Below, piece by piece: positions 1 through 64,000 of a stretch of 64,000 nucleotides of DNA. The stretch spans positions 49,097 through 113,096 of IMG/VR virus record IMGVR_UViG_3300014501_000001; one strand, 5' to 3'. Each line of letters opens with the position of its first letter. Positions within the stretch are counted from its first letter, which is position 1. This DNA comes from a virus. Position numbers and translations under genes: made by a program. The notes under the pieces were generated by a model. The model saw only the letters and a list, made by a program, of their open reading frames with translations, was not told the origin of the DNA and searched no databases.

Positions 1-1
1 T

Positions 2-241
2 GGCGGCTCAGCGGAGAAGTCAGGCAAGACCAGCGCCGAGATCCTCCGCGAGTACTGGACCCATGAAGGGCACCCCGGCCCCACGCAGTACGCCCTGGAA
101 GAGAAGATCCGCTGGGGCGAGAAAGACGACTGGTACCGCTGCGTGGACGAGCTAACGCCCTACATCGGCGAGGGTGCGCGTGGCTATTGCACGCTCAGGC
201 ACCACGAGGTCCTGGGTGCCTGGCCCGGACATCCGGTCTGA
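2..241 (+). CDS. C-terminal fragment, unknown phage protein
   Basis: The reading frame is open from the window edge to a TGA at 239-241, giving 79 residues with the start off-window. It is rich in Trp, Glu, Tyr and His (for example DELTPYIGEGARGY) and has no motif I recognise. By position it lies just upstream of virion fibre genes, so the missing upstream neighbours are probably terminase and portal. It is real coding sequence by codon use (third positions nearly all G/C). Function unknown. Confidence 0.55.
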   Translation, partial: GGSAEKSGKTSAEILREYWTHEGHPGPTQYALEEKIRWGEKDDWYRCVDELTPYIGEGARGYCTLRHHEVLGAWPGHPV

Positions 242-260
242 CGGCTAGGCGGGGGGTTGC

Positions 261-650
261 ATCGCCTATCAGGATGCTTACCCGCAATTCACCTACCGGA
301 TGGCCGCCGGCTCGCTCCAGGAACTCGCCTGCAACTTCGTGGTCAACTCCCCGGCTACGTCCGCACCGTGGCCGATCACCGGGGCTACCTGGGAGTATTG
401 CGTCCGGAATACGGCCACGGACACCGGCTCCCCGGTCTTCTCGATCACCACGACGGCGAACGCCTCGGGCGTCATCACGATCACGAACTCCGCATCGGTA
501 TCCCAGGCGCTCCTGTCGATCTACCCGGCAGCAACAGCGGCCCTGACGCCGGGGACCTACTTTCACTCGCTCTGGCAAAACCCCTCGACCGTCAACGCAT
601 ACGCCTGGTTTTCCGGCTCGCTGATCGTGTTCGGGACGCCGCAGCCGTGA
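261..650 (+). CDS. Small virion-type protein, possible ATC start
   Basis: A 116-residue product starts at the first ATG (300), but the same frame is open and protein-like upstream (IAYQDAYPQFTYR) back to ATC at 261. That ATC is preceded by GGGGGG (251-256) and by GC, matching the GGAGG-YGC-ATG context used by other structural genes here. No ribosome site precedes ATG 300. I therefore give the ATC start (129 residues) with ATG 300 as the fallback. The body is Thr/Ser/Ala-rich with alternating hydrophobics (beta-sandwich-like) and ends FGTPQP. It lies 13 nt before the fibre gene and is probably a small virion protein; no family recognised. Confidence 0.6.
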   Translation: MAYQDAYPQFTYRMAAGSLQELACNFVVNSPATSAPWPITGATWEYCVRNTATDTGSPVFSITTTANASGVITITNSASVSQALLSIYPAATAALTPGTYFHSLWQNPSTVNAYAWFSGSLIVFGTPQP

Positions 651-663
651 GCGGGAGGCGGAT

Positions 664-2652
664 GTGAGCACCCCGTATGCGGCGAGCATCATCGTTTCCC
701 CTGCAGGGAACGGGCAGGCCGGGGTAACCATCTCACCAGGAGGACTGCCAGGGCCGTCAGCGCCGGGTACGTACTACCTGGATTCCTACACCGGATCCGA
801 TGACGCGAAGATGACGGCGGCCCTGACCGCCCTGTTCGCCGCCACCCCGGCGGGCGGGACGATCATCCTCGCGCCGCGTGCCTACAGCTGCTCGCTCCAG
901 TCGTGGGCGACGGCCTACAGCGCGGGCGTTGCCACGGCGGTGAAAATCCAGGGCGCCGGCGCGGGCTTCAACGGGGCGTGGGGCGCCCCGGAGGGTGCCA
1001 CGACCGTCACGTTCACCTACTCCGGCAGCGGCGCCGCGATGATGGATTTCCAGCACATCGGCACTATCGAGATATGCGGGATCCAGTTCATCCAGGCGAA
1101 CACCGGTAAGCCGTTTTTGCTGACCACGAACGCGACGCCGAACCTGCACGACAACGTGTGGTCCGGCGGCGGCACCGGGGTCACCTGCGCGACGGACGCG
1201 ATCGTGCTCGGCGGTACCGGGACCACGGTCGGCTCCGGCGACACCGCCCCGTACCAGGGCTATCAGGGCGACATCTACCGCAACTTCTTCGACGGCATCC
1301 GCCGCCCGGTGCTGTTCCAGGAGTACGCGAACTCCGTCCAGGTCCACGGCAACACCATCTCGCTGACCTGCGGCAGCAACCTCTACCAGGGCTCCGCGTT
1401 CGAGATGCTGGGGTCGGGCAGCGGCTCCTGCTCGGGCAACGCGGTGTACGGCAACTGCATCGAGTGCACGCACTATTCGTTTGCCGTCCGGGCGCAGTAT
1501 GCCGTGGGCAACACGCTCGGCCCGAACGGGCTGTTCGACATGTCAACCCCGTGGATCGCCGGCTACTACCTGGGGCCGAACGCGGGCTCTAACGAGGTCA
1601 TCGACGGGGAGCGCACTACGGTCAGTGCCCCGCTGTGCTGGGACCTGAGTCCCGGCTCGAACAACCGGCAGCGGAACGCGGCGCGCGGCTCCGGGCAGTA
1701 CGAGCGCTTCAGTACCCCGGTGGGCTTCTACGGCACGGCAGGACCGCCGCAGAGCTTCTACTTCGGCCAGGGCGTCATCGGGGTCGAGAAGACCGGCAAC
1801 CAGGCTTACTGGGAGACCCTGCCGGGAGTCAATCCGTACCCGCAGGTGGCGCTGTTCACGATCGCCGCCACCCAGTTCACTGACGGTAACCTGGTCAGCG
1901 GCTCGCAGTGGGTCACCAGCCTGACCGCCGCTTTCGCCCTCGCCGACGTGGGCCAGGCCATCGGCGCGACCGGGATCCCGTCGCAGACCCAGATCATGCT
2001 GACGGTCACCGCGACCACCGCATTCCCGTGGCAGGCGTCCCGCGCCTACGCGGCCGGGGACGTGATCCGGCCGGCCAGCGCGAACGCTCACCTGTACCAG
2101 TGCGCCGTCGCCGGGACCACTGCTGCCAGCCAGCCCGTGTTCCCCGTCAACGGCAGCACGGTCACTGACGGCGGCGTGACCTGGCAGGATCTCGGCACCT
2201 CGGCCGCCTGCTGCATCAGCAACCCGGCGACCGCGACCGCTAGCGGCGTCACGATCGGCATCTCCCGGGCAGCCGGGACCAGTACCGAGGTCATCGCGTT
2301 CGAGCGGACCCACATCCGCAGTCAGGGCAGCGCGCCGTCCGGGGCTGCCGGTGCCGGGGCGGGCTCATCGCCGTCCGCGATATCGGCCACGGGCACTGAC
2401 CTGGCCTTCACGTTCAGTATCACGACGGGCGGATCCGGGACCGCCGCCGGCGCGATGTTCTCGGTGGCGCCGGCGCTCGGCTGGACGGCGGCGCCGCACT
2501 TCACCATGACGGCCGGGAACTCCGCGACGGCTTCCCTGATGGCGGGCGGGTTCTGGCTGACGACCACCGGCGGCGGCACCGTGACGGCGAGCTTCGTGAA
2601 CGCCCCGGTGATCTCCACCGCCTACGTGTTCGCCTTCACGGCCATCCAGTAG
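664..2652 (+). CDS. Fibre/spike-like protein with beta-helix and carbohydrate-binding module
   Basis: A 662-residue protein starting at GTG after GGGAGG. Residues about 35-330 have the look of a right-handed beta-helix (pectate-lyase-like) spike: an N-terminal DDAKMTAALTALFAA helix followed by repeated short strands with IYRNFFDGI, VHGNTISL and GNAVYGNCIE rungs. Residues about 455-515 (SRAYAAGDVIRPASANAHLYQ...PVFPVNGSTVTDGGVTWQ) resemble the small module of chitin/cellulose-binding family 5/12 found in phage fibres. The C-terminus is a Gly/Ala/Thr-rich beta domain ending in FTAIQ. Likely host-surface polysaccharide binding. Its place upstream of the capsid protease is unusual for a tail fibre and could indicate a head-attached fibre. 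Confidence 0.65.
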   Translation: MSTPYAASIIVSPAGNGQAGVTISPGGLPGPSAPGTYYLDSYTGSDDAKMTAALTALFAATPAGGTIILAPRAYSCSLQSWATAYSAGVATAVKIQGAGAGFNGAWGAPEGATTVTFTYSGSGAAMMDFQHIGTIEICGIQFIQANTGKPFLLTTNATPNLHDNVWSGGGTGVTCATDAIVLGGTGTTVGSGDTAPYQGYQGDIYRNFFDGIRRPVLFQEYANSVQVHGNTISLTCGSNLYQGSAFEMLGSGSGSCSGNAVYGNCIECTHYSFAVRAQYAVGNTLGPNGLFDMSTPWIAGYYLGPNAGSNEVIDGERTTVSAPLCWDLSPGSNNRQRNAARGSGQYERFSTPVGFYGTAGPPQSFYFGQGVIGVEKTGNQAYWETLPGVNPYPQVALFTIAATQFTDGNLVSGSQWVTSLTAAFALADVGQAIGATGIPSQTQIMLTVTATTAFPWQASRAYAAGDVIRPASANAHLYQCAVAGTTAASQPVFPVNGSTVTDGGVTWQDLGTSAACCISNPATATASGVTIGISRAAGTSTEVIAFERTHIRSQGSAPSGAAGAGAGSSPSAISATGTDLAFTFSITTGGSGTAAGAMFSVAPALGWTAAPHFTMTAGNSATASLMAGGFWLTTTGGGTVTASFVNAPVISTAYVFAFTAIQ

Positions 2653-2660
2653 GGGGGCGC

Positions 2661-2909
2661 ATGGGCACTCTTGTCACAGGCGCCGGGGCGGCAAACACCG
2701 TCTGCGCGGTCCAGCCGGGGATGCACGTGAAGCCTGTTGTCCTGGTGAGCTTCGCGGGCGTGATGGTCACCGCCGGGACCGCTACCACGAGCGCGCCGGG
2801 GCTGGTCACGGGCGCTGGCGCGGCCAACGCGGCCGTCCAGGTCCAGCCCGGCATGAAGGTTCTCCCCGTGATCGTCGTGGATGGCACCGGGGCCTACGTC
2901 TACGCATAG
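2661..2909 (+). CDS. Small protein with duplicated GAGAAN/QPGM motif
   Basis: An 82-residue protein starting at ATG behind a G-rich ribosome site. It is a tandem duplication: LVTGAGAANTVCAVQPGM (residues about 4-21) is repeated as LVTGAGAANAAVQVQPGM (about 49-66), each followed by a V-x-P-V-x-V-V-D/S strand. A third copy opens the next gene. Probably a small beta-structured virion or fibre-associated protein; no known family recognised. Confidence 0.6.
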   Translation: MGTLVTGAGAANTVCAVQPGMHVKPVVLVSFAGVMVTAGTATTSAPGLVTGAGAANAAVQVQPGMKVLPVIVVDGTGAYVYA

Positions 2910-2950
2910 CCCCCGGCCCGTCCTGCCCGTTCCCAGATCCACGGAGGTGC

Positions 2951-4537
2951 ATGACAGGGAGCCTTGCCACGGGTGCGGGTGCACCAAATACCGTTGTTGA
3001 AATCCAGCCCGGAATGCTGGTCCAGGCTGTCACATTGGTTGACGAATCGGGCAACCCGGTCACCCCCGGCGGCGGGACCGCGACCGCGCTGGCCACCCTG
3101 ACGACGCCCGTTAACGTCTCGGGTGCGACCGCGCCGACAGCGAATCAGGTCCTGACCGCCGTCAGCGCCTCGGTGGCCACCTGGCAGGCGTCATCCTCGG
3201 GGTTCGCTAACCCGATGACGACCCAGGGTGACCTGATCTACGAGAACGCCACCCCGGCAGCGGCCCGTCTCGCGGGCCCCACGTCGGCGACGAGGCAGTA
3301 CCTCCAGTCCACCGGCACCGGGGCAGCGCCGCAGAACCCGGCCTGGGGCACCATCGCCGCCGGCGACGTCCCCACCCTGAACCAAAACACGACGGGCACG
3401 GCGCTCAACGTGACCGGAACCGTCGCTACCACGAACGGCGGCACGGGCGTAGCGGCGGCAAGCGCTGCCGCCGCCTTCAACGCCCTGTCGCCGCTGACGA
3501 CTGCCGGTGACACCCTCTACGGCGGCACGTCCGGGGCGGGCACGCGGCTGGCGGGGCCGGCTGCGGCAACGAAGAACTTCCTGACCAGCACGGGAACCGG
3601 CTCAGCGGCGCAGGCGCCAGCGTGGGCAACTATCGTCTCCGGTGACCTCCCCGGTGCCACCACGTCAGCCCAGGGCGCGGTCGTCTTCGACGGGACCGCA
3701 GGCGATATCCAGCCGGTAGGCACCCAGGCAGCGGGCGCGGTCGGCAAGGCCGCCGACGCGGGCCATGTCCACGGCCCGGCGTTCTTCGCCCAGTACACCG
3801 CGACGCCGGGCACGCAGCCCACCCTCGCGACGGGAACGTACGAGCTGACAGCCGTGGGCGCCGGCGGCGGCGGTTCCGGCGGAGGCACGTCCTCCAACGC
3901 GGCCACCCAGTCGGGCGGCGCCGGCGGCGGCTCGGGGGCGACTGCCCGCATGATCGCCGTCCTGGGGTCCGCGACGACGCTGACCGTCACCATCGGGGCG
4001 GGCGGCGGCGGCGGGGCGGGCGGCGCGGCGAATGGCGCCCCCGGCTCGCAGGGCGCTAACGGCGCCAGCACCACCATCACCGGGACCGGTGTTTCCCTTA
4101 CGGCTTTCGGCGGGTCGCCGGGGCGCCACGCGACCACCAACTCGGCTGCGGCGGCGAACGGCGGCGGCTGGGGCGGCGGCAGTTACAACACGCAGAACGT
4201 GGCCAATGCGTCGCCGCCTGGCAGCGGCCAGGCGTCGGCGGCAGGCGGCACCTCGGGCGGCGGCGCCCCGGTTGACCTCGCGGGCGGCGGCGGCGGCGCG
4301 GGCGGCTCCGCGAATGCCACGCTCGGCGGCGGCGCCGGCGGTCCCGGGCTGGCGAGCGCCGGCGGCCTGGTCGGCACCGACAACACGTCCGGCACCACGT
4401 CAGGCGGCACGGCTGCCACCGCTACCACGATCGGCGCCGGGGGCGGCGGCGGCGGTGGCGGCGCTAACACGACCGGCACGGGCGGCACTGGCGGTACTGG
4501 CGGTCCCGGCTTCGCGATGATCCGCCGCATAGCCTGA
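2951..4537 (+). CDS. Glycine-rich fibre/adhesin-like structural protein
   Basis: A 528-residue protein at ATG 2951 behind a textbook GGAGGTGC site. Residues 1-40 repeat the GAGAPNTVVEIQPGM motif of the preceding gene. Residues about 75-220 hold two fibre repeats (TTQGDLIYENATPAAARLAG and TTAGDTLYGGTSGAGTRLAG, each followed by TSTGTG...P.WATI), a pattern common in phage tail-fibre stalks, then SDLPGATTSAQGAV and GHVHGP. The last 240 residues are glycine-rich with polyglycine runs ending GPGFAMIRRIA, as in glycine-rich phage adhesins. Likely a fibre or receptor-binding protein made with its two neighbours. Confidence 0.65.
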   Translation: MTGSLATGAGAPNTVVEIQPGMLVQAVTLVDESGNPVTPGGGTATALATLTTPVNVSGATAPTANQVLTAVSASVATWQASSSGFANPMTTQGDLIYENATPAAARLAGPTSATRQYLQSTGTGAAPQNPAWGTIAAGDVPTLNQNTTGTALNVTGTVATTNGGTGVAAASAAAAFNALSPLTTAGDTLYGGTSGAGTRLAGPAAATKNFLTSTGTGSAAQAPAWATIVSGDLPGATTSAQGAVVFDGTAGDIQPVGTQAAGAVGKAADAGHVHGPAFFAQYTATPGTQPTLATGTYELTAVGAGGGGSGGGTSSNAATQSGGAGGGSGATARMIAVLGSATTLTVTIGAGGGGGAGGAANGAPGSQGANGASTTITGTGVSLTAFGGSPGRHATTNSAAAANGGGWGGGSYNTQNVANASPPGSGQASAAGGTSGGGAPVDLAGGGGGAGGSANATLGGGAGGPGLASAGGLVGTDNTSGTTSGGTAATATTIGAGGGGGGGGANTTGTGGTGGTGGPGFAMIRRIA

Positions 4538-4612
4538 CCGCCCTCTTAGCGATCTTCGTTTCTTCCCTTCTGCCGCCACGGCGGTGTACCCGATCTGCAT
4601 CCACGGAGGTGC

Positions 4613-7303
4613 ATGGCAGCCACACTGACCGCCGGCAACGACCTTGCTTTCGCGAGTTTTCCCATCGAAAAGTGGGAGGACGGCCCGGACGGCTCGGTCT
4701 ACGTCTACGGGAAGGCATCGACGCCCGAGATCGACACGGACGATCAGGTGGTCTCGCCCGATTTCTCGGGCCCGGCTCTCAAGCAGTGGATGGAAGCGCC
4801 CGCGCTCCGGGTGAACCATCAGGCCCGCCGCGACCCGGCCGGATCGGGCATTCACGTCGAGATTGACCGGGATGGCGACGGCGCCCACTGGGTGAAGTCG
4901 ATCGTGGCCGAGAAGGAAGCGGTCCGGCTGGTCAAGGGCGGCCACCTGCGCGCCTACTCCATCGGCATCGCCCGGCCCGTCATCGAGCGCGACATGACCG
5001 GGAAGGCGCGCGGCGGCATCATCACGGGCGGCGTCATCGCCGAGGTCAGCCTGGTCGATTCGCCCGCGAACAGGTCATGTTTCCTAGAACTGGTCAAAGC
5101 GGACAAGAACGGCGACGCGCAGTGGTCCGGCAAGGTGTTCGGCGCTGACGACTTCCTCGCCAAGGACGCCGCCCCGGACCTGATCAAGGGCACCGTCTCC
5201 TTCTCCCCTGATGACCTCGCCAAGCTTCTCCAGCACCGCAAGGTCGCCGAGGAGCGCGAAGCGGAAGTCACCAAGGCGGCGGCGGGAGCCGACGAGGCCG
5301 GCGGCGACAACGCTGCGGCTGACCAGGAGGACGAGTCCGGCAACGCCGACATGGAGAACGCCGACGACACGGACGCGCCGAAGGCAGCGGAGCCGGACGC
5401 GGCAGAGGTTGCCGTGGCCGATGCGGTGAAGGCGGTAGAGGTCGCCGTCTACAAGCGGGACGTCTCCGCAGCGGAGCGCAAGGAACTCGCCGGCAAGGGC
5501 CACGCGCTCAAGGACGGTTCCTACCCGATCGCCAACGCCGAGGATCTGGGCAACGCGGCGATCCTGGCCCGCTCCGGTCACGGTGACGTGGCAGCCGCGA
5601 AGGCGCTGATCGCCAAGCGCGCGAGTGAACTGGGCGTGGCCAACCCGCTCGACGACGACGCGGAGAAGGCCGCCACGGCCGATGACGCGCCCGCCGTTCC
5701 TGTCGCTGACAAGGCCGCGAAGCCGAAGATGGCGTGCCCGTCGTGCGGCAAGAAGTCCGGGGCGAAGAACCCGTTCTGCTTCAAGTGCGGCAAGAAGATG
5801 ACCCCGGACACCGATGACAAGGCCGACAAGGCCGCATCCCCGACGCCCGCCGATGGCGTGAAGGACGCGCCGCCGGCCGAGCCCGTCACCCCGCACCGGG
5901 AGCCTGACGGGGTGGCGATGGAACAGCTCGAGGACGACGCGCACCTGGAGGGCGGCAACCCGGACGAGGGCGGCGAGCGCGCGGCCGAGGCCGCCGTAGC
6001 GCCTCCCGCAGCCGAGGACGCCCAGGTGGGCAAGACGGCCGGCTCCGAGGCCGCGTCGTGGCGGATCAGGGAGGCCGGCGCCTCGTGGGGCGAGGGGATC
6101 CTGCATGATTTCCTGTGCCCCGCGTTCTCCCCGGACGCGACCGCGAAGTCCTACCCCGGCCAGACCCTCGCCGCCGTCGCGGACCCGGCGGAATGGCAGT
6201 CGAAGGCACTGTCGGCCGCGATCGACGCCCCGATCCCGGAGGCGGGCAAGGCGCAGCGCCGCTGGCAGGATGCCCTGACCATCGCCGGCACGGACGCCGA
6301 GACGGTCACGGGCCTGCGCTGGGAGGCGCACAAGGCGTTCGCCGACGCGAACCCCGGCCCCTCCGCGTACCCGACTCCGGGCGAGTTGCGCCCGCAGTCG
6401 TTCCGGCGCCCGATCCTCACTGACGGGCAGTCCCCGAGCCCGGCGGCGTCCGGCGCCAGCCCGTCGCACATCACGGCCGATCACATCTCGGCTACGGACT
6501 TCACCCGCGGCCCGCTCACCGGAGGCCAGGAAGCCTCCAGCGAGCCAGAGGGAGACAACGGCTCCCAGGGCGTCCCGTCAGTGCCGGGGAAGCCGCAGCG
6601 GACCTTCTACCGCAACACGAGCCGCGACGGCGCCAGGGCCGCGATGGCGTCCATGCACGACCACATCGCGGGAACGTTCCCCGACCTGTGCCCCATGCAC
6701 GGGCCCGGGATGGGCGGCCAGCCGCCGGCGGGCGCGCGTCCCGTCCCGGTGCCGGGAACCCGGAAGGCAGAGGACGAGCCGGAGGTTGTCAAGGCAGCGG
6801 CGCCGGCAGGCAAGCCGGCCAAGGTGGCGTGCCCGTGCGGCAAGAAGGCCCGTCCCGGCAAGTTCTGCCCCGGCTGCGGCGAGAAGATGCCGATGAAGGG
6901 CGGCATGGCTGCCAAGGCAGCGGACCCGCTGCCCGCCGTCGCCGCGCTCCCGGTCCCGTCGCTGGACGCCGCGGCGCTCCAGGCAGCCGTCGAGAAGGCC
7001 ATCGCCCCTCTCGCCGCCAGGCTTGAGCAGCAGGGCGATCTCATCGACCAGATGGCCTCTGCCCCTGACCCCCGCTATGCCCCGTTCAAGGCCGTGGCTG
7101 CCGGCGGGGTGCTCCCGAAGGCCCTCCAGCCGGCCCCGGCGGTACCTGAGCGGAGCGCCGTGGAGAAGGCAGCCAGCAACGTGCAGGAAACCCTCCTGCG
7201 CGACCTCCAGTACCAGGCCCGCAACGACCCGGACCCCGGCAGGCGGGAAGTCGCCTGGCAGGAGCTGACCAGGCTGCTGAACGTCGCGGGCGGCACGCGG
7301 TAG
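4613..7303 (+). CDS. Capsid maturation protease with zinc ribbons and scaffold-like C-terminus
   Basis: An 896-residue protein starting at ATG behind GGAGGTGC. Residues 15-165 fit the phage prohead serine protease family (HK97/XkdF type): VYGKASTPEIDTDDQVVSP, then His69 in RVNHQ, Ser116 in RAYSIG and Glu144/Ser146 in AEVSLVDSPAN are candidate catalytic residues. The remaining 700 residues are Ala/Lys/Glu/Asp-rich and scaffold-like. They carry two four-cysteine ribbons, CPSCGKKSGAKNPFCFKCG near 375 and CPCGKKARPGKFCPGCG near 740. The C-terminus (about 800-890) is helical with LEQQGDLIDQM. It precedes the major capsid gene, as expected for a protease-scaffold. The length is far above a typical 200-300-residue protease, so a fusion is inferred. 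Confidence 0.75.
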   Translation: MAATLTAGNDLAFASFPIEKWEDGPDGSVYVYGKASTPEIDTDDQVVSPDFSGPALKQWMEAPALRVNHQARRDPAGSGIHVEIDRDGDGAHWVKSIVAEKEAVRLVKGGHLRAYSIGIARPVIERDMTGKARGGIITGGVIAEVSLVDSPANRSCFLELVKADKNGDAQWSGKVFGADDFLAKDAAPDLIKGTVSFSPDDLAKLLQHRKVAEEREAEVTKAAAGADEAGGDNAAADQEDESGNADMENADDTDAPKAAEPDAAEVAVADAVKAVEVAVYKRDVSAAERKELAGKGHALKDGSYPIANAEDLGNAAILARSGHGDVAAAKALIAKRASELGVANPLDDDAEKAATADDAPAVPVADKAAKPKMACPSCGKKSGAKNPFCFKCGKKMTPDTDDKADKAASPTPADGVKDAPPAEPVTPHREPDGVAMEQLEDDAHLEGGNPDEGGERAAEAAVAPPAAEDAQVGKTAGSEAASWRIREAGASWGEGILHDFLCPAFSPDATAKSYPGQTLAAVADPAEWQSKALSAAIDAPIPEAGKAQRRWQDALTIAGTDAETVTGLRWEAHKAFADANPGPSAYPTPGELRPQSFRRPILTDGQSPSPAASGASPSHITADHISATDFTRGPLTGGQEASSEPEGDNGSQGVPSVPGKPQRTFYRNTSRDGARAAMASMHDHIAGTFPDLCPMHGPGMGGQPPAGARPVPVPGTRKAEDEPEVVKAAAPAGKPAKVACPCGKKARPGKFCPGCGEKMPMKGGMAAKAADPLPAVAALPVPSLDAAALQAAVEKAIAPLAARLEQQGDLIDQMASAPDPRYAPFKAVAAGGVLPKALQPAPAVPERSAVEKAASNVQETLLRDLQYQARNDPDPGRREVAWQELTRLLNVAGGTR

Positions 7304-7327
7304 GCAATCACCAAAGGAGGAAGCGTG

Positions 7328-7564
7328 ATGACCATTCTCGATGGCGCCGAGTCGCCCCCGCGCGCCTGGAAGATCGGCCGCTACACGTTCCAGCACGAGG
7401 TCTACCCTCCCGGCGCTCCCCGGCGCTCCTGGTCCTGCGGCGTCCGGTACGGCCCGGCGGGGCCTGTTGGCGCGGGCGGTCGCAAGTCGCCGCTCTCGGC
7501 GCTTCTTGCCGCTCGCCGCTTCGAGCGCGAATGCGTTGCCGCCACGGCGGCCGGTCATGCGTGA
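7328..7564 (+). CDS. Small hypothetical protein
   Basis: About 78 residues. ATG 7328 is 7 nt from AAAGGAGG (7313-7320); GTG 7325 is an in-frame alternative but too close. Contains GRYTFQHEVYPPGAPRRSWSCGVRYG, a compact Trp/Tyr-rich segment. Overlaps the next gene by 8 nt, so the pair is translationally coupled between protease and capsid genes. Function unknown. Confidence 0.55.
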   Translation: MTILDGAESPPRAWKIGRYTFQHEVYPPGAPRRSWSCGVRYGPAGPVGAGGRKSPLSALLAARRFERECVAATAAGHA

Positions 7565-7859
7565 GGGATGGCGCTGCCCGGCGTGCTCGCGGATCAACTC
7601 GCCGGACCTGGACTGGTGCCCGTGCTCGGGCGGCAGCGCAGGCGTGATGGCCCCCGCAACGCCCGTCTACCCGGGCACGTCAGGCGGCACGACGACCTTC
7701 ACGTCCGGCGGGGCAGGCGGTTCCGGCGGCGGCGGCGTGCCGGGCATTACCGTCACCTACCACGTGGCCGGCAGCGTAGTCACCGAGCAGGAACTAGCCC
7801 GCCAGATCCGCAAGAGCGCGCTGGCGCGGACCCTGCGCAACACGGGCCGCGCAGCCTGA
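7557..7859 (+). CDS. Zinc-ribbon protein with tape-measure-like C-terminal motif
   Basis: A 100-residue protein starting at ATG 7557 inside the end of the previous gene. The N-terminus has a four-Cys knuckle (WRCPACSRINSPDLDWCPC). After a Gly/Thr linker the C-terminus reads VTYHVAGSVVTEQELARQIR, which closely matches the C-terminal end of the tape measure protein in this window (MIVHQHIAGSVLSDQQLAR). The first residues of the longer open frame (7341-7556) are a shadow of the preceding gene. Probably a head- or tail-assembly accessory; exact role unknown. Confidence 0.6.
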   Translation: MREGWRCPACSRINSPDLDWCPCSGGSAGVMAPATPVYPGTSGGTTTFTSGGAGGSGGGGVPGITVTYHVAGSVVTEQELARQIRKSALARTLRNTGRAA

Positions 7860-7977
7860 CCCGCAAACGTCCCTTTCAGCGGTGCTGAGAGGTAACGACT
7901 GCCCGAGCGCGGCGCGCACGGGCCAGACCCCATAGGAGACAACAAGAACGCAACTACCAGCACCCAATAAGGAGTGC

Positions 7978-8676
7978 ATGGCGGACATTCTCGAAGCAAC
8001 GATCGCCCCGGCTGACCAGCTCAGCCCCACGGGCGCAGAGGTCGCCGGCAACGTCGCGCAGTTCTCCCGCACGGGGGAAATGCTGAAGGCCCGGCTCCCG
8101 AACCTCGTCAAGGGAGCAGGCTACGCCGGGACCGGCAACGCCCCCCTCACCGACGAGATCCAGATCATGACCAAGGCATCCCAGGCCGCTATCGACCTGC
8201 GGCAGGCAACCTGGGACGGCATCACCGACAAGCCGGCCGTGGTCAAGGGCATGAACCAGGGGTTCCTGAACCAGTTCGGGTACCTGAAGACGGCCCTGAC
8301 GGCCCCGTCGCTGATGGACACCCTCGCGGGTGTCTTCGGGCAGATGCCCGGCGGCAGCGAGGCGTTCAAGAATTTCACGGCCGGCAATCTCGGGGTGGGG
8401 TCGGTGTACGGTTTGGTGCCGTTTGACCTCATGCGACCGAGTCGTCTGATCTACCCGGTATATACCGTTTTCCGCAACAAATTCCCACGGCCCCAGGGCC
8501 AGGGCACGAGCGCGCAGGAACGGGTCATCACCGGCATCTCTGGCAGCCAGACCGGCGGCCAGGGTGTCCTCGACGTGTCCATCACCGAGCTGGTTCAGAG
8601 CGGCGGTACGTTCTCGAACTGGCCCCTCAACCTGCCGCCTTCGGGCTCGCAGACTGAGGTCTTCCTCAATGTGCCT
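7978..8676 (+). CDS. Major capsid protein, exon 1
   Basis: Encodes the first 233 residues of the capsid protein from ATG 7978 (site AAGGAG). It has helix-rich N-terminal residues, then LTAPSLMDTLAGVFGQMPGG, GSVYGLVPFDLMRPSRLIYPVYTVFRNKFPR and GSQTEVFLNVP, the HK97-fold N-arm/E-loop layout of large actinophage capsids. The unspliced frame reads on as CIL and stops at 8686-8688, well short of a capsid protein. The inferred 5' splice site follows U8676 of GTGCCT. Joining to 10025 gives FLNVP-YRFFGISEQ, restoring frame. Spliced length with exons 2 and 3 is about 609 residues. Confidence 0.85.
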
Positions 8677-10024
8677 TGCATCCTGTAGGGCCGCCGCGCC
8701 GCGAGGCGCACGCGATAACCGCGAGAATTGCTGGAAAGCCCGTACCACATGCACATGCCACAACGTGGGGCGAAAGCCCGAGCGTGATGGCCTGAAAAAT
8801 GTGCATTAGGGGTAATCAGCAGCCGAGCCCGCCTGGACCGCGACACGCGGCACCGACGGGATGGTTCAGAGACTATGCACGCGGGTTCTGGTAATCTTTA
8901 ACGATGGAGATTAATAACGATGACTGGCAGATAATGGCCGGTCAGGAGCGGGAAGAGTTCATTCGGCGCTACGTGGCTGGCGAGGCCCTGACATCCCTCG
9001 CCAGGGAGTATCACCACGGGCCTGCCACGCTGAGGGCAATCCTCGTCAGCGTGGGGGTGCCAGTCCGGACAAGGCCCGGATACGCCAAGGGCAGGAAGTG
9101 GTCAGAAGCGCAGCGTGAAGCTCACAGGCGCACAACTAGCACCCCTGAGCACAGGCAGAAGATGCGCGCGATCATGCTGAAACGCCTCCCGGTCATGCGC
9201 GGAGCGGCGACGAACTCTCCGATCGAGCGCCGGATGCAAGATGCGCTCATGGCGGTCGGCATCGGCTTCACAACGCAGTCTGTCCTGCTGGACCGCTACC
9301 TGGTGGACATCGAGATCCACCAGGCACCCATCGTGATTGAGGCTGACGGCGCGCAGCACACACTGCGCATCCAGAAGGCCAAGGACGCCGAGCGCGACAC
9401 GGCTCTCACTGCCGCCGGGTACCGGGTTTTCCGGTTCACGGGCAGCGAGATCAATGCCGACGCCGTGCTGTGTGTCCGGCGTGTTATCGACGCTTGCTTC
9501 CTGGTTCCCGACCAGGAGCCCATCTATGAAATCCGCACGGCTTTCACTGGCGAACTCCACCCGCTCTGGAAGGGCGGCAAGCGGGAGTTCACCTGCGAGA
9601 TCTGCGGGGTCGTGTTCATGGCTCAGCCTGCGCACCGCAAGGGGCCGCACATCTACTGCAGCATGCAGTGCAATGGTGCAGCCAAGCGCGGCAAGACGGC
9701 GAGTGCTGAGACCCGTGCCAAGATCAGCGCCGCGAATAGGGGCAAGGAGCGCAAGCCCCCGCCACCGTTCACGGCCGAGCATCGCGCCAAGATCAGCGCA
9801 GGGCTTAAGGGCAGGCCAAAGACTGCGGAGCACGCCGCCAAGGTTGGTGCAGCGCAGGCTGGCAGGCCAAAGTCCGCCGAGACTCGGGCAAAGATCAGCG
9901 AAACGCTCAAGCGTCGAAACGCAAACCAGAACAAGATAGAGTCCGCTCTGCATGGAGACATGCAGAGGCCGGCAGAAATGACCGGCCCCGCCACCCTGTT
10001 CTGAGGGCGGCGAGTAACAACAGG
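8677..10024 (+). ncRNA. Group I intron 1 in the capsid gene
   Basis: Core elements appear in order. P1 pairs exon GCCU (8673-8676) with GGGC (8688-8691), with a U8676-G8688 wobble at the splice site, and continues as UGCA/UGUA. P element AATTGCTGGAAA is at 8726-8737, Q element AATCAGCAGCCGAGCC at 8814-8829, R element GTTCAGAGACTA at 8864-8875, and S element AAGATAGAGTCC at 9933-9944. P3 is AACCGCG (8717-8723) with CGCGGGTT (8880-8887). P8 is TTCTGGT (8886-8892) with ACCAGAA (9925-9931). P9 is a perfect 9-bp hairpin with a GAGA loop (9946-9967), followed by GGCCGG/CCGGCC (9967-9987). The intron ends in G10024, and P10 can form between GUA (8685-8687) and exon UAC (10025-10027). The homing endonuclease ORF fills the P8 loop and runs through S and P9. 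Confidence 0.88.
8904..10004 (+). CDS. Intron-encoded homing endonuclease (DUF559/Vsr-like with NUMOD3 repeats)
   Basis: A 366-residue protein with ATG at 8904 just after the 5' strand of P8 and no clear ribosome site. Residues 10-60 are helix-turn-helix-like. Residues 104-185 match the Vsr/DUF559-type nuclease fold: SPIERRM (Glu108), LVDIEI (Asp135), IVIEADGAQH (Glu146, Asp148, His152), then ERDTALTAAGYRVFRF. This is the arrangement of the EDxHD class of phage homing enzymes. Residues 231-256 form a Cys4 finger (CEIC...YCSMQC). Residues 265-340 hold three to four NUMOD3-type DNA-binding repeats (SAETRAKISAANRG, TAEHRAKISAGLKG, SAETRAKISETLK). Its last 24 codons also encode the S and P9 elements of the intron. 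It should cut intronless capsid genes and spread the intron. Confidence 0.85.
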   Translation: MEINNDDWQIMAGQEREEFIRRYVAGEALTSLAREYHHGPATLRAILVSVGVPVRTRPGYAKGRKWSEAQREAHRRTTSTPEHRQKMRAIMLKRLPVMRGAATNSPIERRMQDALMAVGIGFTTQSVLLDRYLVDIEIHQAPIVIEADGAQHTLRIQKAKDAERDTALTAAGYRVFRFTGSEINADAVLCVRRVIDACFLVPDQEPIYEIRTAFTGELHPLWKGGKREFTCEICGVVFMAQPAHRKGPHIYCSMQCNGAAKRGKTASAETRAKISAANRGKERKPPPPFTAEHRAKISAGLKGRPKTAEHAAKVGAAQAGRPKSAETRAKISETLKRRNANQNKIESALHGDMQRPAEMTGPATLF

Positions 10025-10084
10025 TACCGTTTCTTCGGCATCAGCGAGCAGCTTTCCTGGCTCGCGCAGTTCGCAGGACAGGGT
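10025..10084 (+). CDS. Major capsid protein, exon 2 (20 codons)
   Basis: A 60-nt exon reading YRFFGISEQLSWLAQFAGQG. This is a strongly capsid-like segment (WxAQFAGQG precedes the D/E-x-A/R-x-L helix in related actinophage capsid proteins). It begins directly after the G that ends intron 1. It is followed by CAACTT and a stop 25 nt later, so it cannot be read on to exon 3 without removing 10085 to about 10344. Confidence 0.8.
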
Positions 10085-10344
10085 CAACTTAGAGGCCCCC
10101 TCGCAGGGTGACCTGCGAGTTCACTCGGCACCGTAACGGTGAACCCCGCCAAGCCAAGGGGAATACCGTGGAAACCTCGCACTACAGGGTTCCGTAGAGA
10201 GCAAGCGTGCCGCGCCTGTGTCATGGGACCTGCCCCGAGTGCATCAGGGGCAGCGGACCGCAGGCGAAGTTGTGCTCCGGGCTCGCGCGATGGAAAAGCG
10301 CGAGAGGCGTCCAGAAATGAGGCGCCCGGCCGTCCCCAGTGGCG
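10085..10344 (+). ncRNA. Second intervening sequence, probable ORF-less group I intron
   Basis: About 260 nt with stops in the flanking frames (TGA 10109-10111 and TGA 10318-10320) separate two segments of one capsid protein. It is dense in helices: CTCGCAGG-GTGA-CCTGCGAG (10100-10119), GTTCAC...GTGAAC enclosing CACCGTAACGGTG, CTGCCCC/GGGGCAG (10230-10253) and CTCGCGC/GCGCGAG (10282-10304). A P1-like pairing, exon GGGU with GCCC (10095-10098), places a U-G wobble at the end of exon 2. GAATACCGTGGAAA (from 10161) could be a diverged P element. R and S could not be assigned with certainty (GGAC 10255-10258 with GTCC 10309-10312 is a candidate P7). The 3' end is uncertain: G10341 or G10344 both keep frame. 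Confidence 0.62.
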
Positions 10345-11415
10345 GCAGGTAACAGTTCGTTCGAGGACATTGCCGGCCTGGCCAACCTGATCATGCTTCA
10401 GGAGGCCATGCTCGGAGAGGAATATCAGTTCATAGCGGGCACTTCCGCTCCGCTGGCCGTTCCCGCAGCACCGACCTGCACTGTCCGCACCGCCGGCTCC
10501 AATGAGACGGCGCTCAACACGAACATCACCGCGGTCAAGGTGGCCGCGACCAACTACTTCGGCTCGACCGCCGTCTCGGCGGCCTCGTCCACGTTCGCCG
10601 TGGCGTCCGGCCAGGTCGTGGATGTCACGATCGCCCCGGTCGCGGGCACGATGACCTACTCGATCTACGCCTTCACGTCCGGTTCCAGCTACTACCTGCT
10701 GGCATCGGGCGTCGGCGGCCAGAAGTACACCCTGCAGGGCTTCTCGTCCCTGCCGACCGCCGTCGTCCCCCCGGCTGCCGACACCGGCACCGGGAAGAAC
10801 ACCCGGATGGAAGGCGTCATCCCGACGCTCACCGGGGCGTCGGCCGCTGCGGGGGTCTACCCCAGCGGCTGGCAGGGCGGCTACGTCAACCAGTCCGTGG
10901 GAACCCACCTGTCCTACAACGCCATCTACACGGCGCTGGACAGCCTGTGGGAGTCCAACTCCAACTCACCGGGCGCATTCAAGGCGGACCCGCAGGAGAT
11001 CGTCGGCGACGGCGGCGACATCATGCGCCTGTCCAACGACGTGATCTCGGCGGGGACGGCGACGAACTACCGCCTGTTCCTGGAGCAGCAGGAAGTCGGG
11101 GGAATGCGCGTCGGCGGCGCCGTCAGCGAGTTCCAGAACCCGATCACCCGGTCCATCCTCAAGCTGGTCGTCCACCCCTGGTTCACGCAGGGCACGGCGG
11201 CCTTCATGACCTACCAGCCGCCGATGACCTACTCCCAGATCAGCAATGCCTGGGAAGCCCGAATGGTGCAAGATTACGCCAGTATTGCCTGGCCTGTCAT
11301 AGATGCGACCTTTAGGTTCTCAATCTTCTGGTATGGGGCCTTGATCGCGAATGCGCCATTCTTCTCCGGTTTGCTCCAGGGGCTCCAGATTAGTGACGTT
11401 ACGCCCTACTCCTGA
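10345..11415 (+). CDS. Major capsid protein, exon 3
   Basis: Encodes about 356 residues starting AGNSSFEDIAGLANLIMLQEAMLGEEYQF, the long spine helix of HK97-fold capsid proteins. Residues about 30-140 (LAVPAAPTCTVRTAG...KYTLQGFSSLPT) form an Ig/FN3-like insertion. The P-domain follows, with GVIPTLTGASAAAGVYPSGWQGG, LSYNAIYTALDSLWE, VGGDIMRLSNDVI-like helices and the closing MTYQPPMTYSQISNAWEARMVQDYASIAWPV. The open frame alone could begin at GTG 10339, but there is no ribosome site and it would lack the capsid N-terminus, so it is taken as the last exon. The exact first base is 10342 or 10345. Confidence 0.82.
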   Translation, partial: AGNSSFEDIAGLANLIMLQEAMLGEEYQFIAGTSAPLAVPAAPTCTVRTAGSNETALNTNITAVKVAATNYFGSTAVSAASSTFAVASGQVVDVTIAPVAGTMTYSIYAFTSGSSYYLLASGVGGQKYTLQGFSSLPTAVVPPAADTGTGKNTRMEGVIPTLTGASAAAGVYPSGWQGGYVNQSVGTHLSYNAIYTALDSLWESNSNSPGAFKADPQEIVGDGGDIMRLSNDVISAGTATNYRLFLEQQEVGGMRVGGAVSEFQNPITRSILKLVVHPWFTQGTAAFMTYQPPMTYSQISNAWEARMVQDYASIAWPVIDATFRFSIFWYGALIANAPFFSGLLQGLQISDVTPYS

Positions 11416-11476
11416 GCATTCATCCTGTTATGTCCGATTAGGACAGGCAGGGTAGCCGGAGTCTCACAGCGGTGCC

Positions 11477-11507
11477 GGGCCGGGCGCTCAGCAAGGGCGC
11501 CCGGCCC
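11477..11507 (+). terminator. GC hairpin downstream of capsid gene
   Basis: An 11-bp perfect stem GGGCCGGGCGC (11477-11487) with GCGCCCGGCCC (11497-11507) and a 9-nt loop, 60 nt after the capsid stop. There is no U-run, so it may attenuate transcription or protect the 3' end of the capsid mRNA rather than terminate fully. The remainder of the 165-nt gap shows only a small TGTCC/GGACA inverted repeat. Confidence 0.45.
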
Positions 11508-11580
11508 GAGCCCGCTCCCCAACTTCCCGCACTACCCGCAACAGGGCGGCCATGCCGCCAGTCACCACTACAGGAGGCGC

Positions 11581-11865
11581 ATGGCTCTCTTCGGGCCCGG
11601 ATCCGCAACCACCGTCAGCACCGTCGCGACCCAGGTTTACACGCCCACCTCGGGCGGGCTGCAGGTGAACCCGACCGTCATCAACCAGGGACCCAGCACG
11701 TTCGCGGTAGGAACGTCCTCGGTGACCTACGCCACGGGGCTGCTGGTGGCGCCGGGTGACCAGGTGACCCTGCAGGGGCTGGAGATCGCGATCTACGCGA
11801 TCTGCAACACGTCGAAGTCGTCGCTGGCCCTGGCGGGGCTGGCGACCGTGGAGTCGGTGGTCTGA
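11581..11865 (+). CDS. Small virion protein after the capsid gene
   Basis: A 94-residue protein at ATG 11581 behind GGAGGCGC. Thr/Val/Ala-rich beta-like sequence without charged clusters, ending LAGLATVESVV. Its position right after the capsid gene and its strong start suggest a decoration or head-accessory protein. No family recognised. Confidence 0.6.
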   Translation: MALFGPGSATTVSTVATQVYTPTSGGLQVNPTVINQGPSTFAVGTSSVTYATGLLVAPGDQVTLQGLEIAIYAICNTSKSSLALAGLATVESVV

Positions 11866-11974
11866 CCGGGCTCGCGGTTCCCGGCGGCGCATGGTCTCGC
11901 CCGCCGGGGCCGCGCGCCCTCGTCCTGTTCCTTCCTTTCCCCTGCCGGGTGAGTCCCGGAAGCATTGGAGATGC

Positions 11975-12442
11975 ATGTCGCTTGCCGGAAAGAACCTCGC
12001 GCCCGGGACGGTCAGCGAGACCGCGAATATCACGTTCTCGGGGAACGTGGTCATCAGCGCCCAGGGCGGCGCCCTCGACGTCCACGGGGCGACGGGCTTC
12101 ACCGCCGTTGCCCTGCAGGGCGGCGGGGCGCTGCCGACGATCACGGGGGTCACGCACTGCGTGGCGTCGGTGCCGAAGGGCCATGACCTGGGCGGGAACT
12201 TCACGCTCACCGTCGATGCCTCAGGGGTCGCGTCGGGGACGATCGCCACGGTCGTGTTCGGGACGGTGCTGCCTGCTGCCCCGGTGGCGGTGTACGCCAC
12301 CGCATACGACTCGACTACCAGCGTGAACGTGACCACGGTGACGGCGACCTCGCTGGCTACCACGGGGTTCACGGTGTCGAACTCGGGGTCGGTCGCACCC
12401 ACCCAGGTCATCAACGTGCAGTATTTCGTGGTCGCCGCCTAA
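11975..12442 (+). CDS. Ig-like small virion protein
   Basis: A 155-residue protein. ATG 11975 follows GGAGATGC, the start context used by its neighbours; the longer frame from 11891 is non-coding in character. Alternating Thr/Val strands (NITFSGNVVISAQGG, GNFTLTVDASGVASGTIATVVF, SGSVAPTQVINVQYFVVAA) indicate a beta-sandwich, plausibly a decoration protein. It is followed 18 nt later by the glycosyltransferase, so it may be a glycosylation target (inference). Confidence 0.6.
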   Translation: MSLAGKNLAPGTVSETANITFSGNVVISAQGGALDVHGATGFTAVALQGGGALPTITGVTHCVASVPKGHDLGGNFTLTVDASGVASGTIATVVFGTVLPAAPVAVYATAYDSTTSVNVTTVTATSLATTGFTVSNSGSVAPTQVINVQYFVVAA

Positions 12443-12460
12443 CCGGACAAGGGGAACACA

Positions 12461-13600
12461 ATTCGCATACTCGCCCACAGTAACGCGCCATGGGAGAAAT
12501 CGGGCTACGGTACGCAAATCGCCCTGCTTGCCCAGCGGCTGCCGGAACTCGGCCACGAGGTCGTGCTGTCCGCGTTCCACGGGCTCGGCGGATCGCCGCT
12601 GGCGTGGAACGGGATCACGGTCCTGCCCGGCGCGTTCCCCGGTGACCCGTACGGCGCCGGGATCCTGCCGCAGCACCGGGCACGGCACGGCGCGGACCTG
12701 ATCATCACCCTGATGGACGTGTGGGTGCTGGACCCGGCACCGCTGAAAGGCCAGCCCCTCGCCTGCTGGATGCCATCCGACTCCGAGCCGCTCTCGTCAG
12801 TTGACAGGACGTTCCTGGACGCCTCCGGGGCCATCCCGATCGCGATGTCACGGTCAGGGGAGGCACGGCTCAAGGATGCGGGCTACTCGCCGCTCTACGT
12901 GCCGCACGGCATAGATGTCCAGTTGTTCTCGCCGTCGCCTATCCGGGAGGAGACCAGGGAGATCCTGGAGGCCACCGGGAAGTTCACGATCGGCATCAAC
13001 GCGAACAACAAGGACTCCTTCCGCAAGGGCATGTACGAGCAGATGGCCGCGTTCGCGAGGCTGCACGCGGCGCACCCGGACACGCTGCTGCTGATCCACG
13101 GCCTGGTCCACGAGGTCGGCTCGGTGGACCTGGCGCAGGTGACCCGCAACCTGGGGATTCAGGAGGCGGTGAAGTTCTGCGGGCAGTACGAGTACCTGAC
13201 CGGGATGATCACCAGCCAGCAGGTCGCGAACTGGTACGGGGCACTCGACCTGTACTCGCAGGCGAGCTTTGGCGAGGGCTTCGGGATCACGGCGCTGGAA
13301 GCGCAAGCGTGCGGCGTGCCTGTGGTCACAACCGACGCGGGGGCGATGGCGGAGATGTGCGGCGGCGGCTGGAAGGTCGCCGGGGAGAAGTTCTGGAACC
13401 CGGTGCACAACGCCTGCTGGACCCGCCCGTCGATCGCCGGCATCCACCGGGCGTATGAGCAGGCGTACCAGCGGGGCAAGGCGTACGAGGCCAAGAAGGC
13501 TAAGTGCGTCCCGTTCGCCGCGCAGTACGACGCTGACCGGGTGCTGAAAGAGCACTGGGCTCCCGCGCTCGCCGAGCTTGAGCGGAGGATCACGGCGTGA
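12461..13600 (+). CDS. GT4-like glycosyltransferase, apparent ATT start
   Basis: The conserved N-terminus RILAHSNAPWEKSGYGTQIA (glycine-rich donor-side loop of GT-B enzymes) is in frame from ATT 12461, which sits 6 nt after AAGGGG (12449-12454). The frame is closed by the previous stop at 12440 and holds no ATG, GTG or TTG until GTG 12563, which would delete 34 conserved residues. Hence 379 residues from ATT. Later motifs are VPHGIDVQLF, FTIGINANNKDSFRKG, YSQASFGEGFGITALEAQ (E-x7-E signature near 271-279) and CGVPVVTTDAG, typical of family 4 retaining glycosyltransferases. It heads a cassette with an epimerase and a second glycosyltransferase and may glycosylate virion proteins. Confidence 0.82.
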   Translation: MRILAHSNAPWEKSGYGTQIALLAQRLPELGHEVVLSAFHGLGGSPLAWNGITVLPGAFPGDPYGAGILPQHRARHGADLIITLMDVWVLDPAPLKGQPLACWMPSDSEPLSSVDRTFLDASGAIPIAMSRSGEARLKDAGYSPLYVPHGIDVQLFSPSPIREETREILEATGKFTIGINANNKDSFRKGMYEQMAAFARLHAAHPDTLLLIHGLVHEVGSVDLAQVTRNLGIQEAVKFCGQYEYLTGMITSQQVANWYGALDLYSQASFGEGFGITALEAQACGVPVVTTDAGAMAEMCGGGWKVAGEKFWNPVHNACWTRPSIAGIHRAYEQAYQRGKAYEAKKAKCVPFAAQYDADRVLKEHWAPALAELERRITA

Positions 13601-13896
13601 GTGAGCGCGAACCCGAGGTCCACCTGCTCAAGGAGGACAGCGCCAAGCCGGGATTGCGGCACCTGCCCGAGGAACACGCGCCCGTTACCACGGTCGCCGC
13701 TGATCACCCTGTCGCCGTCCGGGAGCCGGGACGCTGCCAGGCATGCCATGCGTTCGCCCTGCTTGAGCGGCACTGGCCGGGCGGGATCCTGCTGCCGGGC
13801 CGCCACGTTGAGATCTGCGCTGCGTGCCGGGGTCTGGGTGACGAGGAGATCATGCGGAGGCTGCCGGACTGGAGACGGGACGGGGCGAGCACATGA
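13597..13896 (+). CDS. Small CxxC protein in the sugar cassette
   Basis: A 99-residue protein with GTG start overlapping the previous TGA. The N-half is acidic and His-rich (HLLKEDSAKPG...HLPEEHAP). Then a possible zinc site: CQACHAFALLERHWPGG...CAACRGLGDEEI. It is coupled to the glycosyltransferase and, by ATGA overlap, to the epimerase. Function unknown. Confidence 0.55.
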   Translation: MSEREPEVHLLKEDSAKPGLRHLPEEHAPVTTVAADHPVAVREPGRCQACHAFALLERHWPGGILLPGRHVEICAACRGLGDEEIMRRLPDWRRDGAST

Positions 13897-14780
13897 GGGT
13901 TCTCGTAACTGGGGGCGGGGGCTTCATCGGCCGCCACGCCTGTGACGCGCTGACGGCGGCCGGCCATTCGCCGCTGGTGCTCGACCGGCGGCGGGACCGC
14001 AACTGCGGGCATGACGTGATCCTCGGCGATGTCCGGGACGCGACGGCGGTCACGGAGGCGGTCGCGCACTGCGAGGGCGTCATCCACCTCGCCGGGGTGC
14101 TCGGGACGGCGGAGACGATCAGCAACCCGCGGCCGGCGGCGGAGGTCAACATCCTCGGCGGCCTGAACGTGGCCGAGGCATGCGCGCAGTACGGGGTGCC
14201 GCTGGTGAACATCGCGGTGGGGAACTGGTTCGAGTACAGCACCTACTCGGTCACCAAGAGCACCGTGGAGAGGTTCTGCGGGATGTACCGGCGGTACCGG
14301 GGCCTGCCCGTCGCGTCGGTGCGGGCCTTCAACGCCTACGGGCCGGGCCAGTCCGTCGCGGCGCCTTACGGCACGTCGAGGGTGCGGAAGATCATCCCGT
14401 CGTTCATCATGCGGGCACTGCACGGCGAGGCCATCGAGGTCTACGGCGACGGCTCCCAGGTGATGGACATGGTGTACGTCACCGATGTCGCCGCCGCGCT
14501 CGTCACCGCACTGGAGGGCCTCGCGGCCGGGTGCGTGCCGGATGAGCCACTGGAGGCGGGCACCGGGCGGGCGACGACCGTGGCGCAGATCGCGGAGATG
14601 ACCCGCGCCGAGGTGGAACGCCAGACCGGGGTCGCGGGCAAGGTGGGCTTCCTGCCGATGCGGCCAGGCGAGACCCCCGGCAGCGTCGTCCTCGCCAGCG
14701 CGGGCCTGCCCGGCTGCGTCCCGCTCGAGGACGGGCTCGCCCGGACGGTCACGCATTACCGGGAGGCGGCCGGGTGCTGA
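13893..14780 (+). CDS. NAD-dependent sugar epimerase/dehydratase
   Basis: A 295-residue extended short-chain dehydrogenase. The Rossmann glycine motif TGGGGFIG (Gly7, 10, 13), acidic Asp31 after the second strand, the catalytic YSVTK (Tyr118, Lys122), FNAYGPGQ and VYGDGSQVMDMVYVTDVA are all visible. Such enzymes act on nucleotide sugars in the cytoplasm (UDP-glucose 4-epimerase or related). It lies between two glycosyltransferases with overlapping ends, so it presumably makes the sugar they transfer. The exact substrate cannot be told from sequence. Confidence 0.85.
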   Translation: MRVLVTGGGGFIGRHACDALTAAGHSPLVLDRRRDRNCGHDVILGDVRDATAVTEAVAHCEGVIHLAGVLGTAETISNPRPAAEVNILGGLNVAEACAQYGVPLVNIAVGNWFEYSTYSVTKSTVERFCGMYRRYRGLPVASVRAFNAYGPGQSVAAPYGTSRVRKIIPSFIMRALHGEAIEVYGDGSQVMDMVYVTDVAAALVTALEGLAAGCVPDEPLEAGTGRATTVAQIAEMTRAEVERQTGVAGKVGFLPMRPGETPGSVVLASAGLPGCVPLEDGLARTVTHYREAAGC

Positions 14781-15451
14781 TCCACCGGATGTGGCTCGGC
14801 CCCCGCCCCATGCCGGCGCCGTTCCGCGGCTTCGGCAAGAGGTGGCAGGAGCTTAACCCCGGCGCGAAGGTCATCGAGTGGAGCTGGCACAACCTGCCGG
14901 AAGACCTCGCCAATGACGGCGTGCTGGAGGACATCCGGGGCCGCTGCACCAAAGGCGGCTCGATCGAGATGGCGGTCGCGCTCGCCGACGTGATCGCCTA
15001 CGACCTGGTGCGCAGGTTCGGCGGCACCTACGTGAACTGCGACATCCAGCCGCTGCGCCCCCTGTCCCTCCTCGGCGATGTCATTGCCACCCGGCCATGG
15101 GCGTCCTGGGAGAGCGATGAGGAATGGCGCGGGGTAGTCAACGCCGCGTTCGGCGGCCCGGCCGGCCACCCGTTCTGGGAGTCCGTGGTCACCGAGCTGC
15201 TGCCGCAGCGCTACTGGCGGATGAAGGCGGAGGGCAACGGCATCATCCCCGACGCGACCGGCAACGCGCTGATGGGCGAGGCGATGACAGCCCATCCCGG
15301 CGTCCTGCACGCCTTCCCCCGCGAGACGTTCAACCCGGTGCACTCCACCGAACTGGGGCTGCTGACGCCCTCGTGGATCCCCCCTCCCGGTGCCGTCGCG
15401 GTCCATTACTGGGATCACAAGCGGACCGGGCGGACCAACTACATCACCTGA
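14774..15451 (+). CDS. DXD-type glycosyltransferase (Gly_transf_sug family)
   Basis: A 225-residue protein, GTG start overlapping the epimerase stop. The opening LIHRMWLGPRPMP, the middle SIEMAVALADVIAYDLVRRFGG (64-84) and TYVNCDIQPLRPL (85-97) are the signature of the sugar-binding DXD family (Och1/capsular-type). The usual D-x-D is reduced to N-C-D, which may alter metal binding. HYWDHKRTG near the C-terminus is the usual H...W end. Third member of a cassette likely modifying virion proteins or host-surface sugar. Confidence 0.75.
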   Translation: MLIHRMWLGPRPMPAPFRGFGKRWQELNPGAKVIEWSWHNLPEDLANDGVLEDIRGRCTKGGSIEMAVALADVIAYDLVRRFGGTYVNCDIQPLRPLSLLGDVIATRPWASWESDEEWRGVVNAAFGGPAGHPFWESVVTELLPQRYWRMKAEGNGIIPDATGNALMGEAMTAHPGVLHAFPRETFNPVHSTELGLLTPSWIPPPGAVAVHYWDHKRTGRTNYIT

Positions 15452-15500
15452 GAAAGAGGAAAGGAATCCCGCTGAAAGCGCTGGTCAAGCGGGCCTTTCC

Positions 15501-15536
15501 GCTAGAATGTACGTACAGAACCCCCGCGACGGCAGC
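15501..15536 (+). promoter_or_regulatory. Shared HNH-gene leader, promoter-like
   Basis: GCTAGAAT (15501-15508) contains a -10-like TAGAAT and is followed by GTACG and then ACCCCCGCGACGGC. The same order of words (GCTAGAAT, GTACG, AACCCC, GCGACGGC) occurs upstream of the minus-strand HNH gene at 33030. The ACCCCC here also pairs with GGGGGT at about 15545-15550. Interpreted as a promoter/leader that travels with the HNH genes. Confidence 0.5.
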
Positions 15537-15579
15537 CACCGCCCGGGGGTCATGGTCAACCTGTAGAAGGCAGGTCAAC

Positions 15580-16323
15580 ATGTCTAGTGTTATTGATCTA
15601 ACCGGCCATGTCTACGGACGGCTCACTGTCCTGTTCCGGGCGCCCGATGGGGTCGGCTCAAAGGGGCGACGTCAGATCCAGTGGGTCTGCCAGTGTTCCT
15701 GCGGCAACATCTGCATCATCCAGAGAGGCTGCCTTCGCGACGGCCACACCAGGTCATGCGGTTGCATTTCCCGGGAGAGAAGCAATAGCACCACTCACGG
15801 CATGACCAAATCCCCGGAACATGTGGCCTGGCGGGCCATGAAGACGCGGTGCTTCAATCCGAATACCGCGAGCTGGCCCGACTACGGCGGCCGGGGCATC
15901 ACGGTGTGCCCGCAGTGGCGCAACTCGTTTGAGCAGTTCTATGCAGACATGGGTCCGCATCCGGGGCCGGAATACTCCCTTGACCGCATCGACAACGACG
16001 GCGATTACGAGCCGGGTAACTGCCGCTGGGCGACCGCGTCGGAGCAGGCCTTCAACAGGACCTACCGCAAGCCTCGCATCTGCCAATGCGCATGCAATCG
16101 GGGCGAAGGGCAATGCGGCAGGAAAAACCGAAGGGGCGAAGAGTCGGTGAACGGCTCTGGACTTGGCGGAATGACAGGCGGTCACGGGGACCAGACCTAC
16201 CGCGAGGGACGGGCGCTCCTCGGCCCCGAGGGCATGGCCGGCGACTTCGGCGCCCACTACGGCCAGATCCAGGCGGACGCGGAAATCATCCGGGGACTGC
16301 TGAACGGGGGAAACGGGACTTGA
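15580..16323 (+). CDS. HNH homing endonuclease, free-standing
   Basis: A 247-residue frame from ATG 15580. Residues 6-62 are the N-terminal zinc module of phage HNH genes (DLTGHVYGRLTVLFRAP...WVCQCSCG...LRDGHTRSCGC). Residues 70-155 hold THGMTKSPEHVAWRAMKTRC, YGGRGITVCPQW and the catalytic region YSLDRIDNDGDYEPGNCRW. The last 75 residues lose HNH character and read like a separate small protein (MTGGHGDQTYREGRALLG...IIRGLLNGG) that may start at GTG 16147 or ATG 16171. It sits between the sugar cassette and a zinc-ribbon gene. Confidence 0.82.
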   Translation: MSSVIDLTGHVYGRLTVLFRAPDGVGSKGRRQIQWVCQCSCGNICIIQRGCLRDGHTRSCGCISRERSNSTTHGMTKSPEHVAWRAMKTRCFNPNTASWPDYGGRGITVCPQWRNSFEQFYADMGPHPGPEYSLDRIDNDGDYEPGNCRWATASEQAFNRTYRKPRICQCACNRGEGQCGRKNRRGEESVNGSGLGGMTGGHGDQTYREGRALLGPEGMAGDFGAHYGQIQADAEIIRGLLNGGNGT

Positions 16324-16598
16324 GCAAGCGCGTAAATCTGCCCCCTGGCTGCATCGGATTCACTTCCGCTGACGGCACCAAGTCACCCGAGGTCAGGCAG
16401 GGCTCGTCGGTGACCATCTCCGACGAGCACGCTGACCGCCTCCGCAAGTCCGCTCATACATCCATCGGGATGATCACCGTGGATCCGGGGACCGTGATCG
16501 GCACCAAGGGCGGACGGGTGTGCGCCTCTTGCCGGCGGACGTGGCAGGTCTGGAGCGATTTCTGCCCTAGGTGCGGCCGGCCTACTGAGCCCGAGTAA
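16320..16598 (+). CDS. Zinc-ribbon protein, TTG start
   Basis: A 92-residue protein from TTG 16320 overlapping the previous TGA, with GGGGG upstream. The C-terminus has a four-Cys ribbon, VCASCRRTWQVWSDFCPRCG. The N-half (NLPPGCIGFTSADGTK, SVTISDEHADRLRKS) resembles small phage head proteins. Function unknown. Confidence 0.55.
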   Translation: MSKRVNLPPGCIGFTSADGTKSPEVRQGSSVTISDEHADRLRKSAHTSIGMITVDPGTVIGTKGGRVCASCRRTWQVWSDFCPRCGRPTEPE

Positions 16599-16623
16599 TC
16601 CCACCACCACCGAAAGGAATGCC

Positions 16624-17262
16624 ATGACAGTTTATGCCGCCTCCAGTTTGGACGCGGTTGTCCTCGGCCCGGCTCACGGAGGCTGCTCGGTTCTGCATAG
16701 CCGACCCGTTGAGAACGGTGCACCCGTCAAGCTCTGGGCACTGACCTGCCCTCAGTGCGAGGACCACCTGCGTCACGACCCCTTGTGGTCGGGCACCATC
16801 AACGAACTTCCCGAGACCTACGACGAGCAGATCGAGCGCGAGCGCCGCGAGAAGAACGCCTCCGCCGAGCAGGAGAAAGCCCTCGGGAACCTCCCCGGCA
16901 ACCTGGCGGGAGCCCTCGGCCCGGCCCTCGCGGCGGCCCTGGCGCCCCTCCTGGGGCTCGCGCAGGCGCAGTCAGTCTCCTGCACTGCGGGCCACCCGAA
17001 CACGGCGGGCGTGAAGTTCTGCGGGGAATGCGGCTCCCCGATGGGCTCCCTCCCCGGTGCCGTTGTCCCTGATGCGTCCCAGGCGGCGCTGAGCGGCCCG
17101 CAGAGGCCCGCCACGGCCCCGAAGGCTGCCGGACGGGTGAAGCCCTTGAAGGACTGGCGCGCTGACGACCTGCGCGCCGAGGCGAGGCGGCTGGGACTGC
17201 CGGCGGACGGTGACAGGGCTGCCCTGATCGGCCGTATCAAGGGCGCGAAGGTGGCGGCGTGA
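16624..17262 (+). CDS. Zinc-ribbon and SAP-domain protein
   Basis: A 212-residue protein behind GAAAGGAATGCC. N-terminal CPQCEDHLRHDPLW, charged helix EQIERERREKNASAEQEKALG, Ala/Leu-rich helix, then a second zinc site (CTAGHPNTAGVKFCGECG, about 119-136), and a C-terminal SAP-like DNA-binding helix pair (LKDWRADDLRAEARRLGL...ALIGRIKG, about 174-208). Likely binds DNA or a packaged head; comparable zinc-ribbon/SAP proteins occur in actinophage head regions. Confidence 0.6.
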   Translation: MTVYAASSLDAVVLGPAHGGCSVLHSRPVENGAPVKLWALTCPQCEDHLRHDPLWSGTINELPETYDEQIERERREKNASAEQEKALGNLPGNLAGALGPALAAALAPLLGLAQAQSVSCTAGHPNTAGVKFCGECGSPMGSLPGAVVPDASQAALSGPQRPATAPKAAGRVKPLKDWRADDLRAEARRLGLPADGDRAALIGRIKGAKVAA

Positions 17263-17432
17263 CTTGGCATCCGTTCCGCCGCCGGCTGAGCCGCCAGCTC
17301 GCCGCTACGATCGGCTCCGGCCTCGTGAGCATCGAGGAAGGGCGCCGCATTCTCGGGGACAACCCGTGGGGGTTGCGGCGCTCCCGCTGGCACCGGCTGC
17401 GCGCGTCCCTCTCGTCGCTGATTGCGCCATGA
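17259..17432 (+). CDS. Small basic protein
   Basis: A 57-residue GTG-initiated ORF overlapping its neighbours on both sides (GTGA and ATGA). Sequence MTWHPFRRRLSRQLAATIG...RSRWHRLRASLSSLIAP is Arg- and Trp-rich. The coupling supports it as real. Function unknown. Confidence 0.5.
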   Translation: MTWHPFRRRLSRQLAATIGSGLVSIEEGRRILGDNPWGLRRSRWHRLRASLSSLIAP

Positions 17433-17731
17433 GCGAGCCGAAGCCCGGTGTCGGCCGCATCGTCCACTACGTCAGCTACGGCACGCCGGGTGGCGAGTAC
17501 GGCCAGGAATGCCGCGCCGCCATCGTCACCGAGACGCTGGAGTTCGAGCCGGGTAGCGCCGAGGAGCATCGCCGGGGTGAGGTCGGCCTGTGCGTGCTCA
17601 ACCCGACCGGCCAGTTCTTCAACCGGGGTGTCCCGTTCGGCAAGGGCGATGCTCCGTGTGTGGCTGGCCAGCTCACGGGGGGTTCCTGGCACTGGCCGGC
17701 GCACGCCGAGCGCGACCCTGACCGGGCCTAG
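17429..17731 (+). CDS. Hypothetical protein
   Basis: A 100-residue protein, ATG 17429 in an ATGA overlap. Contains GRIVHYVSYGTPGGEYGQECRAAIVTE and VGLCVLNPTGQFFNRGVPF, a compact SH3-like beta sequence seen in several actinophage small proteins. Function unknown. Confidence 0.55.
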   Translation: MSEPKPGVGRIVHYVSYGTPGGEYGQECRAAIVTETLEFEPGSAEEHRRGEVGLCVLNPTGQFFNRGVPFGKGDAPCVAGQLTGGSWHWPAHAERDPDRA

Positions 17732-17739
17732 CGAGGTTC

Positions 17740-17940
17740 ATGGCACGCGGCGGACTGTGCGGACGTTGCGGGGGGCGGCGCAGGGGAAGTCAGGCCCGCG
17801 CCGCCCAGCCCGTAGCCCAGTGCGCTGAGTGCGGCTACGCGATCTGCGAACGGCACGCCAGGTGGGATGCCGACGCGGCCCGGGATGTCTGCTCAGCCTG
17901 CGCGCGGCGGCTCGGCCTGCGGGTGATCAGCCGGGGCTAG
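17740..17940 (+). CDS. Small cysteine-rich zinc-finger protein
   Basis: A 66-residue protein with seven Cys and one His: CGRCGGRRRG...CAECGYAICERHARWD...VCSACARRLG, resembling a B-box or ribbon finger. Last + strand gene before a four-gene minus-strand island; its stop overlaps the end of the first island gene. Function unknown. Confidence 0.5.
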   Translation: MARGGLCGRCGGRRRGSQARAAQPVAQCAECGYAICERHARWDADAARDVCSACARRLGLRVISRG

Positions 17941-18098
17941 CGCACGGGCTCCGTCTCGATCGTCACCGAGTGCTTGCCGTCCGGGATCACGCTGGTCACG
18001 CGGACATCGCCAGTCCAGGCGCATCCCGTCACGCGGATGATGTCGCCCTCCTCCACGTCCAGGATGCTGGTCTCGGCTATCTCCCCAGGTTTGCTCAT
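17937..18098 (-). CDS. Small hypothetical protein
   Basis: A 53-residue protein, ATG 18098 to TAG. Beta-strand pattern (TSILDVEEGDIIRVTGCAWTGDVRVTSVIPDGKHSVTIETE) suggests a small OB- or SH3-like fold. Coupled by ATGA to the gene upstream. Last gene of the minus-strand island at 17.9-18.9 kb. Confidence 0.5.
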   Translation of the reverse strand: MSKPGEIAETSILDVEEGDIIRVTGCAWTGDVRVTSVIPDGKHSVTIETEPVR

Positions 18099-18307
18099 GC
18101 CCTCAGCCTGCCACTACCGTCCACGGCAGGCGTGAACGGCCACCGCCCCGCCTTGATCTCCTCCTGGTACCACCGCACGCACGAAGGGCACCGGTAGCCC
18201 TGGAAGAACGGCATCCAGGGGCCTAGCTCCATGCACCTACCGCAGACTCCCCACGCCGGGTCATCCATGTGCTCGGCGGAGTCCTGGGCTCGGGTGTCCT
18301 CGCTCAT
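18095..18307 (-). CDS. Small zinc-binding hypothetical protein
   Basis: A 70-residue protein with two Cys pairs: CGRCMELGPWMPFFQGYRCPSCVRWYQEEI. Overlaps both neighbours by 4 nt, showing an operon on the minus strand. Resembles C-x2-C...C-x2-C proteins common in actinobacterial genomes and phages. Function unknown. Confidence 0.55.
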   Translation of the reverse strand: MSEDTRAQDSAEHMDDPAWGVCGRCMELGPWMPFFQGYRCPSCVRWYQEEIKAGRWPFTPAVDGSGRLRA

Positions 18308-18726
18308 CGCGGCACCAGCCAGAGCCGCAGCTCAGCCCTGGCGATCGGGATATCCAGCCCGCTATCCCGGTCGCGCCGTATCTCCCCGGTGATCGTGAAC
18401 TCCGGGTGCCGCTCATGCCGGTAGCCGCGATCCTCGGCGGCGATGATGGCCGTCTCCGCGCGCCTGGACAGGGTTGACCGCACCGAGCGCGCCCGGTCCC
18501 AGATGGCTTCCTGGTCATCGGGCAACGGCAGGTCCGCGCCGGGAAAGGGTTTCACGTAGCCCCTGATTTCCAGCCAGCCCAGCGGGGCCTTTCCCGCGCG
18601 GGCCGCGCCTAGCCAGACCGGCGTGATCATGTCCAGCCACAGGTAGGGCTCCAGCGCTTCCGGCAGGTCCGCGCCGGGGTAGTCCGGGGGCAGCCTCAGC
18701 GGCCCGGGTTTTCTCAGGATCGGCAT
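18304..18726 (-). CDS. Hypothetical protein
   Basis: A 140-residue protein with many Pro, Arg, Trp and Asp residues (LPPDYPGADLPEALEPYLWLDMITPVWLG...RAELRLWLVPR). No recognised domain. Member of the minus-strand island, coupled to the next gene by a 4-nt overlap. Confidence 0.5.
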   Translation of the reverse strand: MPILRKPGPLRLPPDYPGADLPEALEPYLWLDMITPVWLGAARAGKAPLGWLEIRGYVKPFPGADLPLPDDQEAIWDRARSVRSTLSRRAETAIIAAEDRGYRHERHPEFTITGEIRRDRDSGLDIPIARAELRLWLVPR

Positions 18727-18730
18727 CCAC

Positions 18731-18937
18731 TCAGCCTGCCACGGCAGCTACCGCATCGATGAGCGCGGTCCATACCTGCCTGATCCCGTCCTCCCCGATG
18801 CGGACGAAGCGCTCGGCGGTGACGCGGATCTCGGCCTTCATCAGCGAGCCGGGCTCGGCGGGGTCGGGTACTTCCACGCTCACGTAAATGATGGCCGGCC
18901 AGTCATCCGCCGGTCCTGGTCCTCTTGCGGGAGTCAT
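18731..18937 (-). CDS. Small hypothetical protein
   Basis: A 68-residue protein (PAIIYVSVEVPDPAEPGSLMKAEIRVTAERFVRIGEDGI), beta then helix. First gene of the minus-strand island. The 60 nt between it and the + strand connector gene must contain the island's promoter, but no clear -10/-35 pair was seen. Confidence 0.5.
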   Translation of the reverse strand: MTPARGPGPADDWPAIIYVSVEVPDPAEPGSLMKAEIRVTAERFVRIGEDGIRQVWTALIDAVAAVAG

Positions 18938-18999
18938 TCCCTCAGCCTGCCACCATCGCGCCGAGAGCGCCCGGATGCTCGCGGGGAGGTGATGTCAAA

Positions 19000-19951
19000 A
19001 TGCCCGCCCCGTATCAGACGCCAACGCCCTATATCAACCCAGCTATCCTGACTTCTGCCGCGACAGGCATTTTACCCGGTCTCATGGAGCACTATCCCGA
19101 ACCGGCAGGCGACCCCCGCTGAGCAACTCAGCGAGCAGTACAACCTGTGCCAGCGCGCGACAAACATGGTCGATTCGGCGGCCAACCAGATTCTCCGCGC
19201 CACGGTCACCACGGAGCAGCTGAAAGGCCCCGGCACTACCCGGTTCCAGATCGACAGCATCGGGAACGCGGCCATCATCCTGGCCCGCAGCCCGATCCTC
19301 TCCATCCTCGGCGGCCAGTGCGCTCCCGCTATCCCGCCGCTCCAGTGGACGACGATCCCGGCCAATATGTATGTGGTCGATTCGCCTCCCTTGTCCGTTT
19401 ACGGCACATCGGTTCCCGCCGACGCGGGCGAGTGGGGGCAGTCCGTCACCCTCGGCGGCGGCTACGTCAGCACCTGGAACGGCCGCGGGGGCTACTTCCT
19501 CCAGACGACCTACGTGAACGGGTGGCCCCACTGCTCCCTCACGACTGCCTCCATCGCCGGGGCAACCACGATCCAGGTAGATGACTGCACTGGCTGGGGA
19601 CCGCCGGCGGGAAGCACCCAGGGAGCGGCCGGGGTCATCTACGATCCGGGCGGCGGGGGGCAGCAGGAGACGGCCACCGTCACGCTGGCATCGGCGACGA
19701 CCGGGCCGGGGACGCTGACGATCACCCCGGCCCTGACGTGGCCGCACTCGCAGGGGATCATATTCAGCGGGATGGCCTCAACCCTTCAGTGGGCCGCCAT
19801 CCTGTTCGGCGTCGCCCAGGCCCTCACCAGGGGCGCCACGGCGACCACCCCGCAGACGATCTCGCCTGCCGGGATCAGCACCGGCAGCGGGGCGGACGCG
19901 CTCATGAAGGCCGCGAAGCTGATGGTGCGCGACTTCAAGAGGATCTGGTAG
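19000..19951 (+). CDS. Head-tail connector-type protein, needs a +1 frameshift
   Basis: ATG 19000 (site GGGGAGGTG) opens MPAPYQTPTPYINPAILTSAATGI, but the frame stops at 19122. The downstream frame reads SWSTIPNRQATPAEQLSEQYNLCQRATNMVDSAANQILRATVTTEQ and runs to 19951, without a start of its own before ATG 19166. In related actinophage connector proteins the two parts are continuous (TGI-x-WSTIP). A +1 slip at TTA-CCC-G (19072-19078) joins them as GILPVSWSTIP, 316 residues. The C-terminal part has beta domains (GGYVSTWNGRGGYFLQTTY) and a helical end (KAAKLMVRDFKRIW). Either programmed frameshifting or an indel. Confidence 0.7.
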
Positions 19952-19955
19952 CCCG

Positions 19956-20468
19956 GTGCCCATCCTCACAGCCCAGACCTGGGTCTACAGCATCCTGAAC
20001 GGGATGCCGATCCCCGGCAACAACACGCCGCTCGCGGTGTTCGTCACCCCGCCGAACCCGGAAGAGGACCAGCTCGACCCGCACGTCTACGTCTGGCCGT
20101 CCGCAGGCTCGGAGGCCCGCGAGTCCCTGCCCCGCGCCGGGGTCCCGAGCGTGGGCACCACCCAGTCAGGGTGGAAGCAGGTCTGGCACTCCATCGACGT
20201 GTGGATCAACTGGTTCGATGACGACAGCGACCCGACCCCGGACTTCTCCTTCCCGGTGATAGTCGATGCGGTCATGGACGTACTGCGGACCTGCCAGGAC
20301 CCGGTGATGCTGACGGACCCGGTAACAGGGCGGTACTCCCAGGTGTTCGCCACCGGGGAGCGGCTCACCTACGACATTGCCATCCCCAGGGGCGTGAACG
20401 CTGACCAGCGCATTTTGAGGTACGACGCGCGGATCGCGGCGAGAGTCGGGGAATCGTTCCAGGCATGA
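19956..20468 (+). CDS. Head-tail joining/tail terminator-like protein
   Basis: A 170-residue protein, GTG start 4 nt after the connector. The pattern of N-terminal helix, VYVWPSAGSEARESLPR, HSIDVWINWFDDDSDPTPDFSFPVIVDAVMDVLR and DIAIPRGVNADQRILRYDARI is that of small neck/tail-terminator proteins found between connector and tail tube genes. Assignment rests mainly on position and length. Confidence 0.55.
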   Translation: MPILTAQTWVYSILNGMPIPGNNTPLAVFVTPPNPEEDQLDPHVYVWPSAGSEARESLPRAGVPSVGTTQSGWKQVWHSIDVWINWFDDDSDPTPDFSFPVIVDAVMDVLRTCQDPVMLTDPVTGRYSQVFATGERLTYDIAIPRGVNADQRILRYDARIAARVGESFQA

Positions 20469-20626
20469 GCTTCAGGTTCGGCGTCGTGGAGATCGACGGC
20501 CAGAGAGTTGTCATGGATTCCGTCGATGCAATGTACGTCCGGGCGCAGCAGCGCGGCGACACGGAACTCATGAAGATCCTTGAAGAACGCGCCGAGAGGG
20601 AATCTGCCCGCTCAGGGCGCTACTGA
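20465..20626 (+). CDS. Small hypothetical neck-region protein
   Basis: A 53-residue protein, ATG in an ATGA overlap with the preceding gene. FRFGVVEIDGQRVVMDSVDAMYV followed by an acidic/basic helix (TELMKILEERAERESARSG). Its end overlaps the end of the convergent minus-strand gene. Function unknown. Confidence 0.5.
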   Translation: MSFRFGVVEIDGQRVVMDSVDAMYVRAQQRGDTELMKILEERAERESARSGRY

Positions 20627-20815
20627 GCCGTAGCCCTCGTACGGCACCGTGTCCAGCACGACGGCGCTGCCTTTCTCGCCAGCAAGGAACCATGCCACGT
20701 CCCCGGATGCTTCTTCCCCGCGCATCATGGCCGCCGTTTTCTCGTCGCTGAGTTTGCGCGGCTCGCCGCAGCCGACCTCGTACCAGCCGTCCTCGGGCGC
20801 TATCCAGTCGCTCAT
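20612..20815 (-). CDS. Small hypothetical protein on minus strand
   Basis: A 67-residue protein from ATG 20815 (MSDWIAPEDGWYEVGCGEPRKL...AWFLAGEKGSAVVLDTVPYEG). The longer frame to 20899 has no better start. Lone minus-strand gene within the + strand structural cluster. Function unknown. Confidence 0.5.
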   Translation of the reverse strand: MSDWIAPEDGWYEVGCGEPRKLSDEKTAAMMRGEEASGDVAWFLAGEKGSAVVLDTVPYEGYGSVAP

Positions 20816-20851
20816 CGTTCCATCGTCCCACCATCCTCGTCCCGGAGGTGC

Positions 20852-21127
20852 ATGGCCCTTCAGACCTACGTAGGCCCGCAGGAACAGGTCTTCCCGCACT
20901 TGCGTGCCCTCGACGGGGAGCCCGGCACCCTCGTGCTGCGCCCCGGCGAGTCCTACGACTTCGGCGGCGGGCTTGAGGGCTACAAGGAACCCCCTGGTCC
21001 CGCGTGGTGGTGGAAGCCCGCAGAAGCCCCTGCGGCAGCCTCAGCGCCCGCGCCCGCGAAGGCCCCGCCTGCGGCTCCCGCGGCGGTCCCGGCAGCGGCT
21101 GGTGCCGCAGAGAAGGCGGAGGGCTGA
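20852..21127 (+). CDS. Small structural protein with Pro/Ala tail
   Basis: A 91-residue protein behind CGGAGGTGC. The first 55 residues are folded-looking (YVGPQEQVFPHLRALDGEPGTLVLRPGESYDFGG); the rest is a Pro/Ala/Lys linker. It immediately precedes the tail tube gene. Short proteins with this layout are common just upstream of tail tubes; role unknown. Confidence 0.55.
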   Translation: MALQTYVGPQEQVFPHLRALDGEPGTLVLRPGESYDFGGGLEGYKEPPGPAWWWKPAEAPAAASAPAPAKAPPAAPAAVPAAAGAAEKAEG

Positions 21128-21130
21128 GGC

Positions 21131-22411
21131 ATGGCACTCACCGTTCCCAGCGCCATCTACCCCTCCGAGCGGCGGTCCCTCGGGATCGCCAAGGAGGCCA
21201 CTCCCGGCACGGGCGTCAACGCCGCCTACACGATCCCCGTCAAGGGCTTCGTCCCCGAGGACAAGGTCACGGGGCTGCTGGATGAGTCGCTGCGGTCCTC
21301 GATGGCCGCCGTCTACGGATACACGCAGGGTGTCTACGTCGCGGACATCACGATCGACGCATCCCCCGTTTACGGGGACACGATCGGGCACATGCTCCTC
21401 AATGTCCTCGGGGACTACACGGCGCAGGGCACCCCGTCCGGGACGATCACGACCACGGTCAACAACGGGCCGGGCTACCCCGCCGGCACGACCGGGGCCA
21501 TCACCATTACGGCGGGCAGTGGGTTCAGCGCCGGGTTCGTGCAACTCGGCACCACGACCACGGCCGAGGTCGTCCAGATCACCGGGGCGACCTCCACGAC
21601 GGCCACGATCGCGACGACCACGCCGACGCGGCTGGCGCACGCCAACGCCGCTGCCATCACGCAGGTCACGGGGCCTTACGCCCATGTGTTCAGTGAGCTG
21701 AACGGGACCGGGAACTGCCAGCCGCCCACCCACACTCTCACCGACGCTAATTATATCAATAGCGTCTTTTCCCGTTGGTATCCGATGAGCTGTTTCTCGG
21801 AGATCACATTGACGGGCAACGCCGAGGGCATCCTCATGTGGTCCGGGAAGGCCATGGGGTTCGCCAACTCGATCCCCGGCACCGCACCGACCGTCAACGT
21901 GTCCACGGTGGCACAGCAGCCGGCGTGGAACTCGCAGGTGGGCATCGGCGGAACGGTGGCAGGCTCGCCGGTGTATAACGTGGGCGAGTGGGAGTACACC
22001 ATCACAAGAGTGGTGGAACCATATTTTACGGCGGATGGCAGCCAAAATCCGTACGTAATAGGGCGAGGCAAGCTTTCGGCGGCAACCAAGGTCAACTTTG
22101 CCCCGGCCGCAATCCAGGCATCCCAGTCATCGCCGTACAACGCCGGCGACTACGAATTGCTGGAACTTCTGAACAACAACCAGCCGCAGACGCAGGTGAT
22201 CGCGACCAACGGGCTGGCCAGCACGAACCTGGTCAAGCTCCAGATCGACAGCCAGGTAACAGCCTTCGAGACCAGCGTCATCGAGCCGAGTAAGGCTTTG
22301 CTGGGTTTCAACAACACGGCTGAGCTGATCGCCAACACGACGAATACGGGCAATAGTGCTGGATTCAGCCCAATACAGGTGACTCTGGTCAACAACCTGC
22401 CCACATTCTAA
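21131..22411 (+). CDS. Major tail (tube) protein
   Basis: A 426-residue protein at ATG 21131. Opening IYPSERRSLGIAKEATPGTGVNAAYTIPVKGF, then LDESLRSSMAAVYGYTQGVYVADITIDASPVYGDTIGHMLLNVLGD is characteristic of siphovirus tail tube proteins. An Ig-like Gly/Thr insert lies at about 95-175, followed by HTLTDANYINSVFSRWYPMSCFSEITLTGNAEGILMWSGKA. Position directly before the tail chaperone pair and tape measure supports the call. Confidence 0.8.
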   Translation: MALTVPSAIYPSERRSLGIAKEATPGTGVNAAYTIPVKGFVPEDKVTGLLDESLRSSMAAVYGYTQGVYVADITIDASPVYGDTIGHMLLNVLGDYTAQGTPSGTITTTVNNGPGYPAGTTGAITITAGSGFSAGFVQLGTTTTAEVVQITGATSTTATIATTTPTRLAHANAAAITQVTGPYAHVFSELNGTGNCQPPTHTLTDANYINSVFSRWYPMSCFSEITLTGNAEGILMWSGKAMGFANSIPGTAPTVNVSTVAQQPAWNSQVGIGGTVAGSPVYNVGEWEYTITRVVEPYFTADGSQNPYVIGRGKLSAATKVNFAPAAIQASQSSPYNAGDYELLELLNNNQPQTQVIATNGLASTNLVKLQIDSQVTAFETSVIEPSKALLGFNNTAELIANTTNTGNSAGFSPIQVTLVNNLPTF

Positions 22412-22437
22412 GACAAACCGGACAACTGGAGACGCAT

Positions 22438-22800
22438 GTGGCACACGTAGAACTCCCTGACGGGCAGTCGGCCGAACTCAAGGACCCGGACAGCCTGACC
22501 GGCGAGGACGAGGTGAAGGTCCGGTCAGCGGTCAAGATCAGGGGCGCCGGGGAGGATGACGGCGGGGAGAAATCCGAGGGCTTCACCGCCACGGCGGCCG
22601 GGACGACGCTGATGGAGTACGCGATGCTGGCCCGCGTCATCACGTCCTGGTCCCTGCCGCAGCCGATTAACGTGCTGAATATCAGGGCGCTGAAACTGTC
22701 GCAGCTGCGCCCGCTCCGTGCCGCGATCAAGCCGCACATGGAGGAGCTGGCGAACGACCCAAACGACCAGAGCGCTGGAGAGACAGATACCGCCTCCTAG
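22438..22800 (+). CDS. Tail assembly chaperone (gpG-like)
   Basis: A 120-residue protein from GTG 22438. Acidic N-terminus (VELPDGQSAELKDPDSLTGEDEVKV) then MEYAMLARVITSWSLPQPIN and IRALKLSQLRPLRAAIKPHMEEL, typical of actinophage tail chaperones between tail tube and tape measure. The slippery heptamer CCCAAAC (22758-22764) lies near its 3' end. An ATG at 22436 in the strong GGAGACGCATG context would give only MWHT, so GTG 22438 is taken. Confidence 0.75.
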   Translation: MAHVELPDGQSAELKDPDSLTGEDEVKVRSAVKIRGAGEDDGGEKSEGFTATAAGTTLMEYAMLARVITSWSLPQPINVLNIRALKLSQLRPLRAAIKPHMEELANDPNDQSAGETDTAS

Positions 22801-23003
22801 CGCTCCTCCAGGGCAAGGAAGGACCGCTGCCGTCCGACCTGGACGAGTGGGACGTGCGGTGCATCGCCCTGTATGCGAGGAACCAGAACTGGACTCCTGA
22901 CGTGATCCGGTCTATCCCGCTGCGGCACTGGCGCTACCTGCCGACGCTCTGGGAAGCGCTGGCGGCGATGCAGGACCCTGACCGGCCGGGAAACAAGCGC
23001 TAG
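22438..23003 (+). CDS. Tail assembly chaperone fusion (gpGT-like, -1 frameshift)
   Basis: At CCCAAAC (C-CCA-AAC in the zero frame) a -1 slip moves translation into a frame reading RPERWRDRYRLLALLQGKEG...WDVRCIALYARNQNWTPDVIRSIPL...KR and stopping at TAG 23001-23003. The product is about 188 residues. The downstream part has no start of its own and has the Trp/Arg-rich character of T-domains. This gene pair arrangement is nearly universal in siphophages. Confidence 0.75.
22758..22764 (+). promoter_or_regulatory. -1 frameshift slippery site CCCAAAC
   Basis: Fits X-XXY-YYZ exactly in the zero frame (D-P-N codons). Slippage gives the G-T chaperone fusion. No stimulatory pseudoknot was modelled. 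Confidence 0.75.
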
Positions 23004-23167
23004 CGGGCCACGCGCTCGTCCCATCCTGCGGGTAGCTGCCGGTCGCAGCCGGGGCACAGCCACGCGACGGTCTCGCCGCTGGCGATGTTAACCGGCACGG
23101 CGCCTGCGTGAGCACACGGCCCGAGGACGGCACTCAGCCGGGCGTAGCCGAGTTCGAGGTCAGCCAT
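23000..23167 (-). CDS. Small zinc-site protein on minus strand
   Basis: A 55-residue protein from ATG 23167 (GTG 23176 possible). LGPCAHAGAVPVNIASGETVAWLCPGCDRQLPAGW resembles short actinobacterial proteins ending CxxCDRQLP. Its stop overlaps the end of the chaperone fusion. A third minus-strand insertion in the structural cluster. Confidence 0.5.
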   Translation of the reverse strand: MADLELGYARLSAVLGPCAHAGAVPVNIASGETVAWLCPGCDRQLPAGWDERVAR

Positions 23168-23209
23168 GGTGGTCACCCGCTCATTCTCCCACGCTGAGGC
23201 GGTGAGCGC

Positions 23210-23698
23210 ATAGCCACCTTCGCGGAGCATGTCGCGGCGATCGGCCGCCTGGAGGGGGCCGCTAACCCCGGCGCGGAAATGGCCGCGAACAACATGGCGG
23301 ACGCCTTCAGGCCGGCCGTGCAGAGCGTCCTGCTGGCCCGCAGTCACGCCTTCTCGACGCAGACCCCCTCGCAGCCCGGGACGCCCCCGGCGGCTATCTC
23401 CGGGGCGCTGGCGGGGTCGATGCTGAATGACGCGGCGATCGAGATAGCCCCGGAGACGTGGCGGTCCCGGTCTGGCCCGACTACCCGGTACGGGCGGATC
23501 CAGGAACTCGGGGGCTGGATGTCCGGCCACCCGGAGATGCACTGGATGCAGCCGCCGGGAATCTGGCATCACAGCACGGGGCATGCACTGCCGCCCCGGC
23601 CGTACCTCAAGCCGACGCTTGACCTGCTCGCGGGTGACGGGACGCTGACGGAGGCTGCGGCCGAGGGTTTCGGGGCCGCGCTGCGAGCGGTGGTTTAG
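23210..23698 (+). CDS. Tail completion-like protein (HK97 gp10 type), apparent ATA start
   Basis: From ATG 23279 the product is 139 residues, but the frame is conserved-looking upstream: ATFAEHVAAIGRLEGAANPGAEMAANNMADAF, beginning at ATA 23210 behind GGCGGTGAGCGC. The stop at 23195 leaves no ATG/GTG/TTG before 23279. HK97-gp10-type proteins normally begin with this F-x-x-H-V-x-G/A-I-x-x-L segment, so the ATA start (162 residues) is preferred. The C-terminus has GGWMSGHPEMHWMQ...PRPYLKPTLD, the P-x-P-Y/F-L-x-P signature of this family. Confidence 0.68.
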   Translation: MATFAEHVAAIGRLEGAANPGAEMAANNMADAFRPAVQSVLLARSHAFSTQTPSQPGTPPAAISGALAGSMLNDAAIEIAPETWRSRSGPTTRYGRIQELGGWMSGHPEMHWMQPPGIWHHSTGHALPPRPYLKPTLDLLAGDGTLTEAAAEGFGAALRAVV

Positions 23699-23704
23699 GG
23701 CGTT

Positions 23705-26650
23705 ATGGCCGATTATCTCGAACCGGTCCTGGCAACATTCATCGCGGACGCAAACCGGTACCTCGGCCCGGTGAAAGACATGCGGACGGCTGCCCTGCTG
23801 GCCGAGAAGGCCAATGACGCCCTGATGGAGTCCTGCGTACGCCTCGATGACGTCCTCGATGACGTGTCCCTCTCAGCGGGCGCGGCGGCGCGGGAAATGA
23901 ACGACCTGCGGAACGCCGTGGGCGAGGCGGCGCTGGCGGATTCCCGGCTCGTCTCCGAGATGAACGACCTGCGGACTGCCGTCGCGGAGAACACGATCGC
24001 CGTTAACACCCTGGCAGGCCGGGTCAATGACCTGCGGACCTCATTCATCACGGCTGCTGCTGCCGCCGCCGCGCTGGGGAAGGCATCGGATGCTGCCGGG
24101 GGGCGGGCCGCAGTGGCGGGCGCGGGCATGCGCCTGTTCGGCACCGGCATCCGCCTGACCGGGAACGCGATCCACTGGCTGATCGCCGGGACCACCGAGT
24201 TCCTCGCCGTCGCCATCCCCGCCACGGTCGCCGCCGGGGCCTGGGCTGCCGCATGGGCCCAGGGCGCGCAGAACGTGGAGCAGCACATGACGGCCGTCTA
24301 CACGGCCACTGAGGCCACGTCGAAGATGTTCCATGTCACGGCCGGGCAGGCGGTCGGCCTCGGGGATGCCCTGCAGAAAGCCCAGAATGCCGCTAACCCG
24401 AACGTGTACCAGGCGCTCGGCTCGGCCGTGCTCATCATCAGGGAGCGGTTCACCGGGCTAGCGCAGGTAGGCGTGCGGGTCGGGCGGATCTTCGACGGCT
24501 TCGCGGCGAAACTTGTCTATGACTTCTCGGCGGCAGGAGGGGCCGGGGCGAAGCTGACGGGGCTGCTGTCAGACGCGGTTCCCGATCTGGTCATGTTCGG
24601 GCAGATCTTCGGCAACATCGGGCATGCCCTGCTGAATTTCGCGTCCGACATGCCGGGGCTCGCGGAGGGGCTGCTGCTGTTCCTCGATGCCGTGTCGCGG
24701 GTGATCCTTGCCATCTCGAAGCTGCCCCGCTACGTGATCATGGGCGCGATGGCGTTCGAGGAGTTCAATCGCTGGGGCGGCCTGGCGGTCACGGTCCTGG
24801 GGAAGCTCGGGTTCTCCACCACGGCACTGTCGGGCGGGTTCTTCAGCCTTGAGCGGGCCAGCGGCGTCTTCATGAACATCTTCCGCGCGCTGCCGCTGGC
24901 CCTCGCCGCCGGAATCCAGAAGCTCGGCGATTTCATCATGACCATCGGGCCCTTCGACGGGAAGATCAACGCCGCCGGCCAGAGCGTGCTCATGTTCGGG
25001 CAGGATCTTGAGGAAGGCATCGCCGGCATGTCCGTGGGGGCGGCGCTGGGGATTACCGCCGTTACCGCGGCGATGGGGTTCCTGATCTACAAGGCCGTCA
25101 CGGCGAAGACGGCCGCGCAGGACTTCGCGGCGTCCTTGCAGGGTATCGCCAACAAGGCATCCAACTTCCAGGTGCTCAACGTGCTGGCCGCCAACATGGG
25201 GGTCCTGCACGAGAAGGCGCAGGCGGCACAGAGTTCCGTCAGCAGGCTGAATGGGGTGCTGGCGGCCGGGCACGCGGCGGGGCAGTACAGCACCAACCTG
25301 CGGTCCGTGGGCGCCGCGCTGGCCATGGACACGCAGACCGCGAATACCTTCACCGCCGCGCAGCAGAGCATGGACAGGCAGTTCGTCACGGTCGGGCGGC
25401 ACGCCGGGGACCTCGCAGGCACCTACCACACGACTCTCCTTGGCGCGATGGCGCTCGCCACGACCGCCGGGGTGAAGCTGAACGCGACCATGAGCAAGCA
25501 GGCGTGGGCGATGGCGCAGATCAAGATCGCCTCCCTGGTGCAGGGCTACCGGTCGATGGGCCAGCCGATGGGCGTCGTCGGCTCCGACATGACGGCGCTT
25601 GCGATCCAGTCCGGGCTCGCCGCGACGAAGGTGTCCGCGCTGAACCAGGCGTGGGACGAGTTCATGCAGAACCTCACCGGGGGAACTTCCGGCCTCGCCG
25701 GGTTCGTGACCTCCATGAAGAACATCGGCCAGGTCGCGGGCACGACGAGCAATAACCTGGCCACCTCGACGGGCAGCATGACGCTGAGCACGAAGCAGTT
25801 CGCGGATGCCCTGACCCATTACACGGCCAGGGGCGCGTCGGCGTGGACGAACTTCGACCAGGTGGTCGGGTCCACCATCCCGCAGGTGACCGACTGGCTG
25901 CGGACCGCCGGCGCGGAGGGCGCGATCTCCGGGGCGAAGTTCACGCAGGCCATCCTCGGCATGGTCAGGCCGCTGATCCCGCTCGCCGCCAAGAGCAAGG
26001 CGGCGCAGGCCGAGATTCTCGGGCTCGTCCAGCAGGCCGACCCGGCCGTGAAGACGTGGGGCCAGCTGTCCAAGGCCATCAAGGACGCCGGGGCTTCGAC
26101 TTCCCAGACCGGGAAGGACATCAACGGGGCGACGATCAAGATGGGCAACATGGCGCAGGTCGCCCAGCAGCTCGGGAACGTGCTGTCCGCCGACCTCAAC
26201 AACATGATGGCCGAGGCCCGGCTGAAAGTGTCCGGGGTGTCGCAGGCACTGGTGACCTACGACCAGAAAATCCGCGACGGCACGTCCGGCACGCTCAGCG
26301 GCCACAGGGCGCTGCAGACGCTCATCAAGGACATCATGTGGGCGACCGGCGACACGTACAAGCAGGCCGCCGCGCTGGCGAAGCTCCAGGCCCAGTGGAA
26401 CAACTGGCACCCGGCGACGAAGACCCTGACCACGGACCTGGTGACCAGCGGATCGGTCCCCGGCTCGGGGGGGCGCCACTTCACCGGGGGGCAGCCCGGC
26501 ACCGGCAACTCGGTGATGATCGTCCACCAGCACATCGCCGGGTCAGTGCTCTCTGATCAGCAGCTTGCCCGCGCCGCTCAGGGCGCCGGGCTGCGGAAGA
26601 CGCGGAGAAACGGGTCAACGATGACTTACATCCCGGGTCGCCTGCACTAG
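23705..26650 (+). CDS. Tape measure protein
   Basis: A 981-residue protein, the second longest here, directly after the chaperones and completion gene. N-terminal helices carry three NDLR words at 21-residue spacing (66-69, 87-90, 108-111), a coiled coil. Hydrophobic Ala/Gly helices follow (WLIAGTTEFLAVAIPATVAAG, LLLFLDAVSRVILAISKL, GIAGMSVGAALGITAVTAAMG). The C-terminus reads MIVHQHIAGSVLSDQQLAR. It sets tail length; at about 0.15 nm per residue this suggests a tail of roughly 150 nm (inference). Confidence 0.85.
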   Translation: MADYLEPVLATFIADANRYLGPVKDMRTAALLAEKANDALMESCVRLDDVLDDVSLSAGAAAREMNDLRNAVGEAALADSRLVSEMNDLRTAVAENTIAVNTLAGRVNDLRTSFITAAAAAAALGKASDAAGGRAAVAGAGMRLFGTGIRLTGNAIHWLIAGTTEFLAVAIPATVAAGAWAAAWAQGAQNVEQHMTAVYTATEATSKMFHVTAGQAVGLGDALQKAQNAANPNVYQALGSAVLIIRERFTGLAQVGVRVGRIFDGFAAKLVYDFSAAGGAGAKLTGLLSDAVPDLVMFGQIFGNIGHALLNFASDMPGLAEGLLLFLDAVSRVILAISKLPRYVIMGAMAFEEFNRWGGLAVTVLGKLGFSTTALSGGFFSLERASGVFMNIFRALPLALAAGIQKLGDFIMTIGPFDGKINAAGQSVLMFGQDLEEGIAGMSVGAALGITAVTAAMGFLIYKAVTAKTAAQDFAASLQGIANKASNFQVLNVLAANMGVLHEKAQAAQSSVSRLNGVLAAGHAAGQYSTNLRSVGAALAMDTQTANTFTAAQQSMDRQFVTVGRHAGDLAGTYHTTLLGAMALATTAGVKLNATMSKQAWAMAQIKIASLVQGYRSMGQPMGVVGSDMTALAIQSGLAATKVSALNQAWDEFMQNLTGGTSGLAGFVTSMKNIGQVAGTTSNNLATSTGSMTLSTKQFADALTHYTARGASAWTNFDQVVGSTIPQVTDWLRTAGAEGAISGAKFTQAILGMVRPLIPLAAKSKAAQAEILGLVQQADPAVKTWGQLSKAIKDAGASTSQTGKDINGATIKMGNMAQVAQQLGNVLSADLNNMMAEARLKVSGVSQALVTYDQKIRDGTSGTLSGHRALQTLIKDIMWATGDTYKQAAALAKLQAQWNNWHPATKTLTTDLVTSGSVPGSGGRHFTGGQPGTGNSVMIVHQHIAGSVLSDQQLARAAQGAGLRKTRRNGSTMTYIPGRLH

Positions 26651-26736
26651 CGCGGATCCCCCGCACCGCCTTTCCCTTCCCCTGTTACCGGCGCGCGGGT
26701 CCTTCTCCCGTGGCTGACGCGAGAGGACCCCCGCAG

Positions 26737-27198
26737 ATGGCCCTGACCCCGCACGTCTTCCCCCAGTTCGCCATCGGGCTCGGCGTCGGCGACATCGCTC
26801 TTACCGGCGGCACGTACAAGGTCGCGCTGTCCGACGCCGCCGGGCCGATCGGGCTGAGCACGTCGGGTGTCTCGACGGCGAAGCTGTTTACCGACTGGAC
26901 CAGCAACGTCGCCGCGGAGATCACCGGGACCGGCTACACGGCGGGAGGCGTGGCCGTATCCTCGCCGACTTTCACGGCGGGAGGTTCGAACAACACTGTC
27001 GCGACCTGGACGAGCGCCTCCAACCCGCAGTGGACCAGCGCGACGTTCACGGCCAACCAGGCGATCTACTACGAGAGCACCGCGTCCACCTATCAGCTGA
27101 TCTGCTTCTGGGATTTCGGCGGCGCGGTCACCGTCACATCCTCGACATTTACGCTGACAATAAACGGGTCAGGACTTCTCACGGCAACGGCATCGTAA
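26737..27198 (+). CDS. Minor tail protein, small beta-rich
   Basis: A 153-residue protein from ATG 26737 (site GAGAGGAC). TPHVFPQFAIGLGVGDIALTGGTYKVALSDAAG and TGYTAGGVAVSSPTFTAGGSNNTVATW...GSGLLTATAS, a beta-rich pattern common to small actinophage tail proteins next to the tape measure. GTG 26710 is a weaker start. Confidence 0.6.
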   Translation: MALTPHVFPQFAIGLGVGDIALTGGTYKVALSDAAGPIGLSTSGVSTAKLFTDWTSNVAAEITGTGYTAGGVAVSSPTFTAGGSNNTVATWTSASNPQWTSATFTANQAIYYESTASTYQLICFWDFGGAVTVTSSTFTLTINGSGLLTATAS

Positions 27199-27202
27199 TC
27201 CG

Positions 27203-27565
27203 GTGGATGCCGCCGCGAGGGAACTCCTGGACGCCTGCGCCCCGCACGTGCCGACCGCGCTCCTGGCGCACCTGTACCGGCTCGGGGAGCCGTTCCCGGA
27301 GCAGGCCGAACCCCGTCCGGAACGCGATCTGGCCTGGATCCTGGGGCGGGTCACCTGCCTGGGCTGCGAACTCCACGGCGACGGCTACCTGCGGTTCTGG
27401 TGCGATGACTGCCATTCGGTGATGTTCCAGCCGTTCACTGACCGGGGGGTAGCGCACGGGCTCCGGGTGGACATCCACCACAAGCCGGACTGCTGCGCCG
27501 AGCGGAAGATCAGGTACGAGGCAACCGGGATACCGCCGGTGTGGCCTGACCGGCTGGACGAGTAG
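27203..27565 (+). CDS. Zinc-finger-like hypothetical protein
   Basis: A 120-residue protein, GTG start 4 nt after the previous stop. Helical N-half (AAARELLDACAPHVPTALLAHLYRLGEPFPEQ), then paired cysteines (VTCLGCELHGDGYLRFWCDDCHS and HHKPDCCAERK) that could bind zinc. Function unknown; translated between tail genes. Confidence 0.55.
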   Translation: MDAAARELLDACAPHVPTALLAHLYRLGEPFPEQAEPRPERDLAWILGRVTCLGCELHGDGYLRFWCDDCHSVMFQPFTDRGVAHGLRVDIHHKPDCCAERKIRYEATGIPPVWPDRLDE

Positions 27566-27567
27566 TA

Positions 27568-30500
27568 GTGGCCACCTTCACCTGGACGCAGGCGGTCGCC
27601 GGGACGTATACGTGGGTGTGCCCTGCGGGGGTTACGGCTGCGCAGGTGGAGTGCGTCGCGGGCGGCGCGGGCGGCGCCGGCGGGTCGTCGGGGTCAGCTG
27701 CGGGTTCCGGCGGCGGCGGCGGCGAGTACGCGGCCGAGCCTGCGCAATCCGTCACGGCGGGCTCGTCGTACACGGTTGTCGTCGGCGCGGCGGGGACTGC
27801 GGGGGCGACCGCCGGCGGCACGGGAGGCGCTGGCGGGAACTCGACGTTCGCGGCCACGTCCGTCGTCGCCCACGGCGGCACCGGGGGAACCTCCAGCGGC
27901 TCCGGGGGCGGGGCGGGCGGCACCGGGTCATCTAACACGACGCACAATAACGGCGGCGCGGGCGGCGGTCACGGCGGGAAGTCCGATGGCGGCGGCGGCG
28001 GCGGCGGCTCAGGCGGCTCGGGGTCGGCGGGGAACGCGGGCGCGGCTTCGTCGTCCTCGACGGGCGGCGCGGGCGGCACGGCGGTCACCGGCGGCGGCCC
28101 GGGCGGCGCGGGCGGCACCAGCACGGCTGCCGGGAATGCGCCCGCGTCGGGTCCCGGCGGGGCGGGCGGCGGCGGCGGGGATGCCAGCGTGGCGGGCGGC
28201 GCGGGCAAGCCGGGCCGGGTCATCATCACGGTCACGATCCTCTCGCCTGCCCTGTTCACCTCCGCTGACACCGCCTGGGCGTTCGTGGTCCCGGCGGGGA
28301 TCACGGCGATTCACGCGGAATGCTGGGGCGGCGGCGCCGGGGGTTTCCAGGCCGGCACCTCGGGCGGGGCGGGCGGCGGCGGCGGTGCCTATGCGGGCGA
28401 GCCCTCACTAGCCGTCACGGCAGCCGGCTCCTACCCGTTCACGATCGGCGCCGGCGGGGCGGCGAACGCCTCGGGCACGAGCTCGGTTTTCGCCGGCGAC
28501 GCTGTAACGGTCACCGCTAACCACGGCGTGGTCTCGGCGGCGGACGGGACCGGCGGCGCGGGCGGGGCGGCAGGATCGAACACGGCTGCCTTCGCGGGCG
28601 GCGCCGGCGGCACGAACGGGACCACGGGCGGCGGCGGCGGCGGCGGTTCCGGAGGCACGGCTGCCGGGGGCAATACCGGGTCTAACGGCTCCACTGTCAC
28701 GGGCGGGTCCGGGGCCACGGCGGTCACCGGCGGCGGCCCGGGCGGCGGCGGAGGCAGCGCCGGCGGTCCCGGTTCGGCGCCCGCATCGGGGCCGGGCGGC
28801 GGCGGCGGCGGGGCCGGCTACACGAGCACCACGAACGGCGCCGGGTTCGCGGGCCAGGTTCAGCTGACCTGGGGCACCGGGGTAACCGGCGCCGTCTCGG
28901 CCCTCGCCCTCGCTGCTCCCGCCGGGTCGGTCAGCGCCGGGGCAACCGTCGCGGGCGCCGTCGCCGGCCTCACCTTCGCGGCTCCCGCCGGGTCGGTCGT
29001 CACCGGGATCAGCGTCGCCGGGCAGGTCGCGGGCCTCACCTTCGCGGCCCCGGCAGGCTCGGTGAGTGCCGGGGCCACGGTCGCGGGGGCCACGGCTGCC
29101 CTGACCCTGGCGGCGCCGGGCGGGTCGGTCACCGCAGGGGCATCCGCGGCGCTCACGGTCAGCGTGGCCGGGTCCGCGTCGTTCGCTTTCCCGCTCACCG
29201 CCGCCGGCATCCCCGATCCGGGCACTCTCTCCCTGCCCGTACCCGTCAGTAACTTCACCGGGGACTGGCTGTTCGCGATCATCTCGTGGCGGCAGGCACC
29301 CGGCACCCCGCCGGTCACCTGGTCCGTGGGAGACGACGCCCTGGGCCTTACCGGGACGCCGGGCCACAACTGGTGGGACCCGCTCGGCAACCCCGCCGGG
29401 ACCTCCAGCGGCTCCGGGGTGACCCGTACCGCGGTCTGGGTGGCTCCCGCCGCGAGGGCCTGCTCGACCGTTTACATCGCGCCCACGGATTTCTACCTGT
29501 CCGTGGCGTGCACGGTGCTGGACGTTGCCGGGATGCAGCCCTGGTACACCCTGACCGGGATCGACACGGCGTACGTGAACTCGGCGCTGTCGCTGCCCGG
29601 CCTGACCCTCGGGGCGCCTTCGGGGCCGGCGTTCCTGATCACCGCCTGCTCCTCCGACGTGATCACTGACACGATCAGCCGGTCCGGCGCCGGCTGGACG
29701 TCCCTGCCGACCCTCACCGCGACGAACGGCACGGACCTCACCTCCGACCTCAAGCAGACCCCCGCGTGGCAGGTCACTTCCTCGTCGTCGTCGGCGGGGT
29801 ACTCCAGTTCCTCCGGCCAGGATCTGTCCGGGGTCCTCGGCGGGGTCCTGGTGTCGGCGCAGAAGCCGGGCCAGCCGTCCCGGTACTGGCCGGTGACCAT
29901 CGCGGAGATGGCGCCCGGCTCCGGGATAGGGTCGCCGCCGGACACGCTGGCCTGGGTCGCGACGACGGCGCGGTACCTGAAGATGTCCGTCACCCAGGGC
30001 CGCCAGTACGAGCTTGCGACCCTGTCCACGGGCGAGGGCACGCTGCTGCTCGACAACCCCGACGGGGCGCTCCTGCCGCCGGGGACGGGCAATTTCGCGG
30101 GGATCACGGCGGGGACGCCGTACCGGCTGCGGACGGCGTGGCCGGGCGGCGCGTGGCAGGTGTCGTTCCACGGCAACGGCTCCACTGCCGCGCCGCGGAT
30201 CAGCACCGGGAACATCTACCCCGCCGCTGCCGGGACCGTTTACTCGGCGTCGGCGTGGCTGTCGTGCTCGCCGTACTACGCCTCCGGCTGCCACCTGACG
30301 ATGAACTTCCGGCAGTCCGGCGGCACGTTCATCTCCGCGGTGTCGTCCTCCAGCGTGACCGGGCTCGCCGCCGCGCTGGCCACCGTCTCCGGGACGGCGC
30401 CGGCGAACACGGGCCTGATCGAGCTGGTCATCGCCGCCACGGGCACCCCGGCATCGACGGTGACGTTCTACGCCGCTGCCGTGTTCTCCTCCGGCAGCCC

Positions 30501-32385
30501 CGGCTACCTGTTCATCCCGCCCGCCATCTCGTGGACCGCGCAGGACAACGCCACCGTCTCGACCCTCGCGCCGTTCGCCCCGGATCCGGCGGGCCCGCCG
30601 AACGTGAGCCCCTGGTACATCCCGTTCTCCGGGTTCACCGAGCGCCTGCCCCAGTCCTGGGATGAGCTGCTGCGCGGCAAGGTCGAGGCGACGATCGTGG
30701 ACGCCTGGGCCGGCGTCAACTACGTCCCCCAGCCCATCCTGATCGACGAGATCCAGAATGATGATCCCGGCTGGTACTGGCCGTGCACCGACCCTGCGGG
30801 GTCGTCCTCGGCGGCGAACCAGGCGGTCGGCAACACGAACCCGCTGGTCCTGGTGCGCTCCAAGTACGGCGCCGGCGGCGCGACGGAGGCGTTCGGCGGG
30901 CAGCCCGCGAACCCGATCCTCGGCGCCCAGGGAACCCTCCTGCTGACCACCTCCGGGTCGTTCCGCGCCTCGTCGCAGTCCGGCATGTGGGGGCAGGTCG
31001 TCACCGCCGGCACCGCCTTCAACCAGGGCTACGGCCTGCAGTGCCTTGACCTCGGCTTCCCGTCCATCGCCAGCGGGATCACGGCCGAGGGCTGGTTCGA
31101 GATCGACGGCATCGCCACGTCGGCGGCGCAGGGCGTCCTGCTGTCCCTCGCCGGCGCCAGCACCGAGCAGTTCATCAGCGTCACCACCGGCCCCGGCGCC
31201 GGGCCGGCCGGCCTTAACTTCAACTGGATCACCGCGAACGACGTGCCCGGCGGGGTCAGCGTCGGGTTCCCCGGCGACGGCGTCCTGTTCCATCTCGCCG
31301 TCACGCTCACCCAGGGCGCCTACAACGTGTTCTACAACGGGGTCAGCACCGTCTCCGGGTCGTTCCCCTCGCAGATCCCGGCGGACTTCACGTACCTGAT
31401 GTGCTCCATGCTCGGGGTCGCGTCTGCAGGGAATCCGGCCCCGAACTTCAATGGCGGCGCCTATTCCGGGTTCACCGGCCACGTCGCGGTCTGGGACCGG
31501 ATCCTGTCCCAGCAGCGGATCGCCACCCACTACCTCGCCGGCTCGACGGCGATGGCCGGGGAAGCCTCCTCCGACCGGATCGAGCGGCTGCTCCAGGCCG
31601 GGCAGGCGACCGGCCGGCGGGTGATCCTCCAGGAGACCGGCACCTCCGTGGATGCGGTCGTGTCCTGCCAGGACATCTCCGGGAGCCCGGCCTCGCAGGA
31701 CGTCGCCAACATCACCACCAGCCTCGTGCCGGCCGTGTTCTACATCACGCCCGCCGGGGAGATGTACCACCTGGCCAAGCAGTTCGCCTGGAACCAGCCC
31801 GTCGTCTGGACGCTCGGCCAGGACGTCGCCAGCGGCCAGATCCCGTTCAAGGGGGACCTGGTTTTCGACTGGGACCCGACCCGGATCGTCAACCAGATCC
31901 AGCTCACCCAGCTAGACGACCAGTCGATCACCGTCCCCTCGGTGACTGCGGAGGAAACCGCGTCGCAGCTCGAGTACGGGACGATCAGCTACCAGCAGAC
32001 CGGGTATTTGCAGGGCGATTCCTCGTCGCCGCTGACCGCCGGGCCGGGGCTGATGGACCTCGCGGACTACCTGGCTACCACGTTCGCGGCGCCGAGGCTG
32101 AGGCTCTCTGCGATCACCGTGGAAGCCTCCTCCAACCCGACGCTGTGGCCGTTCGTCCTCGGCGTCAGCCCCGGGGACATGATCACCGTGACGCGGGTCG
32201 CGCAGGAGAACGTGCTGGTCACGGTCACGGGGCGGGTGACGCAGACGGAGCGCACCTTCGAGTCGGGGATGTCGCCGGTCGCGTCAGTCAGCCTGCTCAT
32301 CGACCCCGCGCCTGAGGGCAACTGCCTTGCCTTGGACGATCCGGTCAGGGGACTACTAAATGGACAAAACGTCTTGGGCTGGTAG
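27568..32385 (+). CDS. Giant minor tail protein with glycine-rich and ConA-like domains
   Basis: A 1,605-residue protein from GTG 27568. Residues 1-215 and 220-430 are two tandem glycine-rich adhesin-like modules, each starting with an FTW/WAFVVPAGVTAAQVEC-type strand and ending PGRVIITV or FAGQVQLTW. Residues about 432-530 hold four repeats of about 25 residues, (A/T)LxLAAPAGSVSAGATVAGA. Residues 560-800 look like a beta-sandwich with WxxxGDDALGLTG, followed by a baseplate-type region. Residues about 1170-1330 (AEGWFEIDG...VLLSLAGAST...YNVFYNGVSTVSG...HVAVWDRILS) match the ConA/LamG-like fold. The C-terminal 250 residues are tail-hub-like (VSCQDISGSPASQDVANITTS...PFVLGVSPGDMITVTRVAQ). Probably both structural and host-binding. 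Confidence 0.75.
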   Translation: MATFTWTQAVAGTYTWVCPAGVTAAQVECVAGGAGGAGGSSGSAAGSGGGGGEYAAEPAQSVTAGSSYTVVVGAAGTAGATAGGTGGAGGNSTFAATSVVAHGGTGGTSSGSGGGAGGTGSSNTTHNNGGAGGGHGGKSDGGGGGGGSGGSGSAGNAGAASSSSTGGAGGTAVTGGGPGGAGGTSTAAGNAPASGPGGAGGGGGDASVAGGAGKPGRVIITVTILSPALFTSADTAWAFVVPAGITAIHAECWGGGAGGFQAGTSGGAGGGGGAYAGEPSLAVTAAGSYPFTIGAGGAANASGTSSVFAGDAVTVTANHGVVSAADGTGGAGGAAGSNTAAFAGGAGGTNGTTGGGGGGGSGGTAAGGNTGSNGSTVTGGSGATAVTGGGPGGGGGSAGGPGSAPASGPGGGGGGAGYTSTTNGAGFAGQVQLTWGTGVTGAVSALALAAPAGSVSAGATVAGAVAGLTFAAPAGSVVTGISVAGQVAGLTFAAPAGSVSAGATVAGATAALTLAAPGGSVTAGASAALTVSVAGSASFAFPLTAAGIPDPGTLSLPVPVSNFTGDWLFAIISWRQAPGTPPVTWSVGDDALGLTGTPGHNWWDPLGNPAGTSSGSGVTRTAVWVAPAARACSTVYIAPTDFYLSVACTVLDVAGMQPWYTLTGIDTAYVNSALSLPGLTLGAPSGPAFLITACSSDVITDTISRSGAGWTSLPTLTATNGTDLTSDLKQTPAWQVTSSSSSAGYSSSSGQDLSGVLGGVLVSAQKPGQPSRYWPVTIAEMAPGSGIGSPPDTLAWVATTARYLKMSVTQGRQYELATLSTGEGTLLLDNPDGALLPPGTGNFAGITAGTPYRLRTAWPGGAWQVSFHGNGSTAAPRISTGNIYPAAAGTVYSASAWLSCSPYYASGCHLTMNFRQSGGTFISAVSSSSVTGLAAALATVSGTAPANTGLIELVIAATGTPASTVTFYAAAVFSSGSPGYLFIPPAISWTAQDNATVSTLAPFAPDPAGPPNVSPWYIPFSGFTERLPQSWDELLRGKVEATIVDAWAGVNYVPQPILIDEIQNDDPGWYWPCTDPAGSSSAANQAVGNTNPLVLVRSKYGAGGATEAFGGQPANPILGAQGTLLLTTSGSFRASSQSGMWGQVVTAGTAFNQGYGLQCLDLGFPSIASGITAEGWFEIDGIATSAAQGVLLSLAGASTEQFISVTTGPGAGPAGLNFNWITANDVPGGVSVGFPGDGVLFHLAVTLTQGAYNVFYNGVSTVSGSFPSQIPADFTYLMCSMLGVASAGNPAPNFNGGAYSGFTGHVAVWDRILSQQRIATHYLAGSTAMAGEASSDRIERLLQAGQATGRRVILQETGTSVDAVVSCQDISGSPASQDVANITTSLVPAVFYITPAGEMYHLAKQFAWNQPVVWTLGQDVASGQIPFKGDLVFDWDPTRIVNQIQLTQLDDQSITVPSVTAEETASQLEYGTISYQQTGYLQGDSSSPLTAGPGLMDLADYLATTFAAPRLRLSAITVEASSNPTLWPFVLGVSPGDMITVTRVAQENVLVTVTGRVTQTERTFESGMSPVASVSLLIDPAPEGNCLALDDPVRGLLNGQNVLGW
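28885..29160 (+). repeat. In-gene repeat array in the giant tail protein
   Basis: Four consecutive in-frame units of about 75 nt, each encoding a variant of LAAPAGSVSAGATVAGAVAG, differ at scattered third positions and a few residues. They probably act as a length-variable stalk and can change number by recombination. Confidence 0.6.
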
Positions 32386-33030
32386 CCGCCGCCTGGCCGC
32401 GTTCTTTGCGCGGCGTGCCGCACTTCTTTGCGCAAGGCGCGCGCTGTCGCTAATCCGCGAGCATTCCCGGCATCGGCGCGTGCCCTTCTTGTCCACGTAG
32501 GTGTTCGCCGGGGTGAACTCATGCCCGTGGCAGCAGTGCGTTCTCCCTTCGACTCGCCGTGGCGGGATGCTCAGGTCTTTCACGCCGTGGCAGGTCCGGC
32601 ATTGCCGACTGCCAGGCTGCGCCGGCGGAGTGTAGGTGTTCTCGGGCGTGAACTCATGGCCATGCTTGCAGTGGGTCTTGTTGGCCATGTGGTGGGTACC
32701 GTGGCGTACCCGGTCAAGCACGTTCTCGCGCCGGGTGTCGTAGGAGAGGTTGCTGAGCGCGCTATTGCCCGGATCACCGTCGCCGTGCAGGACTTCCTTA
32801 CCGGGTGACAGCGGACCCAGGAACGCTCGTGTCACAAGGTTGTGCACGCTCCGGCGCTCAGACTGGCCCGCTCCCCTGCTGAGAGAGACGTACGGGTAGC
32901 CCTGCGGATCTATCGACGGCTTCTTGAGCCGTTCGCGCTTGACTCCCCATACCCGGCCGAAGTTGCTGACGTCATAACTTCCCTCGTAGCCGGGGACTGG
33001 CTTCCAGATTTCGGGCGTACCATCGCTCAT
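32356..33030 (-). CDS. HNH homing endonuclease with NUMOD4 and zinc repeats
   Basis: A 224-residue minus-strand protein. Residues 6-70 are a NUMOD4-type module (EIWKPVPGYEGSYDVSNFGRV...SLSRGAG). Residues 70-110 are an HNH_3-type nuclease (VHNLVTRAFLGP, VLHGDGDPGNSALSNLSY, TRRENVLDRVRHGTHH). Then come two copies of a C-H-G-H-EFTP-x-NTY...C-x2-C zinc repeat (about 118-145 and 165-190). Its 3' end overlaps the end of the giant tail gene by 30 nt. It sits between two tail genes in the opposite direction, a typical free-standing homing gene. Confidence 0.85.
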   Translation of the reverse strand: MSDGTPEIWKPVPGYEGSYDVSNFGRVWGVKRERLKKPSIDPQGYPYVSLSRGAGQSERRSVHNLVTRAFLGPLSPGKEVLHGDGDPGNSALSNLSYDTRRENVLDRVRHGTHHMANKTHCKHGHEFTPENTYTPPAQPGSRQCRTCHGVKDLSIPPRRVEGRTHCCHGHEFTPANTYVDKKGTRRCRECSRISDSARLAQRSAARRAKNAARRRLPAQDVLSI

Positions 33031-33074
33031 GTCGGTCTCCTATCCAGATCGGCCGAGCCCGGGACGGTCTAAGC

Positions 33075-33110
33075 CGCCGTCGCCGGGGTTTTTCGTACCT
33101 CTATTCTAGC
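33075..33110 (-). promoter_or_regulatory. Shared HNH-gene leader, promoter-like
   Basis: On the minus strand GCTAGAAT (33110-33103) is followed by GTACG, AAACCCC and GGCGACGGC, the same order as upstream of the + strand HNH gene at 15580. Lies about 75 nt before the HNH start codon. TAGAAT is a plausible -10; a -35 was not evident. Confidence 0.5.
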
Positions 33111-33137
33111 GCAAGATCGCCGGGAACGGGGTGAGCG

Positions 33138-34301
33138 ATGCCCCTCCCGGTGCTCCCTGTTGCCACGACCTGGAGCAGCGAGGAGTTGGTTCTCGCACCC
33201 GCTCTCCGGGCGCAGGTATCCAACGCCGTGGCCCTGCTGGCGGCGCGGCCCATGTTCATCGGCACCCAGACCGCCGCCAACCAGGTGATCATCGACTCGA
33301 CCACCACAACTATCACGCTCGATACCGAGTTGGCTGACACATGGTCTGGCCACCAGATCGACACCGACCCGTCCCGGTACTACGGAATGCTGCCCGGTTA
33401 CTACCTGTGCGAGGCCACGGTCCCGCTGGTGGACACCGGCAGCCCCGGAACGGGCACCCTGTCAGCGCAGATCGGCGGCGTCCAGGCAGGCGGCGCGCAA
33501 ACCTACTTCGGCGGGATGCGGACCCCGAACAACAACGGGCACGCCACGACGGCGACCGCGGCGAAGCTGATGGTCATGCAGAACGTGGGCTACGGGACCG
33601 GGGACTACATCCAGGCAGCCGTCTTCCAGTCCTCCGGCAGCCTCCAGTCCCTGACTAACAGCGCCACGAAGTTCCCGTACCTGTCGGCCCGGTGGGCGGG
33701 CGCGATCGCGGGCACGCAGCCGCTGATCGTGCCGACGAACGACGCCTGGCCCGTCCCGCCCACGCTGCTCGGGCACGTTTTCATGAATAAAAACGTGAGA
33801 GATACAATTTCCTACCTCATCTACCCGCCCGTGTTCGAGGCGCAGCAGGCCGCCAACCAGGCCCTCGCCTCCCAGTCCTCCGTCCCCGCCACCGGGACGA
33901 CGATCACGATGGGCAGCAACTCGGCCAGCGCCATCTCCGCGGATACCTACGGCGCGTGGTCCAACACCACGAACACGTGGACCGCCCCCGTCCCCGGCCT
34001 CTACTATGCCTACGGCCAGGTCGGGCTGACTACCGCCGCCGGCGCGGTGTCGCACGCCGCCGGGCTCACCGTGAACAGCGCCAACTACAACTCGGGGAGC
34101 ACTTACACGATCTGGGGCGGGACGATGGCCGCCGGCGCCTCCACCGTGAGCGTCAACAACGTGCGGCGGCGGCTGCGGCTCAACGCAGGCGATACGATCC
34201 AGCTCGCCGGGTTCTACAACGACTCCACCTCGGCCAACGGCTCACTGAACGTGGCCGGGGCGTGGCGGTCCAGGCTGATAGTCGTCTGGGAAGCTGCCTG
34301 A
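33138..34301 (+). CDS. Minor tail protein with repeated jelly-roll-like domain
   Basis: A 387-residue protein at ATG 33138. N-terminal trimer-forming segment (ELVLAPALRAQVSNAVALLAARP). Two similar beta domains follow: IDTDPSRYYGMLPGYYLCEATV (about 75-190) and TWTAPVPGLYYAYGQVGL...RRRLRLNAGDTIQLAGFYN (about 270-387), resembling C1q/TNF-like jelly rolls used in phage receptor-binding proteins. Separated from the giant tail gene by the HNH insertion. Confidence 0.65.
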   Translation: MPLPVLPVATTWSSEELVLAPALRAQVSNAVALLAARPMFIGTQTAANQVIIDSTTTTITLDTELADTWSGHQIDTDPSRYYGMLPGYYLCEATVPLVDTGSPGTGTLSAQIGGVQAGGAQTYFGGMRTPNNNGHATTATAAKLMVMQNVGYGTGDYIQAAVFQSSGSLQSLTNSATKFPYLSARWAGAIAGTQPLIVPTNDAWPVPPTLLGHVFMNKNVRDTISYLIYPPVFEAQQAANQALASQSSVPATGTTITMGSNSASAISADTYGAWSNTTNTWTAPVPGLYYAYGQVGLTTAAGAVSHAAGLTVNSANYNSGSTYTIWGGTMAAGASTVSVNNVRRRLRLNAGDTIQLAGFYNDSTSANGSLNVAGAWRSRLIVVWEAA

Positions 34302-34302
34302 A

Positions 34303-34812
34303 ATGTCCCTCTCGCCGCCGCTTATCCCGGTGTTCCCGGCCGGCTATGGCCCGCTCCCGGCCGATTTTGATACCTGGGTGCAGGATTCCTTCGGGTTTCT
34401 CACCGCGCAGGTCGTATTCCGCGCCGAGCAGCACACCACCCAGACCCTCAACGGGTTCACGCCCATCACCTACGACACGATCCTGGAGGACCCCTACTCG
34501 GGGTGGAATGCTTTCACTGGCGAATGGCTGGCACCATTCAGCGGCTGGTACGAGATCACCCTCGGGCACTCGATCGCCACGGCGACCGTGATCACCGAGG
34601 CGGTCCCGGAGATCAGCGGGACCTTGTACGAGATGTCGGAGGTCACGTGCACGAGCTCCAATGAGGGCGGCACGAGCGCGTCGCTGCTGGCGTCCATGGT
34701 CGGCGGGATCGACTACGTGCGGGGAGTGGCCTGGACCTCGGCGTCGGTGAGCATTGACGTGTCGTCAGAGGGCCGGGTTCCGTGGATCGAGGTCAGTTTT
34801 ATATCGCAATGA
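34303..34812 (+). CDS. Minor tail protein, jelly-roll-like
   Basis: A 169-residue protein starting 1 nt after the previous stop. AGYGPLPADFDTWVQDSFGFLTAQVVFRAEQ, then FTGEWLAPFSGWYEITLGHSIAT, the same theme as the domain in the gene before (APxxGxYEI). Likely a co-expressed tail tip protein. Confidence 0.6.
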   Translation: MSLSPPLIPVFPAGYGPLPADFDTWVQDSFGFLTAQVVFRAEQHTTQTLNGFTPITYDTILEDPYSGWNAFTGEWLAPFSGWYEITLGHSIATATVITEAVPEISGTLYEMSEVTCTSSNEGGTSASLLASMVGGIDYVRGVAWTSASVSIDVSSEGRVPWIEVSFISQ

Positions 34813-34914
34813 CCCGTTTTAAGCTGAACTAGTAGCGTGGCGGCCCTGATCACCCTCCTCGTGGTGGTCTTCCACCGTTAGGACGCCAGCGAGGCCGGCA
34901 AGCCCTTTGGAGAG

Positions 34915-35184
34915 GTGGCGAGTTTGCGTTGGGGTACATGGTGGCTGGTAATCAAGGACATCCTGCTGACCGGGCTTGGCATCTTGACGATCTGGTCTCA
35001 GATCCGCTCAGCGCACCCGGACGGGTTCCTGATCGGCGCGGGCCTGGCTCTCACCGTGCCGTCCGTGGCCGAGCACGTGAGGGCACTGCTGCCAGGGCCT
35101 GGCGCTTCGCCCACCTTGCCGTCGTCGCCTTCTTCTGGGGAGCAGGCATCACCGCCATCGCCTGGGGGGCAGTCCGGTGAATGA
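34915..35184 (+). CDS. Membrane protein, holin-like candidate
   Basis: An 89-residue protein, GTG start behind TTGGAGAG. Two hydrophobic segments (WWLVIKDILLTGLGILTIW and GFLIGAGLALTVPSVAEHV) and a Pro/Ser tail. Position just after tail genes and before the lysis region fits a holin or lysis accessory. An overlapping frame (to 35180) carries another hydrophobic stretch (HLAVVAFFWGAGITAIAW). Confidence 0.6.
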   Translation: MASLRWGTWWLVIKDILLTGLGILTIWSQIRSAHPDGFLIGAGLALTVPSVAEHVRALLPGPGASPTLPSSPSSGEQASPPSPGGQSGE

Positions 35185-35578
35185 GATGGAGGCCAGGTTC
35201 CGCGGCGCGAAGGGCGAGCGCGGCGAGCGCGGCGAGACTGGCACGGACGGCCCGCAGGGCTCGGCAGGCGTCATCCCGCCCCGGATCCGCCGCGCGTTCG
35301 CGTACCTGCTGCTGCTCGCGCTCGCGCTCGCGGCAGCGAACCTGTTCTGGTCCTGGCACCTGACAACGGAATCCCAGGCCGCGCAGAGGTCCGCGCAGGC
35401 GATGGCGCACCGGCAGAGCGCGGTAGTCGAGCGCAAGATCTGCACCACGATGCGGGAACTCGCGGCACTGAGGCCCCCGGCCGGGAACCCGGCGGCTAAT
35501 CCAAGTCGAGCCTACGATCAGCGCCTCCACGCGACGCTCGACCAGCTAGGAGCCGACCTGGGCTGCAACTCCCGCTGA
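35177..35578 (+). CDS. Collagen-like membrane protein
   Basis: A 133-residue protein, GTG overlapping the preceding gene. A short G-x-y repeat (GAKGERGERGETGTDGPQG), then one transmembrane helix (AYLLLLALALAAANLFWSW), then a helical periplasm-side domain with paired Cys (KICTTMRELA, DLGCNSR). Common layout in actinophage lysis regions; may act in the envelope, function unproven. Confidence 0.6.
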   Translation: MNEMEARFRGAKGERGERGETGTDGPQGSAGVIPPRIRRAFAYLLLLALALAAANLFWSWHLTTESQAAQRSAQAMAHRQSAVVERKICTTMRELAALRPPAGNPAANPSRAYDQRLHATLDQLGADLGCNSR

Positions 35579-35615
35579 GGACGCACCATCACAAGCCCAT
35601 CACCAGGAGGTACCC

Positions 35616-35807
35616 GTGAGTAACGAGACAACCCCGCGCCGCCATTACAGCGGCGTGAACTTCGGCACCCTGTTCGTCGTCGCCGCGATCCTGTGCTTCA
35701 TCCTCGCGGCGCTGGACGCATTCGGGACCATCAAGATCTCCGGGGGCGCCGCGCTCGGCCTGGTCGCCGTAGGTCTCGCCCTGTGGGCGGCTGCCGGGTT
35801 CGCCTGA
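35616..35807 (+). CDS. Small two-helix membrane protein, holin candidate
   Basis: A 63-residue protein with GTG start behind CAGGAGGTACC. Two transmembrane helices (GTLFVVAAILCFILAALDAFG and GAALGLVAVGLALWAAAGFA) and a short charged N-terminus. Size and topology suit a holin, but actinophages often encode several such proteins. Confidence 0.6.
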   Translation: MSNETTPRRHYSGVNFGTLFVVAAILCFILAALDAFGTIKISGGAALGLVAVGLALWAAAGFA

Positions 35808-35912
35808 CCGTTCCCGCTCACCTGTCCCTGCCGGGCACCCCCGGCGCGTTCCCTCATGCCCGGAGGCGCACCCGCCCCCGGCCCGTTATCACCCAAACCG
35901 AAAGGCACCACC

Positions 35913-36206
35913 ATGGCCTCCATCACCAGCATGTCCTTCGACCAGGCGTCCTACGACCCCGGCGCCACCATGACGCTCACCGTCGAGTACGTGGCCGACA
36001 CCCCGAGCGCGAACCCGGTCACCGGCACCGCTACCGCCGACATCACCAACTCGGGCGGCACGGTCACCGCGACCTCCTCGGCGCCGTTCGTCGTCAACGA
36101 GCCGGTAGCCGCCGGCGATGTGGTCTCCGTCAGCGATGACGGCGGCCGGACCTGGACTGAGGTCAGCGACTCGGGATCCGTCGCTGTCTTCACGGCAGTC
36201 GCCTGA
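35913..36206 (+). CDS. Small beta-sandwich protein
   Basis: A 97-residue protein from ATG 35913 (AAAGGCACCACC upstream). ITSMSFDQASYDPGATMTLTVEYVADT is the Ig-like start found in small phage surface proteins. Longer frame from 35856 is unlikely coding. Perhaps a virion decoration protein. Confidence 0.55.
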   Translation: MASITSMSFDQASYDPGATMTLTVEYVADTPSANPVTGTATADITNSGGTVTATSSAPFVVNEPVAAGDVVSVSDDGGRTWTEVSDSGSVAVFTAVA

Positions 36207-36209
36207 TCC

Positions 36210-36410
36210 GTGCCTGCCGTCCGCGACCGTGAGCATCTCGCCACGGTCGTCATCACTGACGGTGCCGGCGACGTGCGCGCTGTCCGCAGCGCCTCGTTCC
36301 TGGTCCGGTACCGGTACTGCCCGAGGTGCGGGTGGGAACATCTCGCCGAGGACGTAGAGCGGGGCCTGTGGCGCTGCCTGTCGGCTTTCTGCGACTGGAC
36401 CGGGATCTAG
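36210..36410 (+). CDS. Zinc-ribbon hypothetical protein
   Basis: A 66-residue protein, GTG 4 nt after the previous stop. YRYCPRCGWEHLAEDVERGLWRCLSAFCDW is a four-Cys ribbon. Function unknown. Confidence 0.5.
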   Translation: MPAVRDREHLATVVITDGAGDVRAVRSASFLVRYRYCPRCGWEHLAEDVERGLWRCLSAFCDWTGI

Positions 36411-36429
36411 CTGCACACACCCACGCCGC

Positions 36430-36464
36430 ATGCCCGGAGCCGCCGAGGGAGCGGCTCCGGGCAT
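36430..36464 (+). terminator. Strong inverted repeat before the membrane gene
   Basis: ATGCCCGGAGCCG (36430-36442) pairs with CGGCTCCGGGCAT (36452-36464) through a 9-nt loop, a 13-bp perfect stem. No U-run follows, and the ribosome site of the next gene begins 15 nt later, so it may be an attenuator or RNA-processing hairpin rather than a full terminator. Confidence 0.5.
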
Positions 36465-36489
36465 GCCATCTCAGCGCCAAGGAGGCAGC

Positions 36490-37062
36490 GTGAGCGCATA
36501 CCAGCACGTCCCCCATCCCTGGCGCCATCAGCGCGCCCAGGAAGGGCCGGTCAAGGTAGCCGACCAGGGGAAGCAGGGCAGCGCGTTCGCCCGCTTCAAC
36601 TCCGCTGCCGCGCTCAGGATCACCGCTGTCGTCGGCACGATGGTCTGCGGCTACGTCTTCGTGCTCCTGGCCCTGTACGGGCTGCCGACCGCAGTCAAGG
36701 CCGGGCCGTCCGGGATCGTGCTGTGGACCTCCAGCGAGTTCCTCCAGCTATGCCTCCTTCCGGTGATCATCGTGGGCCAGAACTTGCAGGCCAGGGCAGC
36801 CGACGCGCGGGCCGAGGCCACCTACAACGACGCGGAAGCCGTGCTGCACGAGTGCACGCAGCTTCAGGAGCACCTGGCAGTGCAGGACGGCGTGCTCGAG
36901 CGCCTCATCGCCGCCGAGACCTCCCGCACTGAGGCAGCGGCAAGGAGCCTGGCCGCGCCTGCTGAGGTTCTCGCTCCCGCTAAGGGCACCACGGCGGCAA
37001 AGGTAGCTGCGGCGAAGGCAGACGGGCCGAAGCTGCGGGATCCGGGGAAGGGGAAGATGTGA
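36490..37062 (+). CDS. Membrane protein with two TM helices and coiled coil
   Basis: A 190-residue protein from GTG 36490 behind AAGGAGG. Transmembrane segments LRITAVVGTMVCGYVFVLLAL and SEFLQLCLLPVIIVGQNLQ, then a charged helix (AADARAEATYNDAEAVLHECTQLQEHL). This pattern is widespread in actinophage and Streptomyces genomes. It directly overlaps the endolysin gene, so a lysis role (holin or antiholin) is possible. Confidence 0.6.
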   Translation: MSAYQHVPHPWRHQRAQEGPVKVADQGKQGSAFARFNSAAALRITAVVGTMVCGYVFVLLALYGLPTAVKAGPSGIVLWTSSEFLQLCLLPVIIVGQNLQARAADARAEATYNDAEAVLHECTQLQEHLAVQDGVLERLIAAETSRTEAAARSLAAPAEVLAPAKGTTAAKVAAAKADGPKLRDPGKGKM

Positions 37063-37640
37063 AGATCACCGTGCCGGGCCGCTGTCACGTCGGCAACGAG
37101 GGACGGCTTCGCGGCCCCATCTCGATCAGCTACAACTCGCCATGGCCGTGCGCCAACGGCACCCCCGGCGGCTTCATCGCGCCCGCCCGCGGCGTGGTGC
37201 TCCACACCGAGGTCGGCACCGAGGAAGGTACGCGCGCCTGGTTCAACAACCCGGCCGCGCAGGCATCCGCTTTCTTCTCGGTGAGCTTTGACGGCTCCGT
37301 GAGGCAGTACGGTCCCCTTGACGGCTGGATGGCGTGGAGTCAGGCAGAGGGCAACCCGGAGTGGATCGGCGTCGAGCACGAGGACGACGGCAACCCGGCC
37401 ATCCCCTTCTCAGCTGGCCAGATCGCGGCGACGGCGCAGATCTTCGAGGCGACATCGGCTCACTTCGGCTTCCCGCTCGACATCACCGACAACACGGACG
37501 GCCACGGGCTGATCTACCACGGCGCGGGGGGAGTTGCCTGGGGCGATCACCCGGACTGTCCTGGCGACGTCAGGAAGCACCAGCGGCCCGCGATCATCGC
37601 GGTCGCGAAGGCAATCCGCGCGCTCCCCGTGAAGCCGTGA
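37059..37640 (+). CDS. Endolysin, N-acetylmuramoyl-L-alanine amidase
   Basis: A 193-residue protein, GTG overlapping the previous TGA. Amidase_2/PGRP fold: VVLHTEVGT (His49), YGPLDGWMAWSQAEGNPEWIGVEHED, and GLIYHGAGGVAWGDHPDCPGD supplying His154 and Cys167 as zinc ligands. It cleaves the bond between muramic acid and the stem peptide. No wall-binding domain or signal peptide, so export by a holin is expected. Last gene before the strong terminator. Confidence 0.82.
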   Translation: MKITVPGRCHVGNEGRLRGPISISYNSPWPCANGTPGGFIAPARGVVLHTEVGTEEGTRAWFNNPAAQASAFFSVSFDGSVRQYGPLDGWMAWSQAEGNPEWIGVEHEDDGNPAIPFSAGQIAATAQIFEATSAHFGFPLDITDNTDGHGLIYHGAGGVAWGDHPDCPGDVRKHQRPAIIAVAKAIRALPVKP

Positions 37641-37684
37641 GCGCCATGACGTAGGCTGAGCGTCCTCGCATCTGGCTGATAGCG

Positions 37685-37726
37685 AAACCGGCGCCGTCGT
37701 CCTTCGGGGCGGCGGCGCCGGTTTTT
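37685..37726 (+). terminator. Rho-independent terminator after the endolysin
   Basis: An 18-bp stem: AAACCGGCGCCG continues as TCGTCC, with a TTCG tetraloop and the complementary GGGCGG...CGGTTT, followed by TTTTT. Ends the late structural operon. The A-run on the 5' side means it could also work on the opposite strand. Confidence 0.88.
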
Positions 37727-37744
37727 CGCGTTCCCGCAGGCCAG

Positions 37745-37815
37745 GCGCTATGCCCGAATGCTCTCGCTAATGGTGAAAGAGCACGCTTTAAAGAGCTTAG
37801 TGATAGCTTAGCCGC
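37745..37815. promoter_or_regulatory. Intergenic region upstream of serine integrase, attP candidate
   Basis: AT-richer than its surroundings. Contains the inverted repeat TGCTCT/AGAGCA around 37757-37782 and the direct repeat AGCTTAG-TGAT-AGCTTAG just before the start codon. Serine integrase attP sites usually adjoin the gene, so this is the best candidate; a core cannot be identified without attL/attR. Confidence 0.35.
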
Positions 37816-39222
37816 ATGGTCGAACGATGCGCGCTCTATGCCCGCCTCAGCTACGCCCCGGACGGCTCCGTCGAGGCCGTCACCCGGCAGGAGGAGTTCG
37901 CCCGGGGACTGGCCGCCCGGCTGGGGTGGGGAGTCGGCGCGGTTTTCGTGGACAACAGCCTCTCAGCCTGGAAGCGCGGTGTCATCCGGCCCGGCTGGGA
38001 CCGGATGCTGGCCGGCCTCCGATCCGGGGCATGCGACGGCCTGGTTTCCTACCACGGCGACCGGCTCATCCGCAGCGACCGGGGCCTGATCGACCTGTTC
38101 GACATCGCCGAGGAACGCGGCCTGCCGATGGCATCGGTGTCCGGCACCCGCGACCTGTCCAGCCCCGATGACAGGTACATCCTGCGCATCGAGGTCGCCG
38201 GGTACATCAGGGAATCCGACAGCATCTCCCGCCGCGTGAAGGCCGCCCTGGAGCGCAACGCCCGGCTCGGGAAGGCCCGGCCGGGCAGGTACCGGGCCTA
38301 CGGCTACGACCGGGCCGGCATGGAGATCATCCCCGGCGAGGCGGCGGTCGTGCGGGAGATGGCCGCCCGGATGCTCGCCGGCGCCGCGCTCAACTCCGTG
38401 CCCCGCTGGCTCAACGCGGAGAGCGTGCCGACCGTGACCGGAGCCCCGTGGATCCGCGCCACCGTCCGCTCCGTGCTGACCTCCCCGCGCATCGCCGGGC
38501 TGCGGGCACTGCGGGGCGACATCATCGGCCCCGGGCAGTGGCCGGGGATCCTGGACCGGGAAACCTGGGAGGACGTCCAGCAGGTCGTGAAGTCCTGGCA
38601 CTACGGCAAGGGAAGGGGGTCCAGGGTGCCCCGCGCTCACCTGCTCACCGGCATCGCCGCGTGCGGCTCCTGCGGGCGCGGCCTGCGGTCCCTGCGCCGC
38701 AGCGGCCACCCGGACAGGCACATCTACTGGTGCGACAACCCCGCGTGCCCCGGCCCGAAGGTCGCGCGCTCGGAGGAGCACCTGGACGAGTACGTGACCA
38801 CCGCGACGATCACCGTGCTGAACTCGCCGGAAGCCCGCGCCTCCCGGCAGCAGCGGCAGGGCAGCCCCGTGCTCGCCGCGGAGATCGCGGCCCTGGAGAC
38901 CCGGATGAGCGCCGAGCAGGCCGCGATGGACGAGATGCGCGACAGCGGCGACCCCGACTACGACCCGGTACTGGCGATGCGCCGCATCGGGTCGTGGAAA
39001 CGGCGCATCGCCTCGCTGCGGGGGCAGATGGAGGCCACCTCCCGCCAGCGGCTCATCGACGCCACGGGAGAACTCACCCGGGGGCAGTGGGACGGGCTGA
39101 CCCTGGAGCGGCGGCACGCCATCATCTCGGCGCTGTGGGAGGTGACCGTGCTGCCTGCCGCGAGGAAGGGGAGGCAGCCATTCGACCCGGAGTGCGTGCG
39201 GCTGGTGCTGCGGGAGGACTGA
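37816..39222 (+). CDS. Large serine recombinase (integrase)
   Basis: A 468-residue protein. Catalytic domain at 1-150 with YARLS (nucleophile Ser12), FVDNSLSAWKRGVIRPGWDRML, GLVSYHGDRLIRSDRGL and IESDSISRR-type helix E (YIRESDSISRRVKAALERNA). The recombinase domain is at about 150-270 (GYDRAGMEIIPGEAAVVREMAARMLAG...RSVLTSPRIAGLR). The zinc ribbon at about 280-312 reads CGSCGRGLRS...YWCDNPACPG. A coiled-coil follows (EIAALETRMSAEQAAMDEMRD). Length is typical. It mediates attP x attB integration. It lies directly after the late terminator and before a tyrosine recombinase. Confidence 0.9.
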   Translation: MVERCALYARLSYAPDGSVEAVTRQEEFARGLAARLGWGVGAVFVDNSLSAWKRGVIRPGWDRMLAGLRSGACDGLVSYHGDRLIRSDRGLIDLFDIAEERGLPMASVSGTRDLSSPDDRYILRIEVAGYIRESDSISRRVKAALERNARLGKARPGRYRAYGYDRAGMEIIPGEAAVVREMAARMLAGAALNSVPRWLNAESVPTVTGAPWIRATVRSVLTSPRIAGLRALRGDIIGPGQWPGILDRETWEDVQQVVKSWHYGKGRGSRVPRAHLLTGIAACGSCGRGLRSLRRSGHPDRHIYWCDNPACPGPKVARSEEHLDEYVTTATITVLNSPEARASRQQRQGSPVLAAEIAALETRMSAEQAAMDEMRDSGDPDYDPVLAMRRIGSWKRRIASLRGQMEATSRQRLIDATGELTRGQWDGLTLERRHAIISALWEVTVLPAARKGRQPFDPECVRLVLRED

Positions 39223-39306
39223 GCGGGCTGTCCGCAGACGACCAGAGTCAGCGAGAATAGTTCGGCTTTTGCGCGCGGCGCGCTGGGAAGGGCGTTGAGC
39301 CCCCTG

Positions 39307-39312
39307 TATAGT
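39307..39312 (+). promoter_or_regulatory. -10 promoter element TATAGT, leaderless-type
   Basis: TATAGT at 39307-39312 places a start of transcription at about 39319-39320, where the ATG of the tyrosine recombinase lies. No ribosome site is present, so the mRNA would be leaderless, which is common in actinobacteria. The -35 is weak (TTGAGC is too close to serve). Confidence 0.5.
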
Positions 39313-39319
39313 ACGGCTT

Positions 39320-39979
39320 ATGAGCAATTCCCTGACGGGACATGGTTTCGGGCAGCAACCGGGCACTCATGCACCCAACTACGACCGGAAGTTCCCGGCC
39401 GAGCCGCTGAGCCCGGCCGAGGTCGGTGCCATCATCGGCGCATGCTCCCGGAAATCACCGACCGGGATCCGCAATCGCGCGCTGCTGACCCTGCTCTACC
39501 GCTCCGGGCTCCGCGTGTCCGAGATCCTTGCGCTGCGTCCGGCCGACGTGGACATGGCCCGTCGCAGCATCCGGCTGCTGGACACAAAGAGCGGTCACGC
39601 GCAGACGCGCCACTTCCATGCCACGGCCGAGGACGCGCTGGCGCGCTGGATCGATACCCGCAAGGGACTCGGGATCAGGAGCGGCAAGTTGTTCTGCACG
39701 CTCACCGGAACTCCCATGTCCGATGACTACGTGCGCGGCCTGCTTCGGCGACTCGCCGTGAGGGCGTCGATCGACAAGCGCGTGCACCCGCATGGCCTGC
39801 GCCACACCTTCGCCGTGGAACTGGAGCAGGACGGCACTCCGGTCACCGTGATCAGCAAGCTACTCGGGCACTCCAGCGTGGCCGTCACGGCTCGCTACCT
39901 GGATCACCTGACCAACGCACAGGCTGGATCGGCTTTGCAGTCGGCCCAGCTTCCATCCTTGGAGGATTCCGATGACTGA
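39320..39979 (+). CDS. Tyrosine recombinase, catalytic domain only
   Basis: A 219-residue Xer-like protein. All catalytic residues are visible: Arg65 (RSGLRVSEI), Lys90 (LDTKSGHAQ), His158-x2-Arg161 (HPHGLRHTF), His184 (LLGHSS) and Tyr193 (TARYLDH). The usual N-terminal core-binding domain is absent: only about 28 residues precede LSPAEVGAII. It could act as an XerC/D-like resolvase or depend on a partner for DNA binding. Its presence next to a serine integrase is unusual. Confidence 0.85.
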   Translation: MSNSLTGHGFGQQPGTHAPNYDRKFPAEPLSPAEVGAIIGACSRKSPTGIRNRALLTLLYRSGLRVSEILALRPADVDMARRSIRLLDTKSGHAQTRHFHATAEDALARWIDTRKGLGIRSGKLFCTLTGTPMSDDYVRGLLRRLAVRASIDKRVHPHGLRHTFAVELEQDGTPVTVISKLLGHSSVAVTARYLDHLTNAQAGSALQSAQLPSLEDSDD

Positions 39980-40256
39980 GCGGCTGGCACCGCTGAGCGA
40001 GCCGCTGGAGTTCGCCCGGAATCCCAGCACCGGCCGCGTCCACATCATGCGCTGGTGCCCGCGCGATGAGGGCCCGTCCTTTGCCGCACTCACGCTGTCT
40101 GTCCATATCCGGGTACTCTGCGGCGTTGACCTGTGGGGCGCACCGTACGTCGCTGGTGACGGCTTCGCTGACGACGACTTGTGCATCGCATGCGTCCGGG
40201 CGCTCGGTGACCAGCAGTGGCGTGCATTCCACGTTGGCAACCGGGGGCCATCATGA
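39972..40256 (+). CDS. Hypothetical protein after recombinase
   Basis: A 94-residue protein overlapping the recombinase end by 8 nt. Contains VHIMRWCPRDEGPSFAALTLSVHIRVLCGVDLWG and DDDLCIACVRALGDQQW; possible Cys/His metal site. Likely co-transcribed with the recombinase and the following regulator. Confidence 0.5.
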   Translation: MTERLAPLSEPLEFARNPSTGRVHIMRWCPRDEGPSFAALTLSVHIRVLCGVDLWGAPYVAGDGFADDDLCIACVRALGDQQWRAFHVGNRGPS

Positions 40257-40675
40257 CCGATGAGCTGGAAAGGGCACGGGAGCGCAGGCGCCGGGCCTGC
40301 CAGCGCGTCGGCGCGTTCGGTCCTTCTGGCCGGAAACGGCAGGCGATCGACCGGGTGATGGCCAGGGTTGACTCGGCGGCGGAACGGCATGACCCTGCCG
40401 CCTACTACGCAGGGAAGGCGCCAACGCCCGAGCGCATCACGATAGCCCTTGACTACCGGGAGTTGTACGGCCCCGAGGTTGACCGGGCACTCGGCGGTGA
40501 GGAACCCATGGTTGATGAGTGGGAATCGGGGGTGCGCACGCCGGGCCTTGAGCAGATCCAGGCACTCGCGGAGATGACGGGCTTCACGGTCCGGTGGTTC
40601 TACGAGCCAGCGCCCCCGCCTCTCGGCGGCGGCTGGATTTGCGGCACCGATGGCTGCGCTCCCCTGACCTCTTGA
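40253..40675 (+). CDS. Helix-turn-helix regulator, XRE-like
   Basis: A 140-residue protein, ATG in an ATGA overlap. Charged N-terminal helix (ELERARERRRRACQRVGAFG). The segment at 60-115 (TPERITIALDYRELYGPEVDRALGG...VDEWESGVRTPGLEQIQALAEMTGFTVRWFYEP) follows the XRE-type repressor pattern, with W-E-S-G-x-R-x-P as the recognition-helix end. Position in the integrase cluster makes it a candidate immunity or excision regulator. Confidence 0.6.
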   Translation: MTDELERARERRRRACQRVGAFGPSGRKRQAIDRVMARVDSAAERHDPAAYYAGKAPTPERITIALDYRELYGPEVDRALGGEEPMVDEWESGVRTPGLEQIQALAEMTGFTVRWFYEPAPPPLGGGWICGTDGCAPLTS

Positions 40676-40730
40676 CACCCTGTCACCCCGGAGGCCGGGC
40701 AGTCCCCCGCTGACCTGGCCTGGTTCCCGG

Positions 40731-41414
40731 CTAGCGGTAGAACTCCCGGCGCACGCTCAGCAGCCACGCCTCTGCTGCCGCGATGTCAGGCTCACCGGGC
40801 AAGACGCCCGGCTGGTCGAATACCCGCTCAGCGGCGGCGATCATCCTCTCGCCGATGGATGGATCCTCGGCGACGTGCTCGCCGAACTCCCGGCACTCCC
40901 GCACCTGACCGGCCGTCAGCCTGATCGCCAGCTCGCCCGTGGAGTGCAGCGCCGTGCCTTGCTGGCACAGCCTCATCAGGTGGCGTCCGTGTTTTTGCGT
41001 GCGCTTACGGGTGTCGGCCGAGAATGACCCGTCGCCGCGGTCCCTGAGCTTGCGGAGCTGGCTGACGGAGTACCCGAGGTAGGCGTTCCTGACCGTCCGG
41101 GTGCTGAGCAGCCTGCGCCGGATGGCGATCAGTTCGTCACCGAGGACGGAGCATGTGTCGTATTCCGGCAGCCACAGTAGCTCGGTGATCGTCGGGTTGG
41201 CCTTGAGCGCAAGCGAGAGGTACTTGCGCGCCTCGTGCCAGGTGATGTCCGAGGGCTCCTTGTAGACGTAGCTCTCCTTCGGCGACGACAGCCCGAGCAG
41301 GTCAATGGTCGGCCGGGCAAACATGCCGATGCGGTCCACATCGGAACCGGAGTGATCAAGCCCGTAGGCAGTGGATCCGACCACGCCGGCAAGCAGCACG
41401 GTTCCGGGGATCAT
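40731..41414 (-). CDS. YcgL/RlaP-like nucleotidyltransferase
   Basis: A 227-residue protein. GVVGSTAYGLDHSGSDVDRIGMF holds the GS-x9-11-D-x-D catalytic signature (Gly13, Ser14, Asp25, Asp27) of polymerase-beta-like nucleotidyltransferases, followed by ITWHEARKYLSLALKANPTITELLW, typical of the YcgL/RlaP group linked to RNA repair. It overlaps the CCA-adding-type gene by ATGA. Substrate unknown. Confidence 0.75.
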   Translation of the reverse strand: MIPGTVLLAGVVGSTAYGLDHSGSDVDRIGMFARPTIDLLGLSSPKESYVYKEPSDITWHEARKYLSLALKANPTITELLWLPEYDTCSVLGDELIAIRRRLLSTRTVRNAYLGYSVSQLRKLRDRGDGSFSADTRKRTQKHGRHLMRLCQQGTALHSTGELAIRLTAGQVRECREFGEHVAEDPSIGERMIAAAERVFDQPGVLPGEPDIAAAEAWLLSVRREFYR

Positions 41415-42794
41415 GCCGCCTCCCGGTCCGCCAGCCAGCGGAGCGCCCCGGCCTCGTCCTCGAACTCCCCGGCGTCCTGCGCGGCCAGGGCCTCGGCGAG
41501 AAGCGGCCGGAACGCCGGGCCTGGCACCATCCCGGCGGCGATCAGGTGGTCACCCGTCAGCAGTCCCTTCGCGGGCCGTTCCTGCACGCTCAGCCCGCGT
41601 CCCATCTCCAGCCATGCGGCGGCAGGGTTGGGCGCATCAGGGTCGCCGCGCCCGGCCTGGTCGGCGCCGCAGACGAGCGTCATCTCGGCCAGCGTTGCCG
41701 GGGCGAGCCTGCGGGCCAGCCTGCGCACCGCGGGCTTCGTCGGCCGCCCGGCGATGCACATGTGCTCGCGCACCAGCGGCAGGATGCGCGCGGTGGTTCC
41801 CTCCGGGCAGCCGATGGAGCGCAGGAAGTCCCGTGCCGGCTCCACGCCTGCGGCGGCGTGGCCGTGCGAGGTGATCCGGCCGCCGTGCGGCCACTGCGTG
41901 TGGGTCACCTTCCCGAAGTCATGCGCCAGCGCGGCCATGACGACCACGAAGCGGTCAGTGCCAGTCAGCCCGGCCTCATCAGCGAGCCTCGCGGCCTGGT
42001 CCGCAGCGAACCCGGAGTGAACATGGACATTACCCTCCGGGTGCCAGCCGGGGTCCTGCGGCACGGCGTGCAGGGCGGCGATCTGCGGGAAGTGGCGTTC
42101 CCATCCGGAGGCTTCCAGCGTGTCAAGGGCGACGGAGATGCGCGTCCCCCTGGTGCCGATCTTCTCCATCTCGCACCAGACGCGCTCCACCGGCAGTTCG
42201 CTGTAGGCGTCTGCGAGCCGGCGGCAGAGGATGATGGTTCCCAGCGCCAGCCGGAACCCGAACCTGGCAGCGAACTGGACGGCTCGCAGGACCCGCAGCG
42301 GGTCCTCGCTGAACGCCTCCGTGGTGTGGCGCAGGACGCCGGTCTTCAGGTCGGCCATGCCGCCCCAGTGGTCGGTGATCTCGCCCGTTGCCGGGTCGGC
42401 CATCATCGAGTTGACGGTGAAGTCACGCCGGCCGCTGGCCTCCCGGAAGCCGAGGGAGCCGTCCGGGATTACGTCAAAGCCGCGATGGCCTGCGCCGGTC
42501 TTGGACTCGCGGCGCGGCAGGGAGATGTCCAGGTCCGTATCCCCGGCGCGGACCTTGAGCACGCCGAACGCCTTGCCTGCCTCGGTGACCTTCCCGGCAT
42601 CAGCCAGTGCCGCAGCCAGGACGTCCGGATCGGCTACCCCGGTAGACCTCGACGTCTATGTCCTTGCTGACAGCGCCGGGGTTCATGATGGCGTCGCGGA
42701 CGTAGCCGCCAACCAGCATTGGCCGGCCGCCAGCCCTGCGGATGACGGCGAGCGCGCGCTCCGCATCCGGTCCCGGCCGACTGGCTAGCTGCAT
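41411..42794 (-). CDS. CCA-adding/poly(A) polymerase-type enzyme with HD domain, frameshifted
   Basis: From ATG 42794 the first 52 codons give MLVGGYVRDAIM (GG-x-V-R-D) and KDIDVEVY (Asp45, Asp47), the nucleotidyltransferase head. The frame then breaks at a CCCC run (42637-42640, GGGG on the coding strand). One base further on it continues as VADPDVLAAALADAGKVTEAGKAFGVLKV through RRDFTVNSMMAD, the RNA-binding DPLRVLRAVQFAARFGF and a C-terminal HD domain (AALAHDFGKVTH). Full product about 460 residues. tRNA nucleotidyltransferase-HD enzymes add or repair 3' CCA ends. The break needs a +1 shift; it could be a homopolymer sequencing error, true inactivation or recoding. Confidence 0.75.
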
Positions 42795-42799
42795 GCTTC

Positions 42800-42991
42800 T
42801 TATTCTCCCGTGGCCATCGGCGCAGGTACATCGGGTTTCGCGCTCGCGGCCACGAGTACCGCCCGTGCCCGCTCGCTGCATTCCCGGCATGCTCCCGACG
42901 CCTCATGCTCGGCTAGCTGGCTCGTGGACAGGCTCTTGCAGCCTGCCATGAAGTGGCGGTCAAGGCTCTCGATCAGTTCTGCGGCGGTCAC
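42800..42991 (-). CDS. Small hypothetical protein
   Basis: A 63-residue protein with a possible Cys/His site (HEASGACRECSERARAVL). Overlaps the upstream gene by 4 nt; part of the long minus-strand operon. Function unknown. Confidence 0.5.
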   Translation of the reverse strand: MTAAELIESLDRHFMAGCKSLSTSQLAEHEASGACRECSERARAVLVAASAKPDVPAPMATGE

Positions 42992-43380
42992 TGCTCCCCC
43001 TCTGGTGCCGGGCAGGACATAAAATCACCGCGCGCAATGGCCTCCGCAGCCATCCTCAGCGACTCCTCGCGGATAGTGAACGCTCCTGCTGCGATCCTGG
43101 CAGCAATGGAGAAATGGCGCCTGCGGGCCCGCCAGCGTGTTCCGGTTGCCCCGGGCGGCTCGTACTTCTCCATGTGGGCGAGGATCTTTTCCGCTACAGA
43201 CTCAGCAAGAAGGGGTGCTGCCGCGTCCAGGGCAGCACGGGCCGCGTCCGTCTCGAACGTGAACGGCTTCCCGTCGCAGGCGCCGTCAGCCATGCAGCCG
43301 TTTACCCCGTCGCCGCGGCAGTCGATCCGGTGCAGGGCCATGGCCGCAGCGTCAAGGGCGGCTTGCGGGTAGTCAGGCAT
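42988..43380 (-). CDS. Hypothetical protein
   Basis: A 130-residue protein, Ala-rich helices with a Cys cluster near the N-terminus (DCRGDGVNGCMADGACDG) and WRARRRHFSIAARIAAG. Overlaps neighbours. Function unknown. Confidence 0.5.
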   Translation of the reverse strand: MPDYPQAALDAAAMALHRIDCRGDGVNGCMADGACDGKPFTFETDAARAALDAAAPLLAESVAEKILAHMEKYEPPGATGTRWRARRRHFSIAARIAAGAFTIREESLRMAAEAIARGDFMSCPAPEGEQ

Positions 43381-43888
43381 CCGGCCAGCCTCTCAGCTTC
43401 CGCAGCGCCGCGAACAGCGCCTCGATGCCATCCTCGTCGTAGCCCAGCGCCGTTCTCGCTGCTGTGGCGACAAGGCAGTCTGATTCCGTGGCCTCTGCGG
43501 TCTCCATCCACTGCAGGGCCATACCGCGCGCCTCGTAGGGGCTCAGCGCTCCCCGCATGGATCCCCGGCTCACCAGCACGAGGGCTTCCCGGCGCTTGCT
43601 GGACCCGGCCGGCAGGAGGCTCAGCGTCGTGGCCGTGCCGAACTGGGTGCGCCCGGAATCGGACAGGAGGTCCGACGCGAAGGCCGATACCTGCGCGGCG
43701 GGCAGGCCGACGTCTACGAGCTTCATCATCATCTCGGCGTAGGCGGCGCAGGTTACGAGGTCCAGGGCCGTGGCGCGGACATCAGCGACGGAGGCGTAGC
43801 ACTGGAGCGGCCCCCACTCGATGAGGCACGCGCGCTCCCGGTCAGGGTCACGGGTGGACTCGATCCTGATCGTCTCGTCGTCAGGCAT
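43373..43888 (-). CDS. Hypothetical protein
   Basis: A 171-residue protein. ECLIEWGPLQCYAS-like start (RACLIEWGPLQCYASVADVRATALDLVT), then AYAEMMMKLVDVGLPAAQVSAFASDLL, mostly helical. No family recognised. Confidence 0.5.
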   Translation of the reverse strand: MPDDETIRIESTRDPDRERACLIEWGPLQCYASVADVRATALDLVTCAAYAEMMMKLVDVGLPAAQVSAFASDLLSDSGRTQFGTATTLSLLPAGSSKRREALVLVSRGSMRGALSPYEARGMALQWMETAEATESDCLVATAARTALGYDEDGIEALFAALRKLRGWPDA

Positions 43889-44147
43889 CGCCGGTCTCCT
43901 CCAGCAGCGCGCGCCTCCGGTGCCCGCTGTTCTCGCGGCTCAGGTTCCGGAACTCCGGGTCGTCGCTGAGCGACCACAACTCGTCAAGCACGATGTCCGA
44001 CGCCAGCTCATGCGGCTTGCGGCCCGTGCGCTCGCACAGCGCCTCGAATGTCCCGACCTGCCGCTCTCCCCAAACCCGGACCGTGGTCCTTACCCAGGGA
44101 ACACCAGAGCGCCGGTCGGTGTAGCGGCGCAGCGGGTTAGCTGGCAT
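43881..44147 (-). CDS. Small basic protein, possible DNA-binding
   Basis: An 88-residue protein: WVRTTVRVWGERQVGTFEALCERTGRKPHELASDIVLDELW has the strand-helix-helix look of a ribbon-helix-helix protein. Arg-rich C-terminus. Function inferred weakly. Confidence 0.5.
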   Translation of the reverse strand: MPANPLRRYTDRRSGVPWVRTTVRVWGERQVGTFEALCERTGRKPHELASDIVLDELWSLSDDPEFRNLSRENSGHRRRALLEETGDA

Positions 44148-44331
44148 CGGTGGCCGCGCATCCGTGCTCTACCTGATGCGCGGCCACTCGCGTGGCTAGG
44201 TCGCCCCAGCCATCGCCAGCGCCGACAGGGCACACGATGTCGCCGTCCTCCGCGTCCGGGTCATTGGCGAAGCATTCCAGCCAATGCGAGTCACCGTCGT
44301 ACGTGACGAAGATCATGCTGGTATCAGGCAT
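44137..44331 (-). CDS. Small acidic protein
   Basis: A 64-residue protein, Asp/Glu-rich (CFANDPDAEDGDIVCPVGAGDGWGDLATRV). Acidic small phage proteins may mimic DNA or inhibit host enzymes, but nothing specific shows this here. Confidence 0.45.
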   Translation of the reverse strand: MPDTSMIFVTYDGDSHWLECFANDPDAEDGDIVCPVGAGDGWGDLATRVAAHQVEHGCAATDAS

Positions 44332-44566
44332 CCGGCTTCCCCTTCGGCTCCCAGATCAGCCACAGCCCGCATCCCCGGCAGGGACGCTGGTCATGGGTCT
44401 CCATCATCAGGTCCGCGTACTCGCTGGATGCCACGTAGGGCCCGGGCCACGGCTCGTGAGGCTCGCACTCCGGGGTAGTAGCGGGCCGGGTGACGAGCGG
44501 CATGCCGGGACGGTAGCCCAGGTCGCAGACGAACACCTGGTTGCGGCGGGATCTAGGCACGGGCAA
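44324..44566 (-). CDS. Small hypothetical protein
   Basis: An 80-residue protein with HDQRPCRGCGLWLIWEPKG near the C-terminus. Overlaps both neighbours. Function unknown. Confidence 0.45.
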   Translation of the reverse strand: MPVPRSRRNQVFVCDLGYRPGMPLVTRPATTPECEPHEPWPGPYVASSEYADLMMETHDQRPCRGCGLWLIWEPKGKPDA

Positions 44567-45029
44567 CTCCCGGCATCAGCGCAGGCATGTCGCCCGAGCC
44601 GTACATCGCGTCTAGCTGCGGGTGCAGCTTCTCCCCCAGCGTCAGGCCATCCGGTAGCACGACCCACCCAAGGAATGCCTGCTCGGCCGTCACGATCTCG
44701 CTGTCGATCGCCTCGCACTGCGCCTTGATCCACAGCGATAGCGCGGCCCACCGCTGGCGGACGGCCTGCTGGTAGCGCTTCTCGGCCTCGGCGGCGCTGC
44801 GGCTCGTGTATGACCTCGGCGGCGGCAGGTGAGTGAACTCGCGCGACTCCCGGTCCGGCAGTGCCACGTCGAGCCGCATGCGGCGGCCGTTCATCTCGAA
44901 CACGACCTGCGCCCGGTCGCCCGTCGTGGCGTAGCCGAACGCTGTTGCGCCGTAGCGGGCCAGCGTGCGCTCGATCTCGCCGCGCCGCTGCTCAGGGCTG
45001 ACGCTCGTCGTTGCCGCGTACTTAGCCAT
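44553..45029 (-). CDS. Hypothetical protein
   Basis: A 158-residue protein from ATG 45029 in a TGATG junction (GTG 45032 in frame). VSPEQRRGEIERTLARYGATAFGYATTGDRAQVVFEMNGRRMRLDVALPDRESREFTH...KRYQQAVRQRWAALSLWIKAQCEAI is a pattern repeatedly seen in actinophage replication-side operons. Function unknown. Confidence 0.6.
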   Translation of the reverse strand: MAKYAATTSVSPEQRRGEIERTLARYGATAFGYATTGDRAQVVFEMNGRRMRLDVALPDRESREFTHLPPPRSYTSRSAAEAEKRYQQAVRQRWAALSLWIKAQCEAIDSEIVTAEQAFLGWVVLPDGLTLGEKLHPQLDAMYGSGDMPALMPGVARA

Positions 45030-45358
45030 CACTCGTCCCCTATCAGGTCAGCGAACGGCACCCAGTGGCCGCCAGCCGCTGCTCGCTTGCTAAGCGCCTT
45101 GATGACGTGGACCTGCCCGGCGCAATTGCCTGAGCCGTCGCACCTCTGGAGCGTCCTTGCGTCGTGCTTGATGACAAGTTGCCGGATCCGTTCCCGCTCT
45201 GCTGCCCGTATGGCCGGTGCCGAGTCCGGGCATCCGCCCTCATGCGTGATCACTCCCTCAGTAAGGGGAGCCATGCAGGCTGAGCAGCACCAGATGCCAT
45301 CGGGGTACCCGCCGCTGAGGGTAAGGAGCCAGCGAGAGGGAGGCTGGTCAACTGCCAT
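45029..45358 (-). CDS. Cysteine-containing hypothetical protein, paralogue of window-end gene
   Basis: A 109-residue protein from ATG 45358. WLLTLSGGYPDGIWCCSACMAPLTEGVITHEGGCPDSAPAIR is almost identical to the start of the gene running off the right edge. The two Cys clusters may bind zinc. Downstream halves of the two paralogues differ. Function unknown. Confidence 0.6.
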   Translation of the reverse strand: MAVDQPPSRWLLTLSGGYPDGIWCCSACMAPLTEGVITHEGGCPDSAPAIRAAERERIRQLVIKHDARTLQRCDGSGNCAGQVHVIKALSKRAAAGGHWVPFADLIGDE

Positions 45359-45767
45359 CAATGGCCTCCATCGGTCCCGTGAAGCGGCGCCCGGAGTTGT
45401 TCTCCTCATGCCGGGAGATGGCCGGGACGCTGTAGCCCAGCAGCAAGCCGAGGATCTGGTGCCGGTTCGGGTGCTTGTCGCGGAACGCCGACTCGAACAG
45501 GTCAATGACCCATCGCGCCGCCGCGTACCCGCAGGATGCCGTCCCGTCGCCGTTGTCGATCACGAAGGGCAGCACGTCCTGGCCGATGGCCGCCGTGCTC
45601 AGCCGCGTGGATGCGCGCAGCATCACCATCGGGTCGGCCGGGCAGTGGCCGGCCAGCGCCATCGGGCGGACGCCACGGGAAACTAGGTAGGCGTGCTCAA
45701 GCAGCACGTCGTTACCCGGCAGGCCGGCGTCATCTGGTCCCCAGCCTGGGATCGGGTCAACTGCCAT
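45348..45767 (-). CDS. Hypothetical protein
   Basis: A 139-residue protein from ATG 45767, whose start region (GGTCAACTGCCAT on the + strand) repeats that of the gene at 45358. YLVSRGVRPMALAGHCPADPMVMLRA and DNGDGTASCGYAAARWVIDLFESAF suggest a compact alpha/beta protein. Overlaps both neighbours. Function unknown. Confidence 0.55.
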   Translation of the reverse strand: MAVDPIPGWGPDDAGLPGNDVLLEHAYLVSRGVRPMALAGHCPADPMVMLRASTRLSTAAIGQDVLPFVIDNGDGTASCGYAAARWVIDLFESAFRDKHPNRHQILGLLLGYSVPAISRHEENNSGRRFTGPMEAIDGS

Positions 45768-46311
45768 CGGTACTCTCCTCGCCGAGAATGGCCAGCAGCT
45801 CACCAAGGGGCACGACTTCCATGCTCTGCCCCTGCGCCGGCCCGTTGCCAGGGCGGAACAGGGTGAAGGCGGCTTCTCTCGCTGCCGTCCTGATGCGCTC
45901 TTGCTCGGCTGCCACGGCCCCGGCCATGGCGCCGTCGATGATGTTGGCATCGGGACTGCCTCCCAGGTGCAGGACGTGCGCGCTCTCGCACGGCGCGGGC
46001 TCGTCGCCTAGCTCGCGGATCATCGCGCCGAGAGGGAGCCGGTGCACGCCGTGCTTCCCGTTCCCGGCGCACCAGGATGCGTGGCAGTCAACCGGGTAGG
46101 TGGCTTCCCAGATGTCAGCGAGAGCGGCGCAGCGTTCCCGCTCGGCTGCCGCGACGGCATCGCCGATGAGCATGTCCACTTCCCGCTGCCCGTCGTCCAG
46201 GTCATCCCAGGGCACCAGCCAGGAGGGCTTGGGCGCGGGCTGCTGCTTGGCCCATGTGACCCACGTTTCCCTGACGGTCTGGCCACGCTGCTCGCTGAGG
46301 GAGTCAGCCAT
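45757..46311 (-). CDS. Hypothetical protein
   Basis: A 184-residue protein from ATG 46311; longer open frame is a shadow of the HIT gene. WVTWAKQQPAPKPSWLVPWDDLDDGQREVDMLIGDAVAAAERERCAAL, then HASWCAGNGKHGVHRLP. Function unknown. Confidence 0.55.
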   Translation of the reverse strand: MADSLSEQRGQTVRETWVTWAKQQPAPKPSWLVPWDDLDDGQREVDMLIGDAVAAAERERCAALADIWEATYPVDCHASWCAGNGKHGVHRLPLGAMIRELGDEPAPCESAHVLHLGGSPDANIIDGAMAGAVAAEQERIRTAAREAAFTLFRPGNGPAQGQSMEVVPLGELLAILGEESTDGS

Positions 46312-46672
46312 TGCCCGCACCCGCTTTCTGGTACCGGGCATGCTGGCCGCCCCACGGCAGCAGCAGGCCGTCCCCGGCCCGGCGCGGCACAACATGCACA
46401 TGGAGGTGATAGACGCTCTGCGTGGCCAGCGCTCCGGCTGACGTGATGAAGTTGCAGTGCCCTAGTTCCATCTGCCCGGCCAGATCGGCGGCAAAGCGCA
46501 GCGCATTCCCGGCCGCCTCCGGTGCTGCCATCGCGTCGGTGACATGCACCTGCGGCACCGCCAGCCAGTGCTCCGGCGTGACCGGGTTCAGCGGCCGGAA
46601 TGCGACGGAGCAGTCATCCTCGTAGTCGTACTCACCAGCCGCGATGCGCTTGCAGAACGGGCAGTCAGCCAT
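46304..46672 (-). CDS. HIT family nucleotide hydrolase/transferase
   Basis: A 122-residue protein. CPFC (Cys4, Cys7) zinc knuckle, PVTPEHWLAVPQVHV, and the HIT signature YHLHVHVVP (His89, His91, His93, with His93 the nucleophile by family precedent). HIT enzymes hydrolyse nucleoside phosphoramidates, diadenosine polyphosphates or AMP-linked ends. Lies in the same strand run as the two nucleotidyltransferases. Confidence 0.85.
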   Translation of the reverse strand: MADCPFCKRIAAGEYDYEDDCSVAFRPLNPVTPEHWLAVPQVHVTDAMAAPEAAGNALRFAADLAGQMELGHCNFITSAGALATQSVYHLHVHVVPRRAGDGLLLPWGGQHARYQKAGAGNG

Positions 46673-46865
46673 CGGTGCTCCTGATCCGCTTCACGATCAC
46701 GGTGCTGTCGGTGAACGTGAGGAACGCTGTCGCCGTGGCGGCAAGATGACGGCGGCAGGAATCCTGCGCGTCGTACTGGCGCCCCTGGGAGACAAGGAAG
46801 GACGCCTCCGCGCCGCAGCGCTCGGCTCCGTCGATGAGCCATTCGCATGTGCGCTTAGGTGTCAT
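46665..46865 (-). CDS. Small hypothetical protein
   Basis: A 66-residue protein; ATG 46865 is 6 nt after GGGAAGGGG. TCEWLIDGAERCGAEASFLVSQGRQYDAQDSCRRHLAA has three Cys and a His and is similar to actinobacterial single-finger proteins. Function unknown. Confidence 0.5.
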   Translation of the reverse strand: MTPKRTCEWLIDGAERCGAEASFLVSQGRQYDAQDSCRRHLAATATAFLTFTDSTVIVKRIRSTDG

Positions 46866-47289
46866 CGGCATCCCCTTCCCCGGTAAGGGCGGCGCTGATA
46901 GCCCGGTACTCCGGGCACGGCCAGCGGTGATTGTCATAGCGGCATGTGAGGCTCCAGTTGGGGCGCCGGGTCGTTGGCTCGTGCGCGGTCAGCGCGGCTT
47001 CCAGCGCGTCCAGGGCCTTCCCCCACCCGCCGAGCAGGACCGGGAGGTCAAACGCCTCTGGCTGCACTATCGCGGCGTCCAGGGTGGCACGGAGGTAGCC
47101 GAGTCTTGCGGCTACCGGGTCTGCGCGCGTCGGCACGGCGTAGCACGGCTGGCCCGGGTCCAGGTCCGCGCAGGACATGCACCCGGGAGACTCTCCCTGA
47201 TGGTCACGGAAATCCCCGCGCAGGCACATCCCGGGAGTGCAGGTGCAGCTCGCGGCTACCGGGCCTGCCGTTGTTCCGTCGTCAGCCAC
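46855..47289 (-). CDS. Cysteine-rich hypothetical protein
   Basis: A 144-residue protein from GTG 47289 overlapping the previous stop. ASCTCTPGMCLRGDFRDHQGESPGCMSCADLDPGQPC has seven Cys in the first 60 residues; then ARLGYLRATLDAAIVQPEAF and a C-terminal HRWPCPEYRAI. Function unknown. Confidence 0.5.
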   Translation of the reverse strand: MADDGTTAGPVAASCTCTPGMCLRGDFRDHQGESPGCMSCADLDPGQPCYAVPTRADPVAARLGYLRATLDAAIVQPEAFDLPVLLGGWGKALDALEAALTAHEPTTRRPNWSLTCRYDNHRWPCPEYRAISAALTGEGDADDT

Positions 47290-47887
47290 TGACCGGCACC
47301 TTCTGCTTGTCGTACTGGCCGATGCCCCACTGGATAGCGTGGCAGCACCAGAGGAACTGCCAGTCGTAGTCGTGCAGGTCCCACTCCCAGGCGTCGGTGA
47401 AGCGGAACGGCTCGCTGCCGGACCCATCGCCCTCGGGCCGGTACTCGAAGTCCCTGAGCGCTTCCCGCGCGCCTTCCTCGTAGCCGGTGTCCCACTCTTT
47501 GAGGGCACCGAAGATCCGCTCTGCGATGGCGGCGGTCAGGCCCGGCTCATCAGCCTCCGCGTCGGCGGCATACTCGGTGACGAGCTGGCGGAACTTCGCC
47601 GGGCTGTAGCGGGTCGTCTTGCCTGCGCGCACCTTCTCGGCCCAGTACTGCGGGTTGATGCCGTGGCCCCGGAAGAACTCGAACATGTCATCGCAGCGGG
47701 CCAGCGTGAAGCTCCCGCAGTCCCCGTTGACCACCAGCGAGCCAGGCCAGGTGATCAGGTCGAACCAGTAGGCCGAGCGGTCCGGGCGCCGGAACCGCAG
47801 GTGCCGGTACAGGCCGTCGTCGTGCAGGATCGTCATCTGGTGCCCGGCTGTGTCACGCTCGAACCGGGCGGCCATGTCGTCAGCCAT
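47282..47887 (-). CDS. Hypothetical protein, actinophage type
   Basis: A 201-residue protein. ARFERDTAGHQMTILHDDGLYRHLRFRRPDRSAYWFDLITWPGSLVVNGDCGSFTLARCDDMFEFFRG is a pattern shared by many actinophage early regions (recalled from family resemblance, not searched). C-terminus Trp/Asp-rich with WQFLWCCHAIQWGI. Function unknown. Confidence 0.65.
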   Translation of the reverse strand: MADDMAARFERDTAGHQMTILHDDGLYRHLRFRRPDRSAYWFDLITWPGSLVVNGDCGSFTLARCDDMFEFFRGHGINPQYWAEKVRAGKTTRYSPAKFRQLVTEYAADAEADEPGLTAAIAERIFGALKEWDTGYEEGAREALRDFEYRPEGDGSGSEPFRFTDAWEWDLHDYDWQFLWCCHAIQWGIGQYDKQKVPVSG

Positions 47888-48293
47888 CGTCCTTGCTCCC
47901 CTCGGTGCCGCTCTTGACGTGCAGCCCGGAGATGGCGCGCTGGACGTCCTGCAAGGACGCGGTCAGCCCTGCGGCACGCTCGGCTGCCAGCCGCAGGTGC
48001 ATGCTCGCGCCCTCGCAAGCGACCGCCGGGTCGCGCCCGCTGTCATCACCGAGTTTTCCCGTGGCAAGCTGCGCGGCCAGGAACTCCGCAAGCTGGCCGC
48101 AGAGCTGCGGTAGCCGCGAGGTTGCCGAGTAGAGCTCACCGAGCAGCCGGTACGCCTCAGACGGGTAGTCCAGCCCCGGGGCGCTTCCCATCGTGCTGTA
48201 GACCAGGAAGCGCGAGCAGGCGTCGAAGATGGCGGCTACCTCGGCCGTCCGCTCTGGTGAGTGCGGGCCATCGGGGTTCAGGTCGATGTTCAC
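47880..48293 (-). CDS. Hypothetical helical protein
   Basis: A 137-residue protein. ERTAEVAAIFDACSRFLVYSTM, YRLLGELYSATSRLPQLCGQLAEFL and AGLTASLQDVQRAIS are amphipathic helices. Overlaps neighbours. Function unknown. Confidence 0.55.
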   Translation of the reverse strand: MNIDLNPDGPHSPERTAEVAAIFDACSRFLVYSTMGSAPGLDYPSEAYRLLGELYSATSRLPQLCGQLAEFLAAQLATGKLGDDSGRDPAVACEGASMHLRLAAERAAGLTASLQDVQRAISGLHVKSGTEGSKDDG

Positions 48294-48877
48294 GGGGTCT
48301 CTCCTGCCTGCGCCACGGGGGCGCTCTCAGATCCGGGGCTGCATGTCACGAGCGCGGGGTCCAGGGTCATCCGGTGCCATGAAGGCACCTCGAACGGGGT
48401 CTTTCCGCAGCAGGGAAACAGCCCGTCGCCGCCGTCCGCGAAGGGAACGGGGCAGCGGTGGGTGACGCTGCCGTGCTCTGCGGCCAGGGCGTCAAGGCCG
48501 CGGGTCATCGTTCCCCCCCCCAGGTATGCCCGCGCTACCGCGAGAGCGGCCTGCCTGATGTCAGCGTGGTCGTCGCCTTCCTCGCACTCGCAGGTGGAGG
48601 CGGCATCAAGGAGGTCAGCGACGGCGAGAGCGGTGCCGGGGTGCATGCCAGCGATGTGCTCGGCGTCGGCCCGGTCCCGCTCGATCAGGACCAGTTCGGC
48701 GCTGCCGGGCTCGTCATGGATGCCGGTCGTCACCTGCCCGTAAGTCCTGCTGGCCACGTACCACTCCTCGTGCACGCTGTTGAAGGCGTGCCATTCGCCC
48801 GGCGTTGCCGCCTCGGCGCGCTCTCGCATCAGCTTCGCTGCCTGCCTTAGCTCGGCTGCGGGTGATAGGTCAGCCAT
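48290..48877 (-). CDS. Hypothetical protein
   Basis: A 195-residue protein from ATG 48877. LRQAAKLMRERAEAATPGEWHAF, then VLIERDRADAEHIAGMHPGTALAVADLLD. The form RAxAATPGPW...DAxHIAxxxPxxALAVADLL is common in Streptomyces and its phages. Function unknown. Confidence 0.6.
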   Translation of the reverse strand: MADLSPAAELRQAAKLMRERAEAATPGEWHAFNSVHEEWYVASRTYGQVTTGIHDEPGSAELVLIERDRADAEHIAGMHPGTALAVADLLDAASTCECEEGDDHADIRQAALAVARAYLGGGTMTRGLDALAAEHGSVTHRCPVPFADGGDGLFPCCGKTPFEVPSWHRMTLDPALVTCSPGSESAPVAQAGETP

Positions 48878-49152
48878 CACTTCTCCCCTTGCCGCGCTAG
48901 GCGATCAAGCTCATCGCCCGGCGTATCCGCATGCGCCTCAATCGACGCCCAGCACGCCGGGCAGTAGGTGCACTGCGTGTAGGGATCGAACGCGACCCAG
49001 CCCTCAGGCGTGATGTCCTCGACGGTGCCGGTGCGGAACTGGCCCCAGCCGTGATCCTGGCCGCTGAGGCTCACGAACTCGCGCCGGAGGGGAGCGGTGC
49101 CCTCGGCCTTGGCGAAGCAGCCCCCGCATTCGAGGGTGATGGTTATCGGCAT
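48877..49152 (-). CDS. Zinc-ribbon hypothetical protein
   Basis: A 91-residue protein: ITLECGGCFAKAEG and YTQCTYCPACWASIE give a two-part Cys4 site flanking a beta segment. Coupled to its neighbour by TGATG. Function unknown. Confidence 0.55.
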   Translation of the reverse strand: MPITITLECGGCFAKAEGTAPLRREFVSLSGQDHGWGQFRTGTVEDITPEGWVAFDPYTQCTYCPACWASIEAHADTPGDELDRLARQGEK

Positions 49153-49155
49153 CGC

Positions 49156-49401
49156 TCAGCCCTCCAACTCGGTCATCTTCGCCAGCACCTTGTCGTAGGC
49201 ATCCACGTAGCCGGCGGCGATGGCCTGCTTGCGGTACTCGCCAGCTTTGCCCTGCGCCGTAATCTCCTTCGCGTAGATCAAGCGGTCACCGTCGATCTCG
49301 GCGCGGAGTGCCTGCCAGCGTCCCTCTGCCGACTGAGGGCATGGCCACGGATCACCGTGGTCGCACCAGGTTCTGCCAGCGTCGCGGACGTGCTCAGCCA
49401 T
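49156..49401 (-). CDS. Small hypothetical protein
   Basis: An 81-residue protein: RTWCDHGDPWPCPQSAEGRWQALRAEIDGDRLIYAKEITAQ. Helical, one Cys/His cluster. Function unknown. Confidence 0.5.
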   Translation of the reverse strand: MAEHVRDAGRTWCDHGDPWPCPQSAEGRWQALRAEIDGDRLIYAKEITAQGKAGEYRKQAIAAGYVDAYDKVLAKMTELEG

Positions 49402-49406
49402 CGGTC

Positions 49407-49664
49407 TCAGCCTTCCACGTAGCGGCGGACGGCGGCGTAGGTGCCGGCCGGGATGATCACGTTGTTCTCGTCAGCGAGCAGTACGAGTCGCAGCGGCTCC
49501 GCATCGGTGACGGGGCTGTTCCAGGTGACGAGGCGGAACTCGCCATCCCAGATCACGAGGTCTCCCTCGCGGACCTCGGACCACGGCAGGATCTTGTCGG
49601 CTACGGCGCTTGGCGGGCAGTCCTTCACGTCGAACTCCCGCCAGCGGGTATCGGTGGCGGTCAT
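49407..49664 (-). CDS. Small hypothetical protein
   Basis: An 85-residue protein, beta-rich: WREFDVKDCPPSAVADKILPWSEVREGDLVIWDGEFRLVTW...LADENNVIIPAG. Resembles small SH3-like phage proteins. Function unknown. Confidence 0.5.
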   Translation of the reverse strand: MTATDTRWREFDVKDCPPSAVADKILPWSEVREGDLVIWDGEFRLVTWNSPVTDAEPLRLVLLADENNVIIPAGTYAAVRRYVEG

Positions 49665-50092
49665 GGGGTGGTCTCCGCATCAGGCTTGCGCACGTCGAAG
49701 CGGTGGATCCGGCCGTCAGCCCGGACGGCTAGTTCGTGGCCGGCCGGTCCCGGCGTCCATGCGCTATCGCCCTTGCGGGCCAGCTTGATGGCGTCCTCCA
49801 GATCCCAGTCGGCACCGAGGAAGGCGATAGGCGAGTCCAGCATGCAGTGGACGATCACCCGCTGCTTGCCGAGCGCGGCCTCAACCACCTCGCGCACGTC
49901 CGCCGGGCTCACCATCGTCAGGCCGTGGCCACCCAGCGGCGTCGGTCCCGTCTCGTGATCGGCGCAGAACGAGAGCACGCACTCCACGGCGTTCCGGTAG
50001 TCGTCCTCGCCCGGCTGCTCATGGAACGCGCCGGCAGTCAGCGCGGCTACTGCCTCATCAGCCGTGATGAGTTCTGCGGTGCCCTGCTTCAT
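49661..50092 (-). CDS. Hypothetical protein
   Basis: A 143-residue protein: EQPGEDDYRNAVECVLSFCADHETGPTPLG, VSPADVREVVEAALGKQRV, then RADGRIHRFDVRKPD. No family recognised. Overlaps the next gene by 4 nt. Confidence 0.5.
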   Translation of the reverse strand: MKQGTAELITADEAVAALTAGAFHEQPGEDDYRNAVECVLSFCADHETGPTPLGGHGLTMVSPADVREVVEAALGKQRVIVHCMLDSPIAFLGADWDLEDAIKLARKGDSAWTPGPAGHELAVRADGRIHRFDVRKPDAETTP

Positions 50093-50095
50093 CGG

Positions 50096-50305
50096 TCATG
50101 CCTCCGTGTTGTCAGTGAAGGTGCGGGCTACGTCGGCGCTCTTGGTGATCTGCACGAGGCAGTCCCCCGGCTCGTGAGCGCGCGGCGGGACGATGAACCG
50201 GACCCGGAACGCGGCAAGCGTGCTGCTCTCGTCAAGGCGGCAGCAGTAGGCGCCGGGCGGCAGGTCGGCGGGGATCTCGTGCTGGTTGATCACGGTCAGG
50301 CTCAC
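50096..50305 (-). CDS. Small hypothetical protein
   Basis: A 69-residue beta-rich protein: LTVINQHEIPADLPPGAYCCRLDESSTLAAFRVRFIVP. Coupled to the upstream gene by ATGA. Function unknown. Confidence 0.45.
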   Translation of the reverse strand: MSLTVINQHEIPADLPPGAYCCRLDESSTLAAFRVRFIVPPRAHEPGDCLVQITKSADVARTFTDNTEA

Positions 50306-50619
50306 AGGTCAGTCCCCCAGACTGCCGCGTCAACGGCATCAGCAGTGCGCGGGGCAACTTCCCGCAGTGCATCCATCAGGGCGTCCCACCTAGCACTCAG
50401 CCGGGCGCACTCAGTCTCGGCGCTCCCCCACTCAAGGGCGTAGCGGCCCCGGTTCGCCAATGCCCAGCCGCGCTCCGGGGACGCCTCCGGGACGGGCCGG
50501 GTTAGGCGGCGGTCAAGCTCGGTGCGCATCTTGCCTGCACGCCATGCTGCCGCGCGGGCATCACGGCCGAGGGCCAGGGCCTCGTTGGCGCCGGGTACTG
50601 CGCTGGCAACGAGGATCAT
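50302..50619 (-). CDS. Hypothetical helical protein
   Basis: A 105-residue protein, Ala/Arg-rich helices (ALALGRDARAAAWRAGKMRTELDRRL; TECARLSARWDALMDALREV). Function unknown. Confidence 0.5.
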   Translation of the reverse strand: MILVASAVPGANEALALGRDARAAAWRAGKMRTELDRRLTRPVPEASPERGWALANRGRYALEWGSAETECARLSARWDALMDALREVAPRTADAVDAAVWGTDL

Positions 50620-50942
50620 CGGTCAGCGTCCTTTCCGGGAACGCGGCGCGGGACGACGCGGACGGGCTGGGCGTACCGCGCCGGCATCTGCCAGCCCGAG
50701 CGGGCAAGGTCGCGGTTGTAGCAGGTCACGTAGAAGTGCCCGAACGCGCCGCCGATCCGGTCAGTGAGCCAGATGAAGGCGTGCGCAACGGCGTACGGGA
50801 TGAACAGCACGCAGACCAGCGGGAGCGCGATCAGCACCCGGACGGGGACGCTGAGCCAGACCAGCCGCCAGTGCCGGACGGGCAGTCCGCCGCGAGGCGC
50901 GTAGGCGATTCGGTGCAGCACGCGGGACGGGAGACCGGTCAT
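50616..50942 (-). CDS. Membrane protein
   Basis: A 108-residue protein with one long hydrophobic stretch (VLIALPLVCVLFIPYAVAHAFIWL) flanked by Arg-rich segments. Likely inner-membrane. In an early-type operon, so possibly superinfection exclusion, but this is speculation. Confidence 0.55.
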   Translation of the reverse strand: MTGLPSRVLHRIAYAPRGGLPVRHWRLVWLSVPVRVLIALPLVCVLFIPYAVAHAFIWLTDRIGGAFGHFYVTCYNRDLARSGWQMPARYAQPVRVVPRRVPGKDADR

Positions 50943-51136
50943 CGGTCGTACCAGGGCGAGAGCGCGGCGCGAGCGTCATCGAACGCGCGTGATAGATCAT
51001 CGGTCATGTCCGAGCACTCCTTGATGGCTTCCATCGCGGCGACCAGACGGGCAGCCTTGGCCTCAGTGATCTTCTTGCCGCGCGGCTGCCGCGAGTGCGG
51101 GAAGCGCGCGCCGCTGTAGTTGTTGCCGGTTCTCAT
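50939..51136 (-). CDS. Small basic hypothetical protein
   Basis: A 65-residue protein: RFPHSRQPRGKKITEAKAARLVAAMEAIKECSDMTDDLSRAF. Basic N-terminus, helical C-terminus. Function unknown. Confidence 0.45.
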   Translation of the reverse strand: MRTGNNYSGARFPHSRQPRGKKITEAKAARLVAAMEAIKECSDMTDDLSRAFDDARAALSPWYDR

Positions 51137-51147
51137 CGGTCGCTCCC

Positions 51148-51342
51148 CTATCGCTTGATGGTGATGTCGGCCATGTCGCCGAGCACACTGCGCTTCACGT
51201 CCGAGAGAAGCCAGCTGCGGACGTGATCCACGATGACGCGAGCGGGCGCCTTGGTGCCGGGCATCGCCAGCCCGTACTCCTCGGCGTAGTCCGCTACCTG
51301 CTGGTCGCTCATCTCGATCACGAGCGTGACTGCTATGCGCAT
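51148..51342 (-). CDS. Small hypothetical protein
   Basis: A 64-residue protein from ATG 51342: IAVTLVIEMSDQQVADYAEEYGLAMPGTKAPARVIVDHVRSWLL. Start in a TGATG junction with the upstream gene. Function unknown. Confidence 0.5.
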   Translation of the reverse strand: MRIAVTLVIEMSDQQVADYAEEYGLAMPGTKAPARVIVDHVRSWLLSDVKRSVLGDMADITIKR

Positions 51343-51536
51343 CAGGACTCCCTCGCGGGCTTTATCGGCTGCACGTTGGTCAGGTCGGCCGGGTACCACG
51401 CGTCAACGCTGCGCTTGTGTATTCCGCACAGCGGGCGGCGCGCACCCGTGGCCGGGTCGGTCCACTCCCACTTGGCGTTGCGCCCGCAAGTGGACGGCCC
51501 GCTGTAGGCGGTTCCGGTGGCATGATCGCACTTCAT
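51342..51536 (-). CDS. Small Cys/His hypothetical protein, first gene of leftward operon
   Basis: A 64-residue protein from ATG 51536 with GGAGAAGG upstream. CDHATGTAYSGPSTCGRNAKWEW...RPLCGIHKRSVDAW, a possible zinc site. It begins the leftward run to 40.7 kb and is preceded by the TGTCTAGACA operators. Confidence 0.55.
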   Translation of the reverse strand: MKCDHATGTAYSGPSTCGRNAKWEWTDPATGARRPLCGIHKRSVDAWYPADLTNVQPIKPARES

Positions 51537-51557
51537 CAGGCATTCACCTTCTCCGTG

Positions 51558-51639
51558 TGTCTCGACATTCTGTCTAGACACAGGCTAGCGGTACTAGCTG
51601 CCGCGCGCAAGCTTGCGATACCATCGGTGTGTCTAGACA
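51558..51639. promoter_or_regulatory. Operator cluster TGTCTAGACA in divergent promoter region
   Basis: Two perfect 10-bp palindromes TGTCTAGACA (51571-51580 and 51630-51639) and one variant TGTCTCGACA (51558-51567) lie between the leftward operon start (51536) and the rightward gene (51656). The spacing suits a repressor controlling both divergent promoters, as in phage immunity switches. The cognate repressor is not identified; the XRE proteins at 40253 and 63715 and the small protein at 51656 are candidates. Confidence 0.7.
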
Positions 51640-51655
51640 ACGAAAGGGGGAGCCA

Positions 51656-51838
51656 GTGACCCCGATGCGCGGCACCAAGCGCGAGGCGATCCGCGTTGAG
51701 CCTGAGCTGTGGCGTGAGTACGGACTCGCCTGCGTGGCCGACAGCACCAACAGGTCGGCCGATCTTCGGGCGCATATGCAGCGCCGCGTCCGCAGGTGGA
51801 AACGAGCTGAGCGAAGCGCGGCCCGAGCCGCCGGTTAA
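51656..51838 (+). CDS. Small basic DNA-binding-like protein
   Basis: A 60-residue protein from GTG 51656, 4 nt after GGGGGAG (GTG 51629 would place the start in an operator). GTKREAIRVEPELWREYGLACVADSTNRSADLRAHMQRRVRRWKR has a ribbon-helix-helix profile (strand, helix, helix). Divergent from the leftward operon and next to palindromic operators, so a Cro/repressor-like role is plausible. Confidence 0.6.
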   Translation: MTPMRGTKREAIRVEPELWREYGLACVADSTNRSADLRAHMQRRVRRWKRAERSAARAAG

Positions 51839-51971
51839 CTCCCCGCACGCGCCAGGGCCGGCCAACTTCTCACGGCAGACCGGCCCCGGCGCTTCTCCCA
51901 GTGATAGGAGATCCGTCAGTATGCCATGCGGACATTTTAGGTCACTCTGCGAACATGCAGGCTGACTAAGG

Positions 51972-52421
51972 GTGAGCTGCCCGCTGGGCTTCACGCTCAC
52001 CCAGTGCATAGAGGACCACTGGTGCCGCGCCCTGCACGGGGAGCGCGTCGGTGCGCACTGGCGTGCCCGGTGCCCGGCGTGCCTGAAAGACGATGCGTTC
52101 GAGATCAGCATTACCGGCACCGGGGCCAATGCCCGGCTGAAATGGAACTGCCACACGAAGCCAGCATGTGACCATGACCGAATCCGCGTCCTGCTCGCCA
52201 AGGCGCTGCCCTGCAAGATGGCGGCGCGCGGGCCGAAACCTGACGCGCTGGCGGCCGAGATCGGCAAGCTCATCTGCTCGGGCATGGACCCCTCCGAGAT
52301 GAGGCTGCGGATCGGGCAGGCCATCTGGCCGGAACGATCGGCCGCGCAGGTCGCCGATGAGCTTGGCCTGTCGCGCGCCACCCGCTACCGCCTGCACTGC
52401 CCGCCATCGGTCGGCCGTTGA
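51972..52421 (+). CDS. Zinc-ribbon plus HTH protein, primase-like finger
   Basis: A 149-residue protein from GTG 51972. Residues 25-75 (HWRARCPACLKDDAFEISITG...LKWNCHTKPACDHDRIRVLLA) resemble the CHC2-type zinc finger of DNA primases. The C-terminus (SAAQVADELGLSRATRYRLH) is a helix-turn-helix. Lies beside the iteron-like cluster at 52507-52588, suggesting an origin-binding or replication-control role (inference). Confidence 0.6.
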   Translation: MSCPLGFTLTQCIEDHWCRALHGERVGAHWRARCPACLKDDAFEISITGTGANARLKWNCHTKPACDHDRIRVLLAKALPCKMAARGPKPDALAAEIGKLICSGMDPSEMRLRIGQAIWPERSAAQVADELGLSRATRYRLHCPPSVGR

Positions 52422-52506
52422 CCCGTTCATACGTTCGCCGGCCTGCGCCGGTTACGCTAGCACGAGAAGTCAAGTCCGCTGATTCGGTGCCTGACCTGCG
52501 GTTTCG

Positions 52507-52588
52507 TCTCACGCAGAGACGCCTTCCCAGTCTCACGGTGAGACGCCGCCGATGCGGTGCCGACCTGCGCGTTTGTCTCACGGTGAGA
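52507..52588. repeat. Iteron/operator cluster TCTCACGGTGAGA
   Basis: Three copies: TCTCACGCAGAGA (52507-52519), TCTCACGGTGAGA (52531-52543, extending to a 15-bp palindrome) and TCTCACGGTGAGA (52576-52588). The outer two also lie in longer direct repeats beginning GATNCGGTGC and containing GACCTGCG. They fill the 180-bp gap between convergent genes. Consistent with an origin of replication or a regulator-binding array. Confidence 0.65.
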
Positions 52589-52600
52589 TTCACGGCCACG

Positions 52601-53140
52601 CTAGCTCGCCTCCAGCCCGAACAGGGTCATCTCGTCGCAGGGAATCCCGTCCCTCGTAATCGCCGAGCACACCGGGGGACCACTGGAGCCGGGCCGGAAC
52701 ACCGCGACGACGGACGGGAACGGGGCGTTGTGAGCGCCGCTGGCCGCCCTCCGCTCCTCCTGCCGCACCCCGCCGAAGCTGAGCCGGCCGCGGATGAACC
52801 GGACCTCGGCGGCGCGCATCACGTGGTCATGCCACCAGCCAGTATCGGTGCGGGCGGGCAGGAGGCAGACGACGACGGAACGGCGGCTCTCCCGCTGCGC
52901 CTTCGCCACCCACTTGCCGATTTCGACCCCATACGGGGGATTCATCCAGCAGCTTCCCGGCCAGTCCTGCGCTAGCCCGTCCTGCGCGCGGGTGTAGTAC
53001 CGGGCGCACTTCGCGTTCACGTCGCTGGCGCAGACGTCGAGGGTGAAATGAAACTCGGCGTCGAGGGCTGCGAACAGGCGAGGCGGCGTCGGCCACTCGT
53101 CCGTGGTGGAGGCGAACATGCCGGGGTTAGGCGCTCCCAT
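52601..53140 (-). CDS. Phage-type DNA N6-adenine methyltransferase
   Basis: A 179-residue protein from ATG 53140. TTDEWPTPPRLFAALDAEFHFTLDVCASDVNAKCARYYT is the classic start of the phage Dam family, and CWMNPPYG (NPPY at 67-70) is the catalytic motif, followed by SVVVCLLPARTDTGWWH. It methylates adenine in DNA, probably for protection against host restriction. Last gene of the rightmost minus-strand run. Confidence 0.85.
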   Translation of the reverse strand: MGAPNPGMFASTTDEWPTPPRLFAALDAEFHFTLDVCASDVNAKCARYYTRAQDGLAQDWPGSCWMNPPYGVEIGKWVAKAQRESRRSVVVCLLPARTDTGWWHDHVMRAAEVRFIRGRLSFGGVRQEERRAASGAHNAPFPSVVAVFRPGSSGPPVCSAITRDGIPCDEMTLFGLEAS

Positions 53141-53411
53141 CACGCACCCCCCGGCGCATCCGTAGCGGATCCATCTGGCTCCGGGGTGTCCGAGCGCATT
53201 CCTCGACCAGGGCTGCCGCCATTTCCCCTGCTGCCGCTCTCACGGCATCAACGAGGGCGCAGTCAAACTCGCTGGCCTGATCCTGGGTGACTGCTCCTGA
53301 CTGGGCTGCCTGGCGGTGAGCACGGCCCCGCTGGCGGATTGCCTGCCAGGCGGCGGCCTCGAAGCGCTCAGCGGGTGTCAGGGAATCTGCGACGGGATGA
53401 GGGGCGGTCAT
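53127..53411 (-). CDS. Hypothetical protein
   Basis: A 94-residue, Ala-rich helical protein (ERFEAAAWQAIRQRGRAHRQAAQSG; CALVDAVRAAAGEMAAALVEEC). Overlaps the methyltransferase start. Function unknown. Confidence 0.5.
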   Translation of the reverse strand: MTAPHPVADSLTPAERFEAAAWQAIRQRGRAHRQAAQSGAVTQDQASEFDCALVDAVRAAAGEMAAALVEECARTPRSQMDPLRMRRGVRDGSA

Positions 53412-53629
53412 TGCGCACCGTCCAGGGTTGCCTGCACTGGCTTGCCCGCGGCCTTAACGTCGATCGCCTCGGCCTCATCGGCGACGGACAAGAGCGCGGC
53501 AGCCAGCACGCGAGCCTGCGCCGGGGTGTGGCCGTATGTCCCTCGGGGCCAGTAGACGATGACCTTCGTCTCGCCCGTGGTCATGGTGACGGCCTTGACG
53601 TCGCCCATTCCGGGCACGCGGGCGCTCAC
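53408..53629 (-). CDS. Small hypothetical protein
   Basis: A 73-residue protein: VTMTTGETKVIVYWPRGTYGHTPAQARVLAAALLSVADEAE. Strand-strand-helix layout. ATGA-type overlaps on both sides. Function unknown. Confidence 0.5.
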   Translation of the reverse strand: MSARVPGMGDVKAVTMTTGETKVIVYWPRGTYGHTPAQARVLAAALLSVADEAEAIDVKAAGKPVQATLDGAQ

Positions 53630-53877
53630 CGGGCATCCGCTCCCTGCTCTGCCGCAATCTGCTGCCTTGCGTAGTCAGTGATGTCCGCAGTAGCCCTAGC
53701 GAGTGCTTCCGGTGACCCGCCGCGCTTAGCCGCCTCGATCCACGCGGACCGCAGCGGCCACGGCAGCAGCCTCCAGTGCCCGTCGTCCATGATGTGGCGG
53801 CGGTCCACCTCGGTGCCGCAGCCCGGCCAGAGGCAGAGACGGGCGGCGGGACGGCGGGGCTTCTTACGCGGGGTCAC
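53626..53877 (-). CDS. Small zinc-finger-like protein
   Basis: An 83-residue protein: LCLWPGCGTEVDRRHIMDDGHWRLLPWPLRSAWIEAAKRG. C-x5-C...H..H could be a single finger, followed by a helix. Function unknown. Confidence 0.5.
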   Translation of the reverse strand: MTPRKKPRRPAARLCLWPGCGTEVDRRHIMDDGHWRLLPWPLRSAWIEAAKRGGSPEALARATADITDYARQQIAAEQGADAR

Positions 53878-54419
53878 GCGGCCACCTGCTCTCGCTGCTG
53901 CCGTCTCCTGAGTTCCGCCGCGTACTTCCCGGCTGTCCGCATCGTGACCCCGACCCTCCTGGCCGCCTCCTCAAGCGGGCGTCCACAGGACAGGAGTTCG
54001 GCAAGGTCTTCCATCCGGGCTTCCTTGGCGGACTGGCGCCGCTCGTTCAGGCGCCGGGCACCGTCCAGGTCGCGCAGCTCGGTCTCGTACTTGCCGGCGG
54101 TCACCAGGGATACGCCCACCCGCTCCGCTGCCTCGGCGATGCTTTTCCCCCAGGACCGGAGTTCCGCGAAGTCCTCAACGCGGCCCGCGCGTTCCTCCAG
54201 CCGTTTCGCGTTCGCCGCCGCCGCGCGGTCCCCGCAGGGCCTCGGGTCCGGCGGCCCGCTGCCGGGCTTCCCGGCCCGATACCAGCGGTCCCAGCACGGC
54301 CGGCAGTAGCCCGCGGCGCCGTCGTAGCCTCCCGTGTGACGCCTCGGCTGCCGGACTGCCCTGCACTTCGGGTTACGGCAGCGAGGGGGGATCTCGGTGA
54401 GGACTTCGGGGGCGCTCAT
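53874..54419 (-). CDS. Protein with duplicated helix-turn-helix and Cys cluster
   Basis: A 181-residue protein. N-terminal CRNPKCRAVRQPRRHTGG...YCRPCWDRWY zinc-like site, then two similar HTH units: EDFAELRSWGKSIAEAAERVGVSLVTAGKYETEL (about 82-115) and EDLAELLSCGRPLEEAARRVGVTMRTAGKYAAEL (about 137-170). A likely transcription regulator or DNA-bending protein. Confidence 0.65.
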   Translation of the reverse strand: MSAPEVLTEIPPRCRNPKCRAVRQPRRHTGGYDGAAGYCRPCWDRWYRAGKPGSGPPDPRPCGDRAAAANAKRLEERAGRVEDFAELRSWGKSIAEAAERVGVSLVTAGKYETELRDLDGARRLNERRQSAKEARMEDLAELLSCGRPLEEAARRVGVTMRTAGKYAAELRRRQQREQVAA

Positions 54420-54766
54420 TCCGGGCCCGCTTCCATGCAGTCCGCGGCCCCAGGATCGCGCAGGAGGCTCGCGGCGTCCCGAGCGTCACCGGACTGCGCA
54501 CTAGGGGCTACGGCGCTCCCAGGCTTGCCGTGGGCGCGCTCGCGGGCCAGGTTTGCGGCGCGGCTGAAAGCCTGCCCGACCCCGCCGCCCTCGTAGCCTG
54601 CGGGGTGGCGGGACTCGGCTTCAAGCTCAGCAGCAAGGGAGAGCAGGACAGCGGTCGCGTAGGCATCCCCGGCCCTGTCGATCGCGGCGAAGCTCTGCCC
54701 GGGGTAGGTGGCTGCCTCGCGGACAGCGGCGCGGAAATCCTCGCGGGGACTGCGGGCGGCTACCAC
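54416..54766 (-). CDS. Hypothetical helical protein
   Basis: A 116-residue protein: REDFRAAVREAATYPGQSFAAIDRAGDAYATAVLLSLAAELEAES. No family recognised. Overlaps neighbours by a few nt. Confidence 0.5.
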   Translation of the reverse strand: MVAARSPREDFRAAVREAATYPGQSFAAIDRAGDAYATAVLLSLAAELEAESRHPAGYEGGGVGQAFSRAANLARERAHGKPGSAVAPSAQSGDARDAASLLRDPGAADCMEAGPE

Positions 54767-55395
54767 GGTCCTTCCCCGTCCCAGCCGTCACGGTCCCCGA
54801 ATCCGTCATGGACGTCGTGAGCGGCACCAGCGGGAAGCGCGCGGCGGGTCTCAGCGGCAGCGTCAGGGCGCTTGAGCGGCGTCGCCAGCGGCACGAACCG
54901 GTACAGCGAGTGACCCGGCACTTCCGCGATCACGAAGCCGTCCCAGTCCCGCACGACCATGACCGGCTGCCCTGCCCTAGTGCTCTCGGTCACCCAACCC
55001 GTGTGCTCGTCGTGGCCCATGATCTCGACGCGGGCGTACTCGCCGCCTGGTAGCGGCGGCTCCCCGACTGCCGGCAGCATCGCCTCGCTGGCCTCAGCCA
55101 GGGTTTGCGCCGGCCCGTCATCCCCGGCGATCAGCTTGAGCAGGAACTGCACGGCCATCGTCACCGTGCAGTGCTGCAACTGGCCGGCGGTGCACGGCTC
55201 CCCGACTGCTGGTGAGTGCATGTGCTCTCGCGCACAGTCGGCCACTGCGGCGACGATGGCCCGGACTCGCCCGATGGTGCCGAGGTTCTCCAGCCACGGG
55301 GGCCAGGGGAGGTCGTCTTGCGGTTCTGCTGCCGGGATACCCAGGTCTAGCTCAGGTCCGGGCTCGGGTGCGAAGCCCTCGGTCTCATCAGGCAT
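54760..55395 (-). CDS. Hypothetical protein
   Basis: A 211-residue protein. Acidic/proline N-terminus, helical centre (RVRAIVAAVADCAREHMHSPAVG; CTVTMAVQFLLKLIAGD) and a beta C-terminus (EYARVEIMGHDEHTGWVTESTRAG...FVIAEVPGHSLYRFVPL). Function unknown. Confidence 0.5.
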   Translation of the reverse strand: MPDETEGFAPEPGPELDLGIPAAEPQDDLPWPPWLENLGTIGRVRAIVAAVADCAREHMHSPAVGEPCTAGQLQHCTVTMAVQFLLKLIAGDDGPAQTLAEASEAMLPAVGEPPLPGGEYARVEIMGHDEHTGWVTESTRAGQPVMVVRDWDGFVIAEVPGHSLYRFVPLATPLKRPDAAAETRRALPAGAAHDVHDGFGDRDGWDGEGPW

Positions 55396-55642
55396 GGGGG
55401 ATCACCCCGTCCGCGTCATCGAGCGGGTAGTCGTCCGGGTCCGGCAGGAGGTCCGTCACGGCGGCTGCGAGGGGCTCCAGCGCCTTGTACGCGGCCTCCA
55501 GCGCGGTCCACGCGGCGGTCAGCGCTTCGTCGCCCTCGGGCATCTGCTCTGCCTTGATGCCGTAGTCGAGGGCCTCCATGAGGCCCCCTTCCCACTCGAT
55601 CTTGCCGGCCAGGGCGGAGCGGCTCTCGTAGCGGTCGGTCAT
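55388..55642 (-). CDS. Small acidic hypothetical protein
   Basis: An 84-residue protein from ATG 55642: ESRSALAGKIEWEGGLMEALDYGIKAEQMPEGDEALTAAW. Acidic C-terminus (LLPDPDDYPLDDADG). Function unknown. Confidence 0.5.
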   Translation of the reverse strand: MTDRYESRSALAGKIEWEGGLMEALDYGIKAEQMPEGDEALTAAWTALEAAYKALEPLAAAVTDLLPDPDDYPLDDADGVIPHA

Positions 55643-55869
55643 CGCGTGAACCTCCGCGTCTTGCCGCCGCGAGTGCTCACCAGCGCCGCGAGCAGGATCA
55701 CGAGCAGCACCAGCACGGCGAACGCCGCGCCGATCCACAGCGGCGACAAGACCCACCACCAACTCCACGTGATCTTGTGCAGGAGCTTGAGCGTGATGAA
55801 CACGATGGCCAGGAGTCCGGCGAAGCCGATTCCCCCGGAACTGCTGCTACTCGAATTGCCGTTACTCAT
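55639..55869 (-). CDS. Small two-helix membrane protein
   Basis: A 76-residue protein: Ser-rich N-terminus, GIGFAGLLAIVFITLKLLHKI and WIGAAFAVLVLLVILLAALVS hydrophobic helices, Arg-rich end. Membrane function unknown. Confidence 0.55.
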   Translation of the reverse strand: MSNGNSSSSSSGGIGFAGLLAIVFITLKLLHKITWSWWWVLSPLWIGAAFAVLVLLVILLAALVSTRGGKTRRFTR

Positions 55870-55905
55870 CGGTGATTTCCTTCCGTTTCAGTCGGGTAGA
55901 TCAGG

Positions 55906-56163
55906 TCAGGCGGTCCTGGCTGCAAGATCTGGTCCCCAGCAGCCAGGGGCATGGTCGGGAATCTCGTAGCCGCAGCCGTAGCAGAGCTTCCGGGGATGGG
56001 CGCCGAGCATGGCCACGGCCAGGACGTGAACGGCCTGGCGCAGCAATGCCTCCTGCCGGCTGCGCTCGTCGGCGATCCTGCGGGCACGGAACTCGGCGAT
56101 GGCGGCGGCGTGCTCACGCTCGGCCTCGATCTGCGCCACCCTGGCGGCGAGTGCGGGAGTCAT
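55906..56163 (-). CDS. Small zinc-site hypothetical protein
   Basis: An 85-residue protein from ATG 56163. A long charged helix (AARVAQIEAEREHAAAIAEFRARRIADERSRQEALL) then LCYGCGYEIPDHAPGCWG. Coupled to the upstream gene by ATGA. Function unknown. Confidence 0.5.
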   Translation of the reverse strand: MTPALAARVAQIEAEREHAAAIAEFRARRIADERSRQEALLRQAVHVLAVAMLGAHPRKLCYGCGYEIPDHAPGCWGPDLAARTA

Positions 56164-56486
56164 GCCGCATCGCTCCCCTCGGCGCTGCGGGTAGCCCGCT
56201 GGCGCTCTAGTTCGGCACGGGCTGCGGCGTACTCCGGGTTGTGCTCGGCGGGCACGCTGGACGGGCGGGCGTGCTGGTACTCGCGGACCATCTCGCGGGG
56301 ATGCGATGCCGGGTCGAGCATCAGGCGAGGCAGCGCAAGCAGGACTTGCTCCCATGTCATCCCGTCCTGCGCTGCGGCGGCGATGGCTCCGGACACGTGA
56401 TGCTCTGGCCAGTCCGGGCGCACCGCGATGGCCAGGGCGATCAGCTCGGCGGTGGCGCGGTGGACGGTGGTCTCACCGGAGGTCAT
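56160..56486 (-). CDS. Hypothetical protein
   Basis: A 108-residue protein from ATG 56486: HRATAELIALAIAVRPDWPEHHVSGAIAAAAQDGMTWEQVLLALPRLM. A similar RPDWxxxxI/V helix occurs in the next upstream protein (EIRPDWASASIRRAL), so the two may share a domain. Function unknown. Confidence 0.5.
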   Translation of the reverse strand: MTSGETTVHRATAELIALAIAVRPDWPEHHVSGAIAAAAQDGMTWEQVLLALPRLMLDPASHPREMVREYQHARPSSVPAEHNPEYAAARAELERQRATRSAEGSDAA

Positions 56487-57505
56487 GACGCCTCCTTCAG
56501 CGGATGGCAGGCAGGGCAGCGGCCCGGCGGGTCGGTGATGGTCAGCCGGGTTTGCTCGTCGCACTCGCGGCACCAGTCCGGCTTGGGGGCCGGCGCCAGG
56601 GCGGTCCGGGAACGCCACCACGGGCCGTCGCCAGTGAGTCGGCCGGGGTGTTCCGACGCGGGATCACGGGCAACGGCCAGCACGGCTGACCGCACCAGCC
56701 CGGCGGGCCGCTCGGCGACACGCTCGTCAGCGAGTGCCCGCCGGATTGATGCGCTGGCCCAGTCGGGGCGTATCTCGCGGACTTCGGCGATGAGTGAATC
56801 AAGATCCACCTCCTCCGCTGTGGCGCCAGCCGGATCAGCGGCAAGCGATTCTGGTGGCGGCGAGCCGGCGTCTGGCACGGGGGAGGGGGTTAGGGGCAAG
56901 GGGATAGGGGCCCTCGTTGTACTACTACCGTTACGGGCCCCTTTCCCCTGGGGGCTATCGGGGTGACTACCGGCATCGGTACCGGCTTGCGTATCCGGCT
57001 GCCTATCCGAATTGGTACCGGGATGCCTACCGGATAGGGTATCTAGCTGGCATTCCATGTGCCTGAGAAGATCATCTAGCGGACCCAGGATGGCCTTGTT
57101 TACCTCTCCCTCGCCGCGGGTCCTGACAAGCTCGCACAGCAGGGCGGCGCGGATGTGCACAGAGTCGATCTGCCCGATTGATGCGGTGAGCGGGAGCCAC
57201 ATCTTCGGCTGCCGCAGGATCTTGTCGCGGCGCACTAGCGACCGCGCCAACAGTTCCCCGGACTCGTGGTCGGTGACGGTCCAGCCGACCGCCTCCAGCT
57301 CCTTCAGTGCCGCGCAGACCTCATCGAGCGATTGCCGGGACTTCCTGGCCCACCGTGCCGGCCGCAGTGCGATAACGCCGCAGTGGCTCATGTCCGGCTG
57401 GGTCAGCAGCACGACGTAGTACATGTGCCGGGCGGCGACGGACAGGCTGAGGCAGTCCTCGTCATCCCAGATGGACGCGAAGATCCGGGCCTCGCTACGG
57501 GGCAT
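56483..57505 (-). CDS. Replication-initiator-like protein
   Basis: A 340-residue protein from ATG 57505. N-terminus EARIFASIWDDEDCLSLSVAARHMYYVVLLTQPDMSHCGVIALRPARWARKS is the winged-helix start seen in actinophage and conjugative-element replication proteins. Then LLARSLVRRDKILRQPKMWLPL, a low-complexity linker, EVREIRPDWASASIRRALADE and a C-terminal four-Cys ribbon (WCRECDEQTRLTITDPPGRCPAC). Probably recruits the helicase encoded two genes away. Confidence 0.65.
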   Translation of the reverse strand: MPRSEARIFASIWDDEDCLSLSVAARHMYYVVLLTQPDMSHCGVIALRPARWARKSRQSLDEVCAALKELEAVGWTVTDHESGELLARSLVRRDKILRQPKMWLPLTASIGQIDSVHIRAALLCELVRTRGEGEVNKAILGPLDDLLRHMECQLDTLSGRHPGTNSDRQPDTQAGTDAGSHPDSPQGKGARNGSSTTRAPIPLPLTPSPVPDAGSPPPESLAADPAGATAEEVDLDSLIAEVREIRPDWASASIRRALADERVAERPAGLVRSAVLAVARDPASEHPGRLTGDGPWWRSRTALAPAPKPDWCRECDEQTRLTITDPPGRCPACHPLKEAS

Positions 57506-58112
57506 CAGCCCTCCCCTTGTCCTCGGGCTCGCTGAGCAACTCGGCAAGGCGCGTCAGTGCTTCGCGTGGCATCCACTTGCGCAGCGCCTTATTGACACGC
57601 TCGGGTGTTGTGATCTGAACTCGCGGCGGCTTCCAGCCCTTGGTTCGGGATGCGGCGTAGGCGGACACTTCGCCGCGGACCACCTTGTCGGCCAACTCGG
57701 GGTCACTCTTCTTGAGCCGCCGCACCGTGCGCTCGGCCGTCTCCGACTGGGGAGGTTTCAAAAGCGTGGTACGCTTTTGAAACTCAAGAGAGCGACGATC
57801 GCCCCCCTTCTCGGCTGCGGCAGGGTCCTCCTCAAAGAGCAGTTTTCGAGCAAGCGACTCAACGTCTGCGAGCCTGGCAGCGTCAAGCAGCTTGCTGGTG
57901 GTCATCCCCAGGCCAACCGGTTCGGGTGCCTCTATGAAGGCTCTGAAACTCGGGAAGCCCTCCGCTATCCAGGCGCGCTCTTGAAACGTCTTGCGCAGCA
58001 GAAGCGCGAACGACTTCGGATTCGCGCCATCGGTGTGCGCGGCAACCCTCAGCCTGTTCAGGAGCAGCCGGGTATCGGCAAGTTCCATTGCTTCCCGCCG
58101 CACGGCGGTCAC
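57495..58112 (-). CDS. ParB-like DNA-binding protein
   Basis: A 205-residue protein, GTG overlapping the helicase stop. The centre DPAAAEKGGDRRSLEFQKRTTLLKPPQSETAERTVRRLKKSDPELADKVVRGEVSAYAAS has the helix-turn-helix form found in ParB-related and plasmid replication-control proteins. Contains a short AT-richer stretch with TTTTGAAACTC near 57780. Role in replication or partition inferred. Confidence 0.6.
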   Translation of the reverse strand: MTAVRREAMELADTRLLLNRLRVAAHTDGANPKSFALLLRKTFQERAWIAEGFPSFRAFIEAPEPVGLGMTTSKLLDAARLADVESLARKLLFEEDPAAAEKGGDRRSLEFQKRTTLLKPPQSETAERTVRRLKKSDPELADKVVRGEVSAYAASRTKGWKPPRVQITTPERVNKALRKWMPREALTRLAELLSEPEDKGRADAP

Positions 58113-60217
58113 TGCCAGCCCTCTTCGTTGAGGCGGGCGAGATGGGACCGGACGTGCGCTACGTACTTTTCAGCGTCTTCCGAGGTGGTGATTTCCGCAG
58201 TCGAGTCAACGCTGAACGCGAGGTTGATCTCATGTGTCAGCCGCTGCCGAGTCCGCCTGTAACGGGAGTCCTTGGGATCCCATCCGTGCTGGCGCAGGAA
58301 TCCGCCGATAATCTTTGAGGCTTCGCCCTTGACCTGGGCGGTCGCCTGCTTGTCTGTCATCGAAGGCCCAGGGCTCATGCTCGGGCGGTCCCGGCCTGCG
58401 GGCGGCGCACCCGAGGTCTCCGAGGACGGGCGCATGCCCTTGGCCTCCCAGTAAGCGCGGAAGTCGGCCGGCGTCACCAGTGGCCCGAACTCGTCTAGGT
58501 CCGCCTCCCACAGCGCGTATTCGTCGGCGCCGATATCCTCGTCATTCGTAGCGCCGCGAACATCTGTCGCCCAGGCGTCTTCCATCTCGGCAGCGGTCCC
58601 GTCTGGTGCTTCCCCGCCATCGCCATCACGCTGGCTAAGACCCCTGGCCTGCTCGTTCCGCAGGTAGACGATGAAGCGTTGCATCGCCTGGTCATCGGGC
58701 ACGATCAGGTGCAGGCACTGCTTGTTGAACGGGCCGCCTTCCTTCCACACCCGGCCGCCGCGGAAGACGAGCTGAGTAAGGTGGCCGAGATCCCTGTAGT
58801 TGGTCAGGACGCCAACGACCGTGATCTCAGGGCAGTCGTAGCCAATGAATGCCATCCGGACTGATACGAGGATGTCGTACGGATTGCTCTTGAAATCTTC
58901 AAGCGCGGTTAGCGCTGCACCCCCATCCACCGAGACGGCCTTGGCTATCTTAAGTTCCGGGTACTTACGGGAGAGATAGTCAACGACCTGGCGCACATCG
59001 CTTATGCCGATGCACGCGATGAGCGCGCGATGTTCCTTCTTGACGCGCTTGGCAGCGCGGAGTCGTCTGACGGTGAGGTCGCACAGCGGCTTCCAGACGG
59101 CCGGGTCGCGCAGGACCGAAGCCAGCGCGGCCCGCTCACCGGGTGGCTGAGAGCTGGCCATGCTGAGGTCGTACTCGACGCCGCTCTTGAGCCGTATGCC
59201 AGCATCAAGGATTGCCGCATCGAACTGCCGGAGGTATCCGAACGTGATGCCGTCGCTGTAACTGGCGGTGACATCCGGCTGAAGATGGAGCCGGTCGCGC
59301 GGGCCAGCCTTGTAGCGGTCGTCGCACAATACGAGCTGGCGCCCGTCGGAGCGCTCGGCTGTTCCCGTGAGCAGCAAGACGTGAGCGGCGTGCTCGGCTA
59401 TCTGCTCAATGAACTTGCCCGCAGCGGGAGCGCCCGCGTCCTCTTCGTCGTCCTGAGCGCCGCAGTACTGCGCCTCATCGGCGATCAGCAGGAACTCCCC
59501 CGCGTGCTGTCTCGCCCATCGCAGGTGGAGCTGGCCGCCATCCTGCGCCGTCCTCGTGAAGTCGCTCACGCCAGACTGGTAAGTGGAAACAAGCCCGATG
59601 CGAGTTTCGCCGGGCGGTAGTAGCGGCTCCTGGTTTGGCCGGTGATAAAGCCACTCAAGACGGCATGCCGTGTCAAAGAGCCTGAAGCTGCCAAGCTCGG
59701 CCGCCTTGCCCGTCGATGGATCCGTGACCTTGCGGCCTTTGTCATCGCGCAGGTAGGTGCGGTATGTCATCTCGGCCTGCCGCGCGAGGGTGACGCGGGG
59801 CACGTAGATCAGCACGTACTTGACGCCCGGCAGAGTCCTCGACTCAAGGCGCATGAGCGCCGTGGCAACTGCCTGGTAGCCGATGGTCTTGCCAGAGCCG
59901 CACCAGACCAGCCCGACAGTCACCTTCTCGCGAGCCGTGTAGCGGTTGACTACGGCCTTGATCAGCTCACCCTGGAACGGGCGCACGTCGGGGTCAAAGC
60001 CGTCCTGATATTCCATCGACATTCCCTTTCTCAGATTGCATGCCGGACACAAGGGGCGCCCGTTATCCCTCTCTGTCTGACCACCGCGCACCCATGGCAC
60101 GAAGTGGTCGGCGTGCCAGCCGTCGCCTAGCTGCACTCCGCACTCCGCGCAGCGCCCGTGCCACGCGGCGTACATCGCGTTCTTCTCGCGTCGGCTGAAC
60201 CGGCGCCGTTCGGTCAC
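58109..60217 (-). CDS. HNH nuclease fused to SF2 helicase
   Basis: A 702-residue protein. Residues 15-65 are an HNH domain: CAEC (Cys23, Cys26), HADHFVPWVRGG (His38), RDNGRPLCPAC (Asn52, Cys57, Cys60). From about 75 on is an SF2 helicase: FQGELI (Q-motif-like), GSGKT at 107-111 (Walker A), LIADEAQ (247-250, DEAQ box), LLTGTAE (motif III), VRMAFIGYDCPEITVVGV and LTQLVFRGGRVW (motif VI-like). The C-terminal 150 residues are charged. Likely the phage DNA helicase for replication or recombination; the HNH fusion could also make it a restriction-like nuclease. Followed by ParB-like and initiator genes. Confidence 0.78.
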   Translation of the reverse strand: MTERRRFSRREKNAMYAAWHGRCAECGVQLGDGWHADHFVPWVRGGQTERDNGRPLCPACNLRKGMSMEYQDGFDPDVRPFQGELIKAVVNRYTAREKVTVGLVWCGSGKTIGYQAVATALMRLESRTLPGVKYVLIYVPRVTLARQAEMTYRTYLRDDKGRKVTDPSTGKAAELGSFRLFDTACRLEWLYHRPNQEPLLPPGETRIGLVSTYQSGVSDFTRTAQDGGQLHLRWARQHAGEFLLIADEAQYCGAQDDEEDAGAPAAGKFIEQIAEHAAHVLLLTGTAERSDGRQLVLCDDRYKAGPRDRLHLQPDVTASYSDGITFGYLRQFDAAILDAGIRLKSGVEYDLSMASSQPPGERAALASVLRDPAVWKPLCDLTVRRLRAAKRVKKEHRALIACIGISDVRQVVDYLSRKYPELKIAKAVSVDGGAALTALEDFKSNPYDILVSVRMAFIGYDCPEITVVGVLTNYRDLGHLTQLVFRGGRVWKEGGPFNKQCLHLIVPDDQAMQRFIVYLRNEQARGLSQRDGDGGEAPDGTAAEMEDAWATDVRGATNDEDIGADEYALWEADLDEFGPLVTPADFRAYWEAKGMRPSSETSGAPPAGRDRPSMSPGPSMTDKQATAQVKGEASKIIGGFLRQHGWDPKDSRYRRTRQRLTHEINLAFSVDSTAEITTSEDAEKYVAHVRSHLARLNEEGWQ

Positions 60218-60380
60218 CCAGGTCCCTCCCGTCCAGCGTGAAACTCACTGCTACTATATATCCGCGTAGGTTAGGACCATAGCAGGTGTTGAGGTATGCT
60301 TGTAAACACCATCCGGTCAGCCGGGTGTAACGGGGCACGGGTGCTGTTACGCTCTGCGGCATTCGTGCGATAGTGGAGGT
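60218..60380. promoter_or_regulatory. Divergent promoter region between helicase and HTH gene
   Basis: AT-richer 160 bp. Toward the helicase (minus) TATATAGT lies around 60255. Toward the + gene, TTACGC, a 16-nt spacer and GATAGT (60369-60374) form a -35/-10 pair whose start falls on GTG 60381. Inverted repeats GGTGTT/AACACC (around 60284-60310) and GTAAC/GTTAC (around 60327-60350) are operator candidates. Confidence 0.5.
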
Positions 60381-60629
60381 GTGGACGACGCCATGACAGA
60401 CGTACTGGAAGCCCGGCAGGCGTTCGATGACGCCCGGCAGGAGGCAGCGGCGATGGTCGCCCGTAAGCGAGCCCTCCTCGGGCTGGCCATGATCCGTGCC
60501 CGCGAGAACGGTCGCGAGTCGCAGATGACGATCGCCCGCAAGATGAAGATCGGCCCGCAGCAGGTCCGCGCCTACGAGCAGGCATACCGGGACTGGGCCG
60601 CGAAGCACGAGGGTGAGCAGCTCGGCTGA
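60381..60629 (+). CDS. Small HTH protein, leaderless start
   Basis: An 82-residue protein. GATAGT at 60369-60374 predicts transcription beginning at GTG 60381, so a leaderless mRNA; ATG 60393 is an internal alternative. The C-half RENGRESQMTIARKMKIGPQQVRAYEQAYRDW is a helix-turn-helix (T-I-A-R-x-M-x-I-x-x-Q-Q-V). Divergent from the helicase operon, so a regulator of it is plausible. Confidence 0.6.
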   Translation: MDDAMTDVLEARQAFDDARQEAAAMVARKRALLGLAMIRARENGRESQMTIARKMKIGPQQVRAYEQAYRDWAAKHEGEQLG

Positions 60630-60635
60630 TCCCGC

Positions 60636-61004
60636 TCACCGTTCAAACCGCCGCGCCGCGCTCTTTGCCCTCGGTGCCTCTTCCCTCAGCCCCAGCATCT
60701 CCAGCAGTTCCCGCATGACCCCCAGGTCGCCCTTGTGCGCCCGCTTACGGCACCGCAGTCCCGTGCACCCGTGACGGCGCACCATCCCGTAGTCCGCTAC
60801 CCACCGGGATGCACCGAGGGCTATGGCGGCTTCCTGGCGCTCAGCCTCGGCCTTCTGCGCCGGCGTCCGGGCAGGCATCTGCGGGATATGCAGAACCGAG
60901 TCGTCGTTCCCGAAGCTGCTGATGACGACGGGTGGCCTGCCTGCTGACACGGCCTGCGCGATGTGCATGTCGCCTACATGCTCCGAGGCTCCCCGGCGGC
61001 TCAC
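60636..61004 (-). CDS. Hypothetical protein
   Basis: A 122-residue protein: QKAEAERQEAAIALGASRWVADYGMVRRHGCTGLRCRKRAHKGDLGVMRELLEML. His/Cys cluster HGCTGLRCRKRAH. Overlaps the RusA-like gene by 4 nt. Function unknown. Confidence 0.5.
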   Translation of the reverse strand: MSRRGASEHVGDMHIAQAVSAGRPPVVISSFGNDDSVLHIPQMPARTPAQKAEAERQEAAIALGASRWVADYGMVRRHGCTGLRCRKRAHKGDLGVMRELLEMLGLREEAPRAKSAARRFER

Positions 61005-61405
61005 GGCGGATCACCCGGTACCTCGGTTATGGTCACTCGCAGCAATCCGCGGGGATGCGTCTCGTCGGCCAGCCGGTAAGTGACCTGCCGGACGCACCGC
61101 TTCGTGTCCGTGGGGAACACCCCGCATTTCACGAGGCCATCGACCAGCGCCTTTCCGGTCGGCGCCATATTGTCGGCGTCGGTGATCACGCCCGACGCGA
61201 AGGGGTGCCGGTCCCGCTTCAATCGCGGCGGCGAGAGGTATTCCACGGTGACATCGGAGCGGCCGAGTGGCGGAATCCCTCGCGCAATGGCTGCGACCTT
61301 TGCCTTGATGTCCTGCGTGAGGTCGTTCCGGGCGTACCTGTTGAGCCGGTTGTTAGCGGAGATCAGCGCAGTCCCCGGCGGCATCTCCAGCGTGAATGTC
61401 CTCAT
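61001..61405 (-). CDS. RusA-like Holliday junction resolvase
   Basis: A 134-residue protein from ATG 61405 (GGAGAAGGG upstream). NNRLNRYARNDLTQDIKAKVAAI, VTVEYLSPPRLKRDRHPFASGVITDADNMAPTGKALVDGLVKCGVFPTDTKR matches the RusA fold, with the D-x-D-N...K-x-x-x-D (DADN...KALVDGL) catalytic region conserved. It resolves branched DNA before packaging. Confidence 0.78.
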   Translation of the reverse strand: MRTFTLEMPPGTALISANNRLNRYARNDLTQDIKAKVAAIARGIPPLGRSDVTVEYLSPPRLKRDRHPFASGVITDADNMAPTGKALVDGLVKCGVFPTDTKRCVRQVTYRLADETHPRGLLRVTITEVPGDPP

Positions 61406-61452
61406 CCCTTCTCCGGGGGACATCTGCCCGGGTGCCCGGGGGGAGGGGGAAG

Positions 61453-62370
61453 TCACGCGCTTACCGTTTCGGCAGCGGCAGCGGGAAACTCGCGGATGCG
61501 CAGGTCGGCCGGCCATGCGTCCCAGTCGCCACCGTGAGAACCGGCACCAAGGGGAATGCCCGTCACGGCCCCGAGCTGCTTAACGAACGGCGTGATGCCT
61601 GCCTCGCGGCTCTGCCTCACAAGCGTGCGCGCCCAGTCGATTTCCATTGGCCTCGCGCCGGGGCCGGACTCGCCACCGATGATCAGCCAGTCGGGCCGGA
61701 TCAGGTCCGGGCACGGGCTGGAGCAGAATCCGCCGGGGAAGTCGTGAGTAGGGCAGTGCCCGTGCCCTCGGTGCAGCCTGATCGGCCCTATCAGCGGCTC
61801 AGCTGAGACGAACCGGATAGCGGCTGGCGTCTGATTCAGCGCCGGGATGCGGATGTCTGCCCAGTGCTGATCCTCGGCGCTGACCCCCAGCCAGACATTG
61901 CGGAGCGGCCATGCGTAACCCCTGATGGCAGGAATGTCAGATGGCAGGCAGCAGTAGGCACGGTTCACACGGCCAGCGAAGTCTTTGCTGTTCAGCAGCG
62001 ACCGCATGCGCGCGTGGCGTTTTGTCAGCACCTGGAATGTGTGCTGCTGAGCGGCAGCCATCACCGCAAACACATCGGCAATGAAGTCCTCGGGAATGTC
62101 CTTGTGGAACAGATCCGACATGCTGTTGACGAAGATTCGGCGTGGCCGCTTCCAGCGCAGCGGCTGGTCAAGCGCATCCGGGTGGACTGCCACGCCGAAG
62201 CCGGGACCGCTGGTAAACGGGTGGCCATCAGTTTGGTACTTTGCCGATCCCATGCTCTTTAGCCGCTTGGCCAGCGTTATCGCGTAGCAGTTATCGCAGC
62301 CCGGCGAAACGCGGTCACAGCCCGTTGTGGGATTCCATGTCTCGTTAGTCCATTGTATTCCAGTGCCCAT
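61453..62370 (-). CDS. DUF5131 (phage Gp37/Gp68) family protein
   Basis: A 305-residue protein from ATG 62370. TGIQWTNETWNPTTGCDRVSPGCDNCYA carries the three conserved Cys (18, 25, 28) of this family, followed by VFVNSMSDLFH-type (RRIFVNSMSDLFHKDIP), FQVLTKRHARM, WLGVSAEDQ, FVSAEPLIGPI and WLIIGGESGPGARPM, all family landmarks. The fold is thought to be radical-SAM-like with a metal site; the reaction is unknown. Its first codons are more AT-rich than the rest, and an HNH gene lies immediately upstream next to a second copy of its N-terminus. Confidence 0.85.
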   Translation of the reverse strand: MGTGIQWTNETWNPTTGCDRVSPGCDNCYAITLAKRLKSMGSAKYQTDGHPFTSGPGFGVAVHPDALDQPLRWKRPRRIFVNSMSDLFHKDIPEDFIADVFAVMAAAQQHTFQVLTKRHARMRSLLNSKDFAGRVNRAYCCLPSDIPAIRGYAWPLRNVWLGVSAEDQHWADIRIPALNQTPAAIRFVSAEPLIGPIRLHRGHGHCPTHDFPGGFCSSPCPDLIRPDWLIIGGESGPGARPMEIDWARTLVRQSREAGITPFVKQLGAVTGIPLGAGSHGGDWDAWPADLRIREFPAAAAETVSA

Positions 62371-63056
62371 TACGCGACCGCCTGAAATTCCGTGAGCGCC
62401 AGGACATCCATGAGGTTTGCATTAGGAACGCGATTGGTGCGCTCTAGCCACTCAAAGACATCCGAGTCGTTCTTGCTTGAGTTGCACGAATGGCAGGCAG
62501 GAACAATATTGCCCGGCGCGGTGCGGCCTCCACGGGAGACGGGCATGACGTGATCCCATGTCGTGGCCGGGGAAGGGCAGTAGGCACAAGCACCCTCGAA
62601 CTGCTCGGTCAGGTATTCCATCCCGAGCGAATCCATCGGCTCTACGCCCCGCTTGCGTGCGTGGACACGGCTGCGGATAGCTACCGGGTTGGCCGCATAC
62701 TGTGCCCGATATTCCGCCGCGATGTGTTCGCGGCAAGCACCCTGTTCAAACGGAACCTGTTCCGATGGCAACCACGCCCGGCATCCGCGACACCACGATC
62801 GTCCTTGCGCTTTCTGTGCGCGGCGCTCTGCGGTTCCGGGCCGGGAGGGATTCTTGCGTCTCGCCGCGAGCGAGCGGCGGCACGAACTGGCGCGCCCGCT
62901 AACCCTTGATGAGTCCTTGCCGAAGTCTTCGGCATCGTGCCAGTCTTGGCACCGCCAGCAGTACAGCAGGCCCCTGTTGAGGCGGTCGATGTACTCATTG
63001 ACGCCAAGTCCGGTCCGGGTTGCAGCAGCCTTAATGCCGCCGTCACGGCTACCCAC
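62370..63056 (-). CDS. HNH endonuclease inserted in DUF5131 5' region
   Basis: A 228-residue protein from GTG 63056 to TAA overlapping the next ATG. Two Cys pairs (LLYCWRCQDWHDAEDF; SWCRGCRAWLPSEQ) precede a canonical HNH at about 170-220: CAYCPSPATTWDHVMPVSRGGRTAPGNIVPACHSCNSSKNDSD. It is flanked by two versions of the DUF5131 N-terminus, the upstream one truncated, indicating insertion into that gene. Confidence 0.85.
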   Translation of the reverse strand: MGSRDGGIKAAATRTGLGVNEYIDRLNRGLLYCWRCQDWHDAEDFGKDSSRVSGRASSCRRSLAARRKNPSRPGTAERRAQKAQGRSWCRGCRAWLPSEQVPFEQGACREHIAAEYRAQYAANPVAIRSRVHARKRGVEPMDSLGMEYLTEQFEGACAYCPSPATTWDHVMPVSRGGRTAPGNIVPACHSCNSSKNDSDVFEWLERTNRVPNANLMDVLALTEFQAVA

Positions 63057-63105
63057 GACGCCACCAGGTGGCCTCAGTCCACTGGATTCCGGTCTTGTCG
63101 GCCAT
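63049..63105 (-). pseudogene. Truncated 5' copy of DUF5131 gene
   Basis: ATG 63105 opens MADKTGIQWTEATW, which continues as WRRG and stops. Residues 4-14 match the start of the intact DUF5131 gene (TGIQWTNETW), and both copies are preceded by GCGTAATGG. This is the displaced original 5' end left by the HNH insertion. Confidence 0.75.
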
Positions 63106-63350
63106 TACGCTGCCTCTCTCCCCGTCGCTGCCATTGCTTCCGCGTCCGCTGTCCGTACCTCGTGAGGCGCTGATGCCATCAGTCCCGTAATAGCCCGGCA
63201 CCCTTCGCCTTCACGCGCCCCGCAAGGTGTTCTCCCGGACTCATCCCGGCAGCGGACGGTGCGGGCTGTAGCGTCGGCCTCAGCGAGCAGCAGGAGGCGG
63301 TACGTGGCTGCCCAGTCGGCGCGGGTCTGGGCTAGCAAGCCCGCGCTCAC
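63105..63350 (-). CDS. Small zinc-site hypothetical protein
   Basis: An 81-residue protein from GTG 63350. TVRCRDESGRTPCGAREGEGCRAITGLMASAPHEVR resembles the C...C...C-R...PH pattern of small actinophage proteins. Its stop overlaps the ATG of the truncated DUF5131 copy as TAATG. Function unknown. Confidence 0.55.
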   Translation of the reverse strand: MSAGLLAQTRADWAATYRLLLLAEADATARTVRCRDESGRTPCGAREGEGCRAITGLMASAPHEVRTADAEAMAATGREAA

Positions 63351-63715
63351 GGTGCCTGCTCCCCGGCGCCCAGGGCGGCCCGCAACTCGTCGTCAACGAG
63401 CGCGAGCATGGTGAGCACCCCCGCATCCCCGAGCACGTCCAGGTGCCGCGTAGTCCGCGCGATCCGCCGTGCCGCCGCGAGTACGTGACCGCGTGATGAC
63501 GGCGGCAGAGCCTCAGCGGCAGGCAGGAGGGCTGCCGGCTCCACGTCGAGTCCCTTAGCTACCCGCAGCAGCGTGGAGACCTGCGGGTCCCGGCGGCTGT
63601 TCTCCCACATCCACAGGGCGCTCTGGCCGACGCCTGATCGCACGGCTACGGCACGCAGGGACAGTCCCGCGCGGGTCCTCGCCGCCCGCAGGAGTTCGCC
63701 GGTGGTCGCGGTCAC
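63347..63715 (-). CDS. XRE-family regulator
   Basis: A 122-residue protein from GTG 63715. TGELLRAARTRAGLSLRAVAVRSGVGQSALWMWENSRRDPQVSTLLRVAKGLDV is a complete XRE/Cro-type helix-turn-helix (8-60). The C-terminal helices (LAAARRIARTTRHLD; MLALVDDELRAAL) may dimerise. A candidate repressor for the operators at 51558-51639 or 60284-60350. Confidence 0.78.
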   Translation of the reverse strand: MTATTGELLRAARTRAGLSLRAVAVRSGVGQSALWMWENSRRDPQVSTLLRVAKGLDVEPAALLPAAEALPPSSRGHVLAAARRIARTTRHLDVLGDAGVLTMLALVDDELRAALGAGEQAP

Positions 63716-64000
63716 GTCGGCTCGCCGCCGATCAGGTCAGCAAGGCGCTCGGTCAGCTGCTCCAGCCGCATCGGCCAAAGCTCCGGAGCAGTGAATACGA
63801 GGTCACTGCGGTAGCGCTCGATAAGGTCCGGGACGCCGGCGCTGATCCGTGCCCGCTCGGCTGCCCGGATGGCTGGGGCCGAGTCCGGGCATCCGTCCTC
63901 ATGCGTGATCACTCCCTCGGTAAGGGGAGCCATGCAGGCTGAGCAGCACCAGATCCCGTCCGGGTATCCGCCGCTCAGGGTGAGAAGCCAGCGTCCGGCC
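63712..64000 (-). CDS. 5'-truncated (window edge) paralogue of gene at 45029
   Basis: Open from the right edge to a stop at 63712. The visible part starts GRWLLTLSGGYPDGIWCCSACMAPLTEGVITHEDGCPDSAPAIRAAER, nearly identical to the protein at 45029-45358, then diverges into a helical C-terminus (ERYRSDLVFTAPELWPMRLEQLTERLADLIGG). Start codon is beyond 64000. Confidence 0.6.
   Translation of the reverse strand, partial: AGRWLLTLSGGYPDGIWCCSACMAPLTEGVITHEDGCPDSAPAIRAAERARISAGVPDLIERYRSDLVFTAPELWPMRLEQLTERLADLIGGEPT

What the first reader, a model, noticed from the sequence alone, without database searches (positions are those of the whole stretch)
7978..11415. Major capsid gene split by a group I intron with a fully traceable core
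Exon 1 stops prematurely, yet its protein continues at 10025 (FLNVP-YRFFGISEQ). Between them P1 with a U-G splice wobble, P, Q, R and S elements, a 7-bp P8 and a GNRA-capped P9 are all visible in the right order. Introns in an essential virion gene make capsid production depend on ribozyme splicing and are uncommon in actinophages.
Basis: partly seen in the sequence, partly recalled or inferred. Interest (0 to 1): 0.9.

Follow-up and report, generated by a model that had tools for sequence, protein, structure and literature searches.

The report
Capsid gene broken by two introns
In this uncultivated virus of bacteria the gene for the main shell protein appears to be cut by two self-removing RNA elements, not one as first thought, and relatives carry up to nine in the same gene, which makes it a hot spot for such elements.

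Summary
The major-capsid-type gene carries two group I introns: intron 1 at 8677-10024 (1348 nt, homing-endonuclease ORF in P8) and a missed ORF-less intron 2 at 10085-10359 (275 nt). Exons 7978-8676, 10025-10084 and 10360-11415 join to a 604-residue protein that aligns end to end with uninterrupted relatives.

A covariance model built without the window finds exactly these two 3' domains in the 64-kb window and the 113-kb record. It also matches the RT-PCR-proven introns of phages LittleE (capsid) and BAKA (tail).

The gene is a hot spot. In 27 chosen records of the clade all 36 hits fall in it. I mapped 77 introns at 28 positions; one gene has nine. Endonuclease ORFs mostly group by insertion site, not by ribozyme type. 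The same ribozyme subfamily occurs in other capsid, tail and portal genes.

LittleE's intron and a crAss-like capsid gene in five pieces are known, so this is a new variant of a known kind. Splicing here is inferred; there are no transcript data.

The parts
7978..8676 (+). exon 1 of the capsid-type gene (codons 1-233, ends FLNVP)
   Evidence: abuts in uninterrupted relatives; phrog_13692 E 6.4e-10 for the exon 1 ORF
8677..10024 (+). group I intron 1, type A, 1348 nt, with endonuclease ORF in P8
   Evidence: spliced alignment; R2 163.4 bits and R1 86.4 bits, window in neither model
8673..8691 (+). P1 of intron 1: exon GCCU with guide GGGC (8688-8691), U8676.G8688 at the splice site; guide-side GUA (8685-8687) can form P10 with UAC at 10025
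8719..8884 (+). intron 1 core, 5' half: P3 5' strand 8719-8723, P4 8729-8734/8816-8821, P6 8822-8824/8863-8865, P7 5' strand 8869 and 8871-8876, P3 3' strand 8880-8884
   Evidence: structure counted on 35 sequences
8885..9932 (+). P8 of intron 1: 8885-8891 with 9926-9932 (7 bp); the endonuclease gene fills its loop
8904..10004 (+). intron-encoded endonuclease ORF, 366 aa, DUF559 and NUMOD3; its last codons are also ribozyme 3' domain
   Evidence: Pfam E 3.2e-14 and 1e-7; site-234 clade
9933..10019 (+). S/P7 3' strand, P9 (GAGA loop), P9.1 and 3' end of intron 1
   Evidence: R1 86.4 bits, E 1.1e-23
10025..10084 (+). exon 2, 60 nt, YRFFGISEQLSWLAQFAGQG
10085..10359 (+). group I intron 2, 275 nt, no ORF, relative of the BAKA intron
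   Evidence: R1 59.2 bits at 10267-10354; 81% over 81 nt to BAKA; spliced alignment
10360..11415 (+). exon 3 with stop codon
   Evidence: abuts in uninterrupted relatives; phrog_13692 E 2.6e-31 for the exon 3 ORF

Best explanation
The gene at 7978-11415 encodes one 604-residue major capsid protein from three exons separated by two group I introns. The transcript removes both by guanosine-initiated splicing (inferred from structure and from proven relatives, not shown here). P1 sets the 5' sites after U8676 and U10084; G10024 and G10359 end the introns. An in-frame stop 3 codons into intron 1 and 8 codons into intron 2 would halt ribosomes before they unfold the ribozyme (inferred). Intron 1 is a mobile unit: its DUF559/NUMOD3 endonuclease belongs to a clade found at this exact site (before codon 234) and would cut intronless alleles in a co-infecting phage so that repair copies the intron in (inferred). 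Intron 2 is an ORF-less relative of the BAKA/LittleE introns. The gene is a recurrent landing site: relatives carry 0 to 9 introns at about 28 positions, mostly in conserved stretches.
For: Uninterrupted relatives give the exact joins (22 of 30 loci). The nearest relative L003 (95% in exon 3) lacks intron 2 and has its own intron 10 nt upstream of the intron 1 site. R1, built without the window, gives 2 hits in the window and 2 in the 113-kb record; over 76 loci it gives 119 hits, none in the 22 uninterrupted loci. Covariation: 98.4% of 2164 cells paired (shuffles 83.1%), 37 of 62 pairs with a change on both sides (shuffles 25.5 +/- 1.9), score 0.452 against 0.151. Sister introns reach the Rfam RF00028 cut-off at 13 places in 7 of 12 loci searched, up to 72.1 bits. 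RT-PCR-proven introns of BAKA and LittleE match R1 (64.9 and 55.2 bits); intron 2 is 81% identical to BAKA's over 81 nt. In 79 introns exon-guide pairing averages 4.63 bp against 3.27 +/- 0.20 with swapped exons and P10 2.44 against 0.57 +/- 0.09. An in-frame stop lies within 10 codons of the 5' site in 68 of 79, against 73 of 155 for the other frames. Seven of eight endonuclease-sized ORFs at site 234 have their best match at the same site, although L008's ribozyme is type C and the others type A.
Against: No transcript, in vitro splicing or virion protein data. Both window halves score below the Rfam cut-off. P7 of intron 1 has one A.G mismatch. My spliced aligner demanded U before and G at the end of each intron and a GUAACA-like motif nearby, so these are not independent evidence. 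Capsid identity rests on distant matches (24-28% identity) and a low-confidence model. The site rule for endonucleases has exceptions: L077's longest frame at site 234 matches nothing, and L032 and L159 share site 263 but their ORFs do not match; L112 and L154 have no ORF at site 234.
Confidence: 0.94

Rival explanations
1. One intron only: intron 1 is real, and the 10085-10359 gap is an assembly or sequence artefact or a dead insertion.
For: L003, the nearest relative, has no insertion there; the intron 2 score is lower (59 bits).
Against: The gap has its own 3' domain at E 1.7e-15, 81% identity over 81 nt to the RT-PCR-proven BAKA intron, a P1 and P10, and exact in-frame joins. L108 has an insertion two codons away.
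Confidence: 0.03
2. The gene is broken: the phage is a defective relic or the capsid is made as separate pieces, and exon 1 gives a working 236-residue protein.
For: Stops follow each 5' site; no RNA data.
Against: All three exons stay open and align to intact homologues end to end. Ribozyme pairs covary across the family. In-frame stops near the 5' site are a family-wide trait (68 of 79), which reviews read as an aid to folding (PMC3984707, passage).
Confidence: 0.02
3. The insertions are inteins or stretches skipped in translation rather than introns.
For: Both kinds of element interrupt phage genes (recalled).
Against: The insertions contain in-frame stops, most are under 450 nt (51 of 77), and they carry a covarying group I core.
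Confidence: 0.01
4. Splicing is real but mixed: exon 2 (60 nt, 20 codons, in frame) is sometimes skipped, giving a shorter capsid variant.
For: Exon 2 is a multiple of three. Exon skipping in two-intron phage genes is reported for SIOphi (47%) and Twort orf142 (PMC11878797, discussion read).
Against: Exon 2 encodes one of the most conserved stretches (codons 241-260 average 0.91), so a skipped product is unlikely to work. Skipping was not tested here.
Confidence: 0.15

Closest known systems
LittleE major capsid gene intron (mycobacteriophage; PMC3706429, passages read)
   Same: Capsid gene of an actinophage; group I type; U at the 5' exon end and G at the intron end; endonuclease ORF; 3' domain matches R1 (55.2 bits). 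A glycosyltransferase gene follows the capsid gene there and lies nearby here
   Different: One intron at one site; its endonuclease is LAGLIDADG-related and on the opposite strand; splicing shown by RT-PCR and N-terminal sequencing
BAKA/Optimus tail-gene intron (265 bp; PMC3706429, same passages)
   Same: Window intron 2 is 81% identical over 81 nt, of like size and without ORF; R1 64.9 bits
   Different: Sits in a tail gene; splicing shown by RT-PCR (BAKA)
Capsid gene of crAss-like genome OLRF01000054 in five fragments (PMC7886860, passages read)
   Same: Several interruptions of one phage capsid gene, three of four with group I intron domains
   Different: Gut phages of another order; four interruptions; no junction map in the passages read. 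Here up to nine per gene
Twort orf142 (three introns, exon skipping) and Bastillevirinae polymerase genes with up to three (PMC11878797, passages, discussion)
   Same: Phage genes with several group I introns and endonuclease ORFs
   Different: That discussion asks why introns favour nucleotide and DNA metabolism genes; the family here favours virion genes
EDxHD homing endonuclease I-Bth0305I (PMC3943268, passages read)
   Same: Intron-encoded phage nuclease with modular DNA-binding parts; EADG..H and a later D invariant in nine aligned ORFs
   Different: Named here only by Pfam DUF559; no solved structure matches at E below 0.001 (best 3hrl, E 0.012); activity untested

Membership tests
Group I intron | Conserved P3-P8 core with bulged P7 | tested here: met
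   62 pairs in 13 helices on 35 sequences including the window core: 98.4% of cells paired, 37 pairs change on both sides. Window intron 1 departs at one P7 pair. For intron 2 the same P3 and P7 were read by eye on the alignment
Group I intron | U of the 5' exon paired to G of the guide (P1), G at the intron end, P10 | tested here: met
   U8676/G10024 and U10084/G10359; 4 exon-guide pairs and 3 P10 pairs each
Group I intron | Guanosine-initiated splicing | not testable with these tools
   needs RNA work
Group I intron (Rfam RF00028) | Score at or above Rfam's gathering cut-off (a detection threshold, not a trait of the class) | tested here: not met
   Window 23.6 and 22.9 of 50 bits. Sister introns without ORF reach it at 13 places in 7 of 12 loci
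LittleE/BAKA-type intron | Homologous 3' ribozyme domain | tested here: met
   R1, built without them and without the window, matches both of them and both window introns
LittleE/BAKA-type intron | Homologous 5' half | tested here: inconclusive
   Intron 2: 81% over 81 nt to BAKA. Intron 1: the type A model R2 finds neither BAKA nor LittleE
EDxHD homing endonuclease | E, D, H, D catalytic pattern in a Vsr-like domain | tested here: inconclusive
   EADG..H and a later D invariant in nine ORFs; DUF559 E 3.2e-14. That this pattern is EDxHD is my reading from recall
Major capsid protein | Homology to annotated major capsid proteins | tested here: met
   Homologue L026 against Alicyclobacillus phage MMB025 'major head protein' E 3e-17 (74% covered) and Arthrobacter phage Mufasa8 'major capsid protein' E 5e-7 (78%)
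Major capsid protein | HK97 fold | tested here: inconclusive
   Model of homologue L029: mean pLDDT 54. Parts align to SPO1 capsid (Z 9.4, 102 residues, 2.9 A) and phicrAss001 capsid (Z 7.2, 82 residues, 2.8 A), with unrelated proteins among the rows

The most novel reading that the evidence does not exclude
A lineage of group I introns has specialised on virion genes. Its type A ribozyme subfamily lies in at least four capsid families that sequence searches keep apart and in tail and portal genes, and in one phage clade such introns have colonised the capsid gene again and again, up to nine times. The endonucleases would act as capsid-gene-specific weapons against co-infecting relatives, and ribozymes and endonucleases trade partners while the target site stays fixed.
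Probability: 0.35. Interest if true: 0.82.

Novelty: new variant of a known kind. Interest (0 to 1): 0.62.

Why it matters
A 2025 study of Bastillevirinae introns (PMC11878797, discussion read) asks why phage introns sit in nucleotide and DNA metabolism genes. Here is a large, well-structured family that is found mostly in virion genes. In the records examined, every intron hit of this clade lies in the capsid gene, and alleles with 0 to 9 introns form a natural series for testing what introns cost or gain. It is a test bed for three open questions: whether capsid output can be limited by ribozyme splicing, how exons of 8-60 nt are joined in order without a spliceosome, and whether intron endonucleases exclude rival phages, as shown for phiPA3 against phiKZ (PMC11620839, passages read). 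It also warns that gene callers will report broken capsid genes in such phages.

Tried and rejected
Rfam on the window at its gathering scores: nothing; in E-value mode on 8600-10450 five weak hits to unrelated families. tblastn of exon 3 against cultured phages: no match; the full-length homologue L026 was needed. Scan of IMG/VR with the window endonuclease: 12 pattern stretches, no relative confirmed, so endonucleases were compared only inside introns found by other routes. There the ORF taken is the longest stop-free frame; for L071, L077, L088, L101 and L159 it lies on the minus strand and may not be the real gene. AlphaFold of the intact homologue L029: mean pLDDT 44.6 with 20 sequences and 54.0 with 58; Foldseek against viral models gave no full-length capsid match. 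PDB sequence search with the capsid profile: best an antibody chain, E 0.007. blastn of one type A mini-intron against cultured phages: no match. R2 finds none of LittleE, BAKA or L240.

Dropped rows. One search mapped introns in 36 loci. Four without a model hit were dropped (L118j codons 127 and 340, L131 codon 340, L140 codon 549), leaving 79. Two with a hit but a doubtful 5' end (L066 codon 56, L088 codon 147) were then dropped, leaving 77. Near-identical contigs are in both sets (L048/L061/L066/L160, L118j/L131), so independent insertions are fewer. Model hits left unused by the aligner: L066 1, L065 2, L118j 1, L131 1, L140 1, L154 1, L042j 1. Distant relatives L055, L060, L068, L086, L096 and L132 (1-5 R1 hits each) were not mapped. 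The conservation test (0.84 at 29 listed sites against 0.705 +/- 0.027, 0 of 20,000 draws) treats clustered sites as independent and overstates significance; its list still holds codon 147. The 30 records were chosen by me, many because they had introns, so they say where introns lie, not how common they are. Statements on what is not in print rest on nine searches of an open-access library.
Full report
WHAT IS THERE. The window is part of an uncultivated virus record of 113,096 bases. From 7978 to 11415 lies one gene in three exons. Exon 1 (7978-8676) reads to ...FLNVP and meets a TAG three codons on. Exon 2 (10025-10084, 60 nt) encodes YRFFGISEQLSWLAQFAGQG. Exon 3 runs from 10360 to the stop at 11415. 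Joined they give 604 residues, the length of the uninterrupted homologue in L029. A one-intron model fails: the frame from 10025 stops after 28 codons.

HOW THE JOINS WERE FIXED. A scan of IMG/VR with exon 3 found 30 relatives. In 22 the gene is uninterrupted over the part covered (L031 is cut off). Eight are interrupted: L003, L006, L008, L014, L017, L024, L028 and L032. The nearest relative, L003 (95% in exon 3), lacks intron 2 and carries its own intron 10 nt upstream of the intron 1 site, so intron presence differs between close relatives.

THE RIBOZYMES. The interruptions show three ribozyme types (labels mine): A (P GAAUUGCUGG, Q AAUCAGCAGCC, R GGUUCAGAGACUAU, S AAGAUAUAGUCC), B (R GUAGAGACUGUACGUGC) and C (Q AACGCCGAGGCAA). 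Window intron 1 is A; intron 2 is nearest to B and to the BAKA intron. Patterns from types A, B and C hit 111, 19 and 13 stretches of IMG/VR. I aligned 34 ORF-less type A introns with the intron 1 core and counted a structure written by hand: 62 pairs, 98.4% of 2164 cells paired (shuffles 83.1%), 37 pairs with a change on both sides (shuffles 25.5 +/- 1.9), covariation 0.452 (shuffles 0.151; slid versions 0.030-0.079). The outer pair of P7 occurs as GC 22, CG 7 and AU 6.

INDEPENDENT MODELS. R1 (3' domain, types mixed, window left out) gives two hits in the window, 9933-10019 (86.4 bits) and 10267-10354 (59.2 bits), and the same two in the whole record. Over 76 loci it gives 119 hits and none in the 22 uninterrupted ones. 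R2 (type A 5' half, window left out) gives 163.4 bits at 8717-8883. Rfam RF00028 stays below its cut-off for the window (23.6 and 22.9 of 50 bits) but reaches it at 13 places in 7 of 12 loci with sister introns.

LINK TO PROVEN INTRONS. LittleE's capsid intron and BAKA's tail intron were shown to splice by RT-PCR (PMC3706429, passages read; the same passages cite a capsid-gene intron in lactococcal phage Tuc2009). I fetched both regions. R1 matches both, 55.2 and 64.9 bits. Intron 2 is 81% identical to the BAKA intron over 81 nt and 77% to LittleE over 82 nt. On the alignment, P7 of intron 2 and of BAKA differ by paired changes (GAGCA/UGCUC against GACUA/UAGUC, read by eye).

SPLICE-SITE TESTS. 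Over 79 model-supported introns, pairing of the 5' exon end with the guide averages 4.63 bp against 3.27 +/- 0.20 with exons swapped from other sites, and P10 2.44 against 0.57 +/- 0.09. Both window introns have 4 and 3. An in-frame stop lies within 10 codons of the 5' site in 68 of 79 (median 2), against 73 of 155 in the other two frames (median 11). Reviews read such stops as an aid to intron folding (PMC3984707, passage).

A HOT SPOT. Spliced alignment of 36 loci mapped 77 introns (51 under 450 nt, 26 over 700 nt) at 28 codon/phase positions. In L029 numbering 234/0 occurs in 10 loci, 162/2 in 7, 273/0 in 7, 260/2 in 6 and 141/2 in 5, near-identical contigs included. These 28 lie at codons 138-162, 230-273 and 551-595, in conserved stretches. 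One search adds one near codon 70 (L244) and one at codon 135 (L243). R1 over 30 large records that I chose gave 44 hits: 36 in 12 of the 27 records of this clade, none in the other 15, and 8 in three other records (those of L123, L099, L089). All 36 lie in the capsid gene: 33 by spliced alignment, one by BLAST blocks (L150) and two by eye. The nine-intron gene (L243) spans 5.1 kb for a 604-residue protein. My aligner placed nine introns, eight on model hits; the ninth hit bounds a 19-nt exon that I read by eye. In L244 the last hit leaves an 8-nt final exon, also by eye. A 3-kb contig of an Actinomycetes MAG has five R1 hits around a fragment of the gene.

MOBILITY. Intron 1 encodes a 366-aa protein with DUF559 (E 3.2e-14) and NUMOD3 (E 1e-7). 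Its last codons are also ribozyme sequence; a review describes such overlap (PMC3984707). Seven of the eight endonuclease-sized ORFs at site 234 (window, L008, L017, L108, L114, L118j, L131; the last two identical) have their best match at the same site, 47-55% identical to the window's, although L008's ribozyme is type C and the others type A. ORFs at sites 260, 162, 141 and 273 also match best within their site. Exceptions: L077 at 234 matches nothing, and L032 and L159 at 263 do not match each other. I infer that the endonuclease fixes the site and that ribozymes have been exchanged.

OTHER VIRION GENES. Of 130 places of the type A pattern in L035-L145, 53 lie within 2 kb of a match to this capsid family. 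For 76 of the other 77 I clustered flanking exons (L117, a piece of the L140 contig, was left out) and scanned nine representatives. A 23-place cluster matches Phage_capsid PF05065 (E 8.7e-11), a 10-place cluster phrog_1357 major head protein (3.2e-17) and a 6-place cluster phrog_267 major head protein (6.2e-21). L047, L106 and L145 (same upstream exon) match phrog_617 major head protein (0.0008) and L075 phrog_10 major head protein (3.6e-7). A 6-place cluster matches a major tail protein (5e-7), L089 tail tube (3.8e-24) and L102 portal (5.1e-16). L046 matched nothing. If cluster members share the gene, 104 of 130 places are in virion genes (96 capsid, 7 tail, 1 portal); 26 are unassigned. The pattern came from capsid introns and phage relatedness is not corrected for, so this is a lead, not a proof.

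IS IT THE CAPSID PROTEIN? Exon 1 and exon 3 ORFs match phrog_13692, of unknown function, as do all 20 intact homologues scanned (one member each also touches two major-head families at E 0.02-0.08). Homologue L026 matches an annotated major head protein (MMB025, E 3e-17) and a major capsid protein (Mufasa8, E 5e-7), both downstream of a maturation protease. The 896-aa ORF upstream in the window has a weak head-maturation-protease match (E 0.006). The predicted fold is of low confidence; its parts align to phage capsids.

PLACE IN WHAT IS KNOWN. One group I intron in an actinophage capsid gene is known (LittleE). Several in one phage capsid gene are known from crAss-like phages: five fragments (PMC7886860, passages). 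Three per gene is the most in the passages I read on Twort and Bastillevirinae (PMC11878797). In nine searches I did not find a phage gene with five to nine, a site-resolved map, or an intron family favouring virion genes. Hence: new variant of a known kind.

Noticed in passing
window 12563-15451: A sugar cassette follows the head genes: glycosyltransferase group 1 (12563-13600), NAD-dependent epimerase (13893-14780), and an ORF that by eye resembles another glycosyltransferase (14774-15451, no Pfam match). LittleE also has a glycosyltransferase right after its capsid gene, so virions may be glycosylated.
   Followed up: partly
window 15124-16323: Inside this ORF a stretch (GHVYGRLTVL...SLDRIDNDGDYEPGNCRW) reads by eye like a free-standing AP2/HNH-type endonuclease; Pfam gave no match.
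   Followed up: partly
window 37816-39222: Large serine recombinase (Resolvase E 1.5e-18, Recombinase E 9.1e-14); the phage may be temperate.
   Followed up: no
L006 6500-6580: A 370-nt intron keeps what by eye looks like a NUMOD3 remnant (SAEHRAKLSAALKG) in its P8 loop: an endonuclease gene apparently lost by deletion.
   Followed up: no
L240 1-3019: The only bacterial hit of the capsid scan is a 3-kb contig of an Actinomycetes MAG with five intron 3' domains: a weak host hint, as it may be a stray phage fragment.
   Followed up: partly
L055, L060, L068, L086, L096, L132: More distant relatives of the capsid family carry one to five R1 hits each, so the infestation reaches beyond the clade mapped here.
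   Followed up: no
L029 6242-8053, residues 281-390: The intact homologue has a confidently predicted beta domain (pLDDT about 80-92) that aligns to part of the SPO1 capsid protein (Z 9.4, 102 residues, 2.9 A). None of the 77 mapped introns lies in it.
   Followed up: partly

Follow-up and report, generated by a model that had tools for sequence, protein, structure and literature searches.

HNH nuclease genes that take over the start of DUF5131 genes in phages and plasmids and supply a substitute start

Introduction

Endonuclease ORFs of fungal mitochondria can bring a foreign C-terminus for the gene that they enter, the native end being kept as a remnant, as in Allomyces atp6 and Glomus atp6, atp9, cox2 and nad3 (PMC3630166). 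Free-standing HNH nucleases of the T4 type, such as MobE, overlap their neighbours (UAAUGA in mobE); nucleases of this type are intergenic, hundreds of bases from the cut, or split a gene in two, as in Aeh1 nrdA (PMC2988022). Replacement starts are not described in the searched part of a survey of phage homing nucleases (PMC10448857). Our literature search, which most subscription papers lay outside, returned no mention of DUF5131 and no precedent in phages or plasmids, so that one could have been missed.

Here we analyze a locus in a 64,000-nt stretch of a virus record (IMG/VR IMGVR_UViG_3300014501_000001), referred to below as the window. In the window a nuclease gene has entered a DUF5131 gene near its start, captured that start and supplied a substitute that leaves the gene complete; ten or more further phages and plasmids show an independent insertion of this kind at the same spot. 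The fungal mORFs (PMC3630166) have in common with this locus that a free-standing endonuclease ORF enters a gene and supplies a divergent version of the coding part that it displaces, the native part being left behind as a remnant closer to relatives. The arrangement is nevertheless the mirror image of the fungal one: in DUF5131 the exchange affects the 5' end together with its start codon, and the old start passes to the nuclease, whereas in the fungi it is the C-terminal end that is exchanged. Moreover, the nuclease is of the HNH type and not LAGLIDADG or GIY-YIG, the setting is phages and bacterial plasmids instead of mitochondria, and, unlike in the fungal cases, one site in one target gene has been hit repeatedly across distant lineages. 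Given its N-terminal end and HNH nuclease, the DUF5131 element works like the fungal kind but is not a member of it. With MobE (PMC2988022) it shares an HNH gene that overlaps its neighbours, presence or absence at one place and a conserved target; unlike MobE and the Aeh1 nrdA case, the insert lies at the putative cut site and comes with a replacement start that makes the gene whole.

Results

Organization of the locus in the window

All features of the locus lie on the minus strand. An 81-aa ORF (63105..63350), whose match to Phage_zn_bind_8 is weak and under the cut-off, ends in a stop that overlaps, within TAATG (63107-63103), the start of a truncated DUF5131 5' end. This remnant of the original start runs from ATG to TGG (63064..63105, MADKTGIQWTEATW), resembles the corresponding MADKTGISWTDATW of the closest relative, L006, and reads on through WRRG to a stop, giving the 18-codon ORF MADKTGIQWTEATWWRRG (63049..63105; MADKTGIQWTEATW followed by WRRG). 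The stop is overlapped by the GTG start (63056) of the HNH nuclease gene (62370..63056, 228 aa; Pfam HNH 36.6 bits, cut-off 21.4), and this start is kept among relatives, where the protein begins MGSxxGxIKxAAxRxG (alignment A1). The nuclease contains zinc-ribbon-like CxxC pairs and a C-terminal HNH domain at residues 157-197. Its own stop overlaps, in another TAATG (62372-62368), the start of a full-length DUF5131 gene (phage Gp37/Gp68 family; 61453..62370, 305 aa; PF07505, 277.6 bits), the only copy in the 113-kb virus record. The complete gene starts differently from the remnant, with MGTGIQWTNETW (62335..62370, a low match to L006) leading into NPTTGC, and this replacement restores the gene. 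GCGTAATGG is found at both flanks, at the junction of the 81-aa ORF with the remnant and at that of the HNH gene with DUF5131. Judged from the empty site in L006, the inserted segment would comprise the nuclease ORF and the replacement start, 729 nt in all (62335..63063), and would span from the remnant Trp to the Asn-Pro of the body.

The initial annotation had read the locus as an HNH gene wedged into a DUF5131 gene with TAATG on both sides of the nuclease, and the truncated start upstream, the complete gene downstream and the two overlaps given above bear this out. It had also described the upstream copy as GC-rich and truncated and the downstream copy as more AT-rich and intact, in agreement with G+C contents of 61.9% for the remnant (42 nt) versus 47.2% for the replacement (36 nt), stretches that are too short for codon-usage statistics.

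The gene after DUF5131 (61001-61516, minus strand) looks like a RusA-type resolvase by eye and has no Pfam match. On the same strand, a 702-aa ORF (58109-60217) appears, also by eye, to join an N-terminal CxxC/HNH-like stretch to helicase-like motifs, an unusual-looking fusion.

Two empty sites

The DUF5131 protein of L006 is 84% identical to that of the window, with 83% DNA identity over the gene body. The L006 gene is uninterrupted; it reads MADKTGISWTDATWNPTTGCDRV... and joins MADKTGISWTDATW directly to NPTTGC, as had been predicted for a nuclease-free relative, and no relative of the nuclease was found in the L006 record. The blastn identity between the two starts exactly at ACATGGAA, the Thr-Trp-Asn codons. 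The window remnant agrees with the L006 start at 32/42 nt. In the downstream gene, the first 30 nt, which belong to the replacement, agree with L006 at 18/30, and the next ten 30-nt blocks at 23-29/30. The simplest reading of this greater similarity to L006 is that the remnant represents the original start and that the downstream start was acquired. Upstream of its start the L006 sequence is unlike the window, and the left side was judged by the remnant alone. In the rest of the window gene, identity to L006 is similarly low only in blocks 13-16 (15-21/30 nt), so that codons about 121-160 form a second divergent stretch inside an otherwise well-conserved DUF5131.

This comparison supports the proposal of the initial annotation that the nuclease brought a replacement start for the gene that it invaded. 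The claim that the 5' end of the target was duplicated holds as far as two starts are present; the downstream one is no copy of the recipient's own 5' end but a different allele, which fits material carried in with the nuclease. An exact search of viral contigs for TGIQWTNETW returned no donor of this start. The short 18-codon ORF occurring without an HNH gene, which would have spoken against the proposal, was sought in 88 nuclease-free loci and was absent.

A second empty site comes from plasmids. The S. canus plasmid L015 carries the only full-length plasmid relative of the window nuclease (42% identity), directly upstream of DUF5131, and the Streptomyces HUAS 15-9 plasmid L018 has an L015-like neighbourhood without the nuclease. 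The left flank (90% identity) and the right flank (82%) meet at CCGTGGCTGAC, a part of which, TGGCTGAC, occurs twice in L015. A short start-like remnant, MADGATIE, is kept in L015; it is the weakest of the 11 remnants described below and rests mainly on this empty-site partner. The window with L006 and L015 with L018 thus form two present/absent polymorphisms at homologous sites, as is typical of HNH homing endonucleases.

Recurrence upstream of DUF5131

Counting duplicates once, we found 18 independent carrier loci, in phage contigs and in Streptomyces and Alicyclobacillus plasmids; all of the full-length nuclease relatives identified sit directly upstream of DUF5131. A scan of viral sequences by nuclease alone gave nine relatives (9/9 upstream of DUF5131), and a query of plasmids with the second nuclease type described below (type B) gave four (4/4). 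A viral scan by DUF5131 added L038 and L045, the nuclease being beside only 2 of the 80 viral DUF5131 genes found in this way, and a motif scan added L123 and L129. These last two were found again, and L133 was added, by a scan with the nuclease type of the window (type A); all three are independent full-length relatives upstream of DUF5131, and matches to the HNH domain alone lie elsewhere, away from DUF5131. Searches with the window nuclease alone returned no close relatives, patterns from the two-row alignment A1 no useful ones, and a search of 398 genomes of the phylum of a Mesorhizobium genome, run without a positive control, none at all. Weak type-B relatives (27%) are present beside tRNA-Pro in the Mycobacterium phages LilhomieP and Skinny (H152, H153), a possible case outside DUF5131.

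A DUF5131 5' remnant, usually in frame with the nuclease, is clear or supported in 11/18 carriers (the window, L015, L021, L023, L024, L028, L029, L038, L045, L123 and L133); seven have no clear remnant, that of L129 being doubtful. The nuclease ORF of the Alicyclobacillus locus opens with VVDKSKIGWTD, in which a DUF5131 start is joined in frame to the nuclease. Eight of the 11 remnants break within 6 nt at the Thr-Trp codons (ACN-TGG): after ACN in L024, L123, L038 and L133, within TGG in L029 and L045, and after TGG in the window and L023. A second, upstream DUF5131 start was found in 10 of the 17 nuclease loci scanned versus 3 loose motif hits among 88 loci without nuclease, which we judged to be chance matches inside other genes; the double start is not due to chance. 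A foreign coding end beside the endonuclease ORF, with the native end as remnant, is therefore seen here as in the fungal mORFs.

Two nuclease types at one site

Type A (the window, L015, L123, L129 and L133) has a canonical HNH domain, which exceeds the Pfam HNH cut-off in the window and L015. Type B belongs to no Pfam family and has a conserved core, PCxDC...RHEYDHxxGY...VCxxCH. Its structure, predicted from an alignment of the viral loci only (A7), has a mean pLDDT of 87.9 and a top match to Hpy99I that is weak (probability 0.82, E 0.013); matches to PHROG endonuclease VII families are also weak. Its paired CxxC motifs and HEYDH...CxxCH core are like those of the beta-beta-alpha-metal nucleases Hpy99I and endonuclease VII, although type B is a sequence family of its own and the match, from a predicted structure, is weak. 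Both types therefore show an HNH/beta-beta-alpha-metal domain, in type B by motif, the weak fold match and weak PHROG matches only. The nucleases of the window and L015 share with type B the N-terminal MGSxxGxIKxAAxRxG part and the first zinc-ribbon-like motif, and this common N-terminal part suggests an exchange of nuclease domains on a shared targeting part. An RNA-guided nuclease of the IscB or Cas9d kind was considered and discarded, the match reaching 33 bits against cut-offs of 175 and 375 and covering the HNH domain only.

Distribution on the DUF5131 tree

On a quick tree of DUF5131 bodies, which has several long branches, the carriers are scattered without clustering: the 17 carriers tested need 17 changes, at least nine of which are forced by well-supported branches. 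The nucleases of L021 and L030 are 81% alike (over 68 residues) and their DUF5131 proteins only 41%. This scatter and the disagreement between nuclease and target identities point to horizontal spread independent of the descent of the target gene; the nuclease seems to move independently of its host gene, yet always to the same place.

Substitute starts and coupling

The stop of the nuclease gene and the start of DUF5131 overlap by 1-20 nt in 17/18 carriers and are 2 nt apart in the remaining one, which makes coupled translation of DUF5131 likely. The starts of carriers are depleted in Ala-Thr-Trp (ATW), which occurs in 1/15 of them versus 56/87 others (p = 2.8e-5); pairs independent on the tree differ in the same direction, not significantly (median p 0.125). 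In 8/8 informative loci the residue before Thr/Val/Ser-Trp differs between the replacement and the locus's own remnant (P = 4.5e-4 for random alleles, in a paired test devised after seeing the data), a difference near the Trp that would be consistent with loss of the cut site. Contrary to a strict prediction, not every carrier-type WATD start is accompanied by a nuclease: only 5 of the 18 viral DUF5131 genes with such a start carry one upstream, and such starts are therefore not exclusive to the element. Because of the WATD-type starts without a nuclease and the post hoc nature of the paired test, we can speak of resistance to cutting only as probable. The 13 viral WATD-start genes without nuclease (L114, L117-L122, L124-L128 and L130) possibly represent resistant alleles or relics left after nuclease loss.

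Discussion

We consider it likely that these loci were formed by a homing HNH nuclease whose target is the conserved 5' end of DUF5131 and which brings along a divergent version of this end. The insertion, the remnant, the replacement allele, the recurrence at one site, the overlaps and the scattered distribution are all visible in the sequences; from these we infer the cleavage, the repair route and the resistance of the following mechanism. The element would consist of a free-standing HNH homing endonuclease gene to which a short substitute for the 5' end of its target gene is attached. The nuclease would recognize the conserved coding stretch around [I/V]xWT[D/E]AT-W-NP and make its cut in or close to the Thr-Trp codons; repair that draws on a donor copy would then insert the nuclease ORF followed by the divergent DUF5131 5' end, joined in frame to the NP...GC body of the recipient. 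The old 5' end, left upstream, would provide the nuclease with a start codon and a ribosome site and would often extend its N-terminus in frame, and DUF5131 would be translated from the substitute start overlapping the nuclease stop codon. As the substitute differs from the original at the codons beside the break, the rebuilt gene should escape further cutting, and the replacement thus probably protects DUF5131 from the nuclease. On a broader reading we are evenly divided: the loci may represent a natural home-and-rescue drive of phages and plasmids, in which nucleases dedicated to one block of codons in one conserved gene bring a form of that block that resists cutting and spread as they replace the gene's start again and again; the nuclease domains would evolve together with the resistant starts.

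The window taken alone would also be explained by shuffling of modules without homing, in which an HNH-DUF5131 pair already joined in another phage recombined at a fortuitous short homology with the start of a resident DUF5131 gene, whose old 5' end stayed behind. Six carriers without a DUF5131 remnant do look like a plain gene pair, and L015 and L018 are less alike over the whole DUF5131 gene than over the left flank (82% vs 90%), so that the pair could have arrived together. However, eight loci are broken at the same codons, carriers of the nuclease are dispersed over the DUF5131 tree, and the window gene has a body that is not foreign, since it diverges from L006 only in its first 30 nt and in one internal stretch; we regard such shuffling as unlikely. 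A functional partnership, in which the zinc-ribbon HNH protein and DUF5131 act together, perhaps as parts of a single defence or modification system, and the nuclease gene stays adjacent because of it, could account for an adjacency that is strict in 18/18 loci and for the stop/start overlap in 17. Such a partner would hardly be expected to accompany only 2 of 80 viral DUF5131 genes in the search by DUF5131 or to be absent from the close relatives L006 and L018, and both the remnants, which mark an insertion, and the occupation of the same place by two different nuclease domains make this explanation improbable.

Two further possibilities concern the origin of the double start. If the nuclease had entered after the gene had duplicated its own 5' end in tandem, two copies of that end would be left, as are present, but these are different alleles in each locus compared, and in the window it is the remnant that has the higher similarity to L006, which leaves a duplication very improbable. 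That the HNH gene is borne by an intron, whose splicing would join remnant and body in the RNA, is hardly credible: although remnant and body would fit together like exons, the one ending with Trp and the other continuing from Asn-Pro, ten loci gave no Rfam intron match, the 729-nt insert (63063-62335) is almost without non-coding sequence, and a proper DUF5131 start is encoded just ahead of the body. A group I or II intron with a homing endonuclease was also rejected as a class for the element, as no self-splicing RNA core was found in the ten loci.

If the homing interpretation is true, a selfish nuclease that uses neither intron nor intein can persist inside a conserved coding sequence at a low cost, by repairing the gene that it broke and removing its own target in one step. 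This is the logic of an engineered rescue gene drive, which here would be natural, repeated and easily tested. It would also explain the short start-fragment ORFs upstream of DUF5131 genes, which otherwise look meaningless in annotations.

In the nuclease-free locus L125, the sequence about 150 nt upstream of the DUF5131 start reads MAKPSLADATGIWNPV... and may be a relic of an older DUF5131 start.
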